From: Candidatus Woesearchaeota archaeon
GTDB lineage: Archaea; Nanobdellota; Nanobdellia; Woesearchaeales; GW2011-AR4
Length of the DNA: 59,682 nt
Direction of reading: 5' to 3'
NCBI GenBank assembly: GCA_016180235.1
Contig: JACPBQ010000007.1
Span: 1 to 59,682 of the forward strand
Below the pieces are notes generated by a model. It made no database searches and was not told the origin of the DNA. It saw only the letters and a program-made list of their open reading frames with translations. Positions within the stretch are counted from its first letter, which is position 1. Every line of letters begins with the position of its first letter. The position numbers and the translations under genes are program-made. This document shows, one piece after another, positions 1-59,682 of this stretch.

Positions 1-115
1 AACTTTTTTCCAGCTCTGAAAATTTTTCCAGCGAGATGAGGGATGCCTCATCCGGGAAAAATTTTCGAGGGAAAAAAATTCGCTTAACTTATACGTTATA
101 TGCCCGTTTTTCTCC
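1..115. repeat. attC-like palindromic site, 5' part cut by window edge
   Basis: Nested inverted repeats. GAAAATTTTTCC (18-29) pairs perfectly with 55-66. Inside it GATGAGG (35-41) pairs with CCTCATC (46-52). Outside it a T-rich arm (4-9) faces an A-rich arm (71-77). The palindrome is followed by ACGTTATATGC (93-103), which resembles the ACGTTATGC at 2655-2663 after the second palindrome. An imperfect palindrome ending in GTTA-type sequence is the layout of an integron attC site. No integrase is visible, so the assignment is inferred and tentative. CGTTTTTCTCC at 105-115 recurs inverted at 2514-2524. Confidence 0.4.
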
Positions 116-159
116 AGAGTACAATTAATTTTATATATACTATAACATAAATGTTTTAG

Positions 160-1347
160 ATGGTAAGTTTAAACTTAAGAAAAATACTGATGTACACCAT
201 TATGCTTTTACTAGTGTTTCATTATACTATTTTTATTTTTCGCACCCCTTTAGATGATGATTGGCCAGATTATATAAATTTTAGAGATTATCAAACTATG
301 ATAGATGATTTTCAACAAGATTGCCCTAGGGGGTTTTGCTATAAGGCACCTTTTAATGTAGAAACAGAGCATATTGTTGATTTAAAAATAGAGAGAAAAG
401 AGTCGAATGTTTTTTCTATGAATGCTAAAGTTTTAGTAGATGCTGAGGCCAACATAGAGAATAAGCCGAGTCTATTCATTAATGAATCCCGAGTTGAAGG
501 AGTTCCAGAAATTTATCTTAACCACAATCCAGTAAAATTTAGTAAAGAGGGCGGATTCTATCTTATTGGATCTTTATTTTTTTCAAAGGATATTAAACCA
601 AATATTTTTGAAATAAGGAATCTCGTATTGAAAAGGGAGATTTATCCAATAGATGAAATAAAAGTACCATTATTTTTTAAAAAGGAGAGCTATGTTGAGT
701 CAATAAATTTACCCCAAAATTTGCCAATTTTTATAACAAAGGGAGGGCACACAAAAGAGTTTATTTATACCATAGAAGTTCCAAAATTCTATAGAGTAGA
801 AAAAAACACAAGTGGTTTTCAAAAGGTTTCTTTCCCTTATCAAACGACTTCATTTGAAGTAAATTCTAGCATGGGCCTGGTGATGAATGTAAATTTTGGA
901 AGTTTAGATGTTGTCAGAACTGGTACTATAGATCAGAAAATTGACGATAAATCAAACAAAAACAAAGTAACTTTTAGTTCTATAATTTCTTTGAGTAACC
1001 CTTTTTACTCATTTGAAGTATCTTTCATTCCATCGGAGATTTTTTTACTTTTAATAATCTCTCTCCTTTTAATTCCAATATTGGTAGATTTAAAAAATTT
1101 TGGAAAACAGGAATATGGCTACAAATTTTTAATAGAATGTTACGGATTAATCATAATATTAATGGGTGTTACCTTGTTTAATTCAAAGGAAGTATTCCTT
1201 TTTTTTGAAAAAGCTTTAGAATTTATAAATCCTATTTTTATTTTGTTTCTTTTAATATTCCCACTGATTTATTTAATATTGTTAAAAATTAGATACAGAA
1301 GTTTTAGAATTAATTTTTTTGGATTAAGATTGTTATTAAGGTTATAG
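160..1347 (+). CDS. Hypothetical membrane protein with large extracytoplasmic region
   Basis: 395 residues, family not recognised. One membrane segment lies near the N-terminus (about 9-28). A mostly hydrophilic beta-rich stretch (about 30-285) follows, which I infer lies outside the cell. Three closely spaced hydrophobic segments (about 290-312, 325-345, 355-380) and a basic tail end the protein. The gene is very AT-rich compared with the RNA polymerase genes downstream. A TATA-like run (ATATATACTATAACATAA, around 133-150) sits just upstream of the ATG at 160. It is the first gene of a unit bounded by two palindromic sites, so recent acquisition is plausible. No function can be assigned. Confidence 0.7.
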   Translation: MVSLNLRKILMYTIMLLLVFHYTIFIFRTPLDDDWPDYINFRDYQTMIDDFQQDCPRGFCYKAPFNVETEHIVDLKIERKESNVFSMNAKVLVDAEANIENKPSLFINESRVEGVPEIYLNHNPVKFSKEGGFYLIGSLFFSKDIKPNIFEIRNLVLKREIYPIDEIKVPLFFKKESYVESINLPQNLPIFITKGGHTKEFIYTIEVPKFYRVEKNTSGFQKVSFPYQTTSFEVNSSMGLVMNVNFGSLDVVRTGTIDQKIDDKSNKNKVTFSSIISLSNPFYSFEVSFIPSEIFLLLIISLLLIPILVDLKNFGKQEYGYKFLIECYGLIIILMGVTLFNSKEVFLFFEKALEFINPIFILFLLIFPLIYLILLKIRYRSFRINFFGLRLLLRL

Positions 1348-1388
1348 GAAATAATATAACAATATATCTTTTATATAGAAAATAAAAA

Positions 1389-1778
1389 TCAAGATAAATC
1401 TTGTCTGACTAAATCTCCAACTTTTATTGTATCATCTGGTTGCTCGGATTTTTTTATATCTGCTGATATTTTTAATGGTTTTTTCCTATAAAACACCTGA
1501 GATGTACTTAAATAATGCATAATGCCTGTTAAATTCGTACTAGCTTCCTTTTCGGCAGTTTCCATAATTGTAAAATTCTCTTGAATATGGAGGGGTTTAA
1601 TTTTAGATTTAACGTGTTCAATTCTTCCTAGATTCTCTTTAGTTTCTGGATCTTCAACAATTTCACCCTCTGAATATATTATAAAAATTGTGTCTTTTTC
1701 TACTCCATCGGTATATCCTTTATCAATAACTACCCTATATTCGTCCAAAATCTTTATTATCTTACCAACTACTACCAT
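1389..1778 (-). CDS. Small protein resembling the FlgT C-terminal domain
   Basis: 129 residues from the ATG at 1778. An in-frame TTG three codons earlier is less likely because GGAGG ends about 11 nt before this ATG. The first 70 residues alternate short beta strands and carry a pattern of VVIDKGYTDGV, then an EDPETKENLGRIE stretch. This resembles the C-terminal domain of flagellar assembly protein FlgT and related small beta-barrels. The resemblance is weak and implies no flagellar role. The start lies one base past the stop of the gene at 1780-2445, so the two are probably translated together. Confidence 0.6.
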   Translation of the reverse strand: MVVVGKIIKILDEYRVVIDKGYTDGVEKDTIFIIYSEGEIVEDPETKENLGRIEHVKSKIKPLHIQENFTIMETAEKEASTNLTGIMHYLSTSQVFYRKKPLKISADIKKSEQPDDTIKVGDLVRQDLS

Positions 1779-1779
1779 T

Positions 1780-2445
1780 TTAATCAATCCTCCATTTTCC
1801 TTCGGAAACTTTTCTTAATGAATCATAAGCTCTCTTTATATCATCTAATTCTGATTCTTTAATGTTTTCATCCACCAATATTTCTGCAAATAATTTTTTA
1901 TTCGAAGATTTTTCCTTAGAATACCATTCAATTTTTAATTTAGAAAACTTTCCCACATAAATTATAGTTCCAATCCCCATTGAATCAGAATTAATAAAAA
2001 AGTCTTCTCCTTCAGCTTCAATGTCTTTTTTAAAGAATATATTGAATTTCAAACCATTTTTCAAACTAGAAAAAATGTCTCTCGAATCCACAATTGCTAC
2101 ATCATCTTCAATCATTTTCAAAACTCTTAATTCCTTTGCTGAAGTTTCTACACAGTATTTTTTAGTATAATAATTATTTTTGAAGTCCAATAATAACGCC
2201 TCAAACGATTGTTTCTTATTTTGAATTAATTCTGGAGTTTCTATCCAAAAATAAAATTTTGAAAATATTCCGAATTTTAAAATTTTAAAGTCAGTAGAAA
2301 TCACTAATATCAGAATGATAATAAAAAAGACATATGATATTATCAGTTCAGTAGTATCTGTAGTATAAGTTAAATACGACAAGAACATTATTACCAATAT
2401 AGAAATAACATTGGATATTATTTTTCTAAAGTTTTTAAAGTCCAT
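1780..2445 (-). CDS. Hypothetical protein with two N-terminal membrane helices
   Basis: 221 residues, family not recognised. Two hydrophobic segments (about 10-29 and 33-52) form a hairpin near the N-terminus. The remaining 165 residues are charged, rich in Lys, Glu and Ile, and probably cytoplasmic. The gene ends where the FlgT-like gene begins (TAA at 1780-1782, next ATG at 1778), so the pair forms one transcript. Base composition is strongly AT-rich like the convergent membrane gene at 160-1347. A membrane sensor or scaffold working with its partner is possible but speculative. Confidence 0.65.
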   Translation of the reverse strand: MDFKNFRKIISNVISILVIMFLSYLTYTTDTTELIISYVFFIIILILVISTDFKILKFGIFSKFYFWIETPELIQNKKQSFEALLLDFKNNYYTKKYCVETSAKELRVLKMIEDDVAIVDSRDIFSSLKNGLKFNIFFKKDIEAEGEDFFINSDSMGIGTIIYVGKFSKLKIEWYSKEKSSNKKLFAEILVDENIKESELDDIKRAYDSLRKVSEGKWRID

Positions 2446-2513
2446 TTAATGATAGTATTTTAAGTTTATTTTTAAATAATATGCTTATATTTTTGACTAT
2501 AGTGCAATTCTTA

Positions 2514-2663
2514 GGAGAAAAACGTCACTCGCTACGCTCGTTGCATGTAACACATCTTAAATGTCCGCTCACTTCGTTCGCAACTTTTTTCTCCGAAAAA
2601 AGTCTCGTCAGTCGGGTTGCCATACTGACGAACCTATCGGTCATTTAAGATAGTACGTTATGC
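2514..2663. repeat. attC-like palindromic site downstream of the accessory unit
   Basis: An imperfect long palindrome. ATCTTAAATG (2554-2563) pairs perfectly with CATTTAAGAT (2642-2651). Inside, CGTCAGT (2606-2612) pairs with ACTGACG (2624-2630). A TAAC (2548-2551) precedes the left arm and GTTATGC (2657-2663) follows the right arm, as the R'' and R' boxes do in integron attC sites. GGAGAAAAACG (2514-2524) is the exact reverse complement of 105-115. Together with the site at 1-115 it brackets a 2.5 kb AT-rich unit. Nothing coding is visible from 2446 to 2760. Confidence 0.45.
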
Positions 2664-2760
2664 GCTCTTTTCCCCCAAAACACTCATTTTTACTTGTTTT
2701 TTTCCGTATTTTTGCTCATTTCCCCAATATCTGGATTAGTAGATTAGTATACAAAAACGT

Positions 2761-2900
2761 AACATTTATATATTAGCTCAACTATAGCCTTTCGCTCTTG
2801 CCGACGGCAAGAAAAAGAAGGGAAAAAGGCAAAAAAGCCGTATTTCTGCTTTGTATGCACGAAGCAAGGTAGATATAGGAATGCAAAATAGGGTGAGAAT
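2761..2900 (+). promoter_or_regulatory. TATA box and hairpin-rich leader of the TPR gene
   Basis: AACATTTATATATTA at 2761-2775 is a strong archaeal TATA element. The following 115 nt before the ATG at 2901 hold short hairpins, including CTTGCC/GGCAAG around 2798-2812 and GCTT/AAGC around 2850-2866. A GGGTGAG ribosome-binding site ends about 5 nt before the ATG. A long structured leader is unusual here, since many promoters in this window sit close to the start codon. Confidence 0.55.
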
Positions 2901-3632
2901 ATGGAAAACGAGAAAATCATGAAGAAAATTGTTATGGATATAGCAGAAGACAATAAAGGTGTATTAAATGAGAGGCATGACCTGGGCAAGTTCACAAAGC
3001 TTGTTCCTGCATTGATGGGCAAAGGCATCAATAACCTTAACCTTTCAATGTTCGGGCCAGAGCTCAAATTCGAGCTTCTAACCGCTCTGGGAGACGAATA
3101 TGCAAGAAAAGGCAACCTGAATGATGCTGTAAAATGCTTTGTTTTGGCTGCAAACAAGGCAAAACTAAACAGGGTGGCTGAGGATTATGAAAAATTATTC
3201 CAGCTGGACAACTGCATAGAAACCTACAAATTGGCAGGCAACAAGGAAAAGCTGCTTGAGTTAGGAAAAAAATGCCTTGCAGACTCTAGGCTCGAGCACG
3301 CAATAAAGGCATTCCTGGCCATAGGAGACAGCGCAAAGCTGATAGAAGTTGGCCAGCATTGCGTCAGCAGGAGCAGGTTTGATTATGCTTTTGAGATATT
3401 TTCAACAATAAAGGACAAAAGCCAGTTAACTGAGCTGGGAAACAAATGCCTTGAGCAAAAAGAGTTTGCCTATGCAATAAAGGCATTCCAGCTTGCCGAG
3501 GCAAAAGACAAGCTGAGCCTTACAGGAGACTTATGCCTCAAGGATGAGCATGTTTCAAAGGCCTTGGAAGCATACGGCCTCGCAGGAAACGACGTAATGG
3601 TGGAGTTCATAAAGGAAAACTTCCATGACTGA
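2901..3632 (+). CDS. TPR-like helical repeat protein
   Basis: 243 residues. From about residue 55 onward the protein is a series of helical hairpins of about 30-35 residues with recurring patterns such as LGDEYARKGNLNDAVKCF, LGKKCLADSRLEHAIKAF and LGNKCLEQKEFAYAIKAF. These are tetratricopeptide-like repeats, five to six in number, and normally act as protein-binding scaffolds. There is no signal peptide or membrane segment, so it is likely cytoplasmic. It is followed after 2 nt by a coiled-coil gene and then a zinc-ribbon gene on the same strand, which suggests the three form a small complex. The partner is unknown. Confidence 0.75.
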   Translation: MENEKIMKKIVMDIAEDNKGVLNERHDLGKFTKLVPALMGKGINNLNLSMFGPELKFELLTALGDEYARKGNLNDAVKCFVLAANKAKLNRVAEDYEKLFQLDNCIETYKLAGNKEKLLELGKKCLADSRLEHAIKAFLAIGDSAKLIEVGQHCVSRSRFDYAFEIFSTIKDKSQLTELGNKCLEQKEFAYAIKAFQLAEAKDKLSLTGDLCLKDEHVSKALEAYGLAGNDVMVEFIKENFHD

Positions 3633-3634
3633 AG

Positions 3635-3991
3635 ATGGAAAATATCCCAAATAGCCCGAACATGGAAGACTACATGCTGGAGAAGAAGTTTGAGATAATG
3701 CTGGATATGAACAACAGGAAGATAGCTAATGAGATCAATAAGCTCAGCAGCATGATAAGCCATCTTACCGAGGAGATAGCCTCCATAAAAAGAGGCATGG
3801 GAAGTGCAACGGCAAAAGCAGAAAGGGCAGTAGCTGTTGAGGAGCCGCTGGAATCTGGAGCAAGGGAAATACCCTCAAATTCAGTAAGGCCTAAGCCGAA
3901 TGAGGACATTAAGCCGAGATTTGGCGACTATAGCCCGGAAGACGTGCCAATAGGCAAGATTTTTTACTTTGGAAACAAGAAAGCAAGGTGA
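3635..3991 (+). CDS. Small coiled-coil protein
   Basis: 118 residues, family not recognised. Residues about 15-52 form a predicted amphipathic coiled coil (LEKKFEIMLDMNNRKI onward). Residues 55-95 are an Ala/Pro/Glu-rich linker. The C-terminus has a compact conserved-looking stretch, DYSPEDVPIGKIFYFG, typical of a short binding motif. The ATG is 2 nt after the TGA of the TPR gene and its own TGA is 4 nt before the next ATG, so it sits in the middle of a tightly packed three-gene operon. Confidence 0.65.
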   Translation: MENIPNSPNMEDYMLEKKFEIMLDMNNRKIANEINKLSSMISHLTEEIASIKRGMGSATAKAERAVAVEEPLESGAREIPSNSVRPKPNEDIKPRFGDYSPEDVPIGKIFYFGNKKAR

Positions 3992-3995
3992 GAGC

Positions 3996-4367
3996 ATGAA
4001 AAATGACTTTTCAAAATACATGTGCGAAATATGCAAGTTCAGCTTCGGCTTTGACAATATGGCATATTCAAGCGACGGTAAAAAGCTGATATGCAAGAAC
4101 TGCTATAACATAATTGCAAAAAGAAACGATAAGCCGACGCTTGAAGAGAGCAGGATAAAGAGTTCAGTAGCTTTGCAATTGCCACTTTCCGTGCCGGACA
4201 GGGTCAATATGATGTGCGTTGACTGCAAGTATAAGTTCTCCCTCAAGACCGGGTCAAGAATTGCCGCGGTATGCCCATACTGCAGCAAGGGCAGGCTTGC
4301 AAAATATGATGAGCTTACTGCCGATAATCTCATTAATGAAGTTTCAAATAGCAAGAATTTTTATTGA
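3996..4367 (+). CDS. Double zinc-ribbon protein
   Basis: 123 residues from the ATG at 3996, chosen because AAGGTGAG sits just upstream; an earlier in-frame ATG at 3969 lies inside the previous gene. Two pairs of Cys-X2-Cys knuckles are visible: CEIC with CKNC in the first 35 residues and CVDC with CPYC near residues 75-95. Each set fits one zinc ribbon. Such proteins bind nucleic acid or protein partners, but nothing fixes the target. It is the last gene of the TPR/coiled-coil/zinc-ribbon operon. Confidence 0.7.
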   Translation: MKNDFSKYMCEICKFSFGFDNMAYSSDGKKLICKNCYNIIAKRNDKPTLEESRIKSSVALQLPLSVPDRVNMMCVDCKYKFSLKTGSRIAAVCPYCSKGRLAKYDELTADNLINEVSNSKNFY

Positions 4368-4417
4368 AAATAAGAATCGGATTTCTTAGTCTGGAACACT
4401 ATATTTTTATAATGGCT

Positions 4418-5017
4418 TTACCTTGAAGCGTCTGCCTGCCTTTCAACTTCAAGCTTCTTTGCAATTGCGCTGCTTGCATTGCTCATCCTGTACGCATTTA
4501 TTATCTCATCAGCCAGGCAGCTTTCAATATGCTTCTTTGAGTTGAATGATTTCTGGTATGAGCCCTCTGTCATGAACCTTAATGCGACATCAACCCTTCT
4601 TTGCGGCGAGCACTCAACCGCTTTTGGGTATCTTGCACCCCCGTATTCGATTGTTATTATCTCTTCCCTTTGCGCGGCATTTTCCAGCGCTTTTACGAAT
4701 ATCTTGACTGGGTTTTCTTTAATCTGCGCCTCTACCAGCTTGAAAGCATCCTCGACAATCTCATATGCCCTGTTCGCCTTTCCTGTTATATGGTTGCTTG
4801 TCTTAAAATGCTTCTTGCCTTTGTGGCCCGGAATCATGACCTTGTTGATGAGCCTCTCGACAATGAATGTCTTGCTTTTATGGAAGCGGTTCTTTGCATA
4901 CCTTGCGCCTGTTTTGGGCACGATTCTCGGCTGCAATGAAATGTAGTTCTGCAGCCCGGGGTCATCTACCTTGATGCCCGTAACATCCCACTTGTTGAAA
5001 GCCTTTAAATCTGACAT
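4418..5017 (-). CDS. rps7: Small-subunit ribosomal protein uS7
   Basis: 199 residues from the ATG at 5017; an upstream in-frame TTG is unlikely. Binds the 3' major domain of 16S rRNA and lies at the mRNA exit region of the small subunit. Recognised from the segment around LINKVMIPGHKGKK, the ALENAAQREE helix, the GGARYPKAVECSPQRR loop and the RFMTEGSYQKSFNSKKHIE segment typical of archaeal S7. It is the last member of the rpo/rps series here. A 270 nt gap with a conserved leader module (5051-5178) separates it from uS12, so it is probably transcribed on its own. Confidence 0.97.
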   Translation of the reverse strand: MSDLKAFNKWDVTGIKVDDPGLQNYISLQPRIVPKTGARYAKNRFHKSKTFIVERLINKVMIPGHKGKKHFKTSNHITGKANRAYEIVEDAFKLVEAQIKENPVKIFVKALENAAQREEIITIEYGGARYPKAVECSPQRRVDVALRFMTEGSYQKSFNSKKHIESCLADEIINAYRMSNASSAIAKKLEVERQADASR

Positions 5018-5050
5018 TTTCAATAAACTATATTTTTATCCTGTGTTCAC

Positions 5051-5178
5051 AATCATTTGTTTTGTTTTTCTTTTTTCAAACCTTTAATCTCATTAGGCAT
5101 TGAAAAATCTTTAATAATAGCCTGCGTTTTTGCCTTCATGCTTATTTAAAGCAAAAACGCTCGGTTATTATTTTTTGT
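5051..5178 (-). promoter_or_regulatory. Conserved hairpin/promoter-leader module upstream of rps7
   Basis: On the minus strand: AATAACC, then the perfect 10-bp inverted repeat GCGTTTTTGC/GCAAAAACGC (arms at 5151-5160 and 5124-5133, 17-nt loop) extended by CC/GG and AATA/TATT, then a T-rich tract, then TTTTTCAATGCC, 6 nt, GATTAAA, and 30 nt after the G of GATTAAA the box CAAATGATT (5051-5059). The box ends 33 nt before the ATG. The same order and spacing occur upstream of rpl30e, rpoA', dnaK and fttA. GATWAA to CAAAT is near the archaeal TATA-to-start-site distance, so this may be a terminator plus promoter, or a structured leader. Confidence 0.65.
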
Positions 5179-5294
5179 TTTTTATTGCACCACAATTTTT
5201 AAGTCTAAATCAATTTTTATCTTCATGAAATGATTGTGAACCTATTTGTAAACTATATTGTTTTTGATTGTTGCAAATTGATGTTTTTATTGGC

Positions 5295-5732
5295 TTATTT
5301 TCTTGCCTTTTCTATCCTTCCTTTAAGCAAGGCATCCAGGCTTTGTTCATTGACCTTGATTACCTGCCACCTTACTCCGGGAATGTCGCCTTTTGACTTG
5401 CCCATCGCTCCGCCTATGCATTCCACAATTACTTCATCGTGCTCGTCAATAAGCTTTGTGGCTCCGTCTCCCGGGCAGAAAGCAGTAACTTGCCTGCCGT
5501 TCTTGGTCAGCTGAATCCTTACGCATTTTCTCATTGCAGAGTTGGGCTGCTTGGCCTCCAGCTGGACTTTTTCCAGGACAATCCCTTTAGCTTGTGAAGA
5601 CCCCTCTAAGGGGTCGGATTTTTCCTTCAGCCTTCTGACTCTGCGGACGAACCACTTATTGGCCCATCTGCTGTTGTTCCTTCTTTCTTTCAGCTTCTTT
5701 CCGGCATTCATGCCGCGGCTTTTCTTTCCCAT
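5295..5732 (-). CDS. rps12: Small-subunit ribosomal protein uS12
   Basis: 145 residues, normal archaeal length. Decoding-centre protein of the small subunit. Diagnostic motifs are [18 protein letters not shown] and the loop around [16 protein letters not shown], with [14 protein letters not shown] near the C-terminus. The ATG at 5732 follows AACATTTAAAAAT (on the minus strand, about 35 nt upstream), a likely TATA box of its own, within a 69 nt gap after nusA. It belongs to the conserved rpo-eL30-nusA-uS12-uS7 series. Confidence 0.97.
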
Positions 5733-5801
5733 CTTATTAAAGAGAAATTATGGCTATTTTTAAATGTTATGTATTGCTGGTTTACGCATCTACTGGCATT
5801 T

Positions 5802-6215
5802 TTAGGCAACCTTGACCTCTATGATGTTAAAATACCTTTTGACGATGCTGTTGATTGATTTTATCCTGTGCCTGTCCCTGCCAATTATTATCCCCTTTGT
5901 CTTCATATCGGCAGCATAAATGCTTACAATGCCATCCTCTTCCTTGACATCATCTGCCTTTGAAGGGTAGATAAGGTTGGCCACGAACCTGCAGACATCA
6001 TCATTGAACTCGAAAAGCCTTACGCTCTTTTTTAGCATGTTTTCTATCCTCTTTATGTTGCTTCCTTTTTTGCCTATGGCTTTCCCCATCTCGCTTTCCT
6101 GCACGATAAAAGTGACATTGCCATTTGCTATGCAGTCCTTCAGTTTGGCTCCTGTCAGGCTCTCGAAAAGAGACATGACTTTCATGACATCAGAATTGTA
6201 TTTTATCCTTTCCAC
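5802..6215 (-). CDS. nusA: Archaeal NusA-like transcription factor (two KH domains)
   Basis: 137 residues, close to the usual archaeal NusA length (about 140), lacking the N-terminal and S1 domains of bacterial NusA. Two KH domains are visible. The first has the GxxG-type loop MGKAIGKKGSNIKRIE (about 43-58) and the second IIIGRDRHRIKSI (about 110-122). Expected to bind nascent RNA and associate with RNA polymerase. The start is a GTG directly abutting the TAA of rpl30e (6216-6218), so translation is coupled. Its place between eL30 and uS12 is the standard archaeal order. Confidence 0.93.
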   Translation of the reverse strand: MERIKYNSDVMKVMSLFESLTGAKLKDCIANGNVTFIVQESEMGKAIGKKGSNIKRIENMLKKSVRLFEFNDDVCRFVANLIYPSKADDVKEEDGIVSIYAADMKTKGIIIGRDRHRIKSINSIVKRYFNIIEVKVA

Positions 6216-6497
6216 TTACTTCGCACCTTTAAGAATAGACAGGACAGAAATCGAGAACGGCTTTTTGCATATCACTCCGAGCTCCTCATTCGGATAAGGG
6301 ACCTTTACGGTCTCCACATTGCTTAGCCCGGCATAGTAGCCCATATTTTCAGCGACCTTGTCGGGGCAGTTCGAGCTCAGTATGACCTTCTCAATCTTGC
6401 CGAGCTTGAGGCTCTTAAGGGTCTTTTCCGTGCCTATGACAAGGCTCTTCGCCTTCAAAAGCTTCTTTATCTCCGTTGATGTTATTGCCTTGGCCAT
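6216..6497 (-). CDS. rpl30e: Large-subunit ribosomal protein eL30
   Basis: 93 residues from the ATG at 6497; the in-frame TTG at 6506 is probably not used. A member of the L7Ae/L30e RNA-binding fold, recognised from the LVIGTEKTLKSLKLGKIEKV opening, the SSNCP turn and the YPNEELGVICKKPFSISVLSI ending. Part of the 60S-like large subunit. It shares its leader module and about 50 nt of near-identical sequence before the ATG with rpoA', so the two genes are probably controlled alike. The start context TTGATTAAAATGG is also shared with rpoA'. Confidence 0.95.
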   Translation of the reverse strand: MAKAITSTEIKKLLKAKSLVIGTEKTLKSLKLGKIEKVILSSNCPDKVAENMGYYAGLSNVETVKVPYPNEELGVICKKPFSISVLSILKGAK

Positions 6498-6533
6498 TTT
6501 AATCAATCATTTTTTTATAACTGGGCTTTTTAT

Positions 6534-6662
6534 GAATTATTTGTTTTGTTGTTTTTTCATGCAAATTTTATCTCATCCGGCATTGAAAAAATAATGATCA
6601 TATCCGGAAATTTTTTCCTCATATCTAATTTATCGAAAAATTTTGGCCGGTTATTTTTATTG
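6534..6662 (-). promoter_or_regulatory. Conserved hairpin/promoter-leader module upstream of rpl30e
   Basis: Minus strand order: CAATAAAAATAACCGG (6647-6662), a hairpin made of CCGG...AAATTTTT (6650 down to 6636) with AAAAATTT-CCGG (6615 down to 6604), a T-rich tract, TTTTTTCAATGCC, 6 nt, GATAAAATTTGCAT, and CAAATAATT (box about 6535-6543), 36 nt before the ATG. The arms differ in sequence from those of the rps7 copy but still pair. GATAAAATTTGCAT is identical in the dnaK copy. The rest of the 286 nt gap to rpoA'' is AT-rich with no reading frame I would call. Confidence 0.68.
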
Positions 6663-6783
6663 ATTAGTTATCTTTTATTATTTTTTGTTATTGGCATATT
6701 TCTATTATTGTTAGTTATTGAAATTAATTATTTTTGATGGCTTTAATGGGATTTATTATTGGAACTGGTTATTTTTATTGGCA

Positions 6784-10675
<3,892 letters not shown>

Positions 10676-10710
10676 TTTAATCAATCATTTTTTATAACTG
10701 GGCTTTTTAT

Positions 10711-10859
10711 CAATTATTTGCTTTGTAATTTTTTATTCCGCTTTTAATCTTTTAGGGCAACGAAAAACTTCGTTTTTCTGGTTTTTTAACAAAAACCATT
10801 GAAAAAATAATAATCATACCCGAAAAAACTTCTTTGGTTTCGTCCGGTTATTTTTATTG
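10711..10859 (-). promoter_or_regulatory. Leader module upstream of rpoA1, interrupted by two hairpins
   Basis: Minus strand: CAATAAAAATAACCGG (10844-10859), a weaker hairpin with CGAAA/TTTCG arms (10838-10842 and 10821-10825), T-rich tract, TTTTTTCAATG, then TTGCCC, 6 nt, GATTAAA, and CAAATAATTG (10711-10720), 35 nt from the ATG. The last 50 nt before the start are almost identical to those of rpl30e. Between CAATG and GCC, where other copies read CAATGCC, two extra tandem hairpins are inserted: TGGTTTTT/AAAAACCA (10779-10786/10791-10798) and GAAAAAC/GTTTTTC (10762-10768/10772-10778). No reading frame is seen in the remaining 10860-10999. Confidence 0.65.
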
Positions 10860-10999
10860 TTTTTATCATTGTTTATTTCTTATTGAAACCGGATTTTTTT
10901 GTTGCCTTTCCGTTGGTGTATATGCCTTGTTTTTATTGTTTTTTTGCCCTTTTTTATTTGGAGCCGATTACCATCTTTTTTGAATTATTTTTTATAACA

Positions 11000-12802
11000 C
11001 TAATACTTATTCTCCAATTGCAGCTTTGGATATATCCCCAATGACTTGAACTCATCAAGTATCAGTTTGAATGCATAGCTTATCTCAACATCATTTATCT
11101 CGACATTCTCCCCGCATATTGGGCAGTAGCTCTTTCCCTTGTAATCATCTTTAATTGCAATCGTGCCGCAGCTCTCGCATACTGGCACAATCGTCTTGTC
11201 TGAGTCAAACCTTTCTTTCAGCAATAATGAAGCCCCATGGGCTACAAACGTGTCTTTTTCCATCTCTCCCAGTCTCAGGCCTCCTTCTTTTGCCCTTCCC
11301 TCTGTTGGCTGTCTTGTAAGCAGCTGTATCGGGCCTCTTGCCCTCGAATGTATCTTGTTAGCTACCAGGTGCTTCAATTTCAGGTAATACATGTTTCCCA
11401 CAAATATTTTTGCATCCAGCATCTCTCCTGTTATGCCGTTGTAGAAAGTCTCCACTCCATTTTCCCTGAAGCCCATGCTCTTTAGCTCTTCCCTTAGTTT
11501 TTCCTCGGGCTCTGCATCAAATGTTGTCCCGTTGATGTACCTTCCAGATAAAGCCCCGACTTTTCCCGCGAGCATCTCTATCAGATGGCTTATGGTCATT
11601 CTTGACGGGATTCCGTGCGGCGAGAAAATAAGGTCAGGGACTATTCCTGATTCGGAGAAAGGCATGTCGCCTTCCGGGACAATCAGGCCAACCACGCCTT
11701 TCTGGCCATGGCGTGAAGTAAACTTATCCCCTACTTCCGGAACTCTTTCATCCCTTAATCTTACCTGCACGAGCCTGTTTCCTTCCTCGTTTTCCGTCAA
11801 TAATACAAAATCAACAATTCCTCTTTCCCCGTGCTTCAGGCTTACAGAGCTTTCCCTTCTTGTTCCTGCAGTTAAATTATACTCTTCCAGCGAGCTTAAG
11901 AACCTTGGAGGGCTTGTCTTGCCTATGACTACATCTCCTTCAGCAACCTGCGCCTCAGCATAAATTATGCCGTCATCTTCCAAAAACCTGTAGTCGCGCT
12001 CGCTCTTATAGCCTTTTACATCCTTGTCGGGTATGCTTACCTGGTCTATCAGGCCGCCGGAGTACCTTAGCTCCTCTGCTATGCTTGGCCTGTAATATGT
12101 AGAGCGTCCGAGACCTCTCTCTATAGAAGCCCTGTTGAGTATGATTGCATCCTCCATGTTATATCCCTTGTAGCTCATTACCGCTACAATGATGTTCTGC
12201 CCTGCTGGATGCTTGTCGTAATGGCTCATGTCATGCATTATTGTTTTTACCACAGGAACATGCGGGTAGTGCAATAAATTTACATCCATGTCCATCCTTA
12301 CTGCAAGGTTGGCTGCATACAATCCCAATGACTGCTTCTGGTTCTTGCTTCCTGCATTCAGCCTTGTTGACTGGTTGTAGTTCCCGTATGGGACCAAAGA
12401 AGTTGTAAGGCCGAACATCGCCATCGGCGTGATTTCAAGATGAGTATGCTCCGGTGTAAGGTCGCTTTCAAAGAATGCTACAAGAGTATTTTCCTCCTCT
12501 GCCGCATCAAGGTATTCAATTACTCCCTGTTTTACCAGGTCGCTCCATGAGATCTCATTCTTTTCCAGCTGCTTTATGTGTTTTTCCGTCAGCAGGGGCC
12601 TTCCGTCCCTCACAATTATCAGGGGCCTTCTTGCCCTTCCTTTTGAAGTCTCGACGTGTATCTCATTGGATTTGACGTTATAATATACGTTAAGGTTGTC
12701 TGTTACGCTTCCCGTCCTTCTTTCTTCCCTTATCCTGCTCACAAAACTATTAGGATCTTCAGCGGTACCGACAAATTTGCTGTTGTAGTATACTTCTGCC
12801 AT
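11000..12802 (-). CDS. rpoB1: DNA-directed RNA polymerase subunit B'
   Basis: 600 residues. C-terminal half of the second largest subunit, split as in many archaea. Motifs seen include YNMEDAIILNRASIERGLGR, the RHGQKGVVGLIV segment close to the active site, FSPHGIPSRMTI, and HARARGPIQLLTRQPTEGR-type sequence (here HSRARGPIQLLTRQPTEGR). A C-terminal zinc ribbon has CESCG...CPICGE. It begins 20 nt after rpoB'' ends, in the same transcript. A 324 nt gap follows before rpoA', where most archaea have none or very little. Confidence 0.97.
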   Translation of the reverse strand: MAEVYYNSKFVGTAEDPNSFVSRIREERRTGSVTDNLNVYYNVKSNEIHVETSKGRARRPLIIVRDGRPLLTEKHIKQLEKNEISWSDLVKQGVIEYLDAAEEENTLVAFFESDLTPEHTHLEITPMAMFGLTTSLVPYGNYNQSTRLNAGSKNQKQSLGLYAANLAVRMDMDVNLLHYPHVPVVKTIMHDMSHYDKHPAGQNIIVAVMSYKGYNMEDAIILNRASIERGLGRSTYYRPSIAEELRYSGGLIDQVSIPDKDVKGYKSERDYRFLEDDGIIYAEAQVAEGDVVIGKTSPPRFLSSLEEYNLTAGTRRESSVSLKHGERGIVDFVLLTENEEGNRLVQVRLRDERVPEVGDKFTSRHGQKGVVGLIVPEGDMPFSESGIVPDLIFSPHGIPSRMTISHLIEMLAGKVGALSGRYINGTTFDAEPEEKLREELKSMGFRENGVETFYNGITGEMLDAKIFVGNMYYLKLKHLVANKIHSRARGPIQLLTRQPTEGRAKEGGLRLGEMEKDTFVAHGASLLLKERFDSDKTIVPVCESCGTIAIKDDYKGKSYCPICGENVEINDVEISYAFKLILDEFKSLGIYPKLQLENKY

Positions 12803-12822
12803 TATATCTCCTTTATTCTTTC

Positions 12823-14310
12823 CTATTTAACAGCCTTTAACCCAAAATTTTTAAGCTGCTTTAATGTCTCATTCTCGTCTGAACCCTGGGAAATAGAGCA
12901 CAGCAGGGCAAGGTTTTTTCTCAGTCCGATGTTCGTGCCTTCAGGGGTCTCTATGGGGCATAATCTTCCAAGATGAGTTGAATGCAGTTCGCGGGCTTCA
13001 AAATTTTCCTGGCTTGCAGATAGAGGGCTTACTACACGCTGCAAATGCGACAGCGTTTCCAGGTAGTTGAGCCTCTGGATTCTCTGGCTTATCCCTTTCC
13101 TCCCGCTGACCCATGTTCCTGTTGCCATTGATGAATATATCCTCTGCGTAAGCAGCTTGTCCCTTATTATCACTTTTATTGACGGAAACTTGCCGCGCTT
13201 GACAATCCTCTGGAAATTATACAATAAGTCTCCGATCAGAACCTTGAGATTGAGCCTGAGCAAATCAGCCAGTAAATCCCCGGCAAGCTTAAGCCTCTTG
13301 TTCATGTAATGGTCCTTGTCATCGGTGTTAAGGTCTCCTCTCGAGACCATTATGAATTTCTTGATCATCTTGCACAGGTTATAGGCCTTGAATATCCTAT
13401 CCTCTTTTTTTATGCCGATATGCGGCATGAGGTATTTGTCAAGTATCTCCCCCATCCTTTCAAGCCTTACTTCCTTTGACTGCGTTATTCCGACTTTTTT
13501 TGCGATGTAGTCTACAGCTTCCTCCTCGGTCTTGATGCTTGCGAATTCAATGAGGTTAAGGATTACTTCGTCATACTGCTTGTCGTCTGAGATGTACCTT
13601 GTTATCTCCTCGTCCTTGAGCATGCCAAGGGCTTTTATAAGGACCAATGCAGGTATCCTTTTTACCCTTGTGAAAGTGATGTAGAACAAACCGTCTTTTA
13701 GCTTTTCCATCGTATGCGGGATCTTGAATGAGCCGAACTCTGAAAACAGCTTGCCGACAAACGGCGATGTGCCTGTGGCATCTTCCTCAACCAAAAACTT
13801 GTTTGATGCAAGGTCCTCTATTGTTATAAGGACTTTTTCGGTACCGTTGATTATGAAATATCCTCCGGGCTCGTCAGGATCCTCCCCGTTTTCTATCAGC
13901 TCATTCCTGTTCATGTTGTGCAGGTGGCACCACTTGCTCTTGAGCATTATGGGTATGTTCCCGACCTGGGTAACAAAGCTTTCCCTCTGCACTCCATTTA
14001 TATGGGCGCTCACTTCAATGAAGGTAGGGGCAGAATAAGTCAGTTTCCTCAGCCTGGCTTCCATCGGGAAAATATTCCTTTTGCTGCCGTCAGCCTCTGT
14101 TATTTCCGGCTTTACAGACCATATTTTGTCCAGTTTGATCCTGAAATCATCGATGTTATGCGGTATTATTGTAGGAACAATCTCCTTGTTTTCTTCCAGT
14201 ATGACATTCAGCTCCTTGTCCATGAACTGGTTGAAAGACTCTATGTCTGAGTCTACAAAACTCTGCTCGGCAAAATATTTCTGCATCAGGATTTTTCCGT
14301 ATTTATACAT
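12823..14310 (-). CDS. rpoB2: DNA-directed RNA polymerase subunit B''
   Basis: 495 residues. N-terminal half of the second largest subunit: protrusion, lobe and fork regions. Recognised from GYFIINGTEKVLI (about 145-160), the RDKLLTQRIYSSMATGTW region and the fork sequence RELHSTHLGRLCPIETPEGTNIGLRKNLAL near the end. Its ATG at 14310 overlaps the last codons of rpoH (stop at 14303), so translation is coupled. The H-B''-B' order is the archaeal standard. Confidence 0.97.
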   Translation of the reverse strand: MYKYGKILMQKYFAEQSFVDSDIESFNQFMDKELNVILEENKEIVPTIIPHNIDDFRIKLDKIWSVKPEITEADGSKRNIFPMEARLRKLTYSAPTFIEVSAHINGVQRESFVTQVGNIPIMLKSKWCHLHNMNRNELIENGEDPDEPGGYFIINGTEKVLITIEDLASNKFLVEEDATGTSPFVGKLFSEFGSFKIPHTMEKLKDGLFYITFTRVKRIPALVLIKALGMLKDEEITRYISDDKQYDEVILNLIEFASIKTEEEAVDYIAKKVGITQSKEVRLERMGEILDKYLMPHIGIKKEDRIFKAYNLCKMIKKFIMVSRGDLNTDDKDHYMNKRLKLAGDLLADLLRLNLKVLIGDLLYNFQRIVKRGKFPSIKVIIRDKLLTQRIYSSMATGTWVSGRKGISQRIQRLNYLETLSHLQRVVSPLSASQENFEARELHSTHLGRLCPIETPEGTNIGLRKNLALLCSISQGSDENETLKQLKNFGLKAVK

Positions 14311-14545
14311 CGACTACCACCCTGTAAAATACCGCTTCTCCTGCAGTCATGCTTTTTCTTGTGATCTTTATTACATCTCCTGCTTTCACGCCCAAAGCCT
14401 GCATGGCTGCATCGGTGCTTAATACCCTTGGAAGCTCCTTTAGAGAAATATTGTAGTCCTGCAGCAGCTTTTCTTTTTGCTTGTCGCCAAGCTTCGCATG
14501 CTTAGGCATCAATATATGCTTGTCGACATTAAATTTTTTCTTCAT
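14303..14545 (-). CDS. rpoH: DNA-directed RNA polymerase subunit H (Rpb5-like)
   Basis: 80 residues, the normal archaeal size. It matches the C-terminal domain of eukaryotic Rpb5: HILMPKHAKLGDKQKEKLL at 10-28 and the LPRVLSTDAAMQALGVKAGDVIKITR core at 38-63. The subunit lies at the downstream DNA jaw. First gene of the RNA polymerase series, starting about 35 nt downstream (on the minus strand) of the tRNA-Lys 3' end, so tRNA and polymerase genes may be co-transcribed or closely spaced. Confidence 0.95.
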   Translation of the reverse strand: MKKKFNVDKHILMPKHAKLGDKQKEKLLQDYNISLKELPRVLSTDAAMQALGVKAGDVIKITRKSMTAGEAVFYRVVVDV

Positions 14546-14579
14546 ACTTACGCTGAACCCTCTTGCTTTTTGACTATAA

Positions 14580-14728
14580 TGGGCCGGACGAGACTCCCAA
14601 ATCCAGAGGACTTGTGATATCCCTCTGGGATATTCGGACTCGCGACCTCCTGATTACCTTCCCTTAGGTTTTGAAAACCCTTGGTTTTGATAAAAGTCAG
14701 GCGCTCTACCAGGCTGAGCTACCGGCCC
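14580..14728 (-). tRNA. tRNA-Lys(TTT) with anticodon-loop and T-loop introns
   Basis: Acceptor GGGCCGG/CCGGCCC, D-stem GCTC/GAGC, anticodon stem CCTGA/TCAGG and T-stem GCGAG/CTCGT are complete. Intron 1 (14690-14655, 36 nt) is at 37/38: 3-nt bulges TAT and TAA flank the 4-bp helix CTTT/AAGG, and splicing gives the loop CTTTTAA. Intron 2 (14632-14594, 39 nt) sits in the T-loop at 59/60: bulges AAT and AGT flank helix TCCG/TGGG, with an intron hairpin ATCCCAGAGG/CCTCTGGAT. Splicing restores the loop TCCGAAT. The mature tRNA would be 74 nt. Boundaries are deduced by eye. Confidence 0.88.
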
Positions 14729-14750
14729 GCGTTTATACCGTGGATATAAA

Positions 14751-14940
14751 CGCCCTGGCCGGGACTTCCAGCAAACTTTTCCATCGTTCCGTGAGGTTGC
14801 AGACCTCACATTGCATGCATTTTTAGCGAATTTTTGGAAAAAATTCGTTTTGAACCCGGGTCGAAGCCGTGACAGGGCTTCATGATAGTTTCTGCAGCAT
14901 TTTAATCCTAAAATGCTGAGCCAGGCTACACTACCAGGGC
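14751..14940 (-). tRNA. tRNA-Asp(GTC) with D-loop and T-loop introns
   Basis: Acceptor GCCCTGG/CCAGGGC with discriminator G, anticodon stem AAGCC/GGCTT, loop CTGTCAC (anticodon GTC), T-stem CCGGG/CCCGG. The D-loop is interrupted by about 31 nt (14919-14889) holding a 10-bp hairpin CAGCATTTTA/TAAAATGCTG; removal gives a D-loop ending GGCCTATCAT. The T-loop is interrupted by 84 nt (14848-14765): bulges AAA and AGT flank helix TTCA/TGGA, and splicing gives TTCAAAT. No anticodon-loop intron. Mature length would be 74-75 nt. It lies directly upstream of tRNA-Lys on the same strand. Confidence 0.87.
14765..14848 (-). ncRNA. Structured T-loop intron of tRNA-Asp
   Basis: 84 nt. Order: hairpin CGAATTTTT/AAAAATTCG; A-rich joint then ATGCAATG; helix GTGAGGT/ACCTCAC; then CGGAACGATGGAAAAG and TTTGCTGGAAG. 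ATGCAATG and CGGAACGATGGAAAAG are identical in the T-loop intron of tRNA-Pro(GGG), while both helices differ in sequence but still pair. It is either a related mobile intron or an RNA with a function after excision. Confidence 0.7.
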
Positions 14941-15242
14941 ATTTTGTCAAATACGGCATAGATAACCCTCTTTTAACTAAAGCAGCTGTAAATTATAGCC
15001 TTTTAGCTAAAGAAAGATTATCCCGCATTTTAATCAGAATTATTTGCTTATTTATAAAGTTTACTGATTTAATCGGCATTTTGATACTGCTGCATCTCTC
15101 AAAATCTGTACAAGAAATAATACAATCTCCTGATAAAACTTCTATTTAAAATTTTCGTTACTAAAGCATATATTTGGCAGAAAAAATCAAAAACCTTAAT
15201 AACAAAAAGCATATTTTAAGGATATTCTGGAGGTGCGTATTT
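14941..15242. other. Intergenic region between tRNA-Asp and small Cys-rich gene
   Basis: About 300 nt of AT-rich sequence. I see no supported gene. The part next to 14940 should carry the promoter of the minus-strand tRNA pair (an A/T-rich run CTTTAGTTAAAAG, read on the minus strand, about 25-45 nt upstream of tRNA-Asp). The part near 15225-15242 carries the ribosome-binding site TGGAGGTG of the plus-strand small gene. Confidence 0.4.
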
Positions 15243-15386
15243 ATGCATTATATCTGTACTGGTGGTTGTGAAGGAGTTTCAGACAAAAAGGGCGTTTGCC
15301 AAGCTGGGGATTGCCCAAAGCATGGAAAGCCATTGTCAAAATGCAGCTGCGGAGATGGCAGGCATGCAGGAGCTTTTGACGGTTAA
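15243..15386 (+). CDS. Small Cys/His-rich metal-binding protein
   Basis: 47 residues from the ATG at 15243, 7 nt after GGAGGTG. Contains CTGGC, CQAGDCPKHGKPL and CSCGDGRH, a set of Cys and His residues that could bind one or two zinc ions or a similar metal. Very short proteins with a CTGGC...CQ..CPKHG...C.C pattern recur in small archaeal and candidate-phylum bacterial genomes, in my recollection. Function unknown. It stands alone between tRNA genes. Confidence 0.75.
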   Translation: MHYICTGGCEGVSDKKGVCQAGDCPKHGKPLSKCSCGDGRHAGAFDG

Positions 15387-15501
15387 CGATATTGGGTAGG
15401 AACGGCTTTGAGCTTTATAATCTGATAGCATAAGGTTTCTCATTGTAAAGGGGTAAATAAGAAAAAGTTATAAACAAGGCCTTGTTTCCGTCTTGTTTAA
15501 A

Positions 15502-16062
15502 ATGGCTGAAATAATTGGGCTTGGCAATTTAAGTGCAGTATCCATAGCAGAATTGGTTGATTCTGGAAATGTTGAGATTTTAACTAAAGAAGAAGATTTA
15601 GCTGCACTTCATAAAAACCAGTTAAAGGATATTGGTGCTCGTTTAAAGTTTTATGTTGATAGGCAGTCAGGATTATCTTTGCCATTGAGGATGAGGCTAG
15701 TTACTGCAGGCCATGTTTTAATGCCAAACATGCCGGTTTCTGCTGTTACTTACGAACAATATGCTGGAGACGGCGTGGGTGTGCATCTGCCTTGGTATGA
15801 GGGGACTGCCATAGTGTTTCCTGAAAATAAGGCAGTGATTGGGCTGGATAAGAGGTGCGGCTATGCTTTTGACAATAAGATGCGTCGTGCTTTTGGGAAG
15901 GCAGATCCATTTTTTGCACCGGAAGAGTCGGGCTGGAAAAGTGATCAGCAGGGAAGGACACTAGAAACTAATATCAGGATTAGGCATGGGGACTATGATG
16001 ATATCCATTCTTTACCAAGGCAGGTAAGTGTTGTTGTAAAGTATGATGCAAAAACATTTTGA
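15502..16062 (+). CDS. Hypothetical soluble protein
   Basis: 186 residues from the ATG at 15502; an in-frame TTG at 15493 is less likely. No family recognised. The protein appears globular with alternating beta and alpha segments, without a signal peptide or membrane helix. A notable stretch is GDGVGVHLPWYEGTAIVFPENKAVIGLDKRCGYAFDNK (written here only as a location, about residues 92-129), rich in Gly and aromatic residues. Codon use is more AT-ending than in the polymerase genes. It lies between the Cys-rich small gene and tRNA-Tyr and may belong to the pool of orphan genes in this genome. Confidence 0.6.
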   Translation: MAEIIGLGNLSAVSIAELVDSGNVEILTKEEDLAALHKNQLKDIGARLKFYVDRQSGLSLPLRMRLVTAGHVLMPNMPVSAVTYEQYAGDGVGVHLPWYEGTAIVFPENKAVIGLDKRCGYAFDNKMRRAFGKADPFFAPEESGWKSDQQGRTLETNIRIRHGDYDDIHSLPRQVSVVVKYDAKTF

Positions 16063-16123
16063 TTTATTTGTTAATAACTTCTAAGAAAATACTGAATGAA
16101 ATTCATCATCAATAATAAAAATA

Positions 16124-16279
16124 TCCCCACCCCCGGATTTGAATTTCCCAAACCAATCATATTGATTGATTCTCCAGGAACCTTTCGGTCTCAGCTGACT
16201 TGTTCTCATTTAAGCAGAATGCACTATCAAACAAGCGGTTTCCCTACAGCCGAACGCACTGCCGTTGTGCTAGGTGGGG
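16124..16279 (-). tRNA. tRNA-Tyr(GTA) with anticodon-loop and T-arm introns
   Basis: Acceptor CCCCACC/GGTGGGG gives the archaeal-type C1-G72 pair with discriminator A. D-arm GCAC-AACGGCA-GTGC. Anticodon stem TTCGG/CCGAA with loop CTGTAG^A. The intron at 37/38 is about 54 nt (16243-16190) and folds with CTTGTT/AACAAG. A second intron of 30 nt (16173-16144) lies between positions 53 and 54: bulges GGA and AAT flank the 4-bp helix TCCT/GGGA, capped by AATCAATCA/TGATTGGTT. After splicing the T-arm is CCTGG-TTCAAAT-CCGGG. Mature length is about 72 nt. Confidence 0.85.
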
Positions 16280-16340
16280 AGAATTTATTGAATTCCTATC
16301 TGCTTTAAAAACATTATGAAAAAAGAATCAGGAAACAAGC

Positions 16341-17771
16341 CTACCCGCTGATATTGAGCCTGTTTGATGATGTCGTGAATGTCTTGTCATTCGCTTTAAA
16401 CACCGCTGTCGCTGCCGGGAAGCTGAAGCTACCGAGTATTGAAAGCTTTGACTTTATCCTGTATGAAAGCACTCTTTCTTCGGAAACATCAAGATTGTCA
16501 ATCTCCCATTTTACAATAGTGGTGCCTTTTTTCTCATGCCTGAGCACCTTGGTCGGCTGCAATGATCCGATGGAGACTTCCCTCTCGATATTTACAATGC
16601 TTGGTATGACTTCTGTCACTTCAATGTCCTTTATTTTTGTCCTGCCCCTGTTCTGCACGTGCAGTGTGACTGACATTTCGGTTACTCCGCCTTCACTTTT
16701 CACTAGGCTGCTTGTGCCTTTCATTATTACCAATGGGGCCCTTAAGGTGTAGTATGCCGCTATCAGAAGCACCAGAAGGATTATTACGGCGAACAGAGGT
16801 ATGAAATTTTTTGTAACTGTAACTCTCATCTTGTTGTTTTCAAGATCACCATCCCATTCAAAGTAGCTTTTGCCGTTTTCTTTTACAACTCTTGCATTTG
16901 GATCCTCTGATGAGAATATGGTCTCAAGCAGTGTCGTTTCTGCTCTGAATGTTCCCTTATAATCCGGATTGTTAGATATAAAATCATAGACCGTTTTTGT
17001 TGTCAGCAGGCTTTTTTTCTGGCTTACCATCTCTTTATCGGTGTATTCGATGATTTGCACTTCCCTTACTATTGGGGTTATGATGCTCATGTCATCCATT
17101 AATAAAGAGACAGCCACTTCGCTTTCCTGCGCATTTGTAAGAGGATCAATGCTTTTTGCTGCCATGACTGTCTTCTCCTCTTTCGGGCCAAGGGAAGTGT
17201 TTATGGTTTCCTGCATGAAGTTGCTTTCAATCTTCACTGTGAGCGTTGGATAGTCTATTATGTTCTGGTTGTTTAGCACTATCTTTATCGGTATTTCCTC
17301 CCTTGGATCTATCTTTTCAGGAATTCCGACGCTGGTAACTACAGTAGGCACATAGCCTCCTATAAGTCCCTGCACCGATAAGACAGAAACCTTGAGCTGT
17401 ACGGATTTTAGCTGGTTTGTCTTTTCTGACCTGATATTTACTGTAACTGCATAAGTGCCTATATCCTTTATTTTCAAAGGCTCAACAACAAGCTCCACGC
17501 TTCCCTCTTTTCCGGGCTGCGAAGCAATCGTTATGGGATTGACAATTGGGTCTGTCCTGACATCCCATATTGGAAAATCTGGAGTATAGATCCTGTATTC
17601 ATCAGCATCCTTTATGTTGTTCTTTATGGCAATCTTGAATTTTGCGAATTCATCGATTGTAATCCTGTCCTTCACAGGCTCAACGGTTATGTCAAAAAGC
17701 TCGGCATTTGCCAAGGAAGCATATAGAACCAGCACAATTGCCAAAATGCCTAATTTCCTGAACAAACCCAT
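16341..17771 (-). CDS. Secreted, membrane-anchored protein with NEW3/DUF11-like domains
   Basis: 476 residues. An N-terminal signal peptide (about 1-23, ending ANA) leads into two beta-sandwich repeats similar to the NEW3/CARDB class (about 25-135 and 140-240). A strong membrane helix follows at about 328-347 (FIPLFAVIILLVLLIAAYY). The C-terminal part (about 355-476) resembles a DUF11-type domain (VQNRGRTKIKDIEVTEVIP). Probably a surface or envelope protein. No enzymatic motif. It stands between tRNA-Tyr and tRNA-Pro on the same strand. Confidence 0.65.
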   Translation of the reverse strand: MGLFRKLGILAIVLVLYASLANAELFDITVEPVKDRITIDEFAKFKIAIKNNIKDADEYRIYTPDFPIWDVRTDPIVNPITIASQPGKEGSVELVVEPLKIKDIGTYAVTVNIRSEKTNQLKSVQLKVSVLSVQGLIGGYVPTVVTSVGIPEKIDPREEIPIKIVLNNQNIIDYPTLTVKIESNFMQETINTSLGPKEEKTVMAAKSIDPLTNAQESEVAVSLLMDDMSIITPIVREVQIIEYTDKEMVSQKKSLLTTKTVYDFISNNPDYKGTFRAETTLLETIFSSEDPNARVVKENGKSYFEWDGDLENNKMRVTVTKNFIPLFAVIILLVLLIAAYYTLRAPLVIMKGTSSLVKSEGGVTEMSVTLHVQNRGRTKIKDIEVTEVIPSIVNIEREVSIGSLQPTKVLRHEKKGTTIVKWEIDNLDVSEERVLSYRIKSKLSILGSFSFPAATAVFKANDKTFTTSSNRLNISG

Positions 17772-17845
17772 AAAATTCCACCGCTTTTGTTATTGTGTTA
17801 TTTCATGCCCTACTTATATATAAATCTTTTTGATTAAGGTAAAAA

Positions 17846-18048
17846 TGGGGCTGCGAGGACTTTCGCCAACCTTTTCCATCGTTCCGCGGAATTGAGCAGT
17901 GCGAAATTCCGCATTGCATTCTTTTTCCCCGGGCTTTTTTGAAAAAGGCCGTTTCGAACCCCGATTGCTACCACTCTGTAAGCTCCCTTACTGCAGGAGT
18001 TGAGGCTTTCCCCAAGGTAGAGTGATAGCCAAGTTACACTACAGCCCC
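17846..18048 (-). tRNA. tRNA-Pro(GGG) with anticodon-loop and T-loop introns
   Basis: Acceptor GGGGCTG/CAGCCCC, discriminator A, D-arm GTGTAACTTGGCTATCAC, anticodon stem CTACC/GGTAG, T-stem CGGGG/CCTCG. Intron 1 (18009-17974, 36 nt) follows the anticodon GGG and G37. Intron 2 (17952-17860, 93 nt) is in the T-loop at 59/60: bulges AAA and AGT flank the perfect helix TTCG/CGAA, and splicing yields the canonical loop TTCGAAT. Mature length would be 74 nt. A second tRNA-Pro with anticodon CGG is at 46245-46343. Confidence 0.88.
17860..17952 (-). ncRNA. Structured T-loop intron of tRNA-Pro(GGG)
   Basis: 93 nt with the same layout as the Asp intron: hairpin GGC(C)TTTTT/AAAAAGCC, A-rich joint and ATGCAATG, helix GCGGAATT/AATTCCGC with an 11-nt loop, then CGGAACGATGGAAAAG and GTTGGCGAAAG. 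The single-stranded blocks are conserved between the two introns while helix sequences change in a compensating way, which supports a common RNA fold. Confidence 0.7.
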
Positions 18049-18081
18049 TCAAAACCAAGCTTTATGCCCAGAAATATAAAC

Positions 18082-18240
18082 TTATTTGTCCCCGCATGTT
18101 ATGTTGTAGGCAGCAACAAGGGAAAAAAGAATTCCGATGACAAATAAAAACCAGTCCTTAACAATCAAAAAATACAATGAAAAAGCTATGCCTACTATCG
18201 CCAAAAGCTTAAAAGCTGTTTTTCTTACCGGAATCTTCAT
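18082..18240 (-). CDS. Small two-helix membrane protein
   Basis: 52 residues, MKIPVRKTAFKLL at the start, with two hydrophobic segments (about 10-27 and 29-46) and a short polar end (ITCGDK). The ATG at 18240 is 2 nt after the TAG of the preceding membrane-protein gene, with GGAAG overlapping that gene's end, so translational coupling is likely. Too short to recognise a family. It could be a small partner of the 196-residue membrane protein encoded upstream. Confidence 0.6.
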   Translation of the reverse strand: MKIPVRKTAFKLLAIVGIAFSLYFLIVKDWFLFVIGILFSLVAAYNITCGDK

Positions 18241-18242
18241 GA

Positions 18243-18833
18243 CTACTTCCTTGCCGCAAGGATATAAACCGATATTGCAGCCACAATTATGGTGTACATT
18301 ATAGAATACCTTACAAGGCTTGACGTGTCGATTGCCTTGAATGCATAAACCATTATCGAGGTTATCCCTATGAAAAACAGCACCGGAACTGCAGAATGCA
18401 CACTCTTTTTCTCAAAAAAAAGATAAACTGCGGATACCAGGAAAAATGATACCAGGGATATGAAAAGAAAGACAATTGTTATGTTCATGTACTCTATGCT
18501 TTCAAAATGGATGGCTGCAAAGATTGATATGTACACCGTAAAGAGGTATGCCGCAAAAACAGAGCCTATGTAGAACCACGAAGGGGCTTTAGAATCTGTT
18601 TCGAAATGAAAAATTTTTTTTGCCGGTTTCGGCTTTTCCTCCTGCTCTTCCCTCCTCTCAACGGGCTTTTGCAGCCCTATCCTCTCGAGCGAGCTCAGCT
18701 CCCTGCTTAGCTCAATATCATCTGTCCTCTCAGTTTTTTGGCGATAAGAAACATCCGGTTTTTTGCCTGCAGGCTTTTTTCGCGAAATTTTTTTTCCGGA
18801 TTTGGATTTGCTTTTGCCTCTTTTTTTTGCCAT
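18243..18833 (-). CDS. Four-helix membrane protein with basic N-terminal tail
   Basis: 196 residues. The first 75 residues are highly charged and Lys/Arg/Ser-rich (KSKSKSGKKISRKKPAGKK region), probably disordered and able to bind acidic surfaces or nucleic acid. Four membrane helices follow at about 84-107, 115-140, 145-163 and 170-193. No family recognised. It is followed at once by a 52-residue two-helix membrane protein and preceded by an HtrA-like protease, all on the minus strand. Confidence 0.6.
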   Translation of the reverse strand: MAKKRGKSKSKSGKKISRKKPAGKKPDVSYRQKTERTDDIELSRELSSLERIGLQKPVERREEQEEKPKPAKKIFHFETDSKAPSWFYIGSVFAAYLFTVYISIFAAIHFESIEYMNITIVFLFISLVSFFLVSAVYLFFEKKSVHSAVPVLFFIGITSIMVYAFKAIDTSSLVRYSIMYTIIVAAISVYILAARK

Positions 18834-18880
18834 TTTTGCATTCTAAATTTTATCTTTTTTAAACATGTCGGAAATTCCGC

Positions 18881-19843
18881 TTATTGCCCTGTCTGCTGAA
18901 GATACTGTTCTATTATGTCATCTGAAATCTGCTCTACAGCGTTTGATTCTATTGCGAAGCCCAGGCCTTCAAAGCCGCTTATCTTGAAATTATTGAGCCC
19001 TATGATCCTTGAGTTTGCATCTACCAGAGGCCCTCCTGAGTTTCCGGGGTTTATGGGGACATCAGTCTGCAAATAAATATTTAGTCCGTTAGGCCCGGGC
19101 CTGTGGACAGCGCTTACAATCCCTTCTGTCACGGTAAATGAAAGGCCTGCAGGATTTCCAAGCGCTATTACCCTTTCCCCTACCCTCACATCATCAGAGT
19201 CTCCAAACCTGAGGCTCTCGAGGTCCGCATTTACCTTTAATACAGCAACATCAGCTAAGTCATTATACCCTATAAGCGCAGCATCATATACCTTGCCTTC
19301 ATATGTCAGCACCCTTATGATGCTTGAATCCTCGACTACATGGTAATTGGTCACTATAAAGCCGCGGTCATCTATTATTGCTCCCGAGCCCTGGCCCTTG
19401 TTTGTCCCCACGCTTACAACAGACTGCACAACATCATCAATTATTGCGGAAAAGTCTGTGCTTTTCACCTGTATTGTGCTGATCTCATCTTTCAGCTCGT
19501 TAAGCTTTATGTCGCTCTGCTTTTCTATTTCGTCTATCAGCGAATTTAAGGCACCTATCTCCTGCTCGTTTTTCTTGCGGAAGCTGGCAAGGCCTGTGTC
19601 AATGACATCTATTTTCAGGGTAAGGTTGTTTCTGAGCGAAGAAATTTCCGAGTCAAGGTCCTGTTGCATGCTGTTGATGCTTCCCAAAATTTCCTTGTTC
19701 ATCACAAGAAGTTTTGCGCTAAATTCTTCATTCAGGGCTTTTATCCTGTAATTATTGTAGAAAATAATGCCGCTAATAACAACTAGAATGGCAACTGCTG
19801 AAATAATAAGTATTTTTTTGATGTCTAGCTCTGGCTTCGCCAT
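18881..19843 (-). CDS. Membrane-anchored HtrA/DegP-like serine protease without PDZ domain
   Basis: 320 residues. One N-terminal membrane helix (about 10-29), then a coiled coil (about 33-125), then a trypsin-like S1C protease domain (about 130-310). The catalytic triad is visible: His168 in TNYHVVED, Asp198 in NDLADVAVLK and Ser269 in NPGNSGGPL. The chain ends shortly after the protease fold, so the PDZ domains usual in DegP are missing. Expected to degrade misfolded proteins outside the membrane. The long coiled coil may replace PDZ domains in oligomerisation or substrate control. Confidence 0.88.
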   Translation of the reverse strand: MAKPELDIKKILIISAVAILVVISGIIFYNNYRIKALNEEFSAKLLVMNKEILGSINSMQQDLDSEISSLRNNLTLKIDVIDTGLASFRKKNEQEIGALNSLIDEIEKQSDIKLNELKDEISTIQVKSTDFSAIIDDVVQSVVSVGTNKGQGSGAIIDDRGFIVTNYHVVEDSSIIRVLTYEGKVYDAALIGYNDLADVAVLKVNADLESLRFGDSDDVRVGERVIALGNPAGLSFTVTEGIVSAVHRPGPNGLNIYLQTDVPINPGNSGGPLVDANSRIIGLNNFKISGFEGLGFAIESNAVEQISDDIIEQYLQQTGQ

Positions 19844-19870
19844 ATTTGCCTCTTTTTATAATTTGTTTAC

Positions 19871-20500
19871 TCACATGCTTATAAAATTTTGCATGAACAG
19901 GAATAATAATGATACTGCCACAATGATGCCATAAATTTTCCTGTTCCACCTGATTATCTTTGAGCCGTCAAATAATCCGAAGGGGATCATGTTGAATAAT
20001 GCCAGGAAAGAATTTATGTAAAAGCCGTAAAATGCGAGTATTTTCATTAATCCGGAAGGAAACATGAATAAAATTGACAGGAAGAACAACGCCAAAATCA
20101 AGTTTACCACAGGCCCTGCAGCGGATATTATCCCGTTTTTCCTTATGTCGACCCTTCCTGTTATCATTACAGCTCCCGGTGCTGCAAAAACAAATCTGCC
20201 TCCGGTTATTATTGCCAAAAAAATTGCGAGTATTAGCATTTGATTAAAAGCCCTAAACTCTGCAAAACAGCCATAACGCTGCGCGACAAACTTATGCCCA
20301 AGCTCATGCAGCAAAAATCCCAATCCTACGGTAACCGCAGAAATAATAAAAACCTGGTAGAAGCTTAATTCAATCCCGTGCCTCAGGACCAGAGCAAACG
20401 CGAAAGAGATTGCGAGCCATGCCTTGAGCAAATCCTTTATCTCTTTTTCTGACGTATTAATATTGCCTATGTAGATTTGTTTTTCATTGCGGAAATCCAT
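19871..20500 (-). CDS. Site-2-protease-like M50 membrane metalloprotease
   Basis: 209 residues with about five membrane helices. The zinc-binding motif HELGH is at 65-69, inside a helix, and the second conserved segment NMIPFGLFDGSK (170-181) supplies the third ligand Asp178. This is a compact form of the S2P/M50 family, which cuts substrates within the membrane. No PDZ or CBS domain. It lies 27 nt upstream of the HtrA-like gene on the same strand, a pairing reminiscent of site-1/site-2 proteolysis, although that link is inferred only from proximity. Confidence 0.85.
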   Translation of the reverse strand: MDFRNEKQIYIGNINTSEKEIKDLLKAWLAISFAFALVLRHGIELSFYQVFIISAVTVGLGFLLHELGHKFVAQRYGCFAEFRAFNQMLILAIFLAIITGGRFVFAAPGAVMITGRVDIRKNGIISAAGPVVNLILALFFLSILFMFPSGLMKILAFYGFYINSFLALFNMIPFGLFDGSKIIRWNRKIYGIIVAVSLLFLFMQNFISM

Positions 20501-20552
20501 TTTAAAGCAAAATAAACAGTCGTATTAATAATTTTTTGTTTAAGAATATAAC

Positions 20553-21113
20553 CTACATCACATCAACAAACAATCTATGCTTTTCAGTCCCTTCCAATTC
20601 TTCAAGAATCCTCCTTATCACGACTTTCTCGGGATCGGGCATTAATTTGACTCTTTTCTTTATGTCCTCGAAGCTTTCAAAAGGCTTCTCATCCCTTACA
20701 TTTATTATCTCCCACATGTGCTTCTTTCCGACTCCGGGCAATAATTCTATCTGGTGCATTCTTGTGCTTAAGGGCATTGCCTTGTTGAAAAACTCAACAA
20801 ACCTTTTTTCATTTTTCTTCACTATTTCCTTGATTGCAAACTCCAGTTCGGATTTTGCAGTCCTGGTCAATTTTGACATTGCAAGCTTTCCAACTATATG
20901 GTGAACTTTATCTCTCTTTCCTTCGCCTATATAGACTTCCTCAAAAGGCTGCAAATGGATGCCCTTCTTTGGCACCAGCTCAAGCAATACAAAATGCTCT
21001 TTTCCCAAAGCTTGCGCTATAGGGGTCTTCATGTATATGGGCCTCTCATCGAAAGGATACCCATTAGGCAAAAAGTCCAGCACTATTACATTTTCTTCTT
21101 TTGCGTTTTCCAT
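20553..21113 (-). CDS. DUF655 family protein
   Basis: 186 residues from the ATG at 21113, chosen because the family typically begins shortly before a VIVLDFLPNGYP-like segment; a start at 21176 would overlap the upstream gene. DUF655 proteins are archaeal, with an OB-like N-terminal part and a helix-hairpin-helix C-terminal part (LLPGVGKKHMWEIINVRDEKPFESFEDI visible at about 122-150). They usually sit in an eL21-rpoF-DUF655-rsmA cluster. Here the protein is separated from rpoF by about 2.7 kb of unrelated genes. Confidence 0.88.
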   Translation of the reverse strand: MENAKEENVIVLDFLPNGYPFDERPIYMKTPIAQALGKEHFVLLELVPKKGIHLQPFEEVYIGEGKRDKVHHIVGKLAMSKLTRTAKSELEFAIKEIVKKNEKRFVEFFNKAMPLSTRMHQIELLPGVGKKHMWEIINVRDEKPFESFEDIKKRVKLMPDPEKVVIRRILEELEGTEKHRLFVDVM

Positions 21114-21126
21114 TTTTCCGGTCTCT

Positions 21127-22047
21127 TCATAAACTTGCTGCGTTAATATACTCATGGAATACCTTCCTGTACTCATCGCTTACCTTTTCGAACTTCATTG
21201 ACGATGCCCTTTGCTGTTTTATTTTAAGTATTTTTTCCTTTTCGTCAACTATATGCCTTATCTTGCTCTCAATCCTGCCCCTTAAGCGCGCGTTTTTCCT
21301 GGCTTTTGAAAAGAGCAGCGCTTCTTTTTTGCATTCTGCCTCAAATCCTGCCAATAACGCAAAAACCATGGGAACCCATTTGTTGAATATTTCTCTTTTG
21401 AACAGCCTGGCCCTGACTTTTGATTGCGGAGGCATTTTTGCCTCCAAAAAATCCAAAAGCTCGCTTTCAGTTTTCAGCAAATTTTCAAGGTCTTTGATTT
21501 CGTATTTTTCTTCGGATATTACCCTTGATTCCTTGCCCGCATACCCTTTAAGCAGCTTCTCGTCAAAAATGACGATTTCCTGCATCAGCCTGTAGACTGT
21601 ATGCTCTATCTTGCTTATGTAATCCTTTGGCAGGCCTCTTTTTGACTCTAAAAACCTTTCCGGCCTTTTTGCCTTAAGGGCTTTCATCGTCAGCGGCTTC
21701 CTTGAAATGCCAAGCTCTGCCAAAAATATCTCTTCAAGGTAATTATTGAGCGACTTTATCTTTTGGATTATTTCCCTTATTAAAGCAACATGCTCTTTTA
21801 CGCTTTGCAATGCCTTCCTGCTGTTTTTTGCCTTCCTTATGTCTACGGAAAATGCGCGCAATATAAGATCATGCAGCGCCTTTGCCAGCTTTTTTTTCTT
21901 GTTCTCAACGCTTATGTTTGTGCTGAGCAAATCTTTCCTGTATTTTCCTTTCTTAAGCGCCTTTTTGCTGCCCTTAACTATGCGGTTTACTTCCCTTGCT
22001 ATATTCCTATAGCTATCTATGTACCTCTTTTCTATACCCACCCTCAT
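21127..22047 (-). CDS. Hypothetical helical protein
   Basis: 306 residues, almost entirely predicted alpha helix and very rich in Lys and Glu, with heptad-like stretches (about 20-110 and 170-290). No signal peptide, membrane segment or recognised domain. It ends 13 nt before the preferred start of DUF655, so both are probably in one transcript. The basic character would allow RNA binding, which would fit a place in an information-processing cluster, but this is inference. Confidence 0.6.
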   Translation of the reverse strand: MRVGIEKRYIDSYRNIAREVNRIVKGSKKALKKGKYRKDLLSTNISVENKKKKLAKALHDLILRAFSVDIRKAKNSRKALQSVKEHVALIREIIQKIKSLNNYLEEIFLAELGISRKPLTMKALKAKRPERFLESKRGLPKDYISKIEHTVYRLMQEIVIFDEKLLKGYAGKESRVISEEKYEIKDLENLLKTESELLDFLEAKMPPQSKVRARLFKREIFNKWVPMVFALLAGFEAECKKEALLFSKARKNARLRGRIESKIRHIVDEKEKILKIKQQRASSMKFEKVSDEYRKVFHEYINAASL

Positions 22048-22132
22048 TTTAGGTAATTTAGTTTGCTTCTTTATAAATATTTTTAATTTTGAGTATTCTA
22101 GAAGTGAAGAATGGGCTTTAGATGATTTTTAT

Positions 22133-22495
22133 TTATAGAATTTTTATGCTCGCATAACCATATCCCGCTACCGCTCCTAAATGCCCGACTGTAGAATATA
22201 TTGCCCTCCTACGAGTTCTATTGCTTAGAGTTTCTGCATAAACATGCATCAATTCTGCCAATTGACGTGTAGAAGGACCAGATTGATTAAGACGATGAGG
22301 TTCAAAATTAGCAACAGCATAATCTATAGCTTCCCTGATTGCAGCCTTTAAAGAGTCTGCCTCTTCAGGGGGGACGTCAATTGTAGGAGCTATTCCCTCC
22401 ATGTGTTCAAGAACTACTCTTTGAGCTTTCTTCGGGAGGAGTGTTAAATTACTAGCAAATTTTGCATCGTTATTTGGGATTTGTAATACACTCAT
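22133..22495 (-). CDS. Hypothetical orphan protein
   Basis: 120 residues from the ATG at 22495; a GTG three codons earlier is possible. Largely helical in its middle (PPEEADSLKAAIREAIDYAV). The C-terminal 25 residues (STVGHLGAVAGYGYASIKIL) are Gly/Ala-rich and weakly hydrophobic. Family not recognised. It is one of three short genes lying between rpoF and DUF655, a place where most archaea have none. Confidence 0.5.
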   Translation of the reverse strand: MSVLQIPNNDAKFASNLTLLPKKAQRVVLEHMEGIAPTIDVPPEEADSLKAAIREAIDYAVANFEPHRLNQSGPSTRQLAELMHVYAETLSNRTRRRAIYSTVGHLGAVAGYGYASIKIL

Positions 22496-22555
22496 TTTTA
22501 ACACATATAAAATTGTTTTAAGTATTGGTTTTATAGGAATTAACTATTCTAGACT

Positions 22556-23062
22556 TTATCTCTTTCTCTTCTTTCTCTGGGCTTTATCTTTCTCTCTAAG
22601 AGCACGGTAAGCAGCTTTTTCATGAGCTTCTACGCCATCTGCGAAAGTATTTAATACTCTTACTGCATCTCTAACAGCTTCATCTGCTGCACGTTCGAGA
22701 TCTTCTAAACTGCCATAGTCTTGAACTCTATATTCGCAGAACGTATAGCGAGCTATAACATCCGCGGATCTATTGTTAACAAACCCATGTTCTTCAAAAG
22801 CCTTTAGAGCCGCTTGGTCTGCATAATGAGCAAATACTATTGCAGCGCCATACTTTGCCCCATTAGCAATTGGCTTATATATACCTTTTCTCCTTTTTAC
22901 TTCTTGACGAGCCTCAACAGCAATTTGTATTAAATCACTTAACTCCTGCCTGCCTTCTTCAGGAGTTTTTACTAGCAATTGAGATACAAGTCTACTGACA
23001 TACCCCATACTTACTCTCGGCAGATCATATCCCTTTACTCTTGGCTGAGCATAATCATTCAT
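22556..23062 (-). CDS. Hypothetical orphan protein with basic C-terminus
   Basis: 168 residues. A mostly helical protein ending in KDKAQRKKRKR, a strongly basic tail that could contact nucleic acid. No known domain recognised. Codon use is less biased than in the neighbouring ribosomal and polymerase genes. It lies between the toxin-antitoxin pair and the 120-residue orphan on the same strand. Confidence 0.5.
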   Translation of the reverse strand: MNDYAQPRVKGYDLPRVSMGYVSRLVSQLLVKTPEEGRQELSDLIQIAVEARQEVKRRKGIYKPIANGAKYGAAIVFAHYADQAALKAFEEHGFVNNRSADVIARYTFCEYRVQDYGSLEDLERAADEAVRDAVRVLNTFADGVEAHEKAAYRALREKDKAQRKKRKR

Positions 23063-23235
23063 TTATTTCACCGCATATTTATTTTGAAACTGCATTATAC
23101 ATTCTTTGAACTACTCCAGAAACGCATATGCAAGAACTATTATTTAAACTTTTCTATTAATTGTTACTATACAATAGCAAATATTTCTGGAATAAAAAAG
23201 TCAGCCTAATGCCCACGAATTTTACAATCAATCCA

Positions 23236-23298
23236 TTATTTCTTCTTTTTTCTTCGCCTGTATTTTCGTAAGGTAAACATTTTAGAGAAATCAATCAT
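23236..23298 (-). CDS. Possible 20-residue basic peptide overlapping the toxin stop
   Basis: A 21-codon frame starting MIDFSKMFTLRKY and ending in a run of Arg/Lys. Its ATG overlaps the TGA of the RelE-like gene (TATGATTGA context). Stop-start overlaps are common between coupled genes here, but a frame this short also arises by chance. Weak call. Confidence 0.2.
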   Translation of the reverse strand: MIDFSKMFTLRKYRRRKKKK

Positions 23299-23557
23299 AG
23301 ACTCGTGAACGTTTATCTACCTTGGCTACAATGAGCCTATTCGGATTATATCTCACAATGTAAAGAATTCTTTGGTCGCCAACTCTGATTCTGAAAACTT
23401 TCTTACCTTCAAAATCTTCTACTCGCTCCACTTCTTGCGGAAAAGGATTTTCTTCAAGCTTGTTTATTTTTTCCTCGACTCTTTTCTTAGTTATAGCATC
23501 CAGCTTTTTAATGTACTTAGCAGCCTTGCTAGAGAACTCTGCCGGAAAATTAACCAT
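23291..23557 (-). CDS. RelE/ParE-family toxin
   Basis: 88 residues from the ATG at 23557. Typical RelE fold pattern: two N-terminal helices (FSSKAAKYIKKLDAITKKRVEEKINKL), then the beta sheet with GKKVFRIRVGDQRILYIVRY and a C-terminal AKVDKRSRVYD. The Arg residues in RIRVGDQR and RSRVYD match the positions used for mRNA cleavage in RelE toxins. It starts one base after the stop of its antitoxin, so the pair is one operon. An insertion within the rpoF-DUF655 neighbourhood. Confidence 0.85.
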   Translation of the reverse strand: MVNFPAEFSSKAAKYIKKLDAITKKRVEEKINKLEENPFPQEVERVEDFEGKKVFRIRVGDQRILYIVRYNPNRLIVAKVDKRSRVYD

Positions 23558-23558
23558 C

Positions 23559-23744
23559 TTACCCAAAGACTTGCTTTTTGCTTAGAAGTTTGCCTGCTTT
23601 TTCTTCATTTAAAGCTGTCTTAAGCGCTTTTTTATCGTCTTCACTTAATTTTGTGTTTTCAATGTAGTCCATTATATAATCGACTTTCTTTTCCACGTTT
23701 GCCAATTTGTTGAGTATCTGTTTTTCAAATGTTGTTTCACTCAT
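23559..23744 (-). CDS. Antitoxin partner of the RelE-like toxin
   Basis: 61 residues, acidic in the N-terminal part and helical throughout (MSETTFEKQILNKLANVEKK start). It precedes the RelE-like toxin with a single-base gap, the usual antitoxin-first order. No classical ribbon-helix-helix or AbrB fold is obvious, so the DNA-binding part, if any, is unclear. Assigned by position and size. Confidence 0.65.
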   Translation of the reverse strand: MSETTFEKQILNKLANVEKKVDYIMDYIENTKLSEDDKKALKTALNEEKAGKLLSKKQVFG

Positions 23745-23797
23745 TTTAATTAACTATAGAAAACTTGATTTAAATATCTTTCTATGTTTAGAACTCC

Positions 23798-24142
23798 TTA
23801 CTTCTTCCCGATAAAATTATTGATTGTATCAGCAATCTTCTTCATGTTTTCAGCGCTTATGTTTACTGTGTAGCCCTGCAGCACTATCTTGAGGTCTTTT
23901 ACCGTTGTGGGCATTATGTCTATTAATTTGTGGATTTGCTGCTCCCTTAATCTTGGTATATCGAGCTTGGTTATCTTGTTGAAAAGCTCCTGTGCATCTT
24001 TATGGCTCGCTGTCAGCGCAAGATGCTCCTCTGTTTTCTGGGCCCTGAAATTAAGATCCTTATCCCTTTTCTTTATCTTTGCAAGCTCTTCCTTCAGCTG
24101 GTAAGCGTTTATTGGAGTTTCGGATAATACCTGAGTTGTCAT
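23798..24142 (-). CDS. rpoF: RNA polymerase subunit Rpb4/RpoF
   Basis: 114 residues, the usual size. An N-terminal strand-helix (TPINAYQLKEELAKIKKRDKD) binds the Rpb7/E partner, and the C-terminal HRDC-like helical part contains LIDIMPTTVKDLKIVLQGYTVNISAENMKKIADTI (located at about 72-107). Forms the stalk with RpoE. It starts 3 nt after rpl21e on the same strand, the standard archaeal pairing. Confidence 0.93.
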   Translation of the reverse strand: MTTQVLSETPINAYQLKEELAKIKKRDKDLNFRAQKTEEHLALTASHKDAQELFNKITKLDIPRLREQQIHKLIDIMPTTVKDLKIVLQGYTVNISAENMKKIADTINNFIGKK

Positions 24143-24145
24143 TTT

Positions 24146-24436
24146 TTAACCCTCTGCTTTTAGGTGCACCGGATGCACCAAGATCATTTTTTCCTTGCCT
24201 TCATCATTTATTATGACTTCGTAGCATTTTCCCCTTGCAGCCTTTATCGTTCCGGTCTTGCCATGGAACCTTGTATGGTAAATGCCTTTATGGTAAGATG
24301 GCTCCCAGATTAAATGGACTTTCTGCCCTGATTCAAATTCCTGCATGAATCTGCTTATGCTGATTTTGCCTCTTTCCTTTATTCCTTTCCTGAGCTTGTA
24401 CCTGCTCTTCCCTCTCATGCCCCTTATCCTGTTCAT
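24146..24436 (-). CDS. rpl21e: Large-subunit ribosomal protein eL21
   Basis: 96 residues, normal length. SH3-like beta barrel of the large subunit. Recognised by the MRGKSRYKLRKGIKERG N-terminus, EFESGQKVHLIWEPSYHKG, the FHGKTGTIKAARGKCYEV segment and a C-terminal VHPVHLK. Directly upstream of rpoF. A TATA-like CCTTTTTAAAC lies about 30 nt before the ATG on the minus strand. Confidence 0.96.
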   Translation of the reverse strand: MNRIRGMRGKSRYKLRKGIKERGKISISRFMQEFESGQKVHLIWEPSYHKGIYHTRFHGKTGTIKAARGKCYEVIINDEGKEKMILVHPVHLKAEG

Positions 24437-24533
24437 GGAAAAATTGAAGTTTATCCTTGTTTAAAAAGGTTTCGCATTGTTTTTGGAAGTCTGCAGTTTA
24501 TTTTCTTTATTCCTAAATAACAATACTAATAGA

Positions 24534-24547
24534 AACATTTATATATT
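24534..24547 (+). promoter_or_regulatory. TATA box of sepF
   Basis: AACATTTATATATT, a clear archaeal TATA element, about 45 nt before the ATG at 24592. A start site about 25 nt downstream would leave a short leader containing the AAGGTG ribosome-binding site at 24582-24587. It resembles the elements before the TPR, trmB and psmB genes and differs from the GATWAA-type modules of the core genes. Confidence 0.65.
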
Positions 24548-24591
24548 TGGTATAATCAAACTACTTCAAGTTTATTAACCAAGGTGTTTTA

Positions 24592-25008
24592 ATGGCAGGA
24601 TTTTTATCAAAACTCAGGGAAAAAATGGGGGGAAGTTCTGATATTTTGAATGAAGCACAGGAAGAGGGATATGTGGAACTGGGAGCAGACGTTCCAGAAG
24701 GAGGCTCAAGGATAATGGTAAGGCCTTTTGTGATTGAGGATTTTGAAAGCATAAAGCCGATCCTGGATGCATTGAGGGAAGGGCGCACAATCGCTTTGGT
24801 CAATATCAAGCCGCTAAAAGACAAGGATTTGGTTGAGCTAAAAAGGGCAATCAACAAATTGAAGAAGACTTGCGATGCAATTGATGGTGACATAGCCGGA
24901 TTTGGAGACAACTGGATTGCAGCTGTGCCAAACTTTGCCCACATACACCGGCATAAGGCAAAGGAAGAGCCTAAAGAAAGCATGGGGCAGGTTACTGAGT
25001 ATGAATAG
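24592..25008 (+). CDS. sepF: SepF-like cell division protein
   Basis: 138 residues. Archaeal SepF links FtsZ to the membrane. The N-terminus (MAGFLSKLREKMGG) can form the amphipathic membrane-binding helix. A linker is followed by the SepF domain (about 40-120) with RIMVRPFVIEDFESIKPIL, the ALVNIKPLKDKDLVELKRAIN core and GDIAGFGDNWIAAVP. Monocistronic, with its own promoter. Its presence implies an FtsZ-based division system in this organism. Confidence 0.9.
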   Translation: MAGFLSKLREKMGGSSDILNEAQEEGYVELGADVPEGGSRIMVRPFVIEDFESIKPILDALREGRTIALVNIKPLKDKDLVELKRAINKLKKTCDAIDGDIAGFGDNWIAAVPNFAHIHRHKAKEEPKESMGQVTEYE

Positions 25009-25053
25009 TTCTTTTGGGTAAAGTATATAAATAATAAGAGTCCTTAATCTTGG

Positions 25054-26001
25054 ATGCCCGATACTATTGGTCTAAATGTCAGTGTTACGAATAAAACCCT
25101 TGATGAGCTGCTTTCCTGGGCCGTCAGGACAATACAAAGATCTGTTTCTGTAAAAAAAATTGCACTGGAAAAGTTTTCCAGAGATGACGAAGACGATAGA
25201 ATTTATGGGATAACCCATATTTATAATACAAACAACCTTCAGCTAAGAAGTTACCAAAGCCATTTGAGAAGGCTTGCTTTTGGAATTGGAGCAGTAGGTG
25301 ACGCAATAAAATCGTTGGAAAAAACCAGATCAGGTGTGATTGATAAAAGCAATGCCGGTCAATTGGAGAGCGGCATGGCGTTATTAAAAGAAAATCTAGA
25401 ACAAGTTTATAGCAATGTAAATCATGCATTGGAAATATTGAGGAAGGAATCTTCAATCATAAAAGTTGAGGCAACGATGCAAAACGGCAGGCGCTACTAC
25501 AAGTCTGTGATGTATGGTTTTGCCGAAGCAGAATTGAGGACTCTTCTGCGAAGAGAATCAGAAATAAATGAAGCGGTTATAAAAAGCCTGAAATTCTCCA
25601 TGGGCACTTTTTTTAGAATCATGGAATCAGTTAAAAAATTGCAGGCATCTTTTCTTGGATTTTTGGAAAAGGTGAGAAAAGGCAAAGTGAATTTTAACTT
25701 TGAGGTTGCATGCAACAATATCGAAGATGCCATTTCCAGCTTTTATGCCATAAAAACCGTAGTGGTAGTACTGGGATGGGCAGTTTATGCCATGGCTCCC
25801 GGAACTACAATGGGCAATATAGGAGCAATAGCTGCAAGCGGCTTTATGGGTGTCGACTTCATAGTGGATTGTATATCAAGTTTGCCCGCAGGAAGGAGAT
25901 GGTTTGTAGATAAAAAAGAAAGATTTTCAAGAATAGTGGAAAAATGGGATCAATATCTGTCAAACCTGTCAAACAGGTTTACTCTTGAAGGAAATTTTTG
26001 A
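25054..26001 (+). CDS. Hypothetical helical protein with C-terminal hydrophobic hairpin
   Basis: 315 residues. The first 220 residues are predicted long helices with coiled-coil character. Two hydrophobic segments at about 232-248 and 253-276 (TVVVVLGWAVYAMAPG and IGAIAASGFMGVDFIVD) suggest membrane insertion, and a charged tail follows. Family not recognised. A TATA-like AAAGTATATAAATAATAAG lies around 25020-25038, close enough to the ATG for an almost leaderless transcript. Confidence 0.55.
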   Translation: MPDTIGLNVSVTNKTLDELLSWAVRTIQRSVSVKKIALEKFSRDDEDDRIYGITHIYNTNNLQLRSYQSHLRRLAFGIGAVGDAIKSLEKTRSGVIDKSNAGQLESGMALLKENLEQVYSNVNHALEILRKESSIIKVEATMQNGRRYYKSVMYGFAEAELRTLLRRESEINEAVIKSLKFSMGTFFRIMESVKKLQASFLGFLEKVRKGKVNFNFEVACNNIEDAISSFYAIKTVVVVLGWAVYAMAPGTTMGNIGAIAASGFMGVDFIVDCISSLPAGRRWFVDKKERFSRIVEKWDQYLSNLSNRFTLEGNF

Positions 26002-26035
26002 CTTTTTTGGGCGTTTATTGAACCCTCACGAAGTA

Positions 26036-27364
26036 TTAAGTAGCATTTGTTCTGAGGTATAGAGCTTGCAAATGCGATTTACCGGTAAGTTGATTTACTT
26101 CCTTATGTAGAGTTAACTTTTCTCTTTCAATGGCAACTTTAGCTGCTGCAGCGGTATCCATGCTTAATAATCCAGATTCAACAGAAGCTGCAGCTTTACC
26201 TCCAAAACCCCCACCAAAATCAAATTGTTCTGCTGCTATACCGTAAGATCTTAAAACCACATCAATACCATACCAACCAAAAGCTACAACTGAATTGGAA
26301 GATTGAAATTTGTTTGCCCAGAAATTACAAGAAGCTAAATAAACATCATCTTTAATATCCTTAAGCATTTGAGAGGATTTTAACAGCTGCTTAACATTAT
26401 GGGCATAATTTGGAATTAATTCTCCTATTTTTCCACTTGTTTTGAAGTCTTTGTAAAGTGGATCACCATCGAATCTAGCTTTTCTAACTTCTCTATAAAA
26501 ATGGATCCAAGACGACCCTGCCCCAATAACATTATTTCCAGTATTTATGGTTACGACAGCTGTTCCCCTATAGGCTGGGCTGGAATTTAATCCTGTAGCT
26601 TCTCCGTAAACAAGCATGGCTACTCCAACAATGGGTCCTGCTAGCTGTGTTAGTGCCCATATCTCGGTAGACGTTAATGGTTTTGGTTTTTCTTCAAGTT
26701 TTCCAAGTCTGTATTTAATGCGATCCTTTGCTCTACTGAAAAAAGGTCTAGCAATTTCTTCAGCTTCTAATAGTGCCGGTAACGATCGTGCAGAAATTTC
26801 AACCCAAACATCATTGTCAGTTAACCATTGTTTCACCGGTTCCAAGTCAATATCCTGCTCTGCAGCAATTGAATCAAGATTTCCGCTTTGTATTAGTGTT
26901 ACAGAGCCATCGATCGCTGTCCCTACAGCTGCTCCAGCTATAACCCCAGTTATTGCCCCAACCATCACGCTTCTGTAATTTTTTATTTCATCGTGTTGAT
27001 CTAAATGCTCTCTGAATTCTCTATATCTTGGCATATATTCTGACTCCCACTCCTTGAGAAATCTTCTTGTATGCACATCTAAAGAATTAAAGCCACCTCC
27101 ATGAAAACCTTCAGAGGCATTAAACCTGAATTCGCCATTAGAAAATCCATTTTGAATAGCATCGGAAATTTCATCAAATGTCAGAACATTCCTTAGAGCT
27201 TCGCCGTGATCAGTTTTTCCTTCTAAAGAAAGATGCCTGATACCTGGCGCACCCCTAATTTCTTTTACAATAGGAATTGAAGCAAGATAGCTACCTCTTG
27301 TTAAGTCATCATAGCTACGAAGAACTGTCGTCGTATTATTCAACATGTCTTCTAAGTCTGACAT
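26036..27364 (-). CDS. Hypothetical orphan protein
   Basis: 442 residues, family not recognised. A Gly/Ala-rich hydrophobic stretch (SVMVGAITGVIAGAAVGTAI, about 128-147) and another around 240-255 (IWALTQLAGPIVGVAMLVYG) could be membrane-interacting. The rest appears soluble and helical, with a Gly-rich segment FDFGGGFGGKAAASVE near 385-400. Composition is AT-rich. No neighbours on the same strand are close, so context gives no clue. Confidence 0.5.
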   Translation of the reverse strand: MSDLEDMLNNTTTVLRSYDDLTRGSYLASIPIVKEIRGAPGIRHLSLEGKTDHGEALRNVLTFDEISDAIQNGFSNGEFRFNASEGFHGGGFNSLDVHTRRFLKEWESEYMPRYREFREHLDQHDEIKNYRSVMVGAITGVIAGAAVGTAIDGSVTLIQSGNLDSIAAEQDIDLEPVKQWLTDNDVWVEISARSLPALLEAEEIARPFFSRAKDRIKYRLGKLEEKPKPLTSTEIWALTQLAGPIVGVAMLVYGEATGLNSSPAYRGTAVVTINTGNNVIGAGSSWIHFYREVRKARFDGDPLYKDFKTSGKIGELIPNYAHNVKQLLKSSQMLKDIKDDVYLASCNFWANKFQSSNSVVAFGWYGIDVVLRSYGIAAEQFDFGGGFGGKAAASVESGLLSMDTAAAAKVAIEREKLTLHKEVNQLTGKSHLQALYLRTNAT

Positions 27365-27534
27365 GAGTGAGTGGTCCTAAGTCTAGTTTATAAACTTTTC
27401 TATATTGTAACTACTTAAAAATAGTAATATATTTAAATAATACTGATTACTGGAGTGAGAAAATACAAGAATCATTAAGTAGTTCCCAAAAAATTTATCT
27501 GGTTCCAAACAAAACCAAATAAGAAAATCTATGC

Positions 27535-27915
27535 CTATTTAACAAACTCCACATTGTCCATGTTCCTGAAATGCTCATCTCCGGTAAGAAATTTAGCGCC
27601 ATTCTTCTTGGCTAAAATATACCCTATGCAGTCTACGAAAGAAAGCCTTTGCTTAAGGAATCTGAATTTCATCCCTGCCGCTTTTATCAGGTCAGCATCG
27701 TCAAAATCGACATTGTACCTTGCATATCTTCCAAATGTCTCTTTGGAATCTTCCCCTTTTCCTTCCCTGAAAAGAAAGTACGAGAACTCAAGAAGATTCA
27801 GCCTGTTTAGGATTATGCTTATCCCTTCCTTATAAGAGCGGTAATTGGAGTTTCCTTTTCCCAATTCAATCAGCGCATAAGTGTCAAAATAAAACCTATG
27901 GGGCTTCGTTTTCAT
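27535..27915 (-). CDS. PIN-domain toxin (VapC-like)
   Basis: 126 residues. PIN nuclease fold: first acidic residue in FDTYALIELG (Asp11), Glu around residue 43 in NLLEFSYFL, and the C-terminal acidic pair in LSFVDCIGYILAKKNGAKFLTGDEHF. Probably cleaves RNA when freed from its antitoxin. Its start overlaps the end of the AbrB-type antitoxin gene by about 20 nt, so the two are translated together. Confidence 0.85.
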   Translation of the reverse strand: MKTKPHRFYFDTYALIELGKGNSNYRSYKEGISIILNRLNLLEFSYFLFREGKGEDSKETFGRYARYNVDFDDADLIKAAGMKFRFLKQRLSFVDCIGYILAKKNGAKFLTGDEHFRNMDNVEFVK

Positions 27916-28111
27916 CTATCTCCCTCATTATTTGGTCAGTAGGCGTCTTTATATCCCTGTATTTTTCCCACAAAAAGTTTAAGTTGTCTGTTTTCTCCAC
28001 TCTGATATTTAGCGTATCTTCTTCTAAAATTCTCTCCCGTTTTACGATTTCTTTGGGTATTATCACGCCTAACGACCCTCCAATTCTTTTAGCTTTAACC
28101 GAGGCTTCCAT
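27896..28111 (-). CDS. AbrB/MazE-type antitoxin (VapB-like)
   Basis: 71 residues. The N-terminal half carries the swapped-hairpin SpoVT/AbrB pattern AKRIGGSLGVIIPKEIVKRERI, which binds operator DNA. The C-terminal half (FLWEKYRDIKTPTDQIMREIDENEAP) should wrap the PIN toxin. The reading frame overlaps the toxin gene. Promoter region 28112-28215 is very AT-rich. Confidence 0.85.
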   Translation of the reverse strand: MEASVKAKRIGGSLGVIIPKEIVKRERILEEDTLNIRVEKTDNLNFLWEKYRDIKTPTDQIMREIDENEAP

Positions 28112-28215
28112 TTTGTTTAATTCAAACTTATTATATTTATTTAATATAATTAAAATAGTATAACTAATATATAATCTTTTCTATTATAGCCCCAAACCCA
28201 TATCAGTAGAACTTA

Positions 28216-29532
28216 CTAAGTAGGATTAACTTCTTTACTATTAGAGTTAGAGTTTTTTATTGCTTTAGTCATTATTCTGATTAAATCATCGCTTTTTCTT
28301 GTTCCTGCTTCTATACGTTCGTCTCCTAAAAATTTCCTTGTTCTTTCAAACCTAGTGTAATATGAAAAAGGATCATGTTTAGGGTGGTTTATCCCATCTC
28401 TGATTGTTGTTGCCCATTCTCTCACAGCTGTTGTAAAGGCTTGATCATGTCCTCTGAATGCAGGATCATTTAATAATGTAAGTAATGAATTTTGTCTTAA
28501 CTCTTCATTCTTATAAAGGTATTCTGCTAATCCTAACCTTAACCTAAAGTTTGGAGTTCCGCATAGTAAATGAGTATAAGGATTTGCTTTCAATTGATGC
28601 CAGGCATCAATTGCGCCCCATAACATTAATTCGGAATTCGGCCTTGCATTTCTTTGGGAAGCCAGGCTAAATTCTCCCATTAATCTGTCATCCAGCAAGA
28701 GTTTGCCATCTGAATTGCTAAAAACTGCTTCTCCAGCCCTCATCAGCCTTTCCCAAACTTCATGACTTCTTCCTTCTACAGCAGCAATATATAATTCCTG
28801 AACCGAACGGTCGTATTGAGCCACTCTTCTTCCGGCATGCTGATTATAAAATGCCAAGCCTGCATTGATATGCGGCTTTGTTCCATATAATCTTAGGGCA
28901 ATTAAAGCTTTGACATTATCAATACCTCCCTTGTGTTCAGTATCTTCCCAGGGATAATATCCCTTATTTTTCCATGCAGTTCCAATACTTTGAAATCCAT
29001 GGTGAGTAAGTACTTGAGTATCCGCTACCATCCTGTCATGGTCATGAACAGAAATTTCAACAACATGGGAGCCCAATAAGGAATATACTTCTACTGCCCT
29101 ATTATATACATCAGGCGTTGCTGCAATTTTCATTACTGCTACAGTTTGTCCATCCGGGTCTGTTGACGGTCCATATAACTGATGGCAAGTCACAATATAT
29201 CTTTTTTTAGGCAGGTGTTTTGTCAGAGTGCTGACCTCATGGTGTTTGACTGAAGTTAAGCCTCCAACAACAGCATATTCCTTAATCTCAGGTACAAATT
29301 GCCTTACAGCATCATCAAGATTCTCTGTGGGAACGGCAAAAAGCAGAAGATCGCTTCTTCTTGCAACCTCTGCTCCATCATCTAAAATACCCACTCTGGT
29401 TCCGCCGAGGCGTTTTTCCACTTCATTTCTTTTATCCGGGAGGTCATAAGCTCTAACAACATAACCAGCCTTATCAAGAATTTTTGCAGTAAGGCACCCC
29501 ATGTCTCCTGCTCCTATGATTCCGATTTCCAT
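28216..29532 (-). CDS. TyrA/Tyr1-like prephenate dehydrogenase homologue
   Basis: 438 residues. Rossmann motif IGIIGAGDMG at 3-12 binds NAD(P). Segments GGLTSVKHHE, TCHQLYGPS and DHDRMVADTQVLTH match the prephenate dehydrogenase family and look most like the long fungal Tyr1 type. The family converts prephenate (or arogenate) to 4-hydroxyphenylpyruvate in tyrosine synthesis. No other shikimate-pathway gene is in the window, so its substrate here is uncertain. Horizontal acquisition is likely. Located between VapBC and the HTH regulator. Confidence 0.72.
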   Translation of the reverse strand: MEIGIIGAGDMGCLTAKILDKAGYVVRAYDLPDKRNEVEKRLGGTRVGILDDGAEVARRSDLLLFAVPTENLDDAVRQFVPEIKEYAVVGGLTSVKHHEVSTLTKHLPKKRYIVTCHQLYGPSTDPDGQTVAVMKIAATPDVYNRAVEVYSLLGSHVVEISVHDHDRMVADTQVLTHHGFQSIGTAWKNKGYYPWEDTEHKGGIDNVKALIALRLYGTKPHINAGLAFYNQHAGRRVAQYDRSVQELYIAAVEGRSHEVWERLMRAGEAVFSNSDGKLLLDDRLMGEFSLASQRNARPNSELMLWGAIDAWHQLKANPYTHLLCGTPNFRLRLGLAEYLYKNEELRQNSLLTLLNDPAFRGHDQAFTTAVREWATTIRDGINHPKHDPFSYYTRFERTRKFLGDERIEAGTRKSDDLIRIMTKAIKNSNSNSKEVNPT

Positions 29533-29590
29533 TCCCGTTGGTTTTGACTTTATATTTATAATCTTTACTATTTTAACTACTTAGAAAAAG

Positions 29591-29995
29591 TTACAACCCC
29601 AGCCCTTCATCAATCTCCTTGGCCATTTTTTTTAGTTCAGAAATCGTCCTTACCATGTCTTTCTCTACTTCATCTACAAGATCCTGCAGGTTGTTTACCC
29701 TCAGTAAATATCCTCTTTCCGTCGGCACAACAATTCCGGAATCTAATAGCTTGTGTAAATGATGGACAACAGTGCCTCTGCTTAACCCGAGCCTGTAAGC
29801 TAATTCATCAGAAGACAAAGGATTGTTTGTTTTTGCCGTCTTTACAAGCTCAATAAAAACCCTGAAGCAGCTTTTGTCCTTGTCCCTCAGGTTAAACAGT
29901 CCTAAAGAAGAGCCCAGCCACTGCAGTTCCTGGTTGATATTTTTTTGCGCAGGCTTCCTGATAGTTATTATCGTAATCCTTTGCGAGTATCTCAT
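29591..29995 (-). CDS. Winged-helix regulator divergent from grpE
   Basis: 134 residues from the ATG at 29995; a GTG at 30013 is in frame, but the ATG lies about 22 nt after AATTTATTTAAAT, fitting a leaderless message. A winged-helix domain at about 45-110 contains LSSDELAYRLGLSRGTVVHHLHKLLDSGIVV, an ArsR-like helix-turn-helix. Residues 110-134 are a helical tail for dimerisation. Divergent from grpE with a palindrome between them, so it may control the chaperone genes. This role is inferred from position. Confidence 0.7.
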   Translation of the reverse strand: MRYSQRITIITIRKPAQKNINQELQWLGSSLGLFNLRDKDKSCFRVFIELVKTAKTNNPLSSDELAYRLGLSRGTVVHHLHKLLDSGIVVPTERGYLLRVNNLQDLVDEVEKDMVRTISELKKMAKEIDEGLGL

Positions 29996-30041
29996 TTTAT
30001 CATCAATTGGCACTCTTATTTAAATAAATTGTGATTATCTA

Positions 30042-30071
30042 TATACTCAAGTATAGAAATATTTAAATATT
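30042..30071. promoter_or_regulatory. Palindromic operator candidate and grpE TATA box
   Basis: TATACT-CA-AGTATA (30042-30055) is a perfect palindrome between the divergent HTH gene and grpE. Next to it AATATTTAAATATT (30058-30071) is both a palindrome and a good TATA box for grpE, whose ATG is at 30118. A dimer bound to the first element would block transcription on both sides. Confidence 0.55.
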
Positions 30072-30117
30072 AGTAGATTTTACCACAATTTCGTTGATTT
30101 AAAGTCAACAAATAAAA

Positions 30118-30669
30118 ATGGAAAGCCAAAAACCAAGCGATGAAAAAACAGCGGAAAAGAAGGAATTAAAAAAATCCAAAAAGCCCGGTGACAAGGAAAA
30201 GATAACAGAACTGACTGATGATCTGCAAAGGCTGCAGGCAGAGTTTGAAAACTACAAAAAAAGGGCGGACAAGGAAAAGCAGGAATTTTCAAGCTATGCC
30301 AAGGCTGATTTGATTGCGAAGTTATTGCCTTTATTGGACACTTTTGAGATTGCCTTAAGGAACACAAAAGACCATGAAAAGTTTGTTAAGGGAATGGAGA
30401 TGGTTTTTGCGCAGTTTTTTTCGGCTTTGGAAGCAGAGGGCTTAAGGCCGATAAATGCCGAAGGAAAAAAGTTTGATCCTTACTATCATGAAGTCATGCT
30501 TAAGCAGGAATCAGGCAGGGAAGAAGGCATTGTTTTGGAAGAATTACAGAAAGGCTACATGTTCAAGGACAAGGTTTTGAGGTACAGCAAAGTCAAGATT
30601 AGCGAAAAAATCCAGGATAAAGAAGATAAAAAAGATAAGGATAACAGAAATAATCCCCAAAAAAATTAA
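30118..30669 (+). CDS. grpE: GrpE nucleotide exchange factor
   Basis: 183 residues, normal length. Charged N-terminal region, a long coiled-coil helix (about 35-80, ELTDDLQRLQAEFENYKKRADKE), a four-helix part containing LLPLLDTFEIALRN and a C-terminal beta wing with FDPYYHEVMLKQESGREEGIVLEELQKGYMFKDKVLR (residues about 125-162). Releases ADP from DnaK. The presence of a bacterial-type exchange factor implies an ancient transfer of the whole DnaK system. Own promoter at 30058-30071. Confidence 0.95.
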   Translation: MESQKPSDEKTAEKKELKKSKKPGDKEKITELTDDLQRLQAEFENYKKRADKEKQEFSSYAKADLIAKLLPLLDTFEIALRNTKDHEKFVKGMEMVFAQFFSALEAEGLRPINAEGKKFDPYYHEVMLKQESGREEGIVLEELQKGYMFKDKVLRYSKVKISEKIQDKEDKKDKDNRNNPQKN

Positions 30670-30672
30670 GCA

Positions 30673-30690
30673 CCGCCGACAATGAGGCGG
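30673..30690 (+). terminator. Hairpin after grpE
   Basis: CCGCC (30673-30677) and GGCGG (30686-30690) form a GC-rich stem with an 8-nt loop 4 nt after the grpE TAA. A short A-rich run follows rather than a T tract. The next 70 nt (to about 30760) are unusually GC-rich for an intergenic region here. Either the end of the grpE message or part of a small RNA. Confidence 0.35.
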
Positions 30691-30795
30691 TTGGGAAAAA
30701 TACATACCAATGATGCGAGGTCGTAATGCACCGAGCCTATAATTCAGGGGAATTATTTTATTAATCCATTCAAGAATAAATTTCAATAAAAAAGG

Positions 30796-31335
30796 GTGCA
30801 AAAGATCAACCAAGCAAAACTCCATAAAAACACGCCGCTAAATGAGGTTTTGAAGCTTGCAAATGCGTGCAAGTGCAATGCGTGCACAGTCGGATGCAGG
30901 CACGGCAGCGGCGTATTTGCAGACGAGGAAATAGAAAAGCTCGCAGGATTCATGAACATTGATGCCGGGGTTTTGAAAAAAGAGTTTTTGGAAGAAGTCG
31001 AGAAGTTTAACACAAAAAAATTCAGGCCTAGAATAAAAAGGAAAGAAGGCAGGCCTTACGGCAAGTGCATCTTTTTTGATGAGCAGATTGGATGCAAAAT
31101 ACACGAGGCAAAGCCTTTGGAATGCAGGATAGCGATGGGCTGCAGGGACTATGGGGAAGATTTGATCTTGTGGTTCATGCTCAATCATTTTGTAAACAAG
31201 GATGATGCCGAGTCGATAAGGCAGTTTGCATCTTACCTGAAGGCAGGCGGAAAGACCCTGGATGGGGGAAAACTGGAGGATTTGGTTCCTGACAAAAGGA
31301 GACTGAAAAAAATATTGAGTTTGGAAATAAAATAA
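30796..31335 (+). CDS. YkgJ-like cysteine-cluster protein
   Basis: 179 residues, apparent GTG start at 30796. The YkgJ family (putative zinc or iron chelators) is recognised from its Cys pattern: CKCNACTVGCRHG near residues 26-38, and CIFFDEQIGCKIHEAKPLECRIAMGC (located about 91-116). Eight to nine Cys could bind metal. Biochemical role is unsettled in the family. Sits between grpE and dnaK on the same strand. Confidence 0.75.
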   Translation: MQKINQAKLHKNTPLNEVLKLANACKCNACTVGCRHGSGVFADEEIEKLAGFMNIDAGVLKKEFLEEVEKFNTKKFRPRIKRKEGRPYGKCIFFDEQIGCKIHEAKPLECRIAMGCRDYGEDLILWFMLNHFVNKDDAESIRQFASYLKAGGKTLDGGKLEDLVPDKRRLKKILSLEIK

Positions 31336-31373
31336 GCAACAAGGGAAAAACAACAATTTCCAACAATAAAATT

Positions 31374-31498
31374 CAATAAAAAATAATAGCCTGAAATTTT
31401 TCAAATAAAAATACAGAAAGAAAAATTTCCGGCAAAAAATATTTTTTCATTGCCCAATAGGATAAAATTTGCATAAAATAATGACCTAACAAATAGTT
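31374..31498 (+). promoter_or_regulatory. Conserved hairpin/promoter-leader module upstream of dnaK
   Basis: CAATAAAAAATAATAGCC (31374-31391), then hairpin GCC-t-GAAATTTTT (31389-31401) with AAAAATTTC-c-GGC (31421-31433), T-rich tract, TTTTTTCATTGCCC, then GATAAAATTTGCAT (31461-31474), and CAAATAGTT (31490-31498). GATAAAATTTGCAT is identical to the rpl30e copy, and spacings are the same as in the other four copies. It ends 46 nt before the ATG. The hairpin arms differ from those at rps7 and rpl30e yet pair over 12 positions. Confidence 0.68.
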
Positions 31499-31544
31499 GG
31501 AAAAGATTTGAAAATAAAAATTAACTGATGGAGGATTGATAATT

Positions 31545-33464
31545 ATGGCAAAAGAAGCAAAAACAAGGAAGGAAAAAATAATCGGCATAGATTTAGGCAC
31601 ATCAAATTCTGCCGCAGCAGTTTTGCAGGCTGGTAAACCGACAATAATACCGAGCGCGGAAGGCACAACTGCTTACGGAAAGGCATTTCCAAGCGTGGTT
31701 GCATTCACAAAAGACAGCCAGATGCTTGTAGGAGAGCCGGCAAGAAGGCAGGCAATCTCAAATCCCAAGGGGACTGTCTTGGCAGCAAAAAGAAAGATGG
31801 GGACAAATTACAAATACAGCATAAACGGCAAGGAATACACGCCGCAGCAGATTTCCGCTTTCATACTGCAAAAAATAAAGAAGGATGCAGAGGAGTTTAT
31901 CGGGGAGCCAATAAACAAGGCAGTGATAACTGTACCGGCTTATTTTGACGACAACCAGAGGCAGGCCACAAAAGATGCAGGAGAAATAGCCGGCTTAGAG
32001 GTTGTAAGATTGGTTAACGAGCCTACAGCAGCTTCTATGGCTTATGGCTTGGACAAGGCTGACAAGGAACTAAAGATTCTTGTGTTTGACTTTGGCGGGG
32101 GCACTTTGGATGTCACAATAATGGATTTAAGCCAGGGTGTTTTTGAAGTCAAAGCTACCAATGGAGACACCCAGCTCGGCGGGACAGACATGGATGAAAA
32201 GCTGATGAAATTCATCATGGATGATTTCAGGAACAAGGAAAATGTTGACTTGAGCGATGACGATACTGCAATGCAGAGATTGAGGGAGGCAGCTGAAAAA
32301 GCCAAAATTGAATTGTCTAACACTTTAGAGACTGACATTAATCTGCCGTTTATCACATCAACAGATGACGGCCCTAAACACTTGAGCATGAAGCTTACAA
32401 GGGCAAAATTAGAGCAGCTAGTTGAGCCGATAATACAAAGATGCAGGCATCCGATGGAGCAGGCAATTAAGGATGCAAAGCTAAGCCATAATGAAATTGA
32501 TAAAGTAATCCTGGTCGGAGGTCCTACCAGAATGCCTATAATGAGGAAATTCGTAGAGGATTTCATAGGCAAGAAGGCAGAAAGAGGCGTTGATCCGATG
32601 GAATGTGTCGCAATGGGAGCGGCAATCCAGGCTGGCGTATTGGCCGGGGAAGTCAAGGATATACTATTGTTGGATGTGACTCCTTTAACTTTAGGCATTG
32701 AAACACTTGGAGGCGTCAGGACTCCTTTGATTGAAAGGAATGCAACCATTCCAACAAAAAAAAGCCAGATATTCTCCACTGCAGCCGATAACCAGACTGC
32801 GGTAACTATAAGGATTGGGCAGGGAGAAAGGCCGATGTTTGCAGACAACAAAGTTCTGGGGCAGTTTGACTTGATAGGATTGCCTCCCGCACCAAGAGGC
32901 ATTCCGCAGATAGAGGTTGCTTTTGATATTGATGCAAATGGCATATTACACGTAAATGCCAAAGATCTGGGAACAGGAAAAGAGCAGGGCATAAGGATTA
33001 CTGCTCCGAACAAGCTTTCCGAGGAAGAAGTCGAGACTATGAGGAAACAGGCGGAAGAGCACGCAGAGGAAGACAAGAAGAGGAAAGAAGAAATCGAAAC
33101 AATAAACAACGCTGATAATCTTGTTTACTCAACTGAAAAGCTGTTCAAGGACTTCGAGGGCAAAGTGGACAATAAGGAATTAGAGACCGTAAAGGGAAAA
33201 ATAATGGAGCTGAAGGAATTATTAAAGCCCGAGAAAAAGGACATTGCTGCAATAAGGAAAAAAGTTGACGAAGTCAATGAACTGGTGCAGAAGATGTCGA
33301 CGGAGATGTACCAGAAAGTCGCGCAGGAGCAGGCAAAAAAGCAGGGGCAGCAAGGGCAAGGACAGCAGGGAAGTCAGGGAAAAAATGAGTATGATGACGA
33401 AAATGTTATTGATGCTGACTACAAGGTAGAAGACGAAGGCAAAAAAGGGAAGAAAAACAAATAG
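31545..33464 (+). CDS. dnaK: Hsp70 chaperone DnaK
   Basis: 639 residues from the ATG at 31545, preceded by GGAGG; an in-frame TTG at 31536 is unlikely. The ATPase domain has the phosphate-1 motif [28 protein letters not shown] and [11 protein letters not shown]. The substrate domain begins near [14 protein letters not shown]. The C-terminal lid is followed by a Gln/Gly-rich linker and the acidic end [13 protein letters not shown], close to the bacterial EEVDADFEEV-type tail. Bacterial in character. The leader module suggests it is co-regulated with polymerase and ribosomal genes. Confidence 0.97.
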
Positions 33465-33558
33465 CCCTTAATTTATTTTTTATTATAATAATTTTTATTA
33501 ATTATTGGTTTTTCATTTAACAGAAAACTTTTTATTGCCTTAACAATAATGCCGGAAA

Positions 33559-34035
33559 ATGAACATTCCTTCCAGACAGCAATGCCTACAGATTTTAAAT
33601 AATAATAAGACTCCTTCTAATGTGATAGGGCATTCAAAGGCAGTCTGCAAAGTCGCTGAAGATGTGGTTGAAAAACTGGCTGAAAAGGGGATAAAAGCCA
33701 ATAAAGAGCTTGTTATTGCGGCAGCTTTGCTTCATGACGTTGAGAGGCTTAAGCCCAATCATGTTATTGCAGGAGCAAAGCTTGTAACGGATCTCGGGTA
33801 TCCGGAAGTTGCCGAGGTGATGTCAAAGCATACATTCAATATCTTAGAAAACAGGCCGAAAACGATTGAGGAGAAAATTGTATTTTATGCCGACAAAAGG
33901 GCAAAGCATGACAAAATTGTAAGCGTGGATGAAAGGTATAAAGATTTAAAGGAAAGATACAGCCTACTTGATTTTGCAGCTTTGGATTCTGAGCTTGAGT
34001 TCACAAAAAATATTGAAAAAGAATTACTGGGTTGA
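33559..34035 (+). CDS. HD-domain phosphohydrolase
   Basis: 158 residues. The HD metal-binding motif is clear: [11 protein letters not shown] (His25), LLHDVERLK (His-Asp near 57-58), VMSKHT (His near 93) and a downstream YADKRAKHD Asp. Similar small HD proteins hydrolyse nucleotides or phosphomonoesters. It ends 2 nt before the dnaJ start, so it is co-transcribed with dnaJ. No established link of this family with chaperones is known to me. Confidence 0.82.
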
Positions 34036-34036
34036 G

Positions 34037-35137
34037 ATGGCAAAGGACTATTATCAGATATTGGGGGTTGGCAGGAACGCAACCAAGGAGGAAATCAAGA
34101 AAGCCTACAAGAACCTGGCCAAAAAATACCATCCTGACCTGAATAAGCAGGAGGGAAGCGCCGAAAAATTCAAGGAATTGAGCGAGGCTGCAGCAGTTTT
34201 GGCTGATGACGAGAAAAGAAGCCAGTATGATAAGCACGGGACTACGGCTGACCAGTTTGGCCAGGGCTTCCAGGGATTTGATTTCTCTGATTTCATGCGC
34301 GGCTCTGACTTTGGCTTTGACTTCGACAGCGTCTTTGAAAGCTTTTTCGGAGGAGGTTTTAGGAGGGGAAGAGGCCCAAGCAGGGGCTCGGATTTAAGAT
34401 ATGACCTGGAAATCACTTTGGAAGAGGCATACAAGGGAACGGCAAAAAACATCACAATACCAAGGCTCGAGAAATGCGAAAAATGCAATGGCTTGGGAGC
34501 GGAAAAGGAATCCGACATTGTAAGATGCCCTGACTGCAACGGGAGCGGCGTTGTCAGGAGAACACAAAGGACGCCTTTTGGGATTATTGCAACCACAACA
34601 ACATGCAGGAAATGCCACGGCCAGGGAAATTACATAAAAAGTCCCTGTCAGGAATGCAATGGAAACGGGGTTGCGAGGAAAACAAGAAAAATCGAGATAA
34701 AGATACCGGCAGGCGCAGAGCAAGGCACCAACCTGAGGATTAAAGGAGAAGGCGAAGCAGGCGAGAAAGGCGCTGAGACCGGGGACTTGTATGTCATAGT
34801 GCACATGAAAGGGCATGATGTCTTCGAGAGGCATGGGGATGATCTTTACATTAAAATTGACATCCCTTTTTCCATAGTTGCTTTGGGCGGGGAAGTGGAA
34901 GTTCCCACATTGGATGGCAAAGCAAAACTTAAAATTCCTTCAGGGACGCAAAGCAACACAATTTTCAGGATGAAAGGGAAAGGAATTCCTTATTTGCACG
35001 GCTACGGCCAGGGAAACGAGAATGTGGAAGTTGTTGTTGAGGTGCCAACAAAATTGAGCAAGAAGCAGAAGGAATTGCTGAAAGAATTTGAGAAGGAAAG
35101 CGGAAGGAAAGGCTTTTTCAAAAGAATTCTTGAATAA
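34037..35137 (+). CDS. dnaJ: Hsp40 co-chaperone DnaJ
   Basis: 366 residues from the ATG at 34037; longer in-frame starts lie inside the HD gene. J domain (1-68) with the HPD triad in KYHPDLNK, Gly/Phe-rich linker (about 75-120), and four zinc motifs of the form CxxCxGx[25 protein letters not shown] and CQECNGNG. C-terminal substrate domains follow. Complete class-A DnaJ. Works with DnaK and GrpE encoded just upstream. Confidence 0.97.
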
Positions 35138-35140
35138 ATT

Positions 35141-35635
35141 TTATTCCCTAAGATGCATTAATTTGGTGATATAAACGGCAACCTGACTTGGGACTAAGCT
35201 TTTCCATTCTTCTTTATTTTTTATTTTTTCCCTTATTATAGTCCCATCTATTCCTGTGATAGATTTTATCCTCCTTATGGTGTATTTTTCTTTTAGGCAT
35301 CTTTCCACCCACTTCTCCCCGAAAGTATTCTTGTCGCTCATATACACGACATCGAACTTTGGCAATAAAGTCTCCAATTCTTCAACCCACTTGCTGTCAT
35401 CCTCGTTGTCAGGCACCGGAAAAATGGTATAATCGCCTATTTCATTTGCAGGCAAAGCCAAGTCTATCATCTCAATCCTTTCCTTGACAGAAAAAGGGTT
35501 TTCATTCCTGTCCGCTTTGTCGTTATAAGCCACGCCGATAACTATCTTATCTGCCTCTTTTAGCGCTTCCTTGATTACGTACAGATGGCCGTTATGGAAC
35601 GGCTGGAACCTTCCCAGGAATAAGGCTGTGGTCAT
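35141..35635 (-). CDS. nadM: Nicotinamide-nucleotide adenylyltransferase (archaeal NadM type)
   Basis: 164 residues. Nucleotidyltransferase fold with GRFQPFHNGH at 8-17, which binds ATP phosphates, and the C-terminal signature ITGIDGTIIREKI (ISGTxIR-like). Joins NMN and ATP to make NAD. Length and motifs match the archaeal enzyme. Convergent with dnaJ, stops 3 nt apart. Confidence 0.92.
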   Translation of the reverse strand: MTTALFLGRFQPFHNGHLYVIKEALKEADKIVIGVAYNDKADRNENPFSVKERIEMIDLALPANEIGDYTIFPVPDNEDDSKWVEELETLLPKFDVVYMSDKNTFGEKWVERCLKEKYTIRRIKSITGIDGTIIREKIKNKEEWKSLVPSQVAVYITKLMHLRE

Positions 35636-35755
35636 GGTAATGCTATTGCCATTTTGTTTATAAATTTTCTCAAAAATAATTTTTTCTTTTTATTATTCCG
35701 AAAGGAATATTTCTGTCAAGAATATTTATTAATAAAAACTTAAAATCAAAAAACT

Positions 35756-36241
35756 ATGGATTATACCATGCAAGCCGCAAGCCAAAGTAGCAAAACAGGA
35801 GTTAATGTTTCTCCCCAATCTATTTTTGTTGATGATCTTTTACGCACTGAGAATCCTACGCAAGTACTCCAAGGAAAATTTGGCGATAACTGGAATCCCC
35901 TGTATAGACAAGGTACTCTTACCGATGAATTGGTAAAATTTGCAAGAGATGTGTGGTTGGAAGTAAACGGCAGAAGAAGCGACCTTTTTAGAGGTTATGT
36001 TGCTCGTAGGGCAGCAGAATTAGGGAAAAAGGCCGAATTTCATGATTATAGTAGCAATGCATTTAAGGGTGTTAGTGATGACGAAAGATTAGAGTTTATT
36101 GCTGAAGCAGATATAGAGGTAGAACCACTTTCCCAAATTCTGGATTTGCTTTCAAGATATATAACTCCAACAGTGCATATGACTCAAGGGGATTTAGCAG
36201 CCTTAGGAAAAAGGCAGATGGAAAGGCGAACTATAAATTAA
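35756..36241 (+). CDS. Hypothetical orphan protein
   Basis: 161 residues. No signal peptide or membrane segment; a mixed helical protein with no recognised motif. Start ATG at 35756 follows a TATA-like AATATTTATTAATAAAA about 25 nt upstream, consistent with a leaderless message. Stands alone between convergent nadM and the PP-loop ligase gene. Confidence 0.5.
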   Translation: MDYTMQAASQSSKTGVNVSPQSIFVDDLLRTENPTQVLQGKFGDNWNPLYRQGTLTDELVKFARDVWLEVNGRRSDLFRGYVARRAAELGKKAEFHDYSSNAFKGVSDDERLEFIAEADIEVEPLSQILDLLSRYITPTVHMTQGDLAALGKRQMERRTIN

Positions 36242-36289
36242 ATGCAAGTGCATAAAGTTTATAAATAGGCTATTTCTTCGAATTTAAAA

Positions 36290-36997
36290 ATGAGAGCAGC
36301 AATAATGTATTCCGGAGGAAAAGACAGCACTTTTGCGATAGACTTGGCTAAAGAGAAGGGATGGGACATAAGATACCTGATTTCCATAAAGCCAACAAGA
36401 AAGGATTGTTATTTGTTCCATTACGCTACTGTTGAGCATACTAAGGAATTAGCTAAAATACTAAAAATTCCGCATATTCTTGAAAAATGCACTGTTGCAG
36501 ATCCGGTAAAAGAGGCATTGATAGTGAAAAATATAGTCAAAAAGATGCAGGCAAAAAACCCCGTCAATGCTGTTATTTTGGGAGGCACCGGACTGCAGGA
36601 AACCCAGCTAAGAAGCATACAGGATGCATTAAGGCCGATGGGCATAGAGGTATTTGCTGCGCATGCAGGGGAAGAGCATGATTTGGTTGTTGAGAGAATG
36701 CTTGACAAAGGCTACGAAATCATGGTTACACAGGTTGCTTCTGATGGATTAATGAGATGGCTCGGAAAGACAATAACAAAGGAAAACTGGCAGGAACTAA
36801 AGGAAGATTCTGTCAACTTTAAGTTCCATATCGGCTTTGAGGGCGGCTATGCCGATACTTTAGTCCTCAATTGCCCCCTGTTTGACAAAAGATTAATCCC
36901 GGAAAAAGTTAAGAAAGTTGTTGAAGACGAATACTGCGGGCATGTTGAGATTAAGAAATTAAGGGTTGTGGACAAAAAGGCTGAAATTCTTAACTAA
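36290..36997 (+). CDS. PP-loop ATP-binding protein of the diphthine-ammonia ligase family
   Basis: 235 residues. PP-loop motif YSGGKDST at 7-14, and the second family segment FHIGFEGGYADTLVLNCPLF (about 183-202), which corresponds to the GEGGE-T block of DUF71/Dph6. Dph6 amidates diphthine on elongation factor 2 using ATP and ammonia. In this copy the usual Glu is replaced within EGGYADT, so substrate use may vary. Overlaps by 4 nt with the convergent gene at 36994. Confidence 0.82.
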   Translation: MRAAIMYSGGKDSTFAIDLAKEKGWDIRYLISIKPTRKDCYLFHYATVEHTKELAKILKIPHILEKCTVADPVKEALIVKNIVKKMQAKNPVNAVILGGTGLQETQLRSIQDALRPMGIEVFAAHAGEEHDLVVERMLDKGYEIMVTQVASDGLMRWLGKTITKENWQELKEDSVNFKFHIGFEGGYADTLVLNCPLFDKRLIPEKVKKVVEDEYCGHVEIKKLRVVDKKAEILN

Positions 36998-37497
36998 CGG
37001 AAATATTGCTTGACCAGTTTTGCGTCATTAGGCCTTGGGCTGTATATTGTAAAGCCCCTGCCTGATTCAGCCTGGCCAAAAATACCCAATGGATCCCCGC
37101 AAAGCTCATTAAGCCTGGTTTCTATATCCTTCTTTGTCAAAATGTTTGGAGCTCCATTTTCTTTATTTTGTCCGATAACTCTTGTGATATCCCCTTTTTG
37201 GAGAGTTTGAAAAATATACAATCCCTGAATCAGTATCTCAAATTCAGCTGCATCCTTCAAAGGGACGGAGCTGGCATATGTGCCTTCATCAAGAAATACA
37301 ATATAATCGCAGATGCCATCAAAATCATTATTGCGCCTTGCAAAGTAAAATCCTTTATCTTCAAAGGTTATTGCCTTCAAAGAATCTTTAATTTCCGAGA
37401 TTCCCGCATTATCCTTCAATCTTTCAATTATTTCAATATAAAATGTAGAATGAGTTCTAGATTTTCCAATCTTCGGTGTTATTTTTTTATCAGGCAT
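36994..37497 (-). CDS. Hypothetical protein, paralogue of the next gene
   Basis: 167 residues, soluble. The middle part, with DYIVFLDEGTYASSVPLKDAAEFE (located about 64-87), aligns with DYIILDDPTYCVTLPKDFAEGFE of the gene at 37568-38095, so both come from one domain family. The C-terminal halves differ. Function unknown. Confidence 0.5.
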   Translation of the reverse strand: MPDKKITPKIGKSRTHSTFYIEIIERLKDNAGISEIKDSLKAITFEDKGFYFARRNNDFDGICDYIVFLDEGTYASSVPLKDAAEFEILIQGLYIFQTLQKGDITRVIGQNKENGAPNILTKKDIETRLNELCGDPLGIFGQAESGRGFTIYSPRPNDAKLVKQYFR

Positions 37498-37567
37498 CTA
37501 TAATCCCATTAGTTTTGATGGCTTATAAATTTTCTCTTTATAACCAACTCAATCTATGAATTGAATT

Positions 37568-38095
37568 TTAAGGAGCTAATAATAAATCATTTATTAGCGG
37601 ATAATCAAGATGTTTTTTGCCTTCCTTTCCATAATCACTTATAATCGAATTAAACTGATTTATTGCTTTATTAAAATTTTTGAACTCAAAGTAACCTGCA
37701 ATTTTACGGGCAAAACCCGCAGCTACTAATCCTATTAAAAAACTTGATATTATCAAAGTTTGGAAATTAGTTCCCAGTTTTTCACTGAAATAGGCTCCGG
37801 CCATAGCACTACCCATTCCGCTTAAAATCGATGCTAAATATGGAGCAAATCCTCCGAAACCAGCCCTATATCTCCTATAACACTTTTCAAAACCTTCAGC
37901 AAAATCTTTTGGTAGAGTAACACAATAAGTTGGATCATCTAATATTATATAATCTATTACCTCTTTTTCCCTTTTTATTCTTTTTAGAAGAAAACCATCA
38001 AATAAGAAACCATGTTTCCTAAGCACACTAACAACACCATCTTCATTTCCTTCCTCGCACAATCTTTCCAAATCAGAATAAACTGGTTCTCTCAT
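37568..38095 (-). CDS. Hypothetical two-helix membrane protein, paralogue of the previous gene
   Basis: 175 residues. Shares the DYI-LD-TY-LPKD-AE-FE pattern (about 48-70) with the neighbour at 36994-37497. After this domain come two hydrophobic segments (about 83-101 and 111-130), then a charged tail. The paralogue lacks these helices, suggesting a soluble and a membrane version of one module. Function unknown. Confidence 0.5.
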   Translation of the reverse strand: MREPVYSDLERLCEEGNEDGVVSVLRKHGFLFDGFLLKRIKREKEVIDYIILDDPTYCVTLPKDFAEGFEKCYRRYRAGFGGFAPYLASILSGMGSAMAGAYFSEKLGTNFQTLIISSFLIGLVAAGFARKIAGYFEFKNFNKAINQFNSIISDYGKEGKKHLDYPLINDLLLAP

Positions 38096-38166
38096 TTTAA
38101 CTTAGGGCTTTCATAAATATTTGGCTTAAGGATTTATAACTTTTGTGCATCTTAACAACTTCTGTG

Positions 38167-38475
38167 TTAAGGTTTATATGCCATGGTGGGGTTTTTGGTC
38201 CTGCACTCCCATGGCCTTAAAAAATCAGGCAAATAAGCATCTACAAAGTTTGAGGCAGAACCTGTATTTTGTTTATCAGCGCCAAAGCAATAGCCAGGCC
38301 TGACGCTTGCATCTGAATAAACCCCTTTGAAGTTATTCTCCAAAAGACTTGATGCATGCTCAATCTGCAAAGGTCCGACCGGGAATATCTGCAAGCCAAA
38401 TAATACTGTTATTGCCGAAGCTGTCAATTTCACATTTTTCATAGGTGTTGGCTCATTCATATGCATGAAAAACAT
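38167..38475 (-). CDS. Small, possibly secreted protein
   Basis: Up to 102 residues. The hydrophobic segment KLTASAITVLFGLQIFPVG looks like a signal peptide if translation begins at the internal MKNVKL (about residue 12). Several ATG codons precede it (38475, 38466, 38460), so the start is unsettled. Two Cys residues in the mature part. No family recognised. Confidence 0.4.
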   Translation of the reverse strand: MFFMHMNEPTPMKNVKLTASAITVLFGLQIFPVGPLQIEHASSLLENNFKGVYSDASVRPGYCFGADKQNTGSASNFVDAYLPDFLRPWECRTKNPTMAYKP

Positions 38476-38522
38476 TATCTTGTTTTTAAATGTTTAGTTT
38501 TTTAACTACTACAGAATAATGA

Positions 38523-38927
38523 CTAACTTTGAAGCTTGGAGGATTTGTAAATGTCTTCCCTATACGGCTTTGCCCTGACAATCCCAGCTTTGATTTTCCT
38601 TTTTTTGAGTTCTGTTCTTAATTTCTCTTCATCAATGGTCTTCTGGTCGTATCCCAGGCAGATAACATCAGGATTGTATTCCTCCAGTACTTCAAGAATG
38701 TCATCTTTATTGCCCAAGACAGCCTCATCGGCAATATTTAGTTTTTTTATATTTTCTAATCTCTGGTTTTCGTTGTTTTTGGGCTTTTTGCCCTTGAATT
38801 TTTCAATATTTCTGTCTCTGGCAACTATGACTATAAGATAATTCCCAAAGCTTTTGGCTTCCTTAAGATAACGCAAGTGCCCTTTGTGCAGAATGTCAAA
38901 GCTTCCAAAAGCCATTGAGGTTTTCAT
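38523..38927 (-). CDS. Cytidylyltransferase-like protein (FAD synthetase/GCT family)
   Basis: 134 residues. Nucleotidyltransferase motif FGSFDILHKGHLRYLKEAK at 7-25 and the C-terminal KPYREDIYKSSKL. Length and pattern match archaeal FAD synthetase RibL and glycerol-3-phosphate cytidylyltransferases. RibL would transfer AMP from ATP to FMN. The two functions cannot be separated by eye. Confidence 0.78.
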   Translation of the reverse strand: MKTSMAFGSFDILHKGHLRYLKEAKSFGNYLIVIVARDRNIEKFKGKKPKNNENQRLENIKKLNIADEAVLGNKDDILEVLEEYNPDVICLGYDQKTIDEEKLRTELKKRKIKAGIVRAKPYREDIYKSSKLQS

Positions 38928-38995
38928 AATAAAAAGAACTTAAGAGCATTATAAAAATATTTGCAATAAAGGCCAATTTGGGATTATAATAAGTC

Positions 38996-39034
38996 TCCGA
39001 GACGAGGCGATATGCTCAGAGAGCGAGTCTCGGA
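38996..39034 (-). terminator. Hairpin downstream of the thermosome gene
   Basis: TCCGAGAC (38996-39003) and GTCTCGGA (39027-39034) are perfect complements around a 23-nt loop. The element lies about 50 nt past the thermosome stop codon on the minus strand and before the next gene. Likely transcript end or RNA-stabilising stem. Confidence 0.45.
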
Positions 39035-39081
39035 CTATTTTTCGGCAATAATAAAAAATATAAAAATCAAAGAAAGGGTTG

Positions 39082-40710
39082 TTAATAATCCATACCGCCC
39101 ATTCCTGGCATTCCGCCGGGAGGCATTTGCGGCATCTTGTCGCCTTTTCCTGAGGATGCAATCACATCATCAATCCTCAAGACCATTACCGCAACTTCAG
39201 ACGCGCTTGAGACTGCCTGGGTTTTTATCTTCAAAGGCTCAATTACGCCTTTCTTCCATGCGTCCATCACCTTCCCGCTAAAGACATCTATGCCTGCCCA
39301 TTTCTGCTTCTTGGAGTGCGCAGCTTTAAGGTCTGTCATCGTGTCTATAGGATCAAGGCCTGCATTCTCGACCAAAGTCCTTGGTATGACTTCCATTGCA
39401 TCCGCAAAAGCCTGAACAGCCAGTTGCTCCCTGCCTGAAAGTGTTTCTGCATATTTTCTCATCTGCATTGCCAGTTCTGTTTCCGGAGCTCCTGCTCCAG
39501 CAACAACCATTCCGTCTTTTAATGCAGCGGTAACATCACCCACAGCATCTGTAACTGCCCTCTCTATCTCATTTGTAACATGCTCTGTTCCGCCCCTGAT
39601 AAGCAAAGTAACAGCTTTTGGGTTCTTGCAGTCCATTATGTAGGTATATTCCTCATCCCCTACTTTTCTTTCCTCAACGGTCCCTGCAAAACCCAGATCT
39701 TCATTGCTTAAGTCTTTAAGATTAGTCACTATTTTTGCTCCTGTAGCTTTTCCAATCTTTTTCATGTCGCTTTCAGAAATCCTTCTTACTGCGTAAATTC
39801 CCTTCTTTGCGAAAAAATGCACTGCAACATCATCCACTCCTTTCTGGCAAAGCATGACATTAGCGCCTGCTCCTGCAACCTTGTCAACCATGTCCCTGAG
39901 CATTTTCTCTTCCTGGTCAAGGAATGCCTGCAGCTGCTCGGGATTGTCAATCTCTATCTTAGCCTCAAACTCAGTCTTCTTTATCTCAATTTCCCTGTCG
40001 ATTAGCGCGATTTTGGCGTTTTTAACGACTCTTGGCATGTTTGGGCTTAATCTTTCCTTGTCTATGACAATGCCCTTGATTAATTCTGATTCATCTACGC
40101 TGCCTCCGGTCCTTTTCTCTATCTTTATATTTTCCTTGTCAACATAGGAATCCTCCTCGACCATCTTTACAGCCTTTACAGCCAAAGCTGCCAAGGTCTC
40201 TTTTGAGTATTCTGCGCCTTTTCCGGTCATTGCCGTCTGCGCTATTTTTTTCAAAACCTCATCGTTGTCCGCAGTTATCTTTTCAGCCATCTCGTTCAAT
40301 ATCTCCTGGGCTTTTGTTTCTGCCAGCCTGTATCCTCTTGATATCACTGCAGGATGAACTTCCTTGTCCAGTAACTCTTCGGCATTTTTCAATAATTCTC
40401 CGGCCAAAACAACTGCTGTTGTGGTTCCGTCCCCAATCTCATTTTCCTGGGTTTTTGCAACCTCCACAATCATCTTTGCTGCCGGGTGCTCTATGTTCAT
40501 TTCCTCCAGAATTGTGACGCCGTCATTTGTTACCGTGACATCGCCCAAAGAATCAACAATCATCTTGTCCATTCCTTTTGGCCCTAAAGTAGTCCTGACT
40601 GTCTCTGCAACTAGTTTAGCTGCCATGATGTTGTTCCTTTGCGCATCTCTCCCCAAAGTCCTTTGCGTTCCTTCCGGAAGTATAAATATCGGTTGTATGT
40701 TCTGTGCCAT
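39082..40710 (-). CDS. thsA: Thermosome subunit (group II chaperonin)
   Basis: 542 residues, the usual size. ATP-binding motifs GPKGMDKMI near 43-51 and [15 protein letters not shown] near 93-107, [12 protein letters not shown] region, GGGT-type segment near 390 (here [13 protein letters not shown]) and a Gly/Met-rich C-terminal tail (MPGMGGMDY). Folds proteins in an ATP-driven double ring. TATA box CTTTATATATAA lies on the minus strand about 80 nt before the start, with a GGAGGGAAAT ribosome-binding site. Confidence 0.97.
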
Positions 40711-40914
40711 TTTTAATTTCCCTCCACGATTTTTTATTAAAATTCAGGTTTTTATCAAAATTCTAGAAAAAGTAAATAAGCAGTTATATATAAAGGTTTG
40801 TGTTTTTGTGTGTTTTGTGTTTTTGTGGCTTTGCACACAAATCAGCCTTCCCGGGAGATTTCCGCAATGGCTGTTTGTTTTGAGAAATCTTTAAATACTC
40901 TTTTGCAGATAATT

Positions 40915-41295
40915 ATGGCTAAGGGGGTGTATTGGTTGCCTTTTTTGAAAAAGGATGTAAATATGGGTTTATTGTTTATAGTCCTTTTAGCTGTTATCAT
41001 GTTCGTTTTCTCAAGCGTTTTTTACAATAAGAGCATAAACGGCATGCAGGAAGACTATGGCAAGAAAGTCGAAAACCTGCAGGAAATCGAGAAAAGGCTC
41101 ATGGCAAAAGAGGAAAGAATCAATGAGCTTCTGAAGTCAAAAGACCTCATGGAGAAAGACAAGGAAATCCTCGAGAAAAGCTACCTTGAAATAGAGAGCG
41201 AGAATCAGGATTTAAGGAACAGGGTTACAACAAGCTTCACTTCTTTCCAGAAAGCATTGTGTAAGAAAACCGGCAATGTAGAGTGCTTGGGATAA
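40915..41295 (+). CDS. Membrane-anchored coiled-coil protein
   Basis: 126 residues from the ATG at 40915. One membrane helix (about 18-38, GLLFIVLLAVIMFVFSSVFY), then a long coiled coil (about 45-105) rich in Glu and Lys. Start chosen because CTTTAAATAC lies about 25 nt upstream, giving a leaderless message; the frame is open further upstream but has no promoter fit. Convergent with the next gene with no gap. A membrane tether or spacer protein; partner unknown. Confidence 0.6.
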   Translation: MAKGVYWLPFLKKDVNMGLLFIVLLAVIMFVFSSVFYNKSINGMQEDYGKKVENLQEIEKRLMAKEERINELLKSKDLMEKDKEILEKSYLEIESENQDLRNRVTTSFTSFQKALCKKTGNVECLG

Positions 41296-41643
41296 TCACT
41301 GGAACAAAGGCCCGATATCAATATAGACAGAATAATCGCTTATCTTGTCTCCTTTCATCCGGAAAATATTGGCAAACGGCAATGTAATCTCGCTGTCATC
41401 CTTCTTTGTGTAAGTAACTTCCCCATGGCATATTACTGCATCTTCAACTTCCCAAGTATTTATTATTTTGTGGCTCAGTCCCTTAATCAAGCCGAAAAAA
41501 TCACTGACAGCCTTTTTTATGGCCTCTTTCCCAACCGCAGCATCGGCATTGCCGAACTTAAAAGAAGCATCATCAGTCAAAAAACCAAGAAACTTCTCTG
41601 TATCCATCGCATCTATGCTTGCAAACAAAGTTTTAACATCCAT
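41296..41643 (-). CDS. SnoaL/NTF2-like protein
   Basis: 115 residues from the ATG at 41643. The cone-shaped NTF2 fold is suggested by MDVKTLFASIDAMDTEKFLGFLTDDASFKFGNADAAVGKEAI at the start (located 1-42), central FFGLIKGLSHKIINTWE and C-terminal LPFANIFRMKGDKISDYSVYID. Such proteins are small ligand-binding or isomerase-like proteins. Substrate unknown. Confidence 0.75.
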   Translation of the reverse strand: MDVKTLFASIDAMDTEKFLGFLTDDASFKFGNADAAVGKEAIKKAVSDFFGLIKGLSHKIINTWEVEDAVICHGEVTYTKKDDSEITLPFANIFRMKGDKISDYSVYIDIGPLFQ

Positions 41644-41768
41644 TTTACCAAAAAAAAGGATTTTATTTAAATAATTTGCCTTGGCAGATATAGGCAGTTT
41701 AAAAACAACAAAATATTTATTTAGGGTGGCAATAGCCTGATTTAAAAAATAAATAAGAGGTAAATAGC

Positions 41769-43274
41769 ATGCCTTTAGACACAACAACAACGAAGCTTCT
41801 TGTAACCCTGGCGATAATCATGGTAGGGTATGTTATAGCAAGGCTTGGCAGCCAGCTGATTTTTGCGATAGCAAGAAGGAAAGAGGTAGTAAGCATGGGG
41901 AATGTCCGGCTTGTCAAGCTTTTCAGGTACCTCATCCTTATTGCGGCAATACTTGCAGCTTTGGCATATCTCCAGGTAAGCTTCATAAAAGACACCACGC
42001 TGATAATCAATTTCCTGGCAAATACCTACAGCCTGCTGCCAAATATACTTATTGTAATACTGCTGATAGTGCTCGCGATTGCAATAGTGAACCTGATAAC
42101 CTTCGGTTTAAGGAGAATATTTGACATCTCCGGAATCTCGGAATTCATGCTCGAGCAGAAGAAGGAGCATTTCCTCAACGGCATGCTTATTTTTGTCAGA
42201 ACTGTTCTTTACCTTTTTACCGCATTGTTTTTGCTGAGCCTGTTCGGAGTGGACATCAGCGGAATAACAAGCGCTTTAGGCTGGGTTTTCTACGGCTTAG
42301 CTGCCTTGTTTTTCCTCTACCTGTTTTTCGGCACAAGAACTATGGTAGAAAACCTGATAGCCGGAATTTACCTAAGGATGTCTGGTTCTTTCAAGCTGGG
42401 GCAGAAAGTGAAGGTCGAAGGTGCCGAGGGAAGCATAAAGTCTATATCGAACCAGGGAGTATCGATAAAATCTGATTCCGGCTATATAACATTCATCCCG
42501 AACAGGGAATTTGTCAAAAAGGAGATATCTTTTAAGAATATAGAAACCGACCTGGACACCCTGGAAAAAATAAAAAGCTACTATGTCGAGCAGAAGCCAA
42601 GCTATTGCGGGCCTGCCTGCGCATCCATGATACTGAGGATATTCGGCTACAATGAGCCCCAGTCGAAGATCGGGGAGCTGAGCAAGACAGAAGTTGGTGC
42701 AGGAACAAAGCCTGATGTGCTGATAGGGGTTGTGCAACAGCTTACAAAAGACAAAGTCAAAGGGGCATGGATTAATGTTGAAAGGATAACAAACCTAAAG
42801 GACGAGATAAGGCTCTGGCTCAACCAGGGGGCGTTGATAATAGTCGATTACAAGAAAAGCTTTTTGTTCCCCGAGTCAAACAAGGCGCATTACGCTGTAT
42901 GCGTCGCTGTTGAGGGCGATGAGCTTGTGATCCTGGACCCAAGCGGCAAGAAAGGGGGCGTTTATCTGGCTGATGCTGAAAAAGTGCACAGGGGCATGGA
43001 TACCTACTCTGAGCTTTTAAAAGCAAAAAGGGGCTACATAGTCTTCGCGCCTGAAGGGACAACTGCTTTTTACAGGATTGAAGAAGGGCTCATATATGCA
43101 GACCCGAGCCTATACGAGGACCTTAGCAACAGGCTGAAGAGCGAGCTTTACAAGCTGACTGAAAAAACAGAGCTCCTGGAGACCGTGCTGCCTCTGAGGG
43201 TGAAGGGCTTCATCAGGAAATGGCGCGAGAAGGACAAGATTGCAAGGCTGTGGAAGCCCGCAAACATGCAATAA
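41769..43274 (+). CDS. MscS-like channel fused to a C39-like cysteine protease domain
   Basis: 501 residues. About five membrane helices in the first 190 residues, then a MscS-type pore helix and beta domain (LIAGIYLRMSGSFKLGQKVKVEGAEGSI, located 196-223, with YITFIPNREFVKKEI). From about 268 to 430 a papain-like C39 peptidase domain follows: Gln275 and Cys280 in EQKPSYCGPACASM, His374 in NKAHYAVCV and Asp390 in VILDPS. C39 domains normally trim double-glycine leaders in exporters. A channel fused to this protease is unusual. The last 60 residues are helical. Confidence 0.8.
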   Translation: MPLDTTTTKLLVTLAIIMVGYVIARLGSQLIFAIARRKEVVSMGNVRLVKLFRYLILIAAILAALAYLQVSFIKDTTLIINFLANTYSLLPNILIVILLIVLAIAIVNLITFGLRRIFDISGISEFMLEQKKEHFLNGMLIFVRTVLYLFTALFLLSLFGVDISGITSALGWVFYGLAALFFLYLFFGTRTMVENLIAGIYLRMSGSFKLGQKVKVEGAEGSIKSISNQGVSIKSDSGYITFIPNREFVKKEISFKNIETDLDTLEKIKSYYVEQKPSYCGPACASMILRIFGYNEPQSKIGELSKTEVGAGTKPDVLIGVVQQLTKDKVKGAWINVERITNLKDEIRLWLNQGALIIVDYKKSFLFPESNKAHYAVCVAVEGDELVILDPSGKKGGVYLADAEKVHRGMDTYSELLKAKRGYIVFAPEGTTAFYRIEEGLIYADPSLYEDLSNRLKSELYKLTEKTELLETVLPLRVKGFIRKWREKDKIARLWKPANMQ

Positions 43275-43307
43275 AAAAGGACATTAGTCATTGGACATTT
43301 GTGTCTG

Positions 43308-43509
43308 TCAAAAACCACCCATCAGAGATGGGTGGAATGTTTTGGTAATATATGCAAACATTGAGTGGTTTTTGAGCACACTAAAAAATGCTTTGCATTT
43401 TTGGTGCACCGGAAATTCGTAAGGAATTTCCTAGTGTGCTCGGAAATTTTCATATCGTGAATGGCAATTGGCTTCCAGCCACCAGTTTTAAACTGGTGAA
43501 AAATTTCCG
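43308..43509. other. Nested-palindrome region, structured RNA or mobile-element candidate
   Basis: Three consecutive closing stems, each enclosing smaller hairpins. Stem A TCAAAAACCAC/GTGGTTTTTGA (43308-43318/43365-43375) encloses CCCATC/GATGGG and AATGTTT/AAACATT. Stem B GAGCACACTA/TAGTGTGCTC (43374-43383/43432-43441) encloses AAAAATGC/GCATTTTT and GGAAATTC/GAATTTCC. Stem C GGAAATTTT/AAAATTTCC (43442-43450/43500-43508) encloses ACCAGT/ACTGGT. CCAC at 43315-43318 can pair in two ways. Fills the 292 nt gap between two plus-strand genes, with no frame I would call. Confidence 0.6.
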
Positions 43510-43566
43510 ACATTTTACTGCAATAGGAAATGTTTTTAATTCTTAATATCTTTTTGAATTAAAATA

Positions 43567-46221
43567 ATGGGAAAAATAACCTTATTAACCGCGATATTCT
43601 TTATCTTTCTGGCTCCATTAGCCTATTCAGTAACATTGCAGGATTTAATCAGCTTTTTCAATTTCAACTTCTTCACAGCAGCAATAAGTGTTACTAATCA
43701 TACCGATTTTATGATAGACAGGGATAACAATAGCATCAATGATACTTTAATATTAGAATTAACAGCTGATGGCAATTCCGGAAATTACCTGGTTGCTGTT
43801 GATTTGTTCGATGAGAATATAATAACCAATGAGACGAATAAATCCTTAACCTCCGGAATAAATAAGTTCAATATTTCCTTTCCAGCGGAATTTTTCACTA
43901 AAAACAGGTTCAATTACACCATAAAAATATACGGCGAGGACTACAGCCTCAAGTACAGCAAAGAGGGCATAGGGACAGATTATTATGCAAATTACGAGGA
44001 AGGCATCAAAATAGCGGTTATTTCCGATAAATCAGCCGATAACAATTCTTTGCAGCTGAATTTTGCGGTTAATTCCACAAAAAACGGTTCTTATGAGATA
44101 TCCGCTTATCTGCAGCACAATGGCTCAATTATTTTTTCGAAGGCAAACAGGACAATAATTTCCGGGATGAACAACATAACGATAAGTTTTGACAGCGAGA
44201 CAATAAAAAACACGCATTACTCCGGGAAATATAACCTAACATCGGTAAAAATCAGCAATAAAATAATAAGAGTAGATTATGCGACAAATCATTATGATTA
44301 CGGGGATTTTTCCAAAAGCTCGTATTTTTCCGGATTTTCCGACCATGGTGTTGACTCAGACAACAATGGCCTGCTTGACTTTCTGAGCCTGAACGCGACG
44401 TTGGAAACAAAAAATAATGCTAGCTATAATGCTGAAGCAGACTTATACGACCTGTTCGGCAATTTCATAGAAAAACAGGAAAAAACAATGATGCTTTCAT
44501 CAGGGAAAAATTATGTTGCCTTAAATTTTAATGGGACCAATATCTATGCCAAAAAACTCAATGGCCCATACATAATAAAATATGCGAAATTAGCGGAAAA
44601 TAACAGCACAAATGATGAGGTCAATGATTTTTACACAACCCAAAATTACAATTATACAAACTTTGAAACAGGGCCTATGCCTGACCTTAAAATAAGCATC
44701 GAGGTTTCTGACGGGTTCCGCTATGGGATAAACAACCTAACTTTGAACATTACAATAAACAATCTTGGAGATAAAAATGCCTTCAATGTTTTCCTGGAGA
44801 TTTTTGACAACCGCACGTATTCTATTAACAAATCGATAAATATCCTATCAGCAAATGATCATAAAAAATACCCCATAGAGTTTATCAATGCCTCGGATTT
44901 TGAAATCAATGCAATTGCAGACTTTGACGATTTTGTCGAGGAAAGCAACGAAAGCAACAACATCGCAAAAGAGGAGATAAGGATAAACAAAAAACCAATA
45001 TTAAATGAAATAAGCAATATAACAATCAATGAAACGGGCTTAATCCTTATAAACGCAACTGCCTTAGATCCCAATGGCGACAGCCTGGCTTACTCGATAA
45101 ATGATTCAAAATTTTTCCGGGATGGAAATATTTTTTCATGGAAAACGACAACAATGGATTCGGGAAATTATACGATAAGAATAAACGTATCCGACGGCTA
45201 TTTATATGATTATAGCATTTTTGAAATAGTGGTTTTGGACAGGAAAGAGATTGATGCTGATGACGACGGCATAAACGACTCTTTGGACCGGGTCATCGGG
45301 ATGCCGGAGCACATAAACACTTCAACAATAAATGTTTCTTTTTTAATAGGGAATTCCAGCAATTTGTCGAAAATATTTAATGGAACGCAAAAGATTGAGT
45401 TCAAGGACAGAAATGCAACAATAGTTGAATTTGACTTCAACTTCAGCAATGCTTCCATCAATTTAAGCAATATAGTAATGGACAAGCAGGATAATAATGC
45501 TAGCGGCGCGGTAGTTTTCAGCATAAGAAACATGACTTTGCCTGCAGGCTTCACAAAAACAGTTTATCTTGATAGGTTAAATCAGTCGGAGAATGGCGTA
45601 TGCGCCAAAGATACGGAAGTCATGGCAATAAATGAGATAGGGAATGATTGCAATGGGATAAATGAGCACAAGATTGAATGCGACGGCACTTTGCAGGACG
45701 GCTATAACTGCAGCTATATGGATTCAACGGGGAAATACAAGGTTACTGGATTAAAACACTCAGGAATAAAGCAGATTGATTTTGAAAAGCCGGAAACTCA
45801 GCCATCAGCAAGTTCATCTGGTGGCGGAAGTGGTAGCGGGGGAAGCAGCAGCACTGCAGCATGCATTGAGCAATGGTCATGTGCAGAATGGCTGGAATGC
45901 GTTGATAATGTGCAGGCAAGAATATGCAATGATTTAAGCAAGTGCGGGATTATCTCCAATAAGCCAATAGGCGAGAGGGAATGCCCAACAATAAAAAAAA
46001 CTGAAACTAAAAATCAGGAATTTGAAGAGACAAATCCAGATAAAGGCAAAACCGTTGAAAAAACAAGCGGCAACAGCCCATTGCCGAAGATAACGGGATT
46101 ATTTGCCGCAAACACACAAGCTGATCCAAGAATAGGCATATCGGTTGTAGTTATTATAGTCATCACGGGTCTTTTGGCATTCTATGGCATTATGCAATCC
46201 CAATTAAAAATATTTAAATAA
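43567..46221 (+). CDS. Large cell-surface protein with CARDB and Ig-like domains
   Basis: 884 residues. Signal peptide (about 1-19). Beta-rich repeats to 370, a CARDB domain (about 371-477, ending DFVEESNESNNIAKEEI), a cadherin/Ig-like domain (about 478-545, with ALDPNGDSLAYSI), and a calcium-loop-like DADDDGINDSLD at 564-575. A Ser/Gly linker leads to a Cys/Trp module CIEQWSCAEWLECV...RICNDLSKCG (about 768-797) and a C-terminal membrane helix (about 858-878). Many Asn-X-Ser/Thr sites suggest glycosylation. Probably an adhesin or envelope protein. Confidence 0.72.
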   Translation: MGKITLLTAIFFIFLAPLAYSVTLQDLISFFNFNFFTAAISVTNHTDFMIDRDNNSINDTLILELTADGNSGNYLVAVDLFDENIITNETNKSLTSGINKFNISFPAEFFTKNRFNYTIKIYGEDYSLKYSKEGIGTDYYANYEEGIKIAVISDKSADNNSLQLNFAVNSTKNGSYEISAYLQHNGSIIFSKANRTIISGMNNITISFDSETIKNTHYSGKYNLTSVKISNKIIRVDYATNHYDYGDFSKSSYFSGFSDHGVDSDNNGLLDFLSLNATLETKNNASYNAEADLYDLFGNFIEKQEKTMMLSSGKNYVALNFNGTNIYAKKLNGPYIIKYAKLAENNSTNDEVNDFYTTQNYNYTNFETGPMPDLKISIEVSDGFRYGINNLTLNITINNLGDKNAFNVFLEIFDNRTYSINKSINILSANDHKKYPIEFINASDFEINAIADFDDFVEESNESNNIAKEEIRINKKPILNEISNITINETGLILINATALDPNGDSLAYSINDSKFFRDGNIFSWKTTTMDSGNYTIRINVSDGYLYDYSIFEIVVLDRKEIDADDDGINDSLDRVIGMPEHINTSTINVSFLIGNSSNLSKIFNGTQKIEFKDRNATIVEFDFNFSNASINLSNIVMDKQDNNASGAVVFSIRNMTLPAGFTKTVYLDRLNQSENGVCAKDTEVMAINEIGNDCNGINEHKIECDGTLQDGYNCSYMDSTGKYKVTGLKHSGIKQIDFEKPETQPSASSSGGGSGSGGSSSTAACIEQWSCAEWLECVDNVQARICNDLSKCGIISNKPIGERECPTIKKTETKNQEFEETNPDKGKTVEKTSGNSPLPKITGLFAANTQADPRIGISVVVIIVITGLLAFYGIMQSQLKIFK

Positions 46222-46244
46222 AGCCGTCAAATCGTTTTTTGCGT

Positions 46245-46343
46245 GGGGCTGTAGTGTAGCTTGGAGCTGAGAATCAATCTCTGCGGGCAATATCACCCGG
46301 GGTTCGGGGCCTCGTAACCTGAGTTCGAATCTCAGCAGCCCCA
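46245..46343 (+). tRNA. tRNA-Pro(CGG) with D-loop intron
   Basis: Acceptor GGGGCTG/CAGCCCC, discriminator A, anticodon stem CGGGG/CCTCG with loop TTCGGGG, T-arm CTGAG-TTCGAAT-CTCAG, no anticodon intron. A 26-nt intron (46265-46290) interrupts the D-loop: bulges GGA and AAT flank the helix GCTT/GGGC, capped by GCTGAGA/TCTCTGC. Splicing gives GTGTAGCTTGGTATCAC, matching the D-arm of tRNA-Pro(GGG). Mature length 73 nt. Lies 470 nt upstream of proS. Confidence 0.86.
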
Positions 46344-46364
46344 TTCAATATTCAAAACTGCAAA

Positions 46365-46763
46365 ATGAGCTTGACAAAAGCAATATCGAGATATTATTCT
46401 GCATTATTAATGACTATAAAAGCATATGATGCATTAAAAATTTATGCTGCCTGTGGCTCCTTGGGTATAGGCAGAAAAGATGCCTTAGTATACGCTAGGA
46501 TACATGATATAACCAAAAAGGGAAAATTAGGAGTAGAAGCCCTTGAACATCTGGCAGCAGAACTGCCATTTGGCATCAGAGAAAGCAGCCCCAGCATAGA
46601 GCACTTCCTTGCGGAAACAGGAAAAATAATGTCAGATGCGGTTTACAGGGAAGAAAAATATAGGTTTTACACAGAACAAATTCTTCCCAAGCTGGGGCAT
46701 ATGTCCTATAAACGTGTTTTGGGTCTTTTGAAAAGTAGTCATAACATTTCCGAAACGCAGTAA
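46365..46763 (+). CDS. Hypothetical orphan protein
   Basis: 132 residues, mostly helical, basic. No signal peptide or recognised domain. Lies 21 nt after tRNA-Pro(CGG) and 49 nt before proS on the same strand, so it may be co-transcribed with the tRNA. The promoter of proS (ATCTTTATAAAC at about 46779-46790) overlaps the gap after it. Confidence 0.45.
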   Translation: MSLTKAISRYYSALLMTIKAYDALKIYAACGSLGIGRKDALVYARIHDITKKGKLGVEALEHLAAELPFGIRESSPSIEHFLAETGKIMSDAVYREEKYRFYTEQILPKLGHMSYKRVLGLLKSSHNISETQ

Positions 46764-46812
46764 TATCGACTAAATCAAAATCTTTATAAACAAAATATAA
46801 GAGCTTACTGGC

Positions 46813-48249
46813 ATGGCAAACAAAGAGGAAAAGCTGGGCATTAAGGTAAAGAAATCGGATGATTTTTCTGAGTGGTATAATGAGGTAGTCATCAAATCCG
46901 AATTGGCTGAGCATTCCCCAATTAAAGGTTTCATGGTGATTAAGCCAAGGGGCTATGCAGTATGGGAAAAAATACAGCATTTCTTCGATGCAAATATAAA
47001 GAAACTAGGGGTAAAAAACGCTTACTTTCCCCTGCTTATACCTGAAAAGTTCTTCAAGAAAGAGGCAGAGCATGCTGAAGGTTTTGCGCCTGAACTGGCC
47101 TGGGTGTCAGATAAGGAGGAAGGGGAAAAGTATGCAATAAGGCCTACTTCCGAAACTATAATGTACGATTCATATTCTAGATGGATAAGGTCATGGAGGG
47201 ATCTCCCTTTGCGCTTAAACCAATGGTGCAATGTTTTAAGGTGGGAAGTCAAGCAGACAAAATTATTTTTGAGAACAAGGGAATTCCTGTGGCAGGAAGG
47301 CCATTGCGTCTACGAGACAGAGGAAGAATGCGAGAAAGAAACGAAAATGTATCTGAATGAGTACAAAAAAATCTGCGAGGAGCTGCTTGCAATACCTGTG
47401 ATTGAAGGTGAGAAGACAGAAAAGGAGAGGTTTGCAGGCGCTAAAAGAACCTATACTCTGGAAGCTTTGATGCCGGATGGCAAGGCACTGCAGATGGGCA
47501 CATCACATAATTTGGGCCAGAATTTTGCAAAGGCATTTAATATCAAATTTTTGGGCAGGGATGAAAAAATCAAGGTGCCATGGCAGAATTCCTGGGGCCT
47601 GTCAACTAGAACCATAGGGGCTATGGTAATGACGCATTCTGACGATAAAGGCCTTGTTTTGCCTCCTAAAGCCGCACCAACCCAGATTGTCATAGTTCCG
47701 ATATTTAAAAGCGAGGATAAGGATAAAATAGTAACAAAAGCCGAGGAAATAAGAAGCAGGCTGAAAGATTATGAAGTTGAGCTGGACGACAGGGACGGAT
47801 ATTCTCCGGGATGGAAATTCAACGAATGGGAGCTTAAAGGGATTCCATTAAGGATTGAGATAGGCCCGAAGGACATCGAGAAGAAGCAGGTTGTTTTGGT
47901 AAGAAGGGATACAAACGAAAAAGAGGCAGTTCCAATATCCCAGCTGGATAAAAAAGTTGACGAAACCCTGGATTACGTCCAAAACCATTTGTTTGAAAAT
48001 GCGAAAAAATTCCTAAAATCAAACCTGGTTTTTGCGGAAGGCTGGAAGGACTTTGTAAAGCACCTCAAGGACAGGAAGCTTGTGGAAGCATCTTTTTGCG
48101 GCAGGATAGAATGCGAGAACGAAATAAAAGAAAAAACCAATGGCGCAACTTCAAGATTAATTCCTTTTGGCCAACCGAAGAAATTAGGAAAATGCATACA
48201 CTGCGATAAAGAAGCTAAGTTTATGGTTATATTCGGGAAGGCTTATTGA
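46813..48249 (+). CDS. proS: Prolyl-tRNA synthetase, archaeal/eukaryotic type
   Basis: 478 residues, the short archaeal form without the bacterial editing insert. Class II core: motif 2 around WRSWRDLPLRLNQWCNVLRWE, the TREFLWQEGHCVY loop and motif 3 region around GLSTRTIGAMVMTH. The C-terminal anticodon domain and zinc-type tail contain FCGRIECENEIKEKT and a CIHCDKEA knuckle near the end. Charges tRNA-Pro; one cognate tRNA gene lies just upstream. Confidence 0.97.
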   Translation: MANKEEKLGIKVKKSDDFSEWYNEVVIKSELAEHSPIKGFMVIKPRGYAVWEKIQHFFDANIKKLGVKNAYFPLLIPEKFFKKEAEHAEGFAPELAWVSDKEEGEKYAIRPTSETIMYDSYSRWIRSWRDLPLRLNQWCNVLRWEVKQTKLFLRTREFLWQEGHCVYETEEECEKETKMYLNEYKKICEELLAIPVIEGEKTEKERFAGAKRTYTLEALMPDGKALQMGTSHNLGQNFAKAFNIKFLGRDEKIKVPWQNSWGLSTRTIGAMVMTHSDDKGLVLPPKAAPTQIVIVPIFKSEDKDKIVTKAEEIRSRLKDYEVELDDRDGYSPGWKFNEWELKGIPLRIEIGPKDIEKKQVVLVRRDTNEKEAVPISQLDKKVDETLDYVQNHLFENAKKFLKSNLVFAEGWKDFVKHLKDRKLVEASFCGRIECENEIKEKTNGATSRLIPFGQPKKLGKCIHCDKEAKFMVIFGKAY

Positions 48250-48307
48250 CCCAATCGTATTGATTTTTCCTGGATTGCCAATTCCACTAAATTTGCTGTG
48301 TTGGATT

Positions 48308-48931
48308 TTAAGGTTTAATTTTAGATTTTGGAACAAAAGGCAATATCTGCGCATCAGGTCCTTTATTCGGGTGTAAATTATGATCGCCGCCTGCCATATT
48401 AACTAAATGTTCTGGATGGGTAACAAGATCAGTAAAAAGCTTAAATGGCAGATATGGCCAATTTCCTCTTGGTTTTAATTCATGCCTGTCTACAAAATAT
48501 CTAGGCTCTAAACCATTTCTATAAGCAGCCGCTTCAACTTCTGCAACTTTGGCATCATAACCTTTCATCCCCAAATCCGGAAAAACTGTTGCTATATAAC
48601 CCACAGTGCGGCCTGGGACAAATAATTCTATTGGATTTGTGATTACAGCTGTTTTTCCATCGGAAAAAAATAAAGGGATTCTTGGGACTCCTTCAGTATA
48701 GTGGCCAAGCCTTTTCTCCAGCGGTATAGCAATTGAAGCTTCCTCTGCTTTTTTAAATACTAACGGTATTCTTCCGGCGTATTTGGCAATTGTCTCTAAG
48801 GTTCTAATGGTCGGGTCTTGAGTTAACTCTTTATATACTAGTTCCCAGTTTGTACCGTATCTCTGATAAAATTCCCCTTCTCTGGGAAAAAATGAATTAA
48901 AATCCCGCAATAGCTTGCTGTCTTTAACCAT
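48308..48931 (-). CDS. Hypothetical orphan protein
   Basis: 207 residues, soluble, no family recognised. Contains IPLFFSDGKTAVITNPIELFVPGRTVGYI in its centre (located about 85-115), which looks like an alternating beta region, and a His/Pro-rich C-terminal segment GGDHNLHPNKGPDAQILPF. Convergent with proS. Confidence 0.5.
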   Translation of the reverse strand: MVKDSKLLRDFNSFFPREGEFYQRYGTNWELVYKELTQDPTIRTLETIAKYAGRIPLVFKKAEEASIAIPLEKRLGHYTEGVPRIPLFFSDGKTAVITNPIELFVPGRTVGYIATVFPDLGMKGYDAKVAEVEAAAYRNGLEPRYFVDRHELKPRGNWPYLPFKLFTDLVTHPEHLVNMAGGDHNLHPNKGPDAQILPFVPKSKIKP

Positions 48932-48987
48932 ATTACCTGGAAAAGTTCATTATCCTATAAATTTTTCTTTAATTACCAGGAAAGTTT

Positions 48988-49869
48988 TCAAACCCTCTTA
49001 TTTGACAACTTTTCAGCCACCAATCCAGAAACATCAATCTTTGAAACTTTATTGGGGATAGTATTTGTCGTTATCACGTTTATCTTTGCTTTCCTTAATT
49101 TCTCCAAAGCATGCTCGACAAACAGGCCATGCACGGCAATGCAGCAGAATTTCTCTGCTCCTAATCTTTTCAGCTTTTTTGCAGCCTCTAATATAGTATG
49201 CCCTGTGCTTATGATATCATCGACAAATACTATATTTTTATTGCCAATGTCTATTTTTTTATTTATTGTAATTTTGACTTTTCTGCCGGACAGTCTTTTT
49301 TTATTTAAAATAACAAATGGATACCCTATCTTTTCAGCAACCCTTTGAGCCCATTTGTAGCTTTCCCAGTCAGGCCCTACGATGAGGGGATTTTTTATAT
49401 TTTTTTTAATGTAATCGGCTATATAGGGGTTGGTGGTTAATTTGTCTATTTTTGTGGAAAAAAGGTCTTTTAATTTTGTCTGCCTGTGCAAGTGGGGATC
49501 AATGACAATTATCTTGTCAAAATACCTGCTGAACAATTTCCCAATGACTTTAATGCTTATGCATTCTCCCGGATTGAACCTTGAATCCTGCCTTAAATAA
49601 GCGAAATATGGAGCGACTAAGGTTACGCTTTTAGCGCCCAATTCCCTGGCTGTCTCAGCAGCAAATATCGCCTCAACAACGCAATCATTGATGTAGCCAT
49701 AGAAAGACTGCACCAGGACAACATCCTTGCCCTTTACATTCTTCATAAACCTTACATAAATCTCGCCGTCAGGAAACCTCTTTGCATTTAGCTCGGAATA
49801 AGGCTTATTGAGCTTTTTGGCTATTTTTCCCGCTATGTGCTTCCCTCTTGAGCAGCCTATTATTATCAT
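48988..49869 (-). CDS. prs: Ribose-phosphate pyrophosphokinase
   Basis: 293 residues, archaeal length. Makes PRPP from ribose 5-phosphate and ATP for nucleotide, NAD and His pathways. Motifs: RFPDGEIYVRF near 33-43, the VIDPHLHRQTKLKDLF metal/phosphate segment, and the PRPP-binding loop VFVDDIISTGHTILEAAKKL near 213-232. Start ATG at 49869. Confidence 0.95.
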   Translation of the reverse strand: MIIIGCSRGKHIAGKIAKKLNKPYSELNAKRFPDGEIYVRFMKNVKGKDVVLVQSFYGYINDCVVEAIFAAETARELGAKSVTLVAPYFAYLRQDSRFNPGECISIKVIGKLFSRYFDKIIVIDPHLHRQTKLKDLFSTKIDKLTTNPYIADYIKKNIKNPLIVGPDWESYKWAQRVAEKIGYPFVILNKKRLSGRKVKITINKKIDIGNKNIVFVDDIISTGHTILEAAKKLKRLGAEKFCCIAVHGLFVEHALEKLRKAKINVITTNTIPNKVSKIDVSGLVAEKLSNKRV

Positions 49870-49963
49870 GCCGCTAAATAGGATTATAATAGTATTTATA
49901 TGTTGCTAAAATGTGTTTATTGCACCAAATATTTTTTAAATAAGCTTAGATTACCTTTGCTAA

Positions 49964-50956
49964 ATGGGATCAAAAAATACCCTGATTGCATTTCTAATTG
50001 TCTTAATAATCTTGATAACAGCATTAGGGGCATTTGTGATAATTGGCGCTGTTAAAAAAGAAGCAGCTAATCAGTCTTTGCAGTCAGAAATAACAGGGCA
50101 AGCTTACAATCCTCAGATAAATCCAGGCGATTTTAGCACAAATATCAATAATAAGTACCTTACCTTTTCCCCAGGAACAACTTATGTTTATGAAGGCAAG
50201 ACTGAGGAAGGGACTGAAAGGATTGAGGTCTATGTGACCGATAATATCAAAAAAATCATGGATGTCGATGTTCTGGAAGTAAGGGACAGGGTCTGGCTTA
50301 ATGATGAATTGATTGAGGATACAAAAGATTGGTATGCGCAGGACAGGTACGGGAATGTCTGGTATTTTGGCGAGGACTCCAAAGAGATTGTAAATGGAAA
50401 GATAGCAAGCACAGCAGGCTCATGGGTATCCGGCTATTACGGCGCAAAGCCGGGCATAGTAATGAAGGCAAACCTGCAAATAGGAGAAACTTACAGGCAG
50501 GAATATTATAAAGGCCAGGCAGAGGACATGGCCGATGTTGTTGCTTTAGGGGTAAAAGTCAGGGTAAAATACGGCTCATTTGAAAACTGCCTGCAGACAA
50601 GAGAATGGAATCCTTTGGAGCCTGGAGCTGATGAGTATAAGTATTATTGCCCCGAAGCTGGAAATGTGGTTTTAGAGATGGGAGTTGAAGATGGAGAGCA
50701 GGTGCAATTGGTTGATATCAAAAAAGGCTCAGGCTCAAAAACCATAGAGGAGCCAGTCGAGAAGTTAAAGGCAGGAATTACGGAGCAGGAAGCTATTGCA
50801 ATTGCGCAAAAAAGGGTGCCAGGAAGAGTGACAGACGTTGGAATAGAGGAAAAATTTGGAAAGGCCGCTTATGTTGTTGAAATTGATGATGGTGGCACAG
50901 AGACCGATGTCATTATCGATATCGAAACAGGAAATGTTTTAGGCATTGAAACATAG
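49964..50956 (+). CDS. Membrane-anchored protein with C-terminal PepSY domain
   Basis: 330 residues. N-terminal membrane helix (about 6-28) acts as signal anchor. A beta-rich middle domain (about 65-255) has FSPGTTYVYEGKTEEGTERIEV and conserved-looking WYAQDRYGNVWYFGED. The final 60 residues (TEQEAIAIAQKRVPGRVTDVGIEEKFGK onward) match the PepSY fold, an inhibitor-like domain often found with extracellular peptidases. Role outside the membrane is unknown. Confidence 0.7.
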   Translation: MGSKNTLIAFLIVLIILITALGAFVIIGAVKKEAANQSLQSEITGQAYNPQINPGDFSTNINNKYLTFSPGTTYVYEGKTEEGTERIEVYVTDNIKKIMDVDVLEVRDRVWLNDELIEDTKDWYAQDRYGNVWYFGEDSKEIVNGKIASTAGSWVSGYYGAKPGIVMKANLQIGETYRQEYYKGQAEDMADVVALGVKVRVKYGSFENCLQTREWNPLEPGADEYKYYCPEAGNVVLEMGVEDGEQVQLVDIKKGSGSKTIEEPVEKLKAGITEQEAIAIAQKRVPGRVTDVGIEEKFGKAAYVVEIDDGGTETDVIIDIETGNVLGIET

Positions 50957-51076
50957 CAACTAATAAGTCCTTATTACCTATTATTTAATGTCAAAATTCT
51001 ATTACCATTACACAATAACAAAAACTTTAAATACTAGTGGTGTTTTTCACAGCTAAAACGATATTAAAATAACTGA

Positions 51077-52177
51077 TTGAGGGTGGTTAAAATAAAAGCA
51101 CTAAGCATAATAATCGGGTTGATTTTGGCAGTTTTTCTTGTGCCTACTGTATTGGCTCAGGAGGAAAATGTAGGTGTTTGCGTTACAGGATGCAAGCTTT
51201 TCATAACAGATGTTGATGTCAAGGTAGGAAGCAAATCTGACAAGAACCTCAAGGACGGGGATTCAATTTCTGATGAAGCAGCTCCAGGAGACAAGGTCCA
51301 GTTCGCGATAAAGGTTTACAACAATTTTACTGATGATGAGGATGTTGAGATTGAAGATATAACTATAACAGTCACCATAGAAGGAATAGATGATGATGAC
51401 GACCTTGAGGAAGAGACAAGCGAGTTTGACCTTAAGGCAGACAAGGACAAAAAACAAACCTTGGAATTTGAGATACCTCTTGAAGTTGATGAAGACACAT
51501 TCAGCGTTTTGATAGTAGTTGAAGGCGATTCAGACAATGGAAGCCAGGAAGTAGAGATGACTCTTGATCTGGAAGTCCAGAAGGAAGACGATGAGGTCAG
51601 GTTTTTGAGAAACAGTGTTACACCATCAGAAATACAGTGCAGCAGGACAGTGCAGCTGTCCACTTCAGTCATAAACACCGGCTCAAGCGAGCAGGATGAT
51701 GCTGAATTGGAAGTTTCAAATGCCAACTTGGGCGTAAGCTTCAGGGACACATTTGACCTTACTGACGACCCATTTGACGAAGACAGCAAGTTCAGCAAGA
51801 CATACACATTCACTGTTGCTGACGATGTTGCTTCTGGTGTTTATCCAATAACATCAAAAGTCACTTTTGAGGATGGAAGAAGCACAGAATCTGAGACTGT
51901 AGACTTGGTAGTAAGGTCCTGTGATGTTGAATCGGCACCAGCTGAGGAAGAAGAGGACTCAGGAGAAGTTGTAGTTGTACAGCCTCCTGTAACGCAGCCT
52001 ACTGTTCCAACAGGTGCAGGAACTGCCCAGCCGGTTACACAGCCAACACTTCCAGCAACTGAGGAAAAATCACTATTCCAGTCAACTGGATTCCTTGCAG
52101 CTTTGGTTGCAGGGGAAGTTTTGCTTGTAATAATTGCAATCATGATTGTTGTTGCAGTTATGAGAAAGAGAAGCTAA
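51077..52177 (+). CDS. Acidic surface protein with NEW3-like domains and C-terminal anchor
   Basis: 366 residues if the TTG at 51077 is used; a GTG at 51083 is also possible, and the ribosome-binding GAGGGTGG sits just before an ATA at 51092. Signal peptide (ALSIIIGLILAVFLVPTVLAQ). Two beta-sandwich domains (about 45-165 and 175-280), very Asp/Glu-rich (IEGIDDDDDLEEETSEFD), a Pro/Thr-rich stalk and a C-terminal membrane helix (about 338-362). Likely a surface or S-layer-like protein. Confidence 0.7.
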   Translation: MRVVKIKALSIIIGLILAVFLVPTVLAQEENVGVCVTGCKLFITDVDVKVGSKSDKNLKDGDSISDEAAPGDKVQFAIKVYNNFTDDEDVEIEDITITVTIEGIDDDDDLEEETSEFDLKADKDKKQTLEFEIPLEVDEDTFSVLIVVEGDSDNGSQEVEMTLDLEVQKEDDEVRFLRNSVTPSEIQCSRTVQLSTSVINTGSSEQDDAELEVSNANLGVSFRDTFDLTDDPFDEDSKFSKTYTFTVADDVASGVYPITSKVTFEDGRSTESETVDLVVRSCDVESAPAEEEEDSGEVVVVQPPVTQPTVPTGAGTAQPVTQPTLPATEEKSLFQSTGFLAALVAGEVLLVIIAIMIVVAVMRKRS

Positions 52178-52280
52178 ACACTTCTTTTTTAATTTCTTTT
52201 TAATTTTTATTTTTGGTATTATTGTCAGCTATGCGTCAATTACAAATAATGTCCCCACTTTAAAGTAACAAATTAATAGA

Positions 52281-52293
52281 AACATTTAAATAT
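52281..52293 (+). promoter_or_regulatory. TATA box of the TrmB-like gene
   Basis: AACATTTAAATAT at 52281-52293. The ATG at 52317 lies about 24 nt beyond, so the transcript should begin at or near the start codon (leaderless). A clean example of the ordinary promoter type of this genome. Confidence 0.65.
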
Positions 52294-52316
52294 CGGTAAC
52301 CTATCCTGAATATAAA

Positions 52317-53078
52317 ATGCTGGTGGCAAAAGACACTCTGAATGAGTTAAGGGAAAGATTCAAGCTCAATATCTACGAGGTTAAGATATGGACAACTTTG
52401 TTGAGCAGAGGCATAGCAGCAGCATCCGAGCTTGCAGACATTTCCGGAGTGCCAAGATCAAGATGCTATGATGTTCTTGAGAGCCTTGAGAAGAAAGGCT
52501 TCATTATAATGAAGATCGGCAAGCCTATCAAGTATATTGCAGTGCAGCCTGATGCCGTGGTTGACAGGGTAAAAAACAGGCTTCAGGAAGAGGCAGACGA
52601 GCAGATAAGGATCGTAGAAAGCCTTGGAGAGACAGACCTTTTCCGGGAACTGGAGCTTTTGCATAAGACCGGGGTAAAGAAAGTTGATGTTGAGAACGTA
52701 ACAGACTCTGTTGCTGGAAGGAATAATGTCAACAGGTTCATAAAGGACATGCTTTTAAGGGCAAACAAAAGCGTCACAATACTAACAAATGCAGATGGGT
52801 TGAAGCACAAGCTCAAGGTCTTGAGGAAGGCAAAGGACCATTTGGCAAAGAAAAAGATCAATGTAAGGCTATATACCAATATCAATAATGCTAATGTCGA
52901 TATGCCTAATGTTGAAGTTTTAAGCACAGGCTATGACTCAAGGTTTGTTAACGTGGATAATGATGAAATATTCTTTGTAATGGCCGGAAAAGACCCTGAA
53001 TTCGACGCAGGAGTCTGGATAAAGAGCCCTTATTTTGTATCTGCCCTTAACAATCTGTTTGAGAAGGGGAATGGGTAA
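52317..53078 (+). CDS. TrmB-family transcription regulator
   Basis: 253 residues. N-terminal winged helix (about 8-80): YEVKIWTTLLSRGIAAASELADISGVPRSRCYDVLESLEKKGF (located 19-61) is typical of TrmB. A coiled-coil linker at about 84-105 and a C-terminal phospholipase-D-like sensor part (about 135-245, RANKSVTILTNADGLKHKL) follow. TrmB proteins regulate sugar and other metabolic genes. Targets unknown; upstream surface-protein genes are possible. Confidence 0.85.
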   Translation: MLVAKDTLNELRERFKLNIYEVKIWTTLLSRGIAAASELADISGVPRSRCYDVLESLEKKGFIIMKIGKPIKYIAVQPDAVVDRVKNRLQEEADEQIRIVESLGETDLFRELELLHKTGVKKVDVENVTDSVAGRNNVNRFIKDMLLRANKSVTILTNADGLKHKLKVLRKAKDHLAKKKINVRLYTNINNANVDMPNVEVLSTGYDSRFVNVDNDEIFFVMAGKDPEFDAGVWIKSPYFVSALNNLFEKGNG

Positions 53079-53092
53079 TATAATTTTTTAAG

Positions 53093-53431
53093 ATGGGACC
53101 AGAACCGAAGCCAAGACCTGAATCTGGATTGTTTGATACATCATCAATGCCCAATACATATCTGTTTTTTTGTAATCTACCCAATGTTACTCCACGTGTT
53201 GGCTTTTTTAGGCCATTTGATGGTGGAGGTGATTATTTTGCTCTTCATCCTTCAATAGATTTATTAATTAAAGATATGAAGGAGGCATTGAGAGAATTTG
53301 ATGAGGTTCCTTTCAATCCCACCGGCGGAGTCCCTGATACAGAATTACTTCCTGAAGGTATGAATCCCAACCTATTTAGCCCCCTATCTGATTACCAAGT
53401 TAATCAAGTGGTCCAAGCATTGAAAGGATAA
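53093..53431 (+). CDS. Hypothetical orphan protein
   Basis: 112 residues, Pro/Gly/Phe-rich, no recognised domain, no signal peptide. Starts 14 nt after the TrmB stop, so may be in one transcript. Composition is more AT-rich than proteins around it. Weakly supported. Confidence 0.45.
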   Translation: MGPEPKPRPESGLFDTSSMPNTYLFFCNLPNVTPRVGFFRPFDGGGDYFALHPSIDLLIKDMKEALREFDEVPFNPTGGVPDTELLPEGMNPNLFSPLSDYQVNQVVQALKG

Positions 53432-53518
53432 AATCATTAGTGCCCTTTTGCTTATAGAACATCAAAACCGCAACATACTCATTAACATTCGTAGCTTTGA
53501 TTTTATTATATAAAACCA

Positions 53519-53544
53519 TAACATTTAAATATAACATATATATA
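53519..53544 (+). promoter_or_regulatory. TATA region of the proteasome beta gene
   Basis: The stretch AACATTTAAATATAACATA and the following TATATA (53519-53544) supply one or two overlapping TATA elements. The ATG at 53573 lies about 30-50 nt further on. No GATWAA-type module is seen here, unlike at the next gene. Confidence 0.5.
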
Positions 53545-53572
53545 ACCAGAATAAAGAGTTCTTAGATTTAAA

Positions 53573-54217
53573 ATGATAGAAGATAAGAATATAACGAAGA
53601 CAGGTACAACAACTGTTGGAATATTGTGCAAGGACGGCATAGTGCTTGCAGCAGACAAGAGGGCAACTGCTGGTTATTTAATAGCAAACAAGAAATTTGA
53701 CAAGATCATAAACATAACAGACTCCATAGCTGTCACAGTGGCAGGAACTGTTTCTGATGTCCAGCTTCTGGCAAAATACATAAAAGCGGAATTAAAGCTG
53801 AAGGAGATAAGGACTAACAGGGCAAATATGGTGAAGGAAGCTGCAAACCTTCTCGCAGTATTGGTTTACAACAACATACGGAAATTCAGCATAATACCCG
53901 GCATATCCCATTTCGTGCTTGGAGGGAAAGATGATTCAGGCTTCTACATTTATGATTTGAGCCCTGACGGCAGCATTGCCGAGATTGATGACTATGTTTC
54001 CTCAGGCTCAGGCAGCGTCATGGCTTACGGAGTTTTAGAGACACTATACAGCAAAAATATTTCAGTTGAGGACGGCATCAAGCTGGCTGTAAAAGCGGTA
54101 AATGCGGCTGTCCAGAGGGATATAGCCTCGGGAAACGGCATAGACGTTGTTACCATAACAAAAGACGGGGTAAATAAGGTATTTTCAAGGGAGATAAACA
54201 CAAGAATTGAAGCATAA
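53573..54217 (+). CDS. psmB: Proteasome beta subunit
   Basis: 214 residues. Short propeptide of 11 residues ending KTG, then the mature N-terminal TTTVGILC with catalytic Thr12. KDGIVLAADKRATAGY includes the Asp and Lys (near residues 28 and 44) needed for proteolysis, and the C-terminal SGNGIDVVTITKDG is typical. Forms the catalytic inner rings of the 20S proteasome. Followed by fttA on the same strand. Confidence 0.96.
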   Translation: MIEDKNITKTGTTTVGILCKDGIVLAADKRATAGYLIANKKFDKIINITDSIAVTVAGTVSDVQLLAKYIKAELKLKEIRTNRANMVKEAANLLAVLVYNNIRKFSIIPGISHFVLGGKDDSGFYIYDLSPDGSIAEIDDYVSSGSGSVMAYGVLETLYSKNISVEDGIKLAVKAVNAAVQRDIASGNGIDVVTITKDGVNKVFSREINTRIEA

Positions 54218-54248
54218 TTTTTCTTAAAAAACATCAAAACTTAAAACA

Positions 54249-54358
54249 AATTTTTCATTAAAGAAGCAATCAAGAAAAATTCCGGGTATTTATTTATTAT
54301 TTTTTTTGTGCCCAAAACAGATAAACTTTGATTTTAAAGAACAACTGAACAAATAGTT
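54249..54358 (+). promoter_or_regulatory. Conserved hairpin/promoter-leader module upstream of fttA
   Basis: Hairpin AATTTTTC/GAAAAATT (54249-54256/54274-54281), then a T-rich tract, TTTTTTTGTGCCC, 7 nt, GATAAACTTTG (54320-54330) and CAAATAGTT (54350-54358), 49 nt before the ATG. Spacings match those at rps7, rpl30e, rpoA1 and dnaK (TGCC to GAT 6-7 nt; GAT to CAAAT 29-30 nt). The upstream hairpin differs in sequence but is placed alike. The AACAAATAGTT box is the same as at dnaK. Confidence 0.62.
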
Positions 54359-54407
54359 AATAACATTGGAATTAACAATGTTTCTTTGTAAAATTTGAGT
54401 GAATATA

Positions 54408-56300
54408 ATGGCAGACATAATAAAGGAAATCCTCAAGAGCTTGCCCAGCGACAAGATAAGCGAGGCAAACTTCGAGGCAGCGAACATTGTGCTGTACACG
54501 AAGGACAAGGACTTCTTCCTGAACAACAATGGAATTATAAAGAAGGTAGTTGACGATATAAAGAAACGGGTAGAGTTAAGGCCTGATCCCAGCATAACCA
54601 TGGACATGGAAGAGGCTGAGAAAGAGATCAGGAAGATAATCCCGGAGGAAGCCGGAGTTGACCAAGTGATTTTTGACCCGCAAAGGTCAAGGGTCATAAT
54701 AGAAGCGGAAAAGCCAGGTTTGGCCATAGGAAAACAGGGATCTTTGCTCAGGGATATAAGGGCCAAGACATTATGGGTGCCTTTGATTAACAGGAAGCCT
54801 GCAATAAGGTCAAAATTAATAGAAAACATACGCGCGGTCCTTTACCAGAATTCTGATTACAGGAGAAAATTCCTTGACAAGGCAGGCCACAGGATTTATG
54901 ACGGCTGGATTCGCGGCAAGAAAGAGGAGTGGATAAGGATAAGCTATTTAGGCTCTGGAAGGCAGGTTGGAAGAAGCTGCTTATTGCTGCAGACCCCTGA
55001 AAGCCGTATATTGCTCGATTGCGGCGTAGATGTCGCGTCTGACCAGTATCCGTACCCTTACCTGGAAGCGCCTGAATTCAAGATAGAGGAGCTTGATGCT
55101 GTCATATTAAGCCATGCCCACGTTGACCATTCCGGCTTTCTCCCTTACCTGTTCAAGTACGGCTATAGGGGCCCTGTTTACTGCACAGCGCCTACAAGGG
55201 ACATCACTGCATTGATGCTCATTGACTTTGTTAAGATACAGCGCTCAGACGCAAAAGAGCCCATTTTTACCACAGATGACATAAAGGAGATGGTGAAGCA
55301 TACAATAACTTTGGAGTATGACGAGGTCTTTGACATAACCCCGGATGTAAGGATAACATTGTACAATGCAGGACATATCCTGGGAAGCGCAATGGTGCAT
55401 CTGCATGTAGGCAATGGCCTTCATAATATCCTTTACTCAGGAGACCAGAAATACGGGAAGACTTTATTGCTTGATCCTGCTGTAACAATGTTTCCCAGGC
55501 TCGAAACACTATTGCTTGAATCCACTTACGGCGGCAAAGAAGCCAATATGCCGGAGAGGCAGAGCAGCGACGAGGAGCTTAACAGGATTGTGAAGGAGAC
55601 AGCAAAGCGCGGTGGAAAAATCCTTATACCTACCCTTGGAGTGGGAAGAAGCCAGGAAATCATGATTGCAATAGAGCAGATGATAAGGACGGGAGTCATG
55701 GAAAAAATACCCATTTATATCGACGGCCTGATATGGGACGTAACCGCAATACACACAGCCTATCCAGAATATCTTAACAGCTCAATAAGGAAGCAGATAT
55801 TCCACCGCGACCAAAATCCTTTCCTTTCCGATGTTTTTAAGAGGGTCGGCAGCCAGAAAGAAAGGATGCAGATAATAGAGGAAACAGGGCCTTGCGTTAT
55901 ATTAGCGACATCCGGAATGCTTCAGGGAGGCCCTTCTGTCGAATACTTAAGGCACCTGGCAGACAACCCTAAAAACTCAATGATATTTGTCAACTACCAG
56001 GGAGAAGGCTCTTTAGGCAGGCGCATCCAGAGGGGAGAAAGGGAATATAATGTCGGAGTTAACGGCAAAAACGAAGTAGTCCAGATTAAGCTGGAAGTAA
56101 ATACTGTTGAAGGCTTCTCAGGCCATAGCTCAAGGCAGCAATTGATGAATTTTGTCAAGAACTGCGACCCAAGGCCGAAAAAAGTGATTGTAAACCACGG
56201 AGAAAGCTCTAGGTGCCTGGATTTAGCCAGTTCCATACACAAGATGTTTAGGATAGAGACTTCTGCCCCAAGGAATCTTGAGAGCGTCAGGATAAAGTGA
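54408..56300 (+). CDS. fttA: KH-domain beta-CASP ribonuclease (FttA/aCPSF1)
   Basis: 630 residues from the ATG at 54408; an in-frame GTG at 54399 is possible. N-terminal KH domains (about 1-140, with KPGLAIGKQGSLLRDI), a metallo-beta-lactamase domain with His236, His238, Asp240 and His241 in SHAHVDHSG, a beta-CASP insert (about 380-520) and a C-terminal VNHGESSRCLDLASSI. Archaeal counterpart of the CPSF73 cleavage factor, established as a transcription termination factor. Its leader shares a module with polymerase and ribosomal genes. Confidence 0.96.
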   Translation: MADIIKEILKSLPSDKISEANFEAANIVLYTKDKDFFLNNNGIIKKVVDDIKKRVELRPDPSITMDMEEAEKEIRKIIPEEAGVDQVIFDPQRSRVIIEAEKPGLAIGKQGSLLRDIRAKTLWVPLINRKPAIRSKLIENIRAVLYQNSDYRRKFLDKAGHRIYDGWIRGKKEEWIRISYLGSGRQVGRSCLLLQTPESRILLDCGVDVASDQYPYPYLEAPEFKIEELDAVILSHAHVDHSGFLPYLFKYGYRGPVYCTAPTRDITALMLIDFVKIQRSDAKEPIFTTDDIKEMVKHTITLEYDEVFDITPDVRITLYNAGHILGSAMVHLHVGNGLHNILYSGDQKYGKTLLLDPAVTMFPRLETLLLESTYGGKEANMPERQSSDEELNRIVKETAKRGGKILIPTLGVGRSQEIMIAIEQMIRTGVMEKIPIYIDGLIWDVTAIHTAYPEYLNSSIRKQIFHRDQNPFLSDVFKRVGSQKERMQIIEETGPCVILATSGMLQGGPSVEYLRHLADNPKNSMIFVNYQGEGSLGRRIQRGEREYNVGVNGKNEVVQIKLEVNTVEGFSGHSSRQQLMNFVKNCDPRPKKVIVNHGESSRCLDLASSIHKMFRIETSAPRNLESVRIK

Positions 56301-56335
56301 TATTGCTTTAATTATTCTAGAAAACTTTATATATA

Positions 56336-56354
56336 TGTACCTATTATGGGTACA
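56336..56354. promoter_or_regulatory. Operator-like inverted repeat at the vapBC promoter
   Basis: TGTACC (56336-56341) and GGTACA (56349-56354) are perfect complements spaced by 7 nt. They sit directly between the TATA box (AACTTTATATATA around 56324-56336) and the ATG at 56356. Such placement suits autorepression by the antitoxin. Confidence 0.55.
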
Positions 56355-56355
56355 C

Positions 56356-56568
56356 ATGGCAAGCATAAACATCGCAATCAAAAGGGAAGCTTATGATTTT
56401 TTAAAGAACTTAAAGGCCAGGGACAAGAGTTTCTCGGATGTAATTCTGGGCTTCAAAAAAGAGCAGAGCATAATGAGGTTTTTTGGAGCTTTAAAGGACA
56501 CTGACTGGCAAGAAAAAGAAAAGAATATAGGGGGGCTAAGGGCATCTTTTAACAAGCGATTACAATGA
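56356..56568 (+). CDS. VapB-like antitoxin
   Basis: 70 residues from the ATG at 56356; the ATG at 56335 lies inside the TATA/operator region. Residues 1-50 fit the DUF217-type antitoxin (ASINIAIKREAYDFLKNLKARDKSFSDVI) with a ribbon-helix-helix fold. The C-terminal part should bind the PIN toxin. The last bases overlap the toxin start (ATGA). Confidence 0.8.
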   Translation: MASINIAIKREAYDFLKNLKARDKSFSDVILGFKKEQSIMRFFGALKDTDWQEKEKNIGGLRASFNKRLQ

Positions 56569-56957
56569 TAGGTTTGGATACAAGCGCGATTATAGACATA
56601 TTCAAGGGAGAGGAAAAAATAAAGCAGTTTCTTGAGGACAATAAAGAGCCGCTGGCAGCAACCATGATGAGCTATTTAGAGTTGTTTTTTGGCTTGGATC
56701 CCGGGAATCCCAATCACGCAGAGGAAGGAAGCTATTATGACGAATTTTTTAAAAGCGTATACAATATTGATATGACAAAAAACTCCTGCAAAGAGGCATC
56801 AAAAATCTTTTACAATCTGAAAAAACAGGGCAAAACCATTGAGCAGTTTGACTGCGCAATAGCCGCAATGTTTCTTGCAAACGGTATCAGGAAAATTATT
56901 ACCAGAAATGCCAAGCACTTTGAAAATATTAGGCAATTGGCTGTAATAAGCTATTAA
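56565..56957 (+). CDS. PIN-domain toxin (VapC-like)
   Basis: 130 residues. Asp5 in MIGLDTSAIIDIF, Glu39 in MSYLELFFGL, Asp near 99 in QFDCAIAAMFL and the TRNAKHFENI ending mark the PIN active site. Overlaps the antitoxin stop by 4 nt (ATGA), hence translational coupling. Second VapC-type toxin of the window. Confidence 0.88.
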   Translation: MIGLDTSAIIDIFKGEEKIKQFLEDNKEPLAATMMSYLELFFGLDPGNPNHAEEGSYYDEFFKSVYNIDMTKNSCKEASKIFYNLKKQGKTIEQFDCAIAAMFLANGIRKIITRNAKHFENIRQLAVISY

Positions 56958-57072
56958 TTAAGCCATTTTGGCATACCAGAATATAAACGGGAAATAGTCG
57001 TCCCAAATTAATGGTTACTGTGGCATTTTTTATTCTATAATTTTATAAATTGATGCTGATTTTTTTATTCAA

Positions 57073-57753
57073 ATGAAAAAGTTGGGGGTAATTTTTGCAG
57101 TATTAGTTGTAATAGTCTTTGCTCTTTCTGCTTTTGCCAACAATAACCCCAATAATAACAATAATTTTGACAATGAAATAACAATCAATAATGGCCTGGA
57201 GACGTTCAGGGAAGAGGTCTGTGTTGACGGCTTCGGCAATAAAACCTGCACAGAAAACACTTATATAAAATGCAATGGAGAGGTATACAATGTTCCAAAA
57301 CCAACAGGATTCACCATTTATAAAAGCATCATTGAGAAAGAATTCGTTGAAAAGGGAGGCAATAGTGAAATATTAAATAACAAAGAAAAGCGATCCCCGT
57401 CAGACAGAATCAAAGAATCGGACTTGGAAGTTTTCAATAATAAAATAATCATTAATATCAAAAGCCCGGATTGGAGGAAATTCATTGATTCTAATTCCAT
57501 GGACCCTCTTATAGATGAGAACTCAACAACAATAGAAATAAGTCCGAAAAATCCCGATGAAATAAAAATCGGGGATATAATTTCTTATGATGTTGATGAA
57601 TTTGATTATGCGTTGGTGCATAGGGTTGTTGAAATAGGAAATGACGAAGAAGGCATTTATTTCATAACAAAAGGGGACAATTATTTCAAGAATGACCCTT
57701 ACAAGGTAAGATTTGGGCAGATAGAAGGGATTGTTGTGGGGATTTTGTATTGA
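57073..57753 (+). CDS. Membrane-linked S24/S26-type peptidase homologue
   Basis: 226 residues. N-terminal hydrophobic segment (about 4-22) as signal or anchor, a spacer rich in Asn with three Cys, then an S26-like domain (about 130-226). DSNSMDPLIDENS carries the catalytic Ser (near residue 139), and YALVHRVVEIG has His at the place where bacterial signal peptidases use Lys, as in archaeal/ER enzymes. ITKGDNYFKNDPYKVRFGQIEG matches the conserved box. Normal SPase substrates are secretory precursors; the long N-terminal part is atypical. Confidence 0.75.
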   Translation: MKKLGVIFAVLVVIVFALSAFANNNPNNNNNFDNEITINNGLETFREEVCVDGFGNKTCTENTYIKCNGEVYNVPKPTGFTIYKSIIEKEFVEKGGNSEILNNKEKRSPSDRIKESDLEVFNNKIIINIKSPDWRKFIDSNSMDPLIDENSTTIEISPKNPDEIKIGDIISYDVDEFDYALVHRVVEIGNDEEGIYFITKGDNYFKNDPYKVRFGQIEGIVVGILY

Positions 57754-57755
57754 AA

Positions 57756-58163
57756 ATGGCAAAAGCACCAATCCACCTCTGCACACAAAGCGATGGAATC
57801 AGGGATTTATGGCTTCAATACAGTTCTGTTTCGGGATACCTTGGGAGCTTAGCAAGTGGGGTAAAGAAGTATTCCACAGGGACTGCGAATTTACCAAGAG
57901 AAACTGCTGTATTCTCGGGAAATGGTCATATGTTCATAATGGATGGGCAGTTTGCTGATGGTAAAAAATCTAGTGTAACATGCATAGAAGTTACACTTCT
58001 GCCCGGACAAGATGATGGCATCGAAGCCATAGCAGAAACAGTGAGAGGAATTTCACCTCTATTTGCACAGCAGCAGGTTAGAGTAGAGCATTACTTGAGT
58101 TCTCTGGGGTTGCCTAAGAGGGCGGTTGATGAGATAAAACGATATCAAGAATGCAATCCATAA
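57756..58163 (+). CDS. Hypothetical orphan protein
   Basis: 135 residues from the ATG at 57756, 2 nt after the peptidase stop. Soluble, Gly/Ser-rich in the first half (SVSGYLGSLASGVKKYSTGT), with a helical end. Family not recognised. Possibly co-transcribed with the peptidase. Confidence 0.45.
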   Translation: MAKAPIHLCTQSDGIRDLWLQYSSVSGYLGSLASGVKKYSTGTANLPRETAVFSGNGHMFIMDGQFADGKKSSVTCIEVTLLPGQDDGIEAIAETVRGISPLFAQQQVRVEHYLSSLGLPKRAVDEIKRYQECNP

Positions 58164-58177
58164 AAAAACAATCAAGA

Positions 58178-58229
58178 GCAGGCAAAAAGAGGTGTTCAAA
58201 AGCCTGCCCCTGAATGATTAAAAAAGGGG
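58178..58229 (+). terminator. Two short hairpins after the orphan gene
   Basis: GCAGGC (58178-58183) pairs with GCCTGC (58202-58207), and CCCCT (58207-58211) pairs with AGGGG (58225-58229). They sit 15-65 nt after a stop codon. Likely the transcript end; the remaining bases to 58337 show no gene. Confidence 0.35.
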
Positions 58230-58337
58230 TGTTTAGTCAATTAGTAAGGAAAGCATGGGTCTTTATTAACCATTATGAACAGCTAATCAGGAACTATGAT
58301 GCATAAAGTTTATAAAGGGAAAAACGCTTTTTAAGCC

Positions 58338-59069
58338 ATGGTATTTGAGACTGTACCTTACAGTATTCCTTCTTATGTCTTTAGCCCGAAATGGTTCTAC
58401 GGCTTTGACTCCATAATCGAGTTTATAGCCATAATAGTCAGCATTCTGCTCATATTTTACAGCTATAAGTGCTACAAATTAACCGGAGAAAACAAATACC
58501 TGCACTTCAGCACTGCCTTTTTGTCTTTGACCATAGCATTTATAGCAAAAATTACAGGAACTTTTGCAATTTACAGGCCCTCAGTCACAAGAACCGCGCT
58601 TGGAAGCTCAATCCACCAGGCATTTACCGGCTTAACCCCGTATAGCATCAATGCAATTGCATTAGTCATACACTATTTCTTCATGCTGCTCGGATTTATG
58701 ATATTGTTCCTGATAATCTCAAGGCTTACCTGGAAAAACCAGAGGGTTATCGTGCTTTTGGTTTATTTTGTATTCCTGGCAACATGGCTAAGCATCATAC
58801 ACTACCAGCTTTTTTATGCAACATCGTTGGTGCTTCTCCTGCTCATAACTTATTCGTATTACAGGAACTATATGGAAGTCAAGAATGAGAAGGCAAGGTT
58901 CGTGACAACAGCATTCGGCATACTCCTTATCAGCCAGGCTTTTTTTGTTTTTGCGATATACTCGGGGACAGTTTATGTATTGGCAGAATTAATCCAGTTG
59001 CTTGGCTTTATATACCTGTTAATACCATTCATGCTTATTTTTAGAATGAAACCCAGGCATCTAAAATGA
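58338..59069 (+). CDS. Seven-helix membrane protein
   Basis: 243 residues with seven hydrophobic segments (about 24-46, 55-77, 100-128, 134-150, 153-170, 183-203, 208-233). No transporter or enzyme signature recognised. Start ATG is preceded by AAAGTTTATAAAG, a TATA box about 25 nt upstream. Ends by overlapping the winged-helix gene (ATGA), so a membrane sensor coupled to a DNA-binding protein is a reasonable guess. Confidence 0.65.
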   Translation: MVFETVPYSIPSYVFSPKWFYGFDSIIEFIAIIVSILLIFYSYKCYKLTGENKYLHFSTAFLSLTIAFIAKITGTFAIYRPSVTRTALGSSIHQAFTGLTPYSINAIALVIHYFFMLLGFMILFLIISRLTWKNQRVIVLLVYFVFLATWLSIIHYQLFYATSLVLLLLITYSYYRNYMEVKNEKARFVTTAFGILLISQAFFVFAIYSGTVYVLAELIQLLGFIYLLIPFMLIFRMKPRHLK

Positions 59070-59341
59070 ATGAAAAAAGGCGTGGAAAACTGGAGATAAT
59101 TGCCGATATCCTCAGGTCAATGCAGAAAAAAGAAGGCAAAATCAAGCCCACCCACCTTTTGTACAAATCCAACCTGTCACATGCAAAATTGAAGGAATAC
59201 GTAAATTTGCTTCTGGAAAAAGGCATGATTGAGGAAAAGGAAATAAAAGGCAAGAGGATGTATTTTATGAAAGAGCAGGGGCATAAGTTTCTGCTTGAGT
59301 TTGAGAGGATAAAGGAATTTTCTGACAGTTTTGGGCTGTAA
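59066..59341 (+). CDS. Winged-helix DNA-binding protein
   Basis: 91 residues. KLEIIADILRSMQKKEGKIKPTHLLYKSNLSHAKLKEYVNLLLEKGMI (located 8-55) fits the archaeal HTH_45 winged-helix type, followed by a wing (EEKEIKGKRMYFM) and a dimerisation helix. Its ATG overlaps the stop of the seven-helix membrane gene. Likely regulator of that gene or a partner in signalling. Confidence 0.82.
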   Translation: MNEKRRGKLEIIADILRSMQKKEGKIKPTHLLYKSNLSHAKLKEYVNLLLEKGMIEEKEIKGKRMYFMKEQGHKFLLEFERIKEFSDSFGL

Positions 59342-59391
59342 ACTGTAAACCAATAATTTTTTATATTATCAGGCAAATATATTCTTTTATA

Positions 59392-59682
59392 ATGAAAAAG
59401 AGGGTTTCTCTGTTTCTGATAATTTTTTCTATTGTAATTTATGGATGTGCCGAGCAGAGTGAAGAATCCCAGAGCCCTGGGAATGGGGATTATGAGGATG
59501 ATGCTCTAAAAGGTGGAAGTAGGCCGGTTGTTTCAATAGGCTACATAGGCTGCTCAAACACCCGGGAAACAGTAGAAGGATATCATTATATGGGCGGCAA
59601 AAAGATGTGGAGCTATGAGAAAAGATATGATTCCGGCTCAGTCGTTGAGTGGGCAAAAAATGCAGAAGAAGGAAACAGATAC
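59392..59682 (+). CDS. Lipoprotein, 3' end beyond the window
   Basis: 97 residues are present, open at the right edge. N-terminus MKKRVSLFLIIFSIVIYGC is a lipoprotein-like signal peptide with Cys19 as lipid site, followed by an acidic, Ser/Gly-rich linker. RPVVSIGYIGCSNTRETVEGY starts a globular domain that could be an SGNH-type hydrolase, but too little is visible. TATA-like TTATAAT just precedes the ATG. Confidence 0.6.
   Translation, partial: MKKRVSLFLIIFSIVIYGCAEQSEESQSPGNGDYEDDALKGGSRPVVSIGYIGCSNTRETVEGYHYMGGKKMWSYEKRYDSGSVVEWAKNAEEGNRY

Follow-up and report, generated by a model that had tools for sequence, protein, structure and literature searches.

Two T-loop introns of archaeal tRNA genes probably filled by copies of a short mobile hairpin repeat

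The T-loop introns of tRNA-Asp and tRNA-Pro in a stretch of 59,682 nucleotides from a Candidatus Woesearchaeota archaeon (contig JACPBQ010000007.1; the whole stretch is called the window here) share a structured RNA which is probably a copy of a short, non-coding, non-autonomous mobile repeat, occupying T-loop intron slots that existed before it. The features concerned are the following.

14580 to 14728, minus strand: tRNA-Lys(TTT) gene, read from the sequence, with an anticodon-loop intron and a T-loop intron (about 14594 to 14632, 39 nt)
14751 to 14940, minus strand: tRNA-Asp(GTC) gene, with a D-loop intron (about 14889 to 14919, 31 nt) and a T-loop intron
14765 to 14848, minus strand: predicted T-loop (59/60) BHB intron of tRNA-Asp(GTC), 84 nt, with a core-type repeat copy inside (match to RNA model R1 at 14771 to 14848, E 1e-11; T-arm fold)
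14776 to 14791, minus strand: conserved single strand CGGAACGATGGAAAAG, Asp copy
14827 to 14847, minus strand: P1 hairpin CGAATTTTTTCC/AAAAATTCG, Asp copy, the 5' strand of which can also pair with the intron 3' end (helix A)
17846 to 18048, minus strand: tRNA-Pro(TGG) gene, with an anticodon-loop intron and a T-loop intron
17860 to 17952, minus strand: predicted T-loop (59/60) BHB intron of tRNA-Pro(TGG), 93 nt, with a core-type repeat copy inside (R1 match at 17866 to 17952, E 3.5e-9; T-arm fold)
17871 to 17886, minus strand: conserved single strand CGGAACGATGGAAAAG, Pro copy

These three tRNA genes are those with T-loop introns in the window, all on the minus strand, and the shared structure is confined to the Asp and Pro introns, the 39-nt T-loop intron of tRNA-Lys, which lacks the repeat, being an internal control. 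The positions and lengths of the Asp and Pro introns given in a first-pass annotation of this DNA proved exact, as did the identity that it had reported for CGGAACGATGGAAAAG and ATGCAATG in both. The longest string common to the two introns has 16 nt, where none of 5000 mononucleotide shuffles exceeded 13, and the only exact matches of this 16-mer in the window's own genome (G000) are at these two sites. ARAGORN called no tRNA in the window, missing the Lys, Asp and Pro genes alike, presumably because of their multiple introns. Beside the tRNA cluster, RNA polymerase subunit B is apparently split into two ORFs (11000 to 12802 and 12823 to 14310, minus strand); elsewhere in the window a small ORF (23291 to 23566, minus strand) resembles a RelE/ParE-type toxin.

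On the folding predictions, splicing of the Asp and Pro introns is explained by ordinary BHB geometry. Taken in isolation, both T-arms with their intron have a BHB as the minimum-energy fold, with the T-stem as outer helix. In both, the exon TTCG or TTCA pairs immediately 5' of the 3' splice site, giving a 4-bp core (TTCA/TGGA in Asp, between two 3-nt bulges; TTCG/CGAA in Pro), the bulges being AAA and AGT, 3 nt each, with one extra nucleotide facing the 5' bulge. Excision in silico, read from the sequence, makes the T-loop canonical again, with TTCAAA joined to TCCC in Asp and TTCGAA to TCC in Pro. Helix A, formed by the 5' strand of P1 and the intron 3' end, is the inner helix of the BHB that has minimum energy in each T-arm alone and in the full-length Pro precursor, whereas the whole Asp precursor folds with P1 instead of that inner helix. 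Since the full Asp precursor prefers the local hairpin, P1 and helix A appear to compete for one 5' strand. A copy of the repeat would be tolerated in an intron through pairing of its 5' end (CAACCTTTT-like) with its 3' end (AAAAGGTTG-like), which supplies the BHB inner helix next to the exon TTCRAA; the splicing endonuclease (PF01974, of which G000 has one) would then cut at AA^A and AG^T, and an RNA ligase, which we take to be RtcB, would join the exons as TTCRAA to TCC. In other words, the Asp and Pro introns are, as modelled, BHB introns of the ordinary kind, and it is their filling that is unusual.

Copies in relatives were first found with the 16-mer, allowing one mismatch, and the model of the core, R1, was built from eight copies. 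Homologues in related genomes, on the existence of which the first-pass annotation had made its reading depend, are plentiful: R1 gives 33 matches in 16 of the 36 genomes of the family and, in the order beyond the family, matches only in two genomes (G144 and G200, that in G200 weak). Some candidates of the first pattern search (L005-L007, L009, L010 and L012) were rejected as one protein-coding gene, and L003 was set aside since it looks coding. The subfamily is built of a left-end P1 hairpin and a second domain, ATGCAATG-P2-CGGAACGAT. Covarying stems, proposed from two sequences, are borne out beyond them in 29 homologues, where the second helix, P2, reaches 99% pairing and shows double-sided changes in five of its seven pairs, and where covariation scores 0.384, compared with 0.135 +/- 0.017 for shuffled and at most 0.100 for slid controls, figures which favour the model in that the 29-copy alignment was fitted to it. 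Indeed, sliding the partners makes every pairing measure collapse in the 29 copies. The P1 hairpin is also present, its 5' strand being able to pair with the intron 3' end instead.

Strong covariation and near-invariant loops, together with a copy that two genomes (L023 and L027) have upstream of a histone gene, would suit an excised RNA selected for a guide or regulatory role, the option that the annotation had left beside mobility. There is, however, no positive evidence for such a role. The elements match none of the 4227 families of Rfam, permissive thresholds included, and hence no group I or II intron, C/D or H/ACA guide RNA or known ribozyme (matches to rRNA, tRNA and SRP RNA were seen as expected, and sR30 and tmRNA sub-threshold). 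Moreover, copies are found at the ends of genes and in antisense orientation to tRNAs, and their distribution is patchy even between sister species, with the core in only 11 of the 288 genomes of the order, such that a function of this kind is highly improbable. Inspection by eye for a kink-turn/L7Ae site found no tandem GA pairs.

What the relatives suggest is an old slot with a mobile filling, since the tRNA-Asp T-loop intron stands at one position in all 26 of the 26 genes recovered (a set in which the script located no 3' exon for G032), with unrelated contents, and since the T-loop introns of tRNA-Asp and tRNA-Pro in the sister species G001 are short, unrelated and without the repeat. In that species the Asp D-loop intron is conserved (25 of 31 positions identical), as is the Pro anticodon-loop intron; loss of the repeat in G001, instead of gain in G000, may be the explanation. 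Within the tRNA-Asp set the core is found in G000 and G014, and also at a separate G029 locus. Similar introns occupy different tRNA bodies, as in the Asp, Pro, Leu and probable Gln copies of two sister species; the probable tRNA-Gln of G001 carries a 22-nt hairpin, ACGAATTTTTTCCAAAAATTCG, identical to P1 of the G000 tRNA-Asp. From their flanks, core copies in T-loop introns belong to tRNA-Asp, Pro, Leu, a Glu-like and a probable Gln tRNA, and others lie in anticodon-loop (37/38) introns.

Outside introns, core copies stand antisense at tRNA 3' ends and beside protein genes: a NusG-like gene has one where it begins, an EMC3-like gene where it ends, and the histone gene in its upstream region. 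These gene names were read from translated flanks rather than obtained by a family search. In this regard, the annotation's other option, a mobile intron family with its own RNA determinant, holds in its conserved fold and its moving family, and finds no support in its intron-specific determinant: the fold also exists outside introns with target duplications, and the T-loop introns of the sister Asp and Pro genes and of tRNA-Lys in the window do without it. Direct repeats, variable in length from 11 to 40 nt, adjoin the left end of the element in 20 of 117 copies against 4 of 350 shuffled pairs, and in a larger, overlapping set in 23 of 177 copies against 6 of 699, though these counts are not all independent because the NusG and EMC3-like sites, which may be single old insertions, recur in several genomes. 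At the 3' end of the EMC3/DUF106-like gene the element sits with a 33-37-nt duplication in several genera (L069, which is G000 contig C9 position 330406, and L070, L073, L041 and L330), either as an insertion hotspot or as an old insertion that was kept. In several genomes (L026, L049, L090 and L255) the element is flanked by a duplicated start of the NusG/Spt5-like gene, each time at the same codon, which leaves a short upstream ORF. Intron copies begin exactly at the 5' splice site and have no long target duplication, which suggests replacement of whole introns and not random insertion.

The two kinds of copy also differ at their ends. In sets picked by hand, the own ends of 11 intron copies pair at -11.9 kcal/mol, against -7.3 kcal/mol across copies (permutation p 1e-4), whereas the own ends of 11 gene-edge copies are no better matched than those across copies (p 0.19); likewise, a check for terminal inverted repeats found ends of the CAACCTTTT/AAAAGGTTG type pairing in intron copies only. 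Absence of the pairing from edge copies is consistent with its serving splicing, and the simplest reading is that selection for a BHB in introns, and none elsewhere, accounts for it.

An alternative is mobility at the RNA level, whereby the excised intron would reverse-splice into RNAs able to form a BHB with its 3' end, to be copied by a reverse transcriptase into DNA and recombined into the genome, T-loop introns going to T-loops and D-loop introns to D-loops. The same module does occur at matching positions of different tRNAs, and at a 16S rRNA site with a matching 4-bp core, TTAG/CTAA; the introns have precise boundaries and 3' ends complementary to the 5' exon. The gene-edge copies, with their long direct repeats, their lack of the intron 3' end and their often antisense orientation, are nonetheless not what precise reverse splicing would be expected to leave, and RVT_1, present in 5 of 36 genomes and absent from G000, G001 and the element-rich G012, is too rare for a reverse transcriptase to be the mover. 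RNA-level mobility is in consequence an unlikely route, and the target repeats favour movement of DNA over that of RNA. If the two introns indeed hold copies of a non-autonomous mobile repeat, these would have been moved as DNA by an enzyme acting in trans and making staggered breaks, which is the weakest step of the proposed mechanism. Two observations count against it, namely that the direct repeats vary from 11 to 40 nt, unlike those of most transposases, and that no transposase or other gene or ORF recurs beside the module in the neighbourhoods scanned.

Among candidate enzymes, the Y1 transposase was rejected for its patchy distribution (18 of 36 genomes, absent from several element-bearing ones). 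LAGLIDADG endonucleases leave 4-nt overhangs. They could break tRNA and conserved genes, with repair from other introns spreading the element by homing or ectopic gene conversion, and LAGLIDADG_3 is indeed found in 33 of the 36 genomes, up to 17 per genome, with one such gene immediately 5' of the element-bearing tRNA-Gln in G014 and G028 (L043:1748-2443, minus strand, and L154:586-1329, plus strand). Many of the matches, however, lie in open frames of more than 800 aa and are probably inteins, the elements themselves showed no LAGLIDADG ORF, and such overhangs would not be expected to give duplications of 11-40 nt; this origin is accordingly quite improbable, and none of the three enzymes is convincing as the mover. 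As to vehicles, the sole inverted pair of modules about 1 kb apart (G034 contig C14) encloses host genes and was rejected as an autonomous copy. Matches to the core pattern inside phage sequence lack the flanking hairpin, are apparently coding and were put down to chance, so a viral vector was likewise rejected; the module gave one match in viral contigs, and plasmid and phage collections held nothing convincing for the element.

The left hairpin, CAACCTTTT-loop-AAAAGCTTGACCAAAA, occurs at many more sites without the core, 16S rRNA included. With at most one mismatch it gives about 132 matches in the 36 genomes, against about 7 for a reversed control, and the exact 16-mer AAAAGCTTGACCAAAA gives 91 against 0 in 371 genomes of the window's phylum. 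In GTDB genomes, the matches listed are mostly archaeal records, among them Woesearchaeota, Diapherotrites, Parvarchaeota, Aenigmatarchaeota, Methanosarcinales, Methanocellales, Methanophagales, Methanomethylicales and others, with few bacterial ones, some of which may be contamination. Of 187 modules, 35 have a sense T-arm motif nearby, compared with 4 of 187 random places; in the 16S rRNA gene (L046 and L112) the module stands near a GGATTAGATAC site, fitting the TTAG/CTAA core, and the Methanophagales copies are antisense to an apparent 23S rRNA, identified by eye. The shortest intron seen, CAACCTTTTTGCAAGCAAAAAGCTTGACCAAAAAGGTTGG (L215, in a tRNA-Leu D-loop), has one U-rich strand opposite two rival A-rich ones. 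One Methanosarcina genome has three tandem module copies (L224). A second palindromic repeat, of CGAGTGAGCTCG type with AAGTCAC ends, is nested in element hairpins and also found inside another T-loop intron (L021, L038, L045, L094 and L317). As a tentative extension, with the odds rather against it, the module might represent a multi-phylum archaeal family of mobile hairpins, erased from tRNA and rRNA transcripts by the host splicing endonuclease, moving in a manner still to be described (through RNA, or by an unknown integrase making 11-40-nt duplications) and forming a main source of intron turnover in archaeal tRNA and rRNA.

As far as the tools used can tell, the element is new, having neither an Rfam family nor a description in the open literature searched, the coverage of which is incomplete, so that absence is not proof. 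Intron gain in archaeal tRNA genes is an open question, and transposition in Thermoproteales has been inferred without a known vehicle. Here, a defined, searchable vehicle is at hand: its copies at gene edges are flanked by target repeats, a sister species has the orthologous slots without it, and its two rival pairings differ according to whether or not a copy lies in an intron. The question of intron gain in archaea becomes a testable one, of one element and one missing enzyme, and the hairpin repeat offers a concrete route by which archaeal tRNA introns could gain and swap content.

Archaeal BHB tRNA introns are known at 59/60 and other non-canonical positions (PMC4090602), and are like those described here in position, in a 4-bp core with 3-nt bulges and in having several introns per tRNA; the difference is that the filling here is a repeat which also lives outside introns. 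Transposition of tRNA introns in Thermoproteales (Fujishima et al. 2010, as reported in PMC4090602) was seen as near-identical introns in different tRNAs, a likeness shared with the present copies; relative to that report, these belong to another phylum, form a defined structured module, have non-intron copies with target duplications and extend to 16S rRNA and 23S rRNA sequence. In Caldiarchaeum, a model of tRNA disruption by an integrative element (PMC3293823) likewise has a mobile element creating introns, one which at 1.8 kb and with a predicted recombinase gene differs from the present repeat. The MITEs, PATEs and SMR of Haloquadratum (PMC3119063) are, together with the Thermoproteales introns, the closest kinds, and resemble the repeat in being about 100 bp, without a gene, with inverted ends or hairpins, and in having one repeat nested in another's hairpin. 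Like a MITE, the element is short, non-coding and dispersed, but its target duplication, variable from 11 to 40 nt, is not of the fixed length of MITEs, and its presence sets the element apart from the IS200/IS605-related PATEs and from A-type SMRs, which make none. Unlike these Haloquadratum repeats, copies of the present repeat would, on the predicted folds, also serve as spliceable introns.
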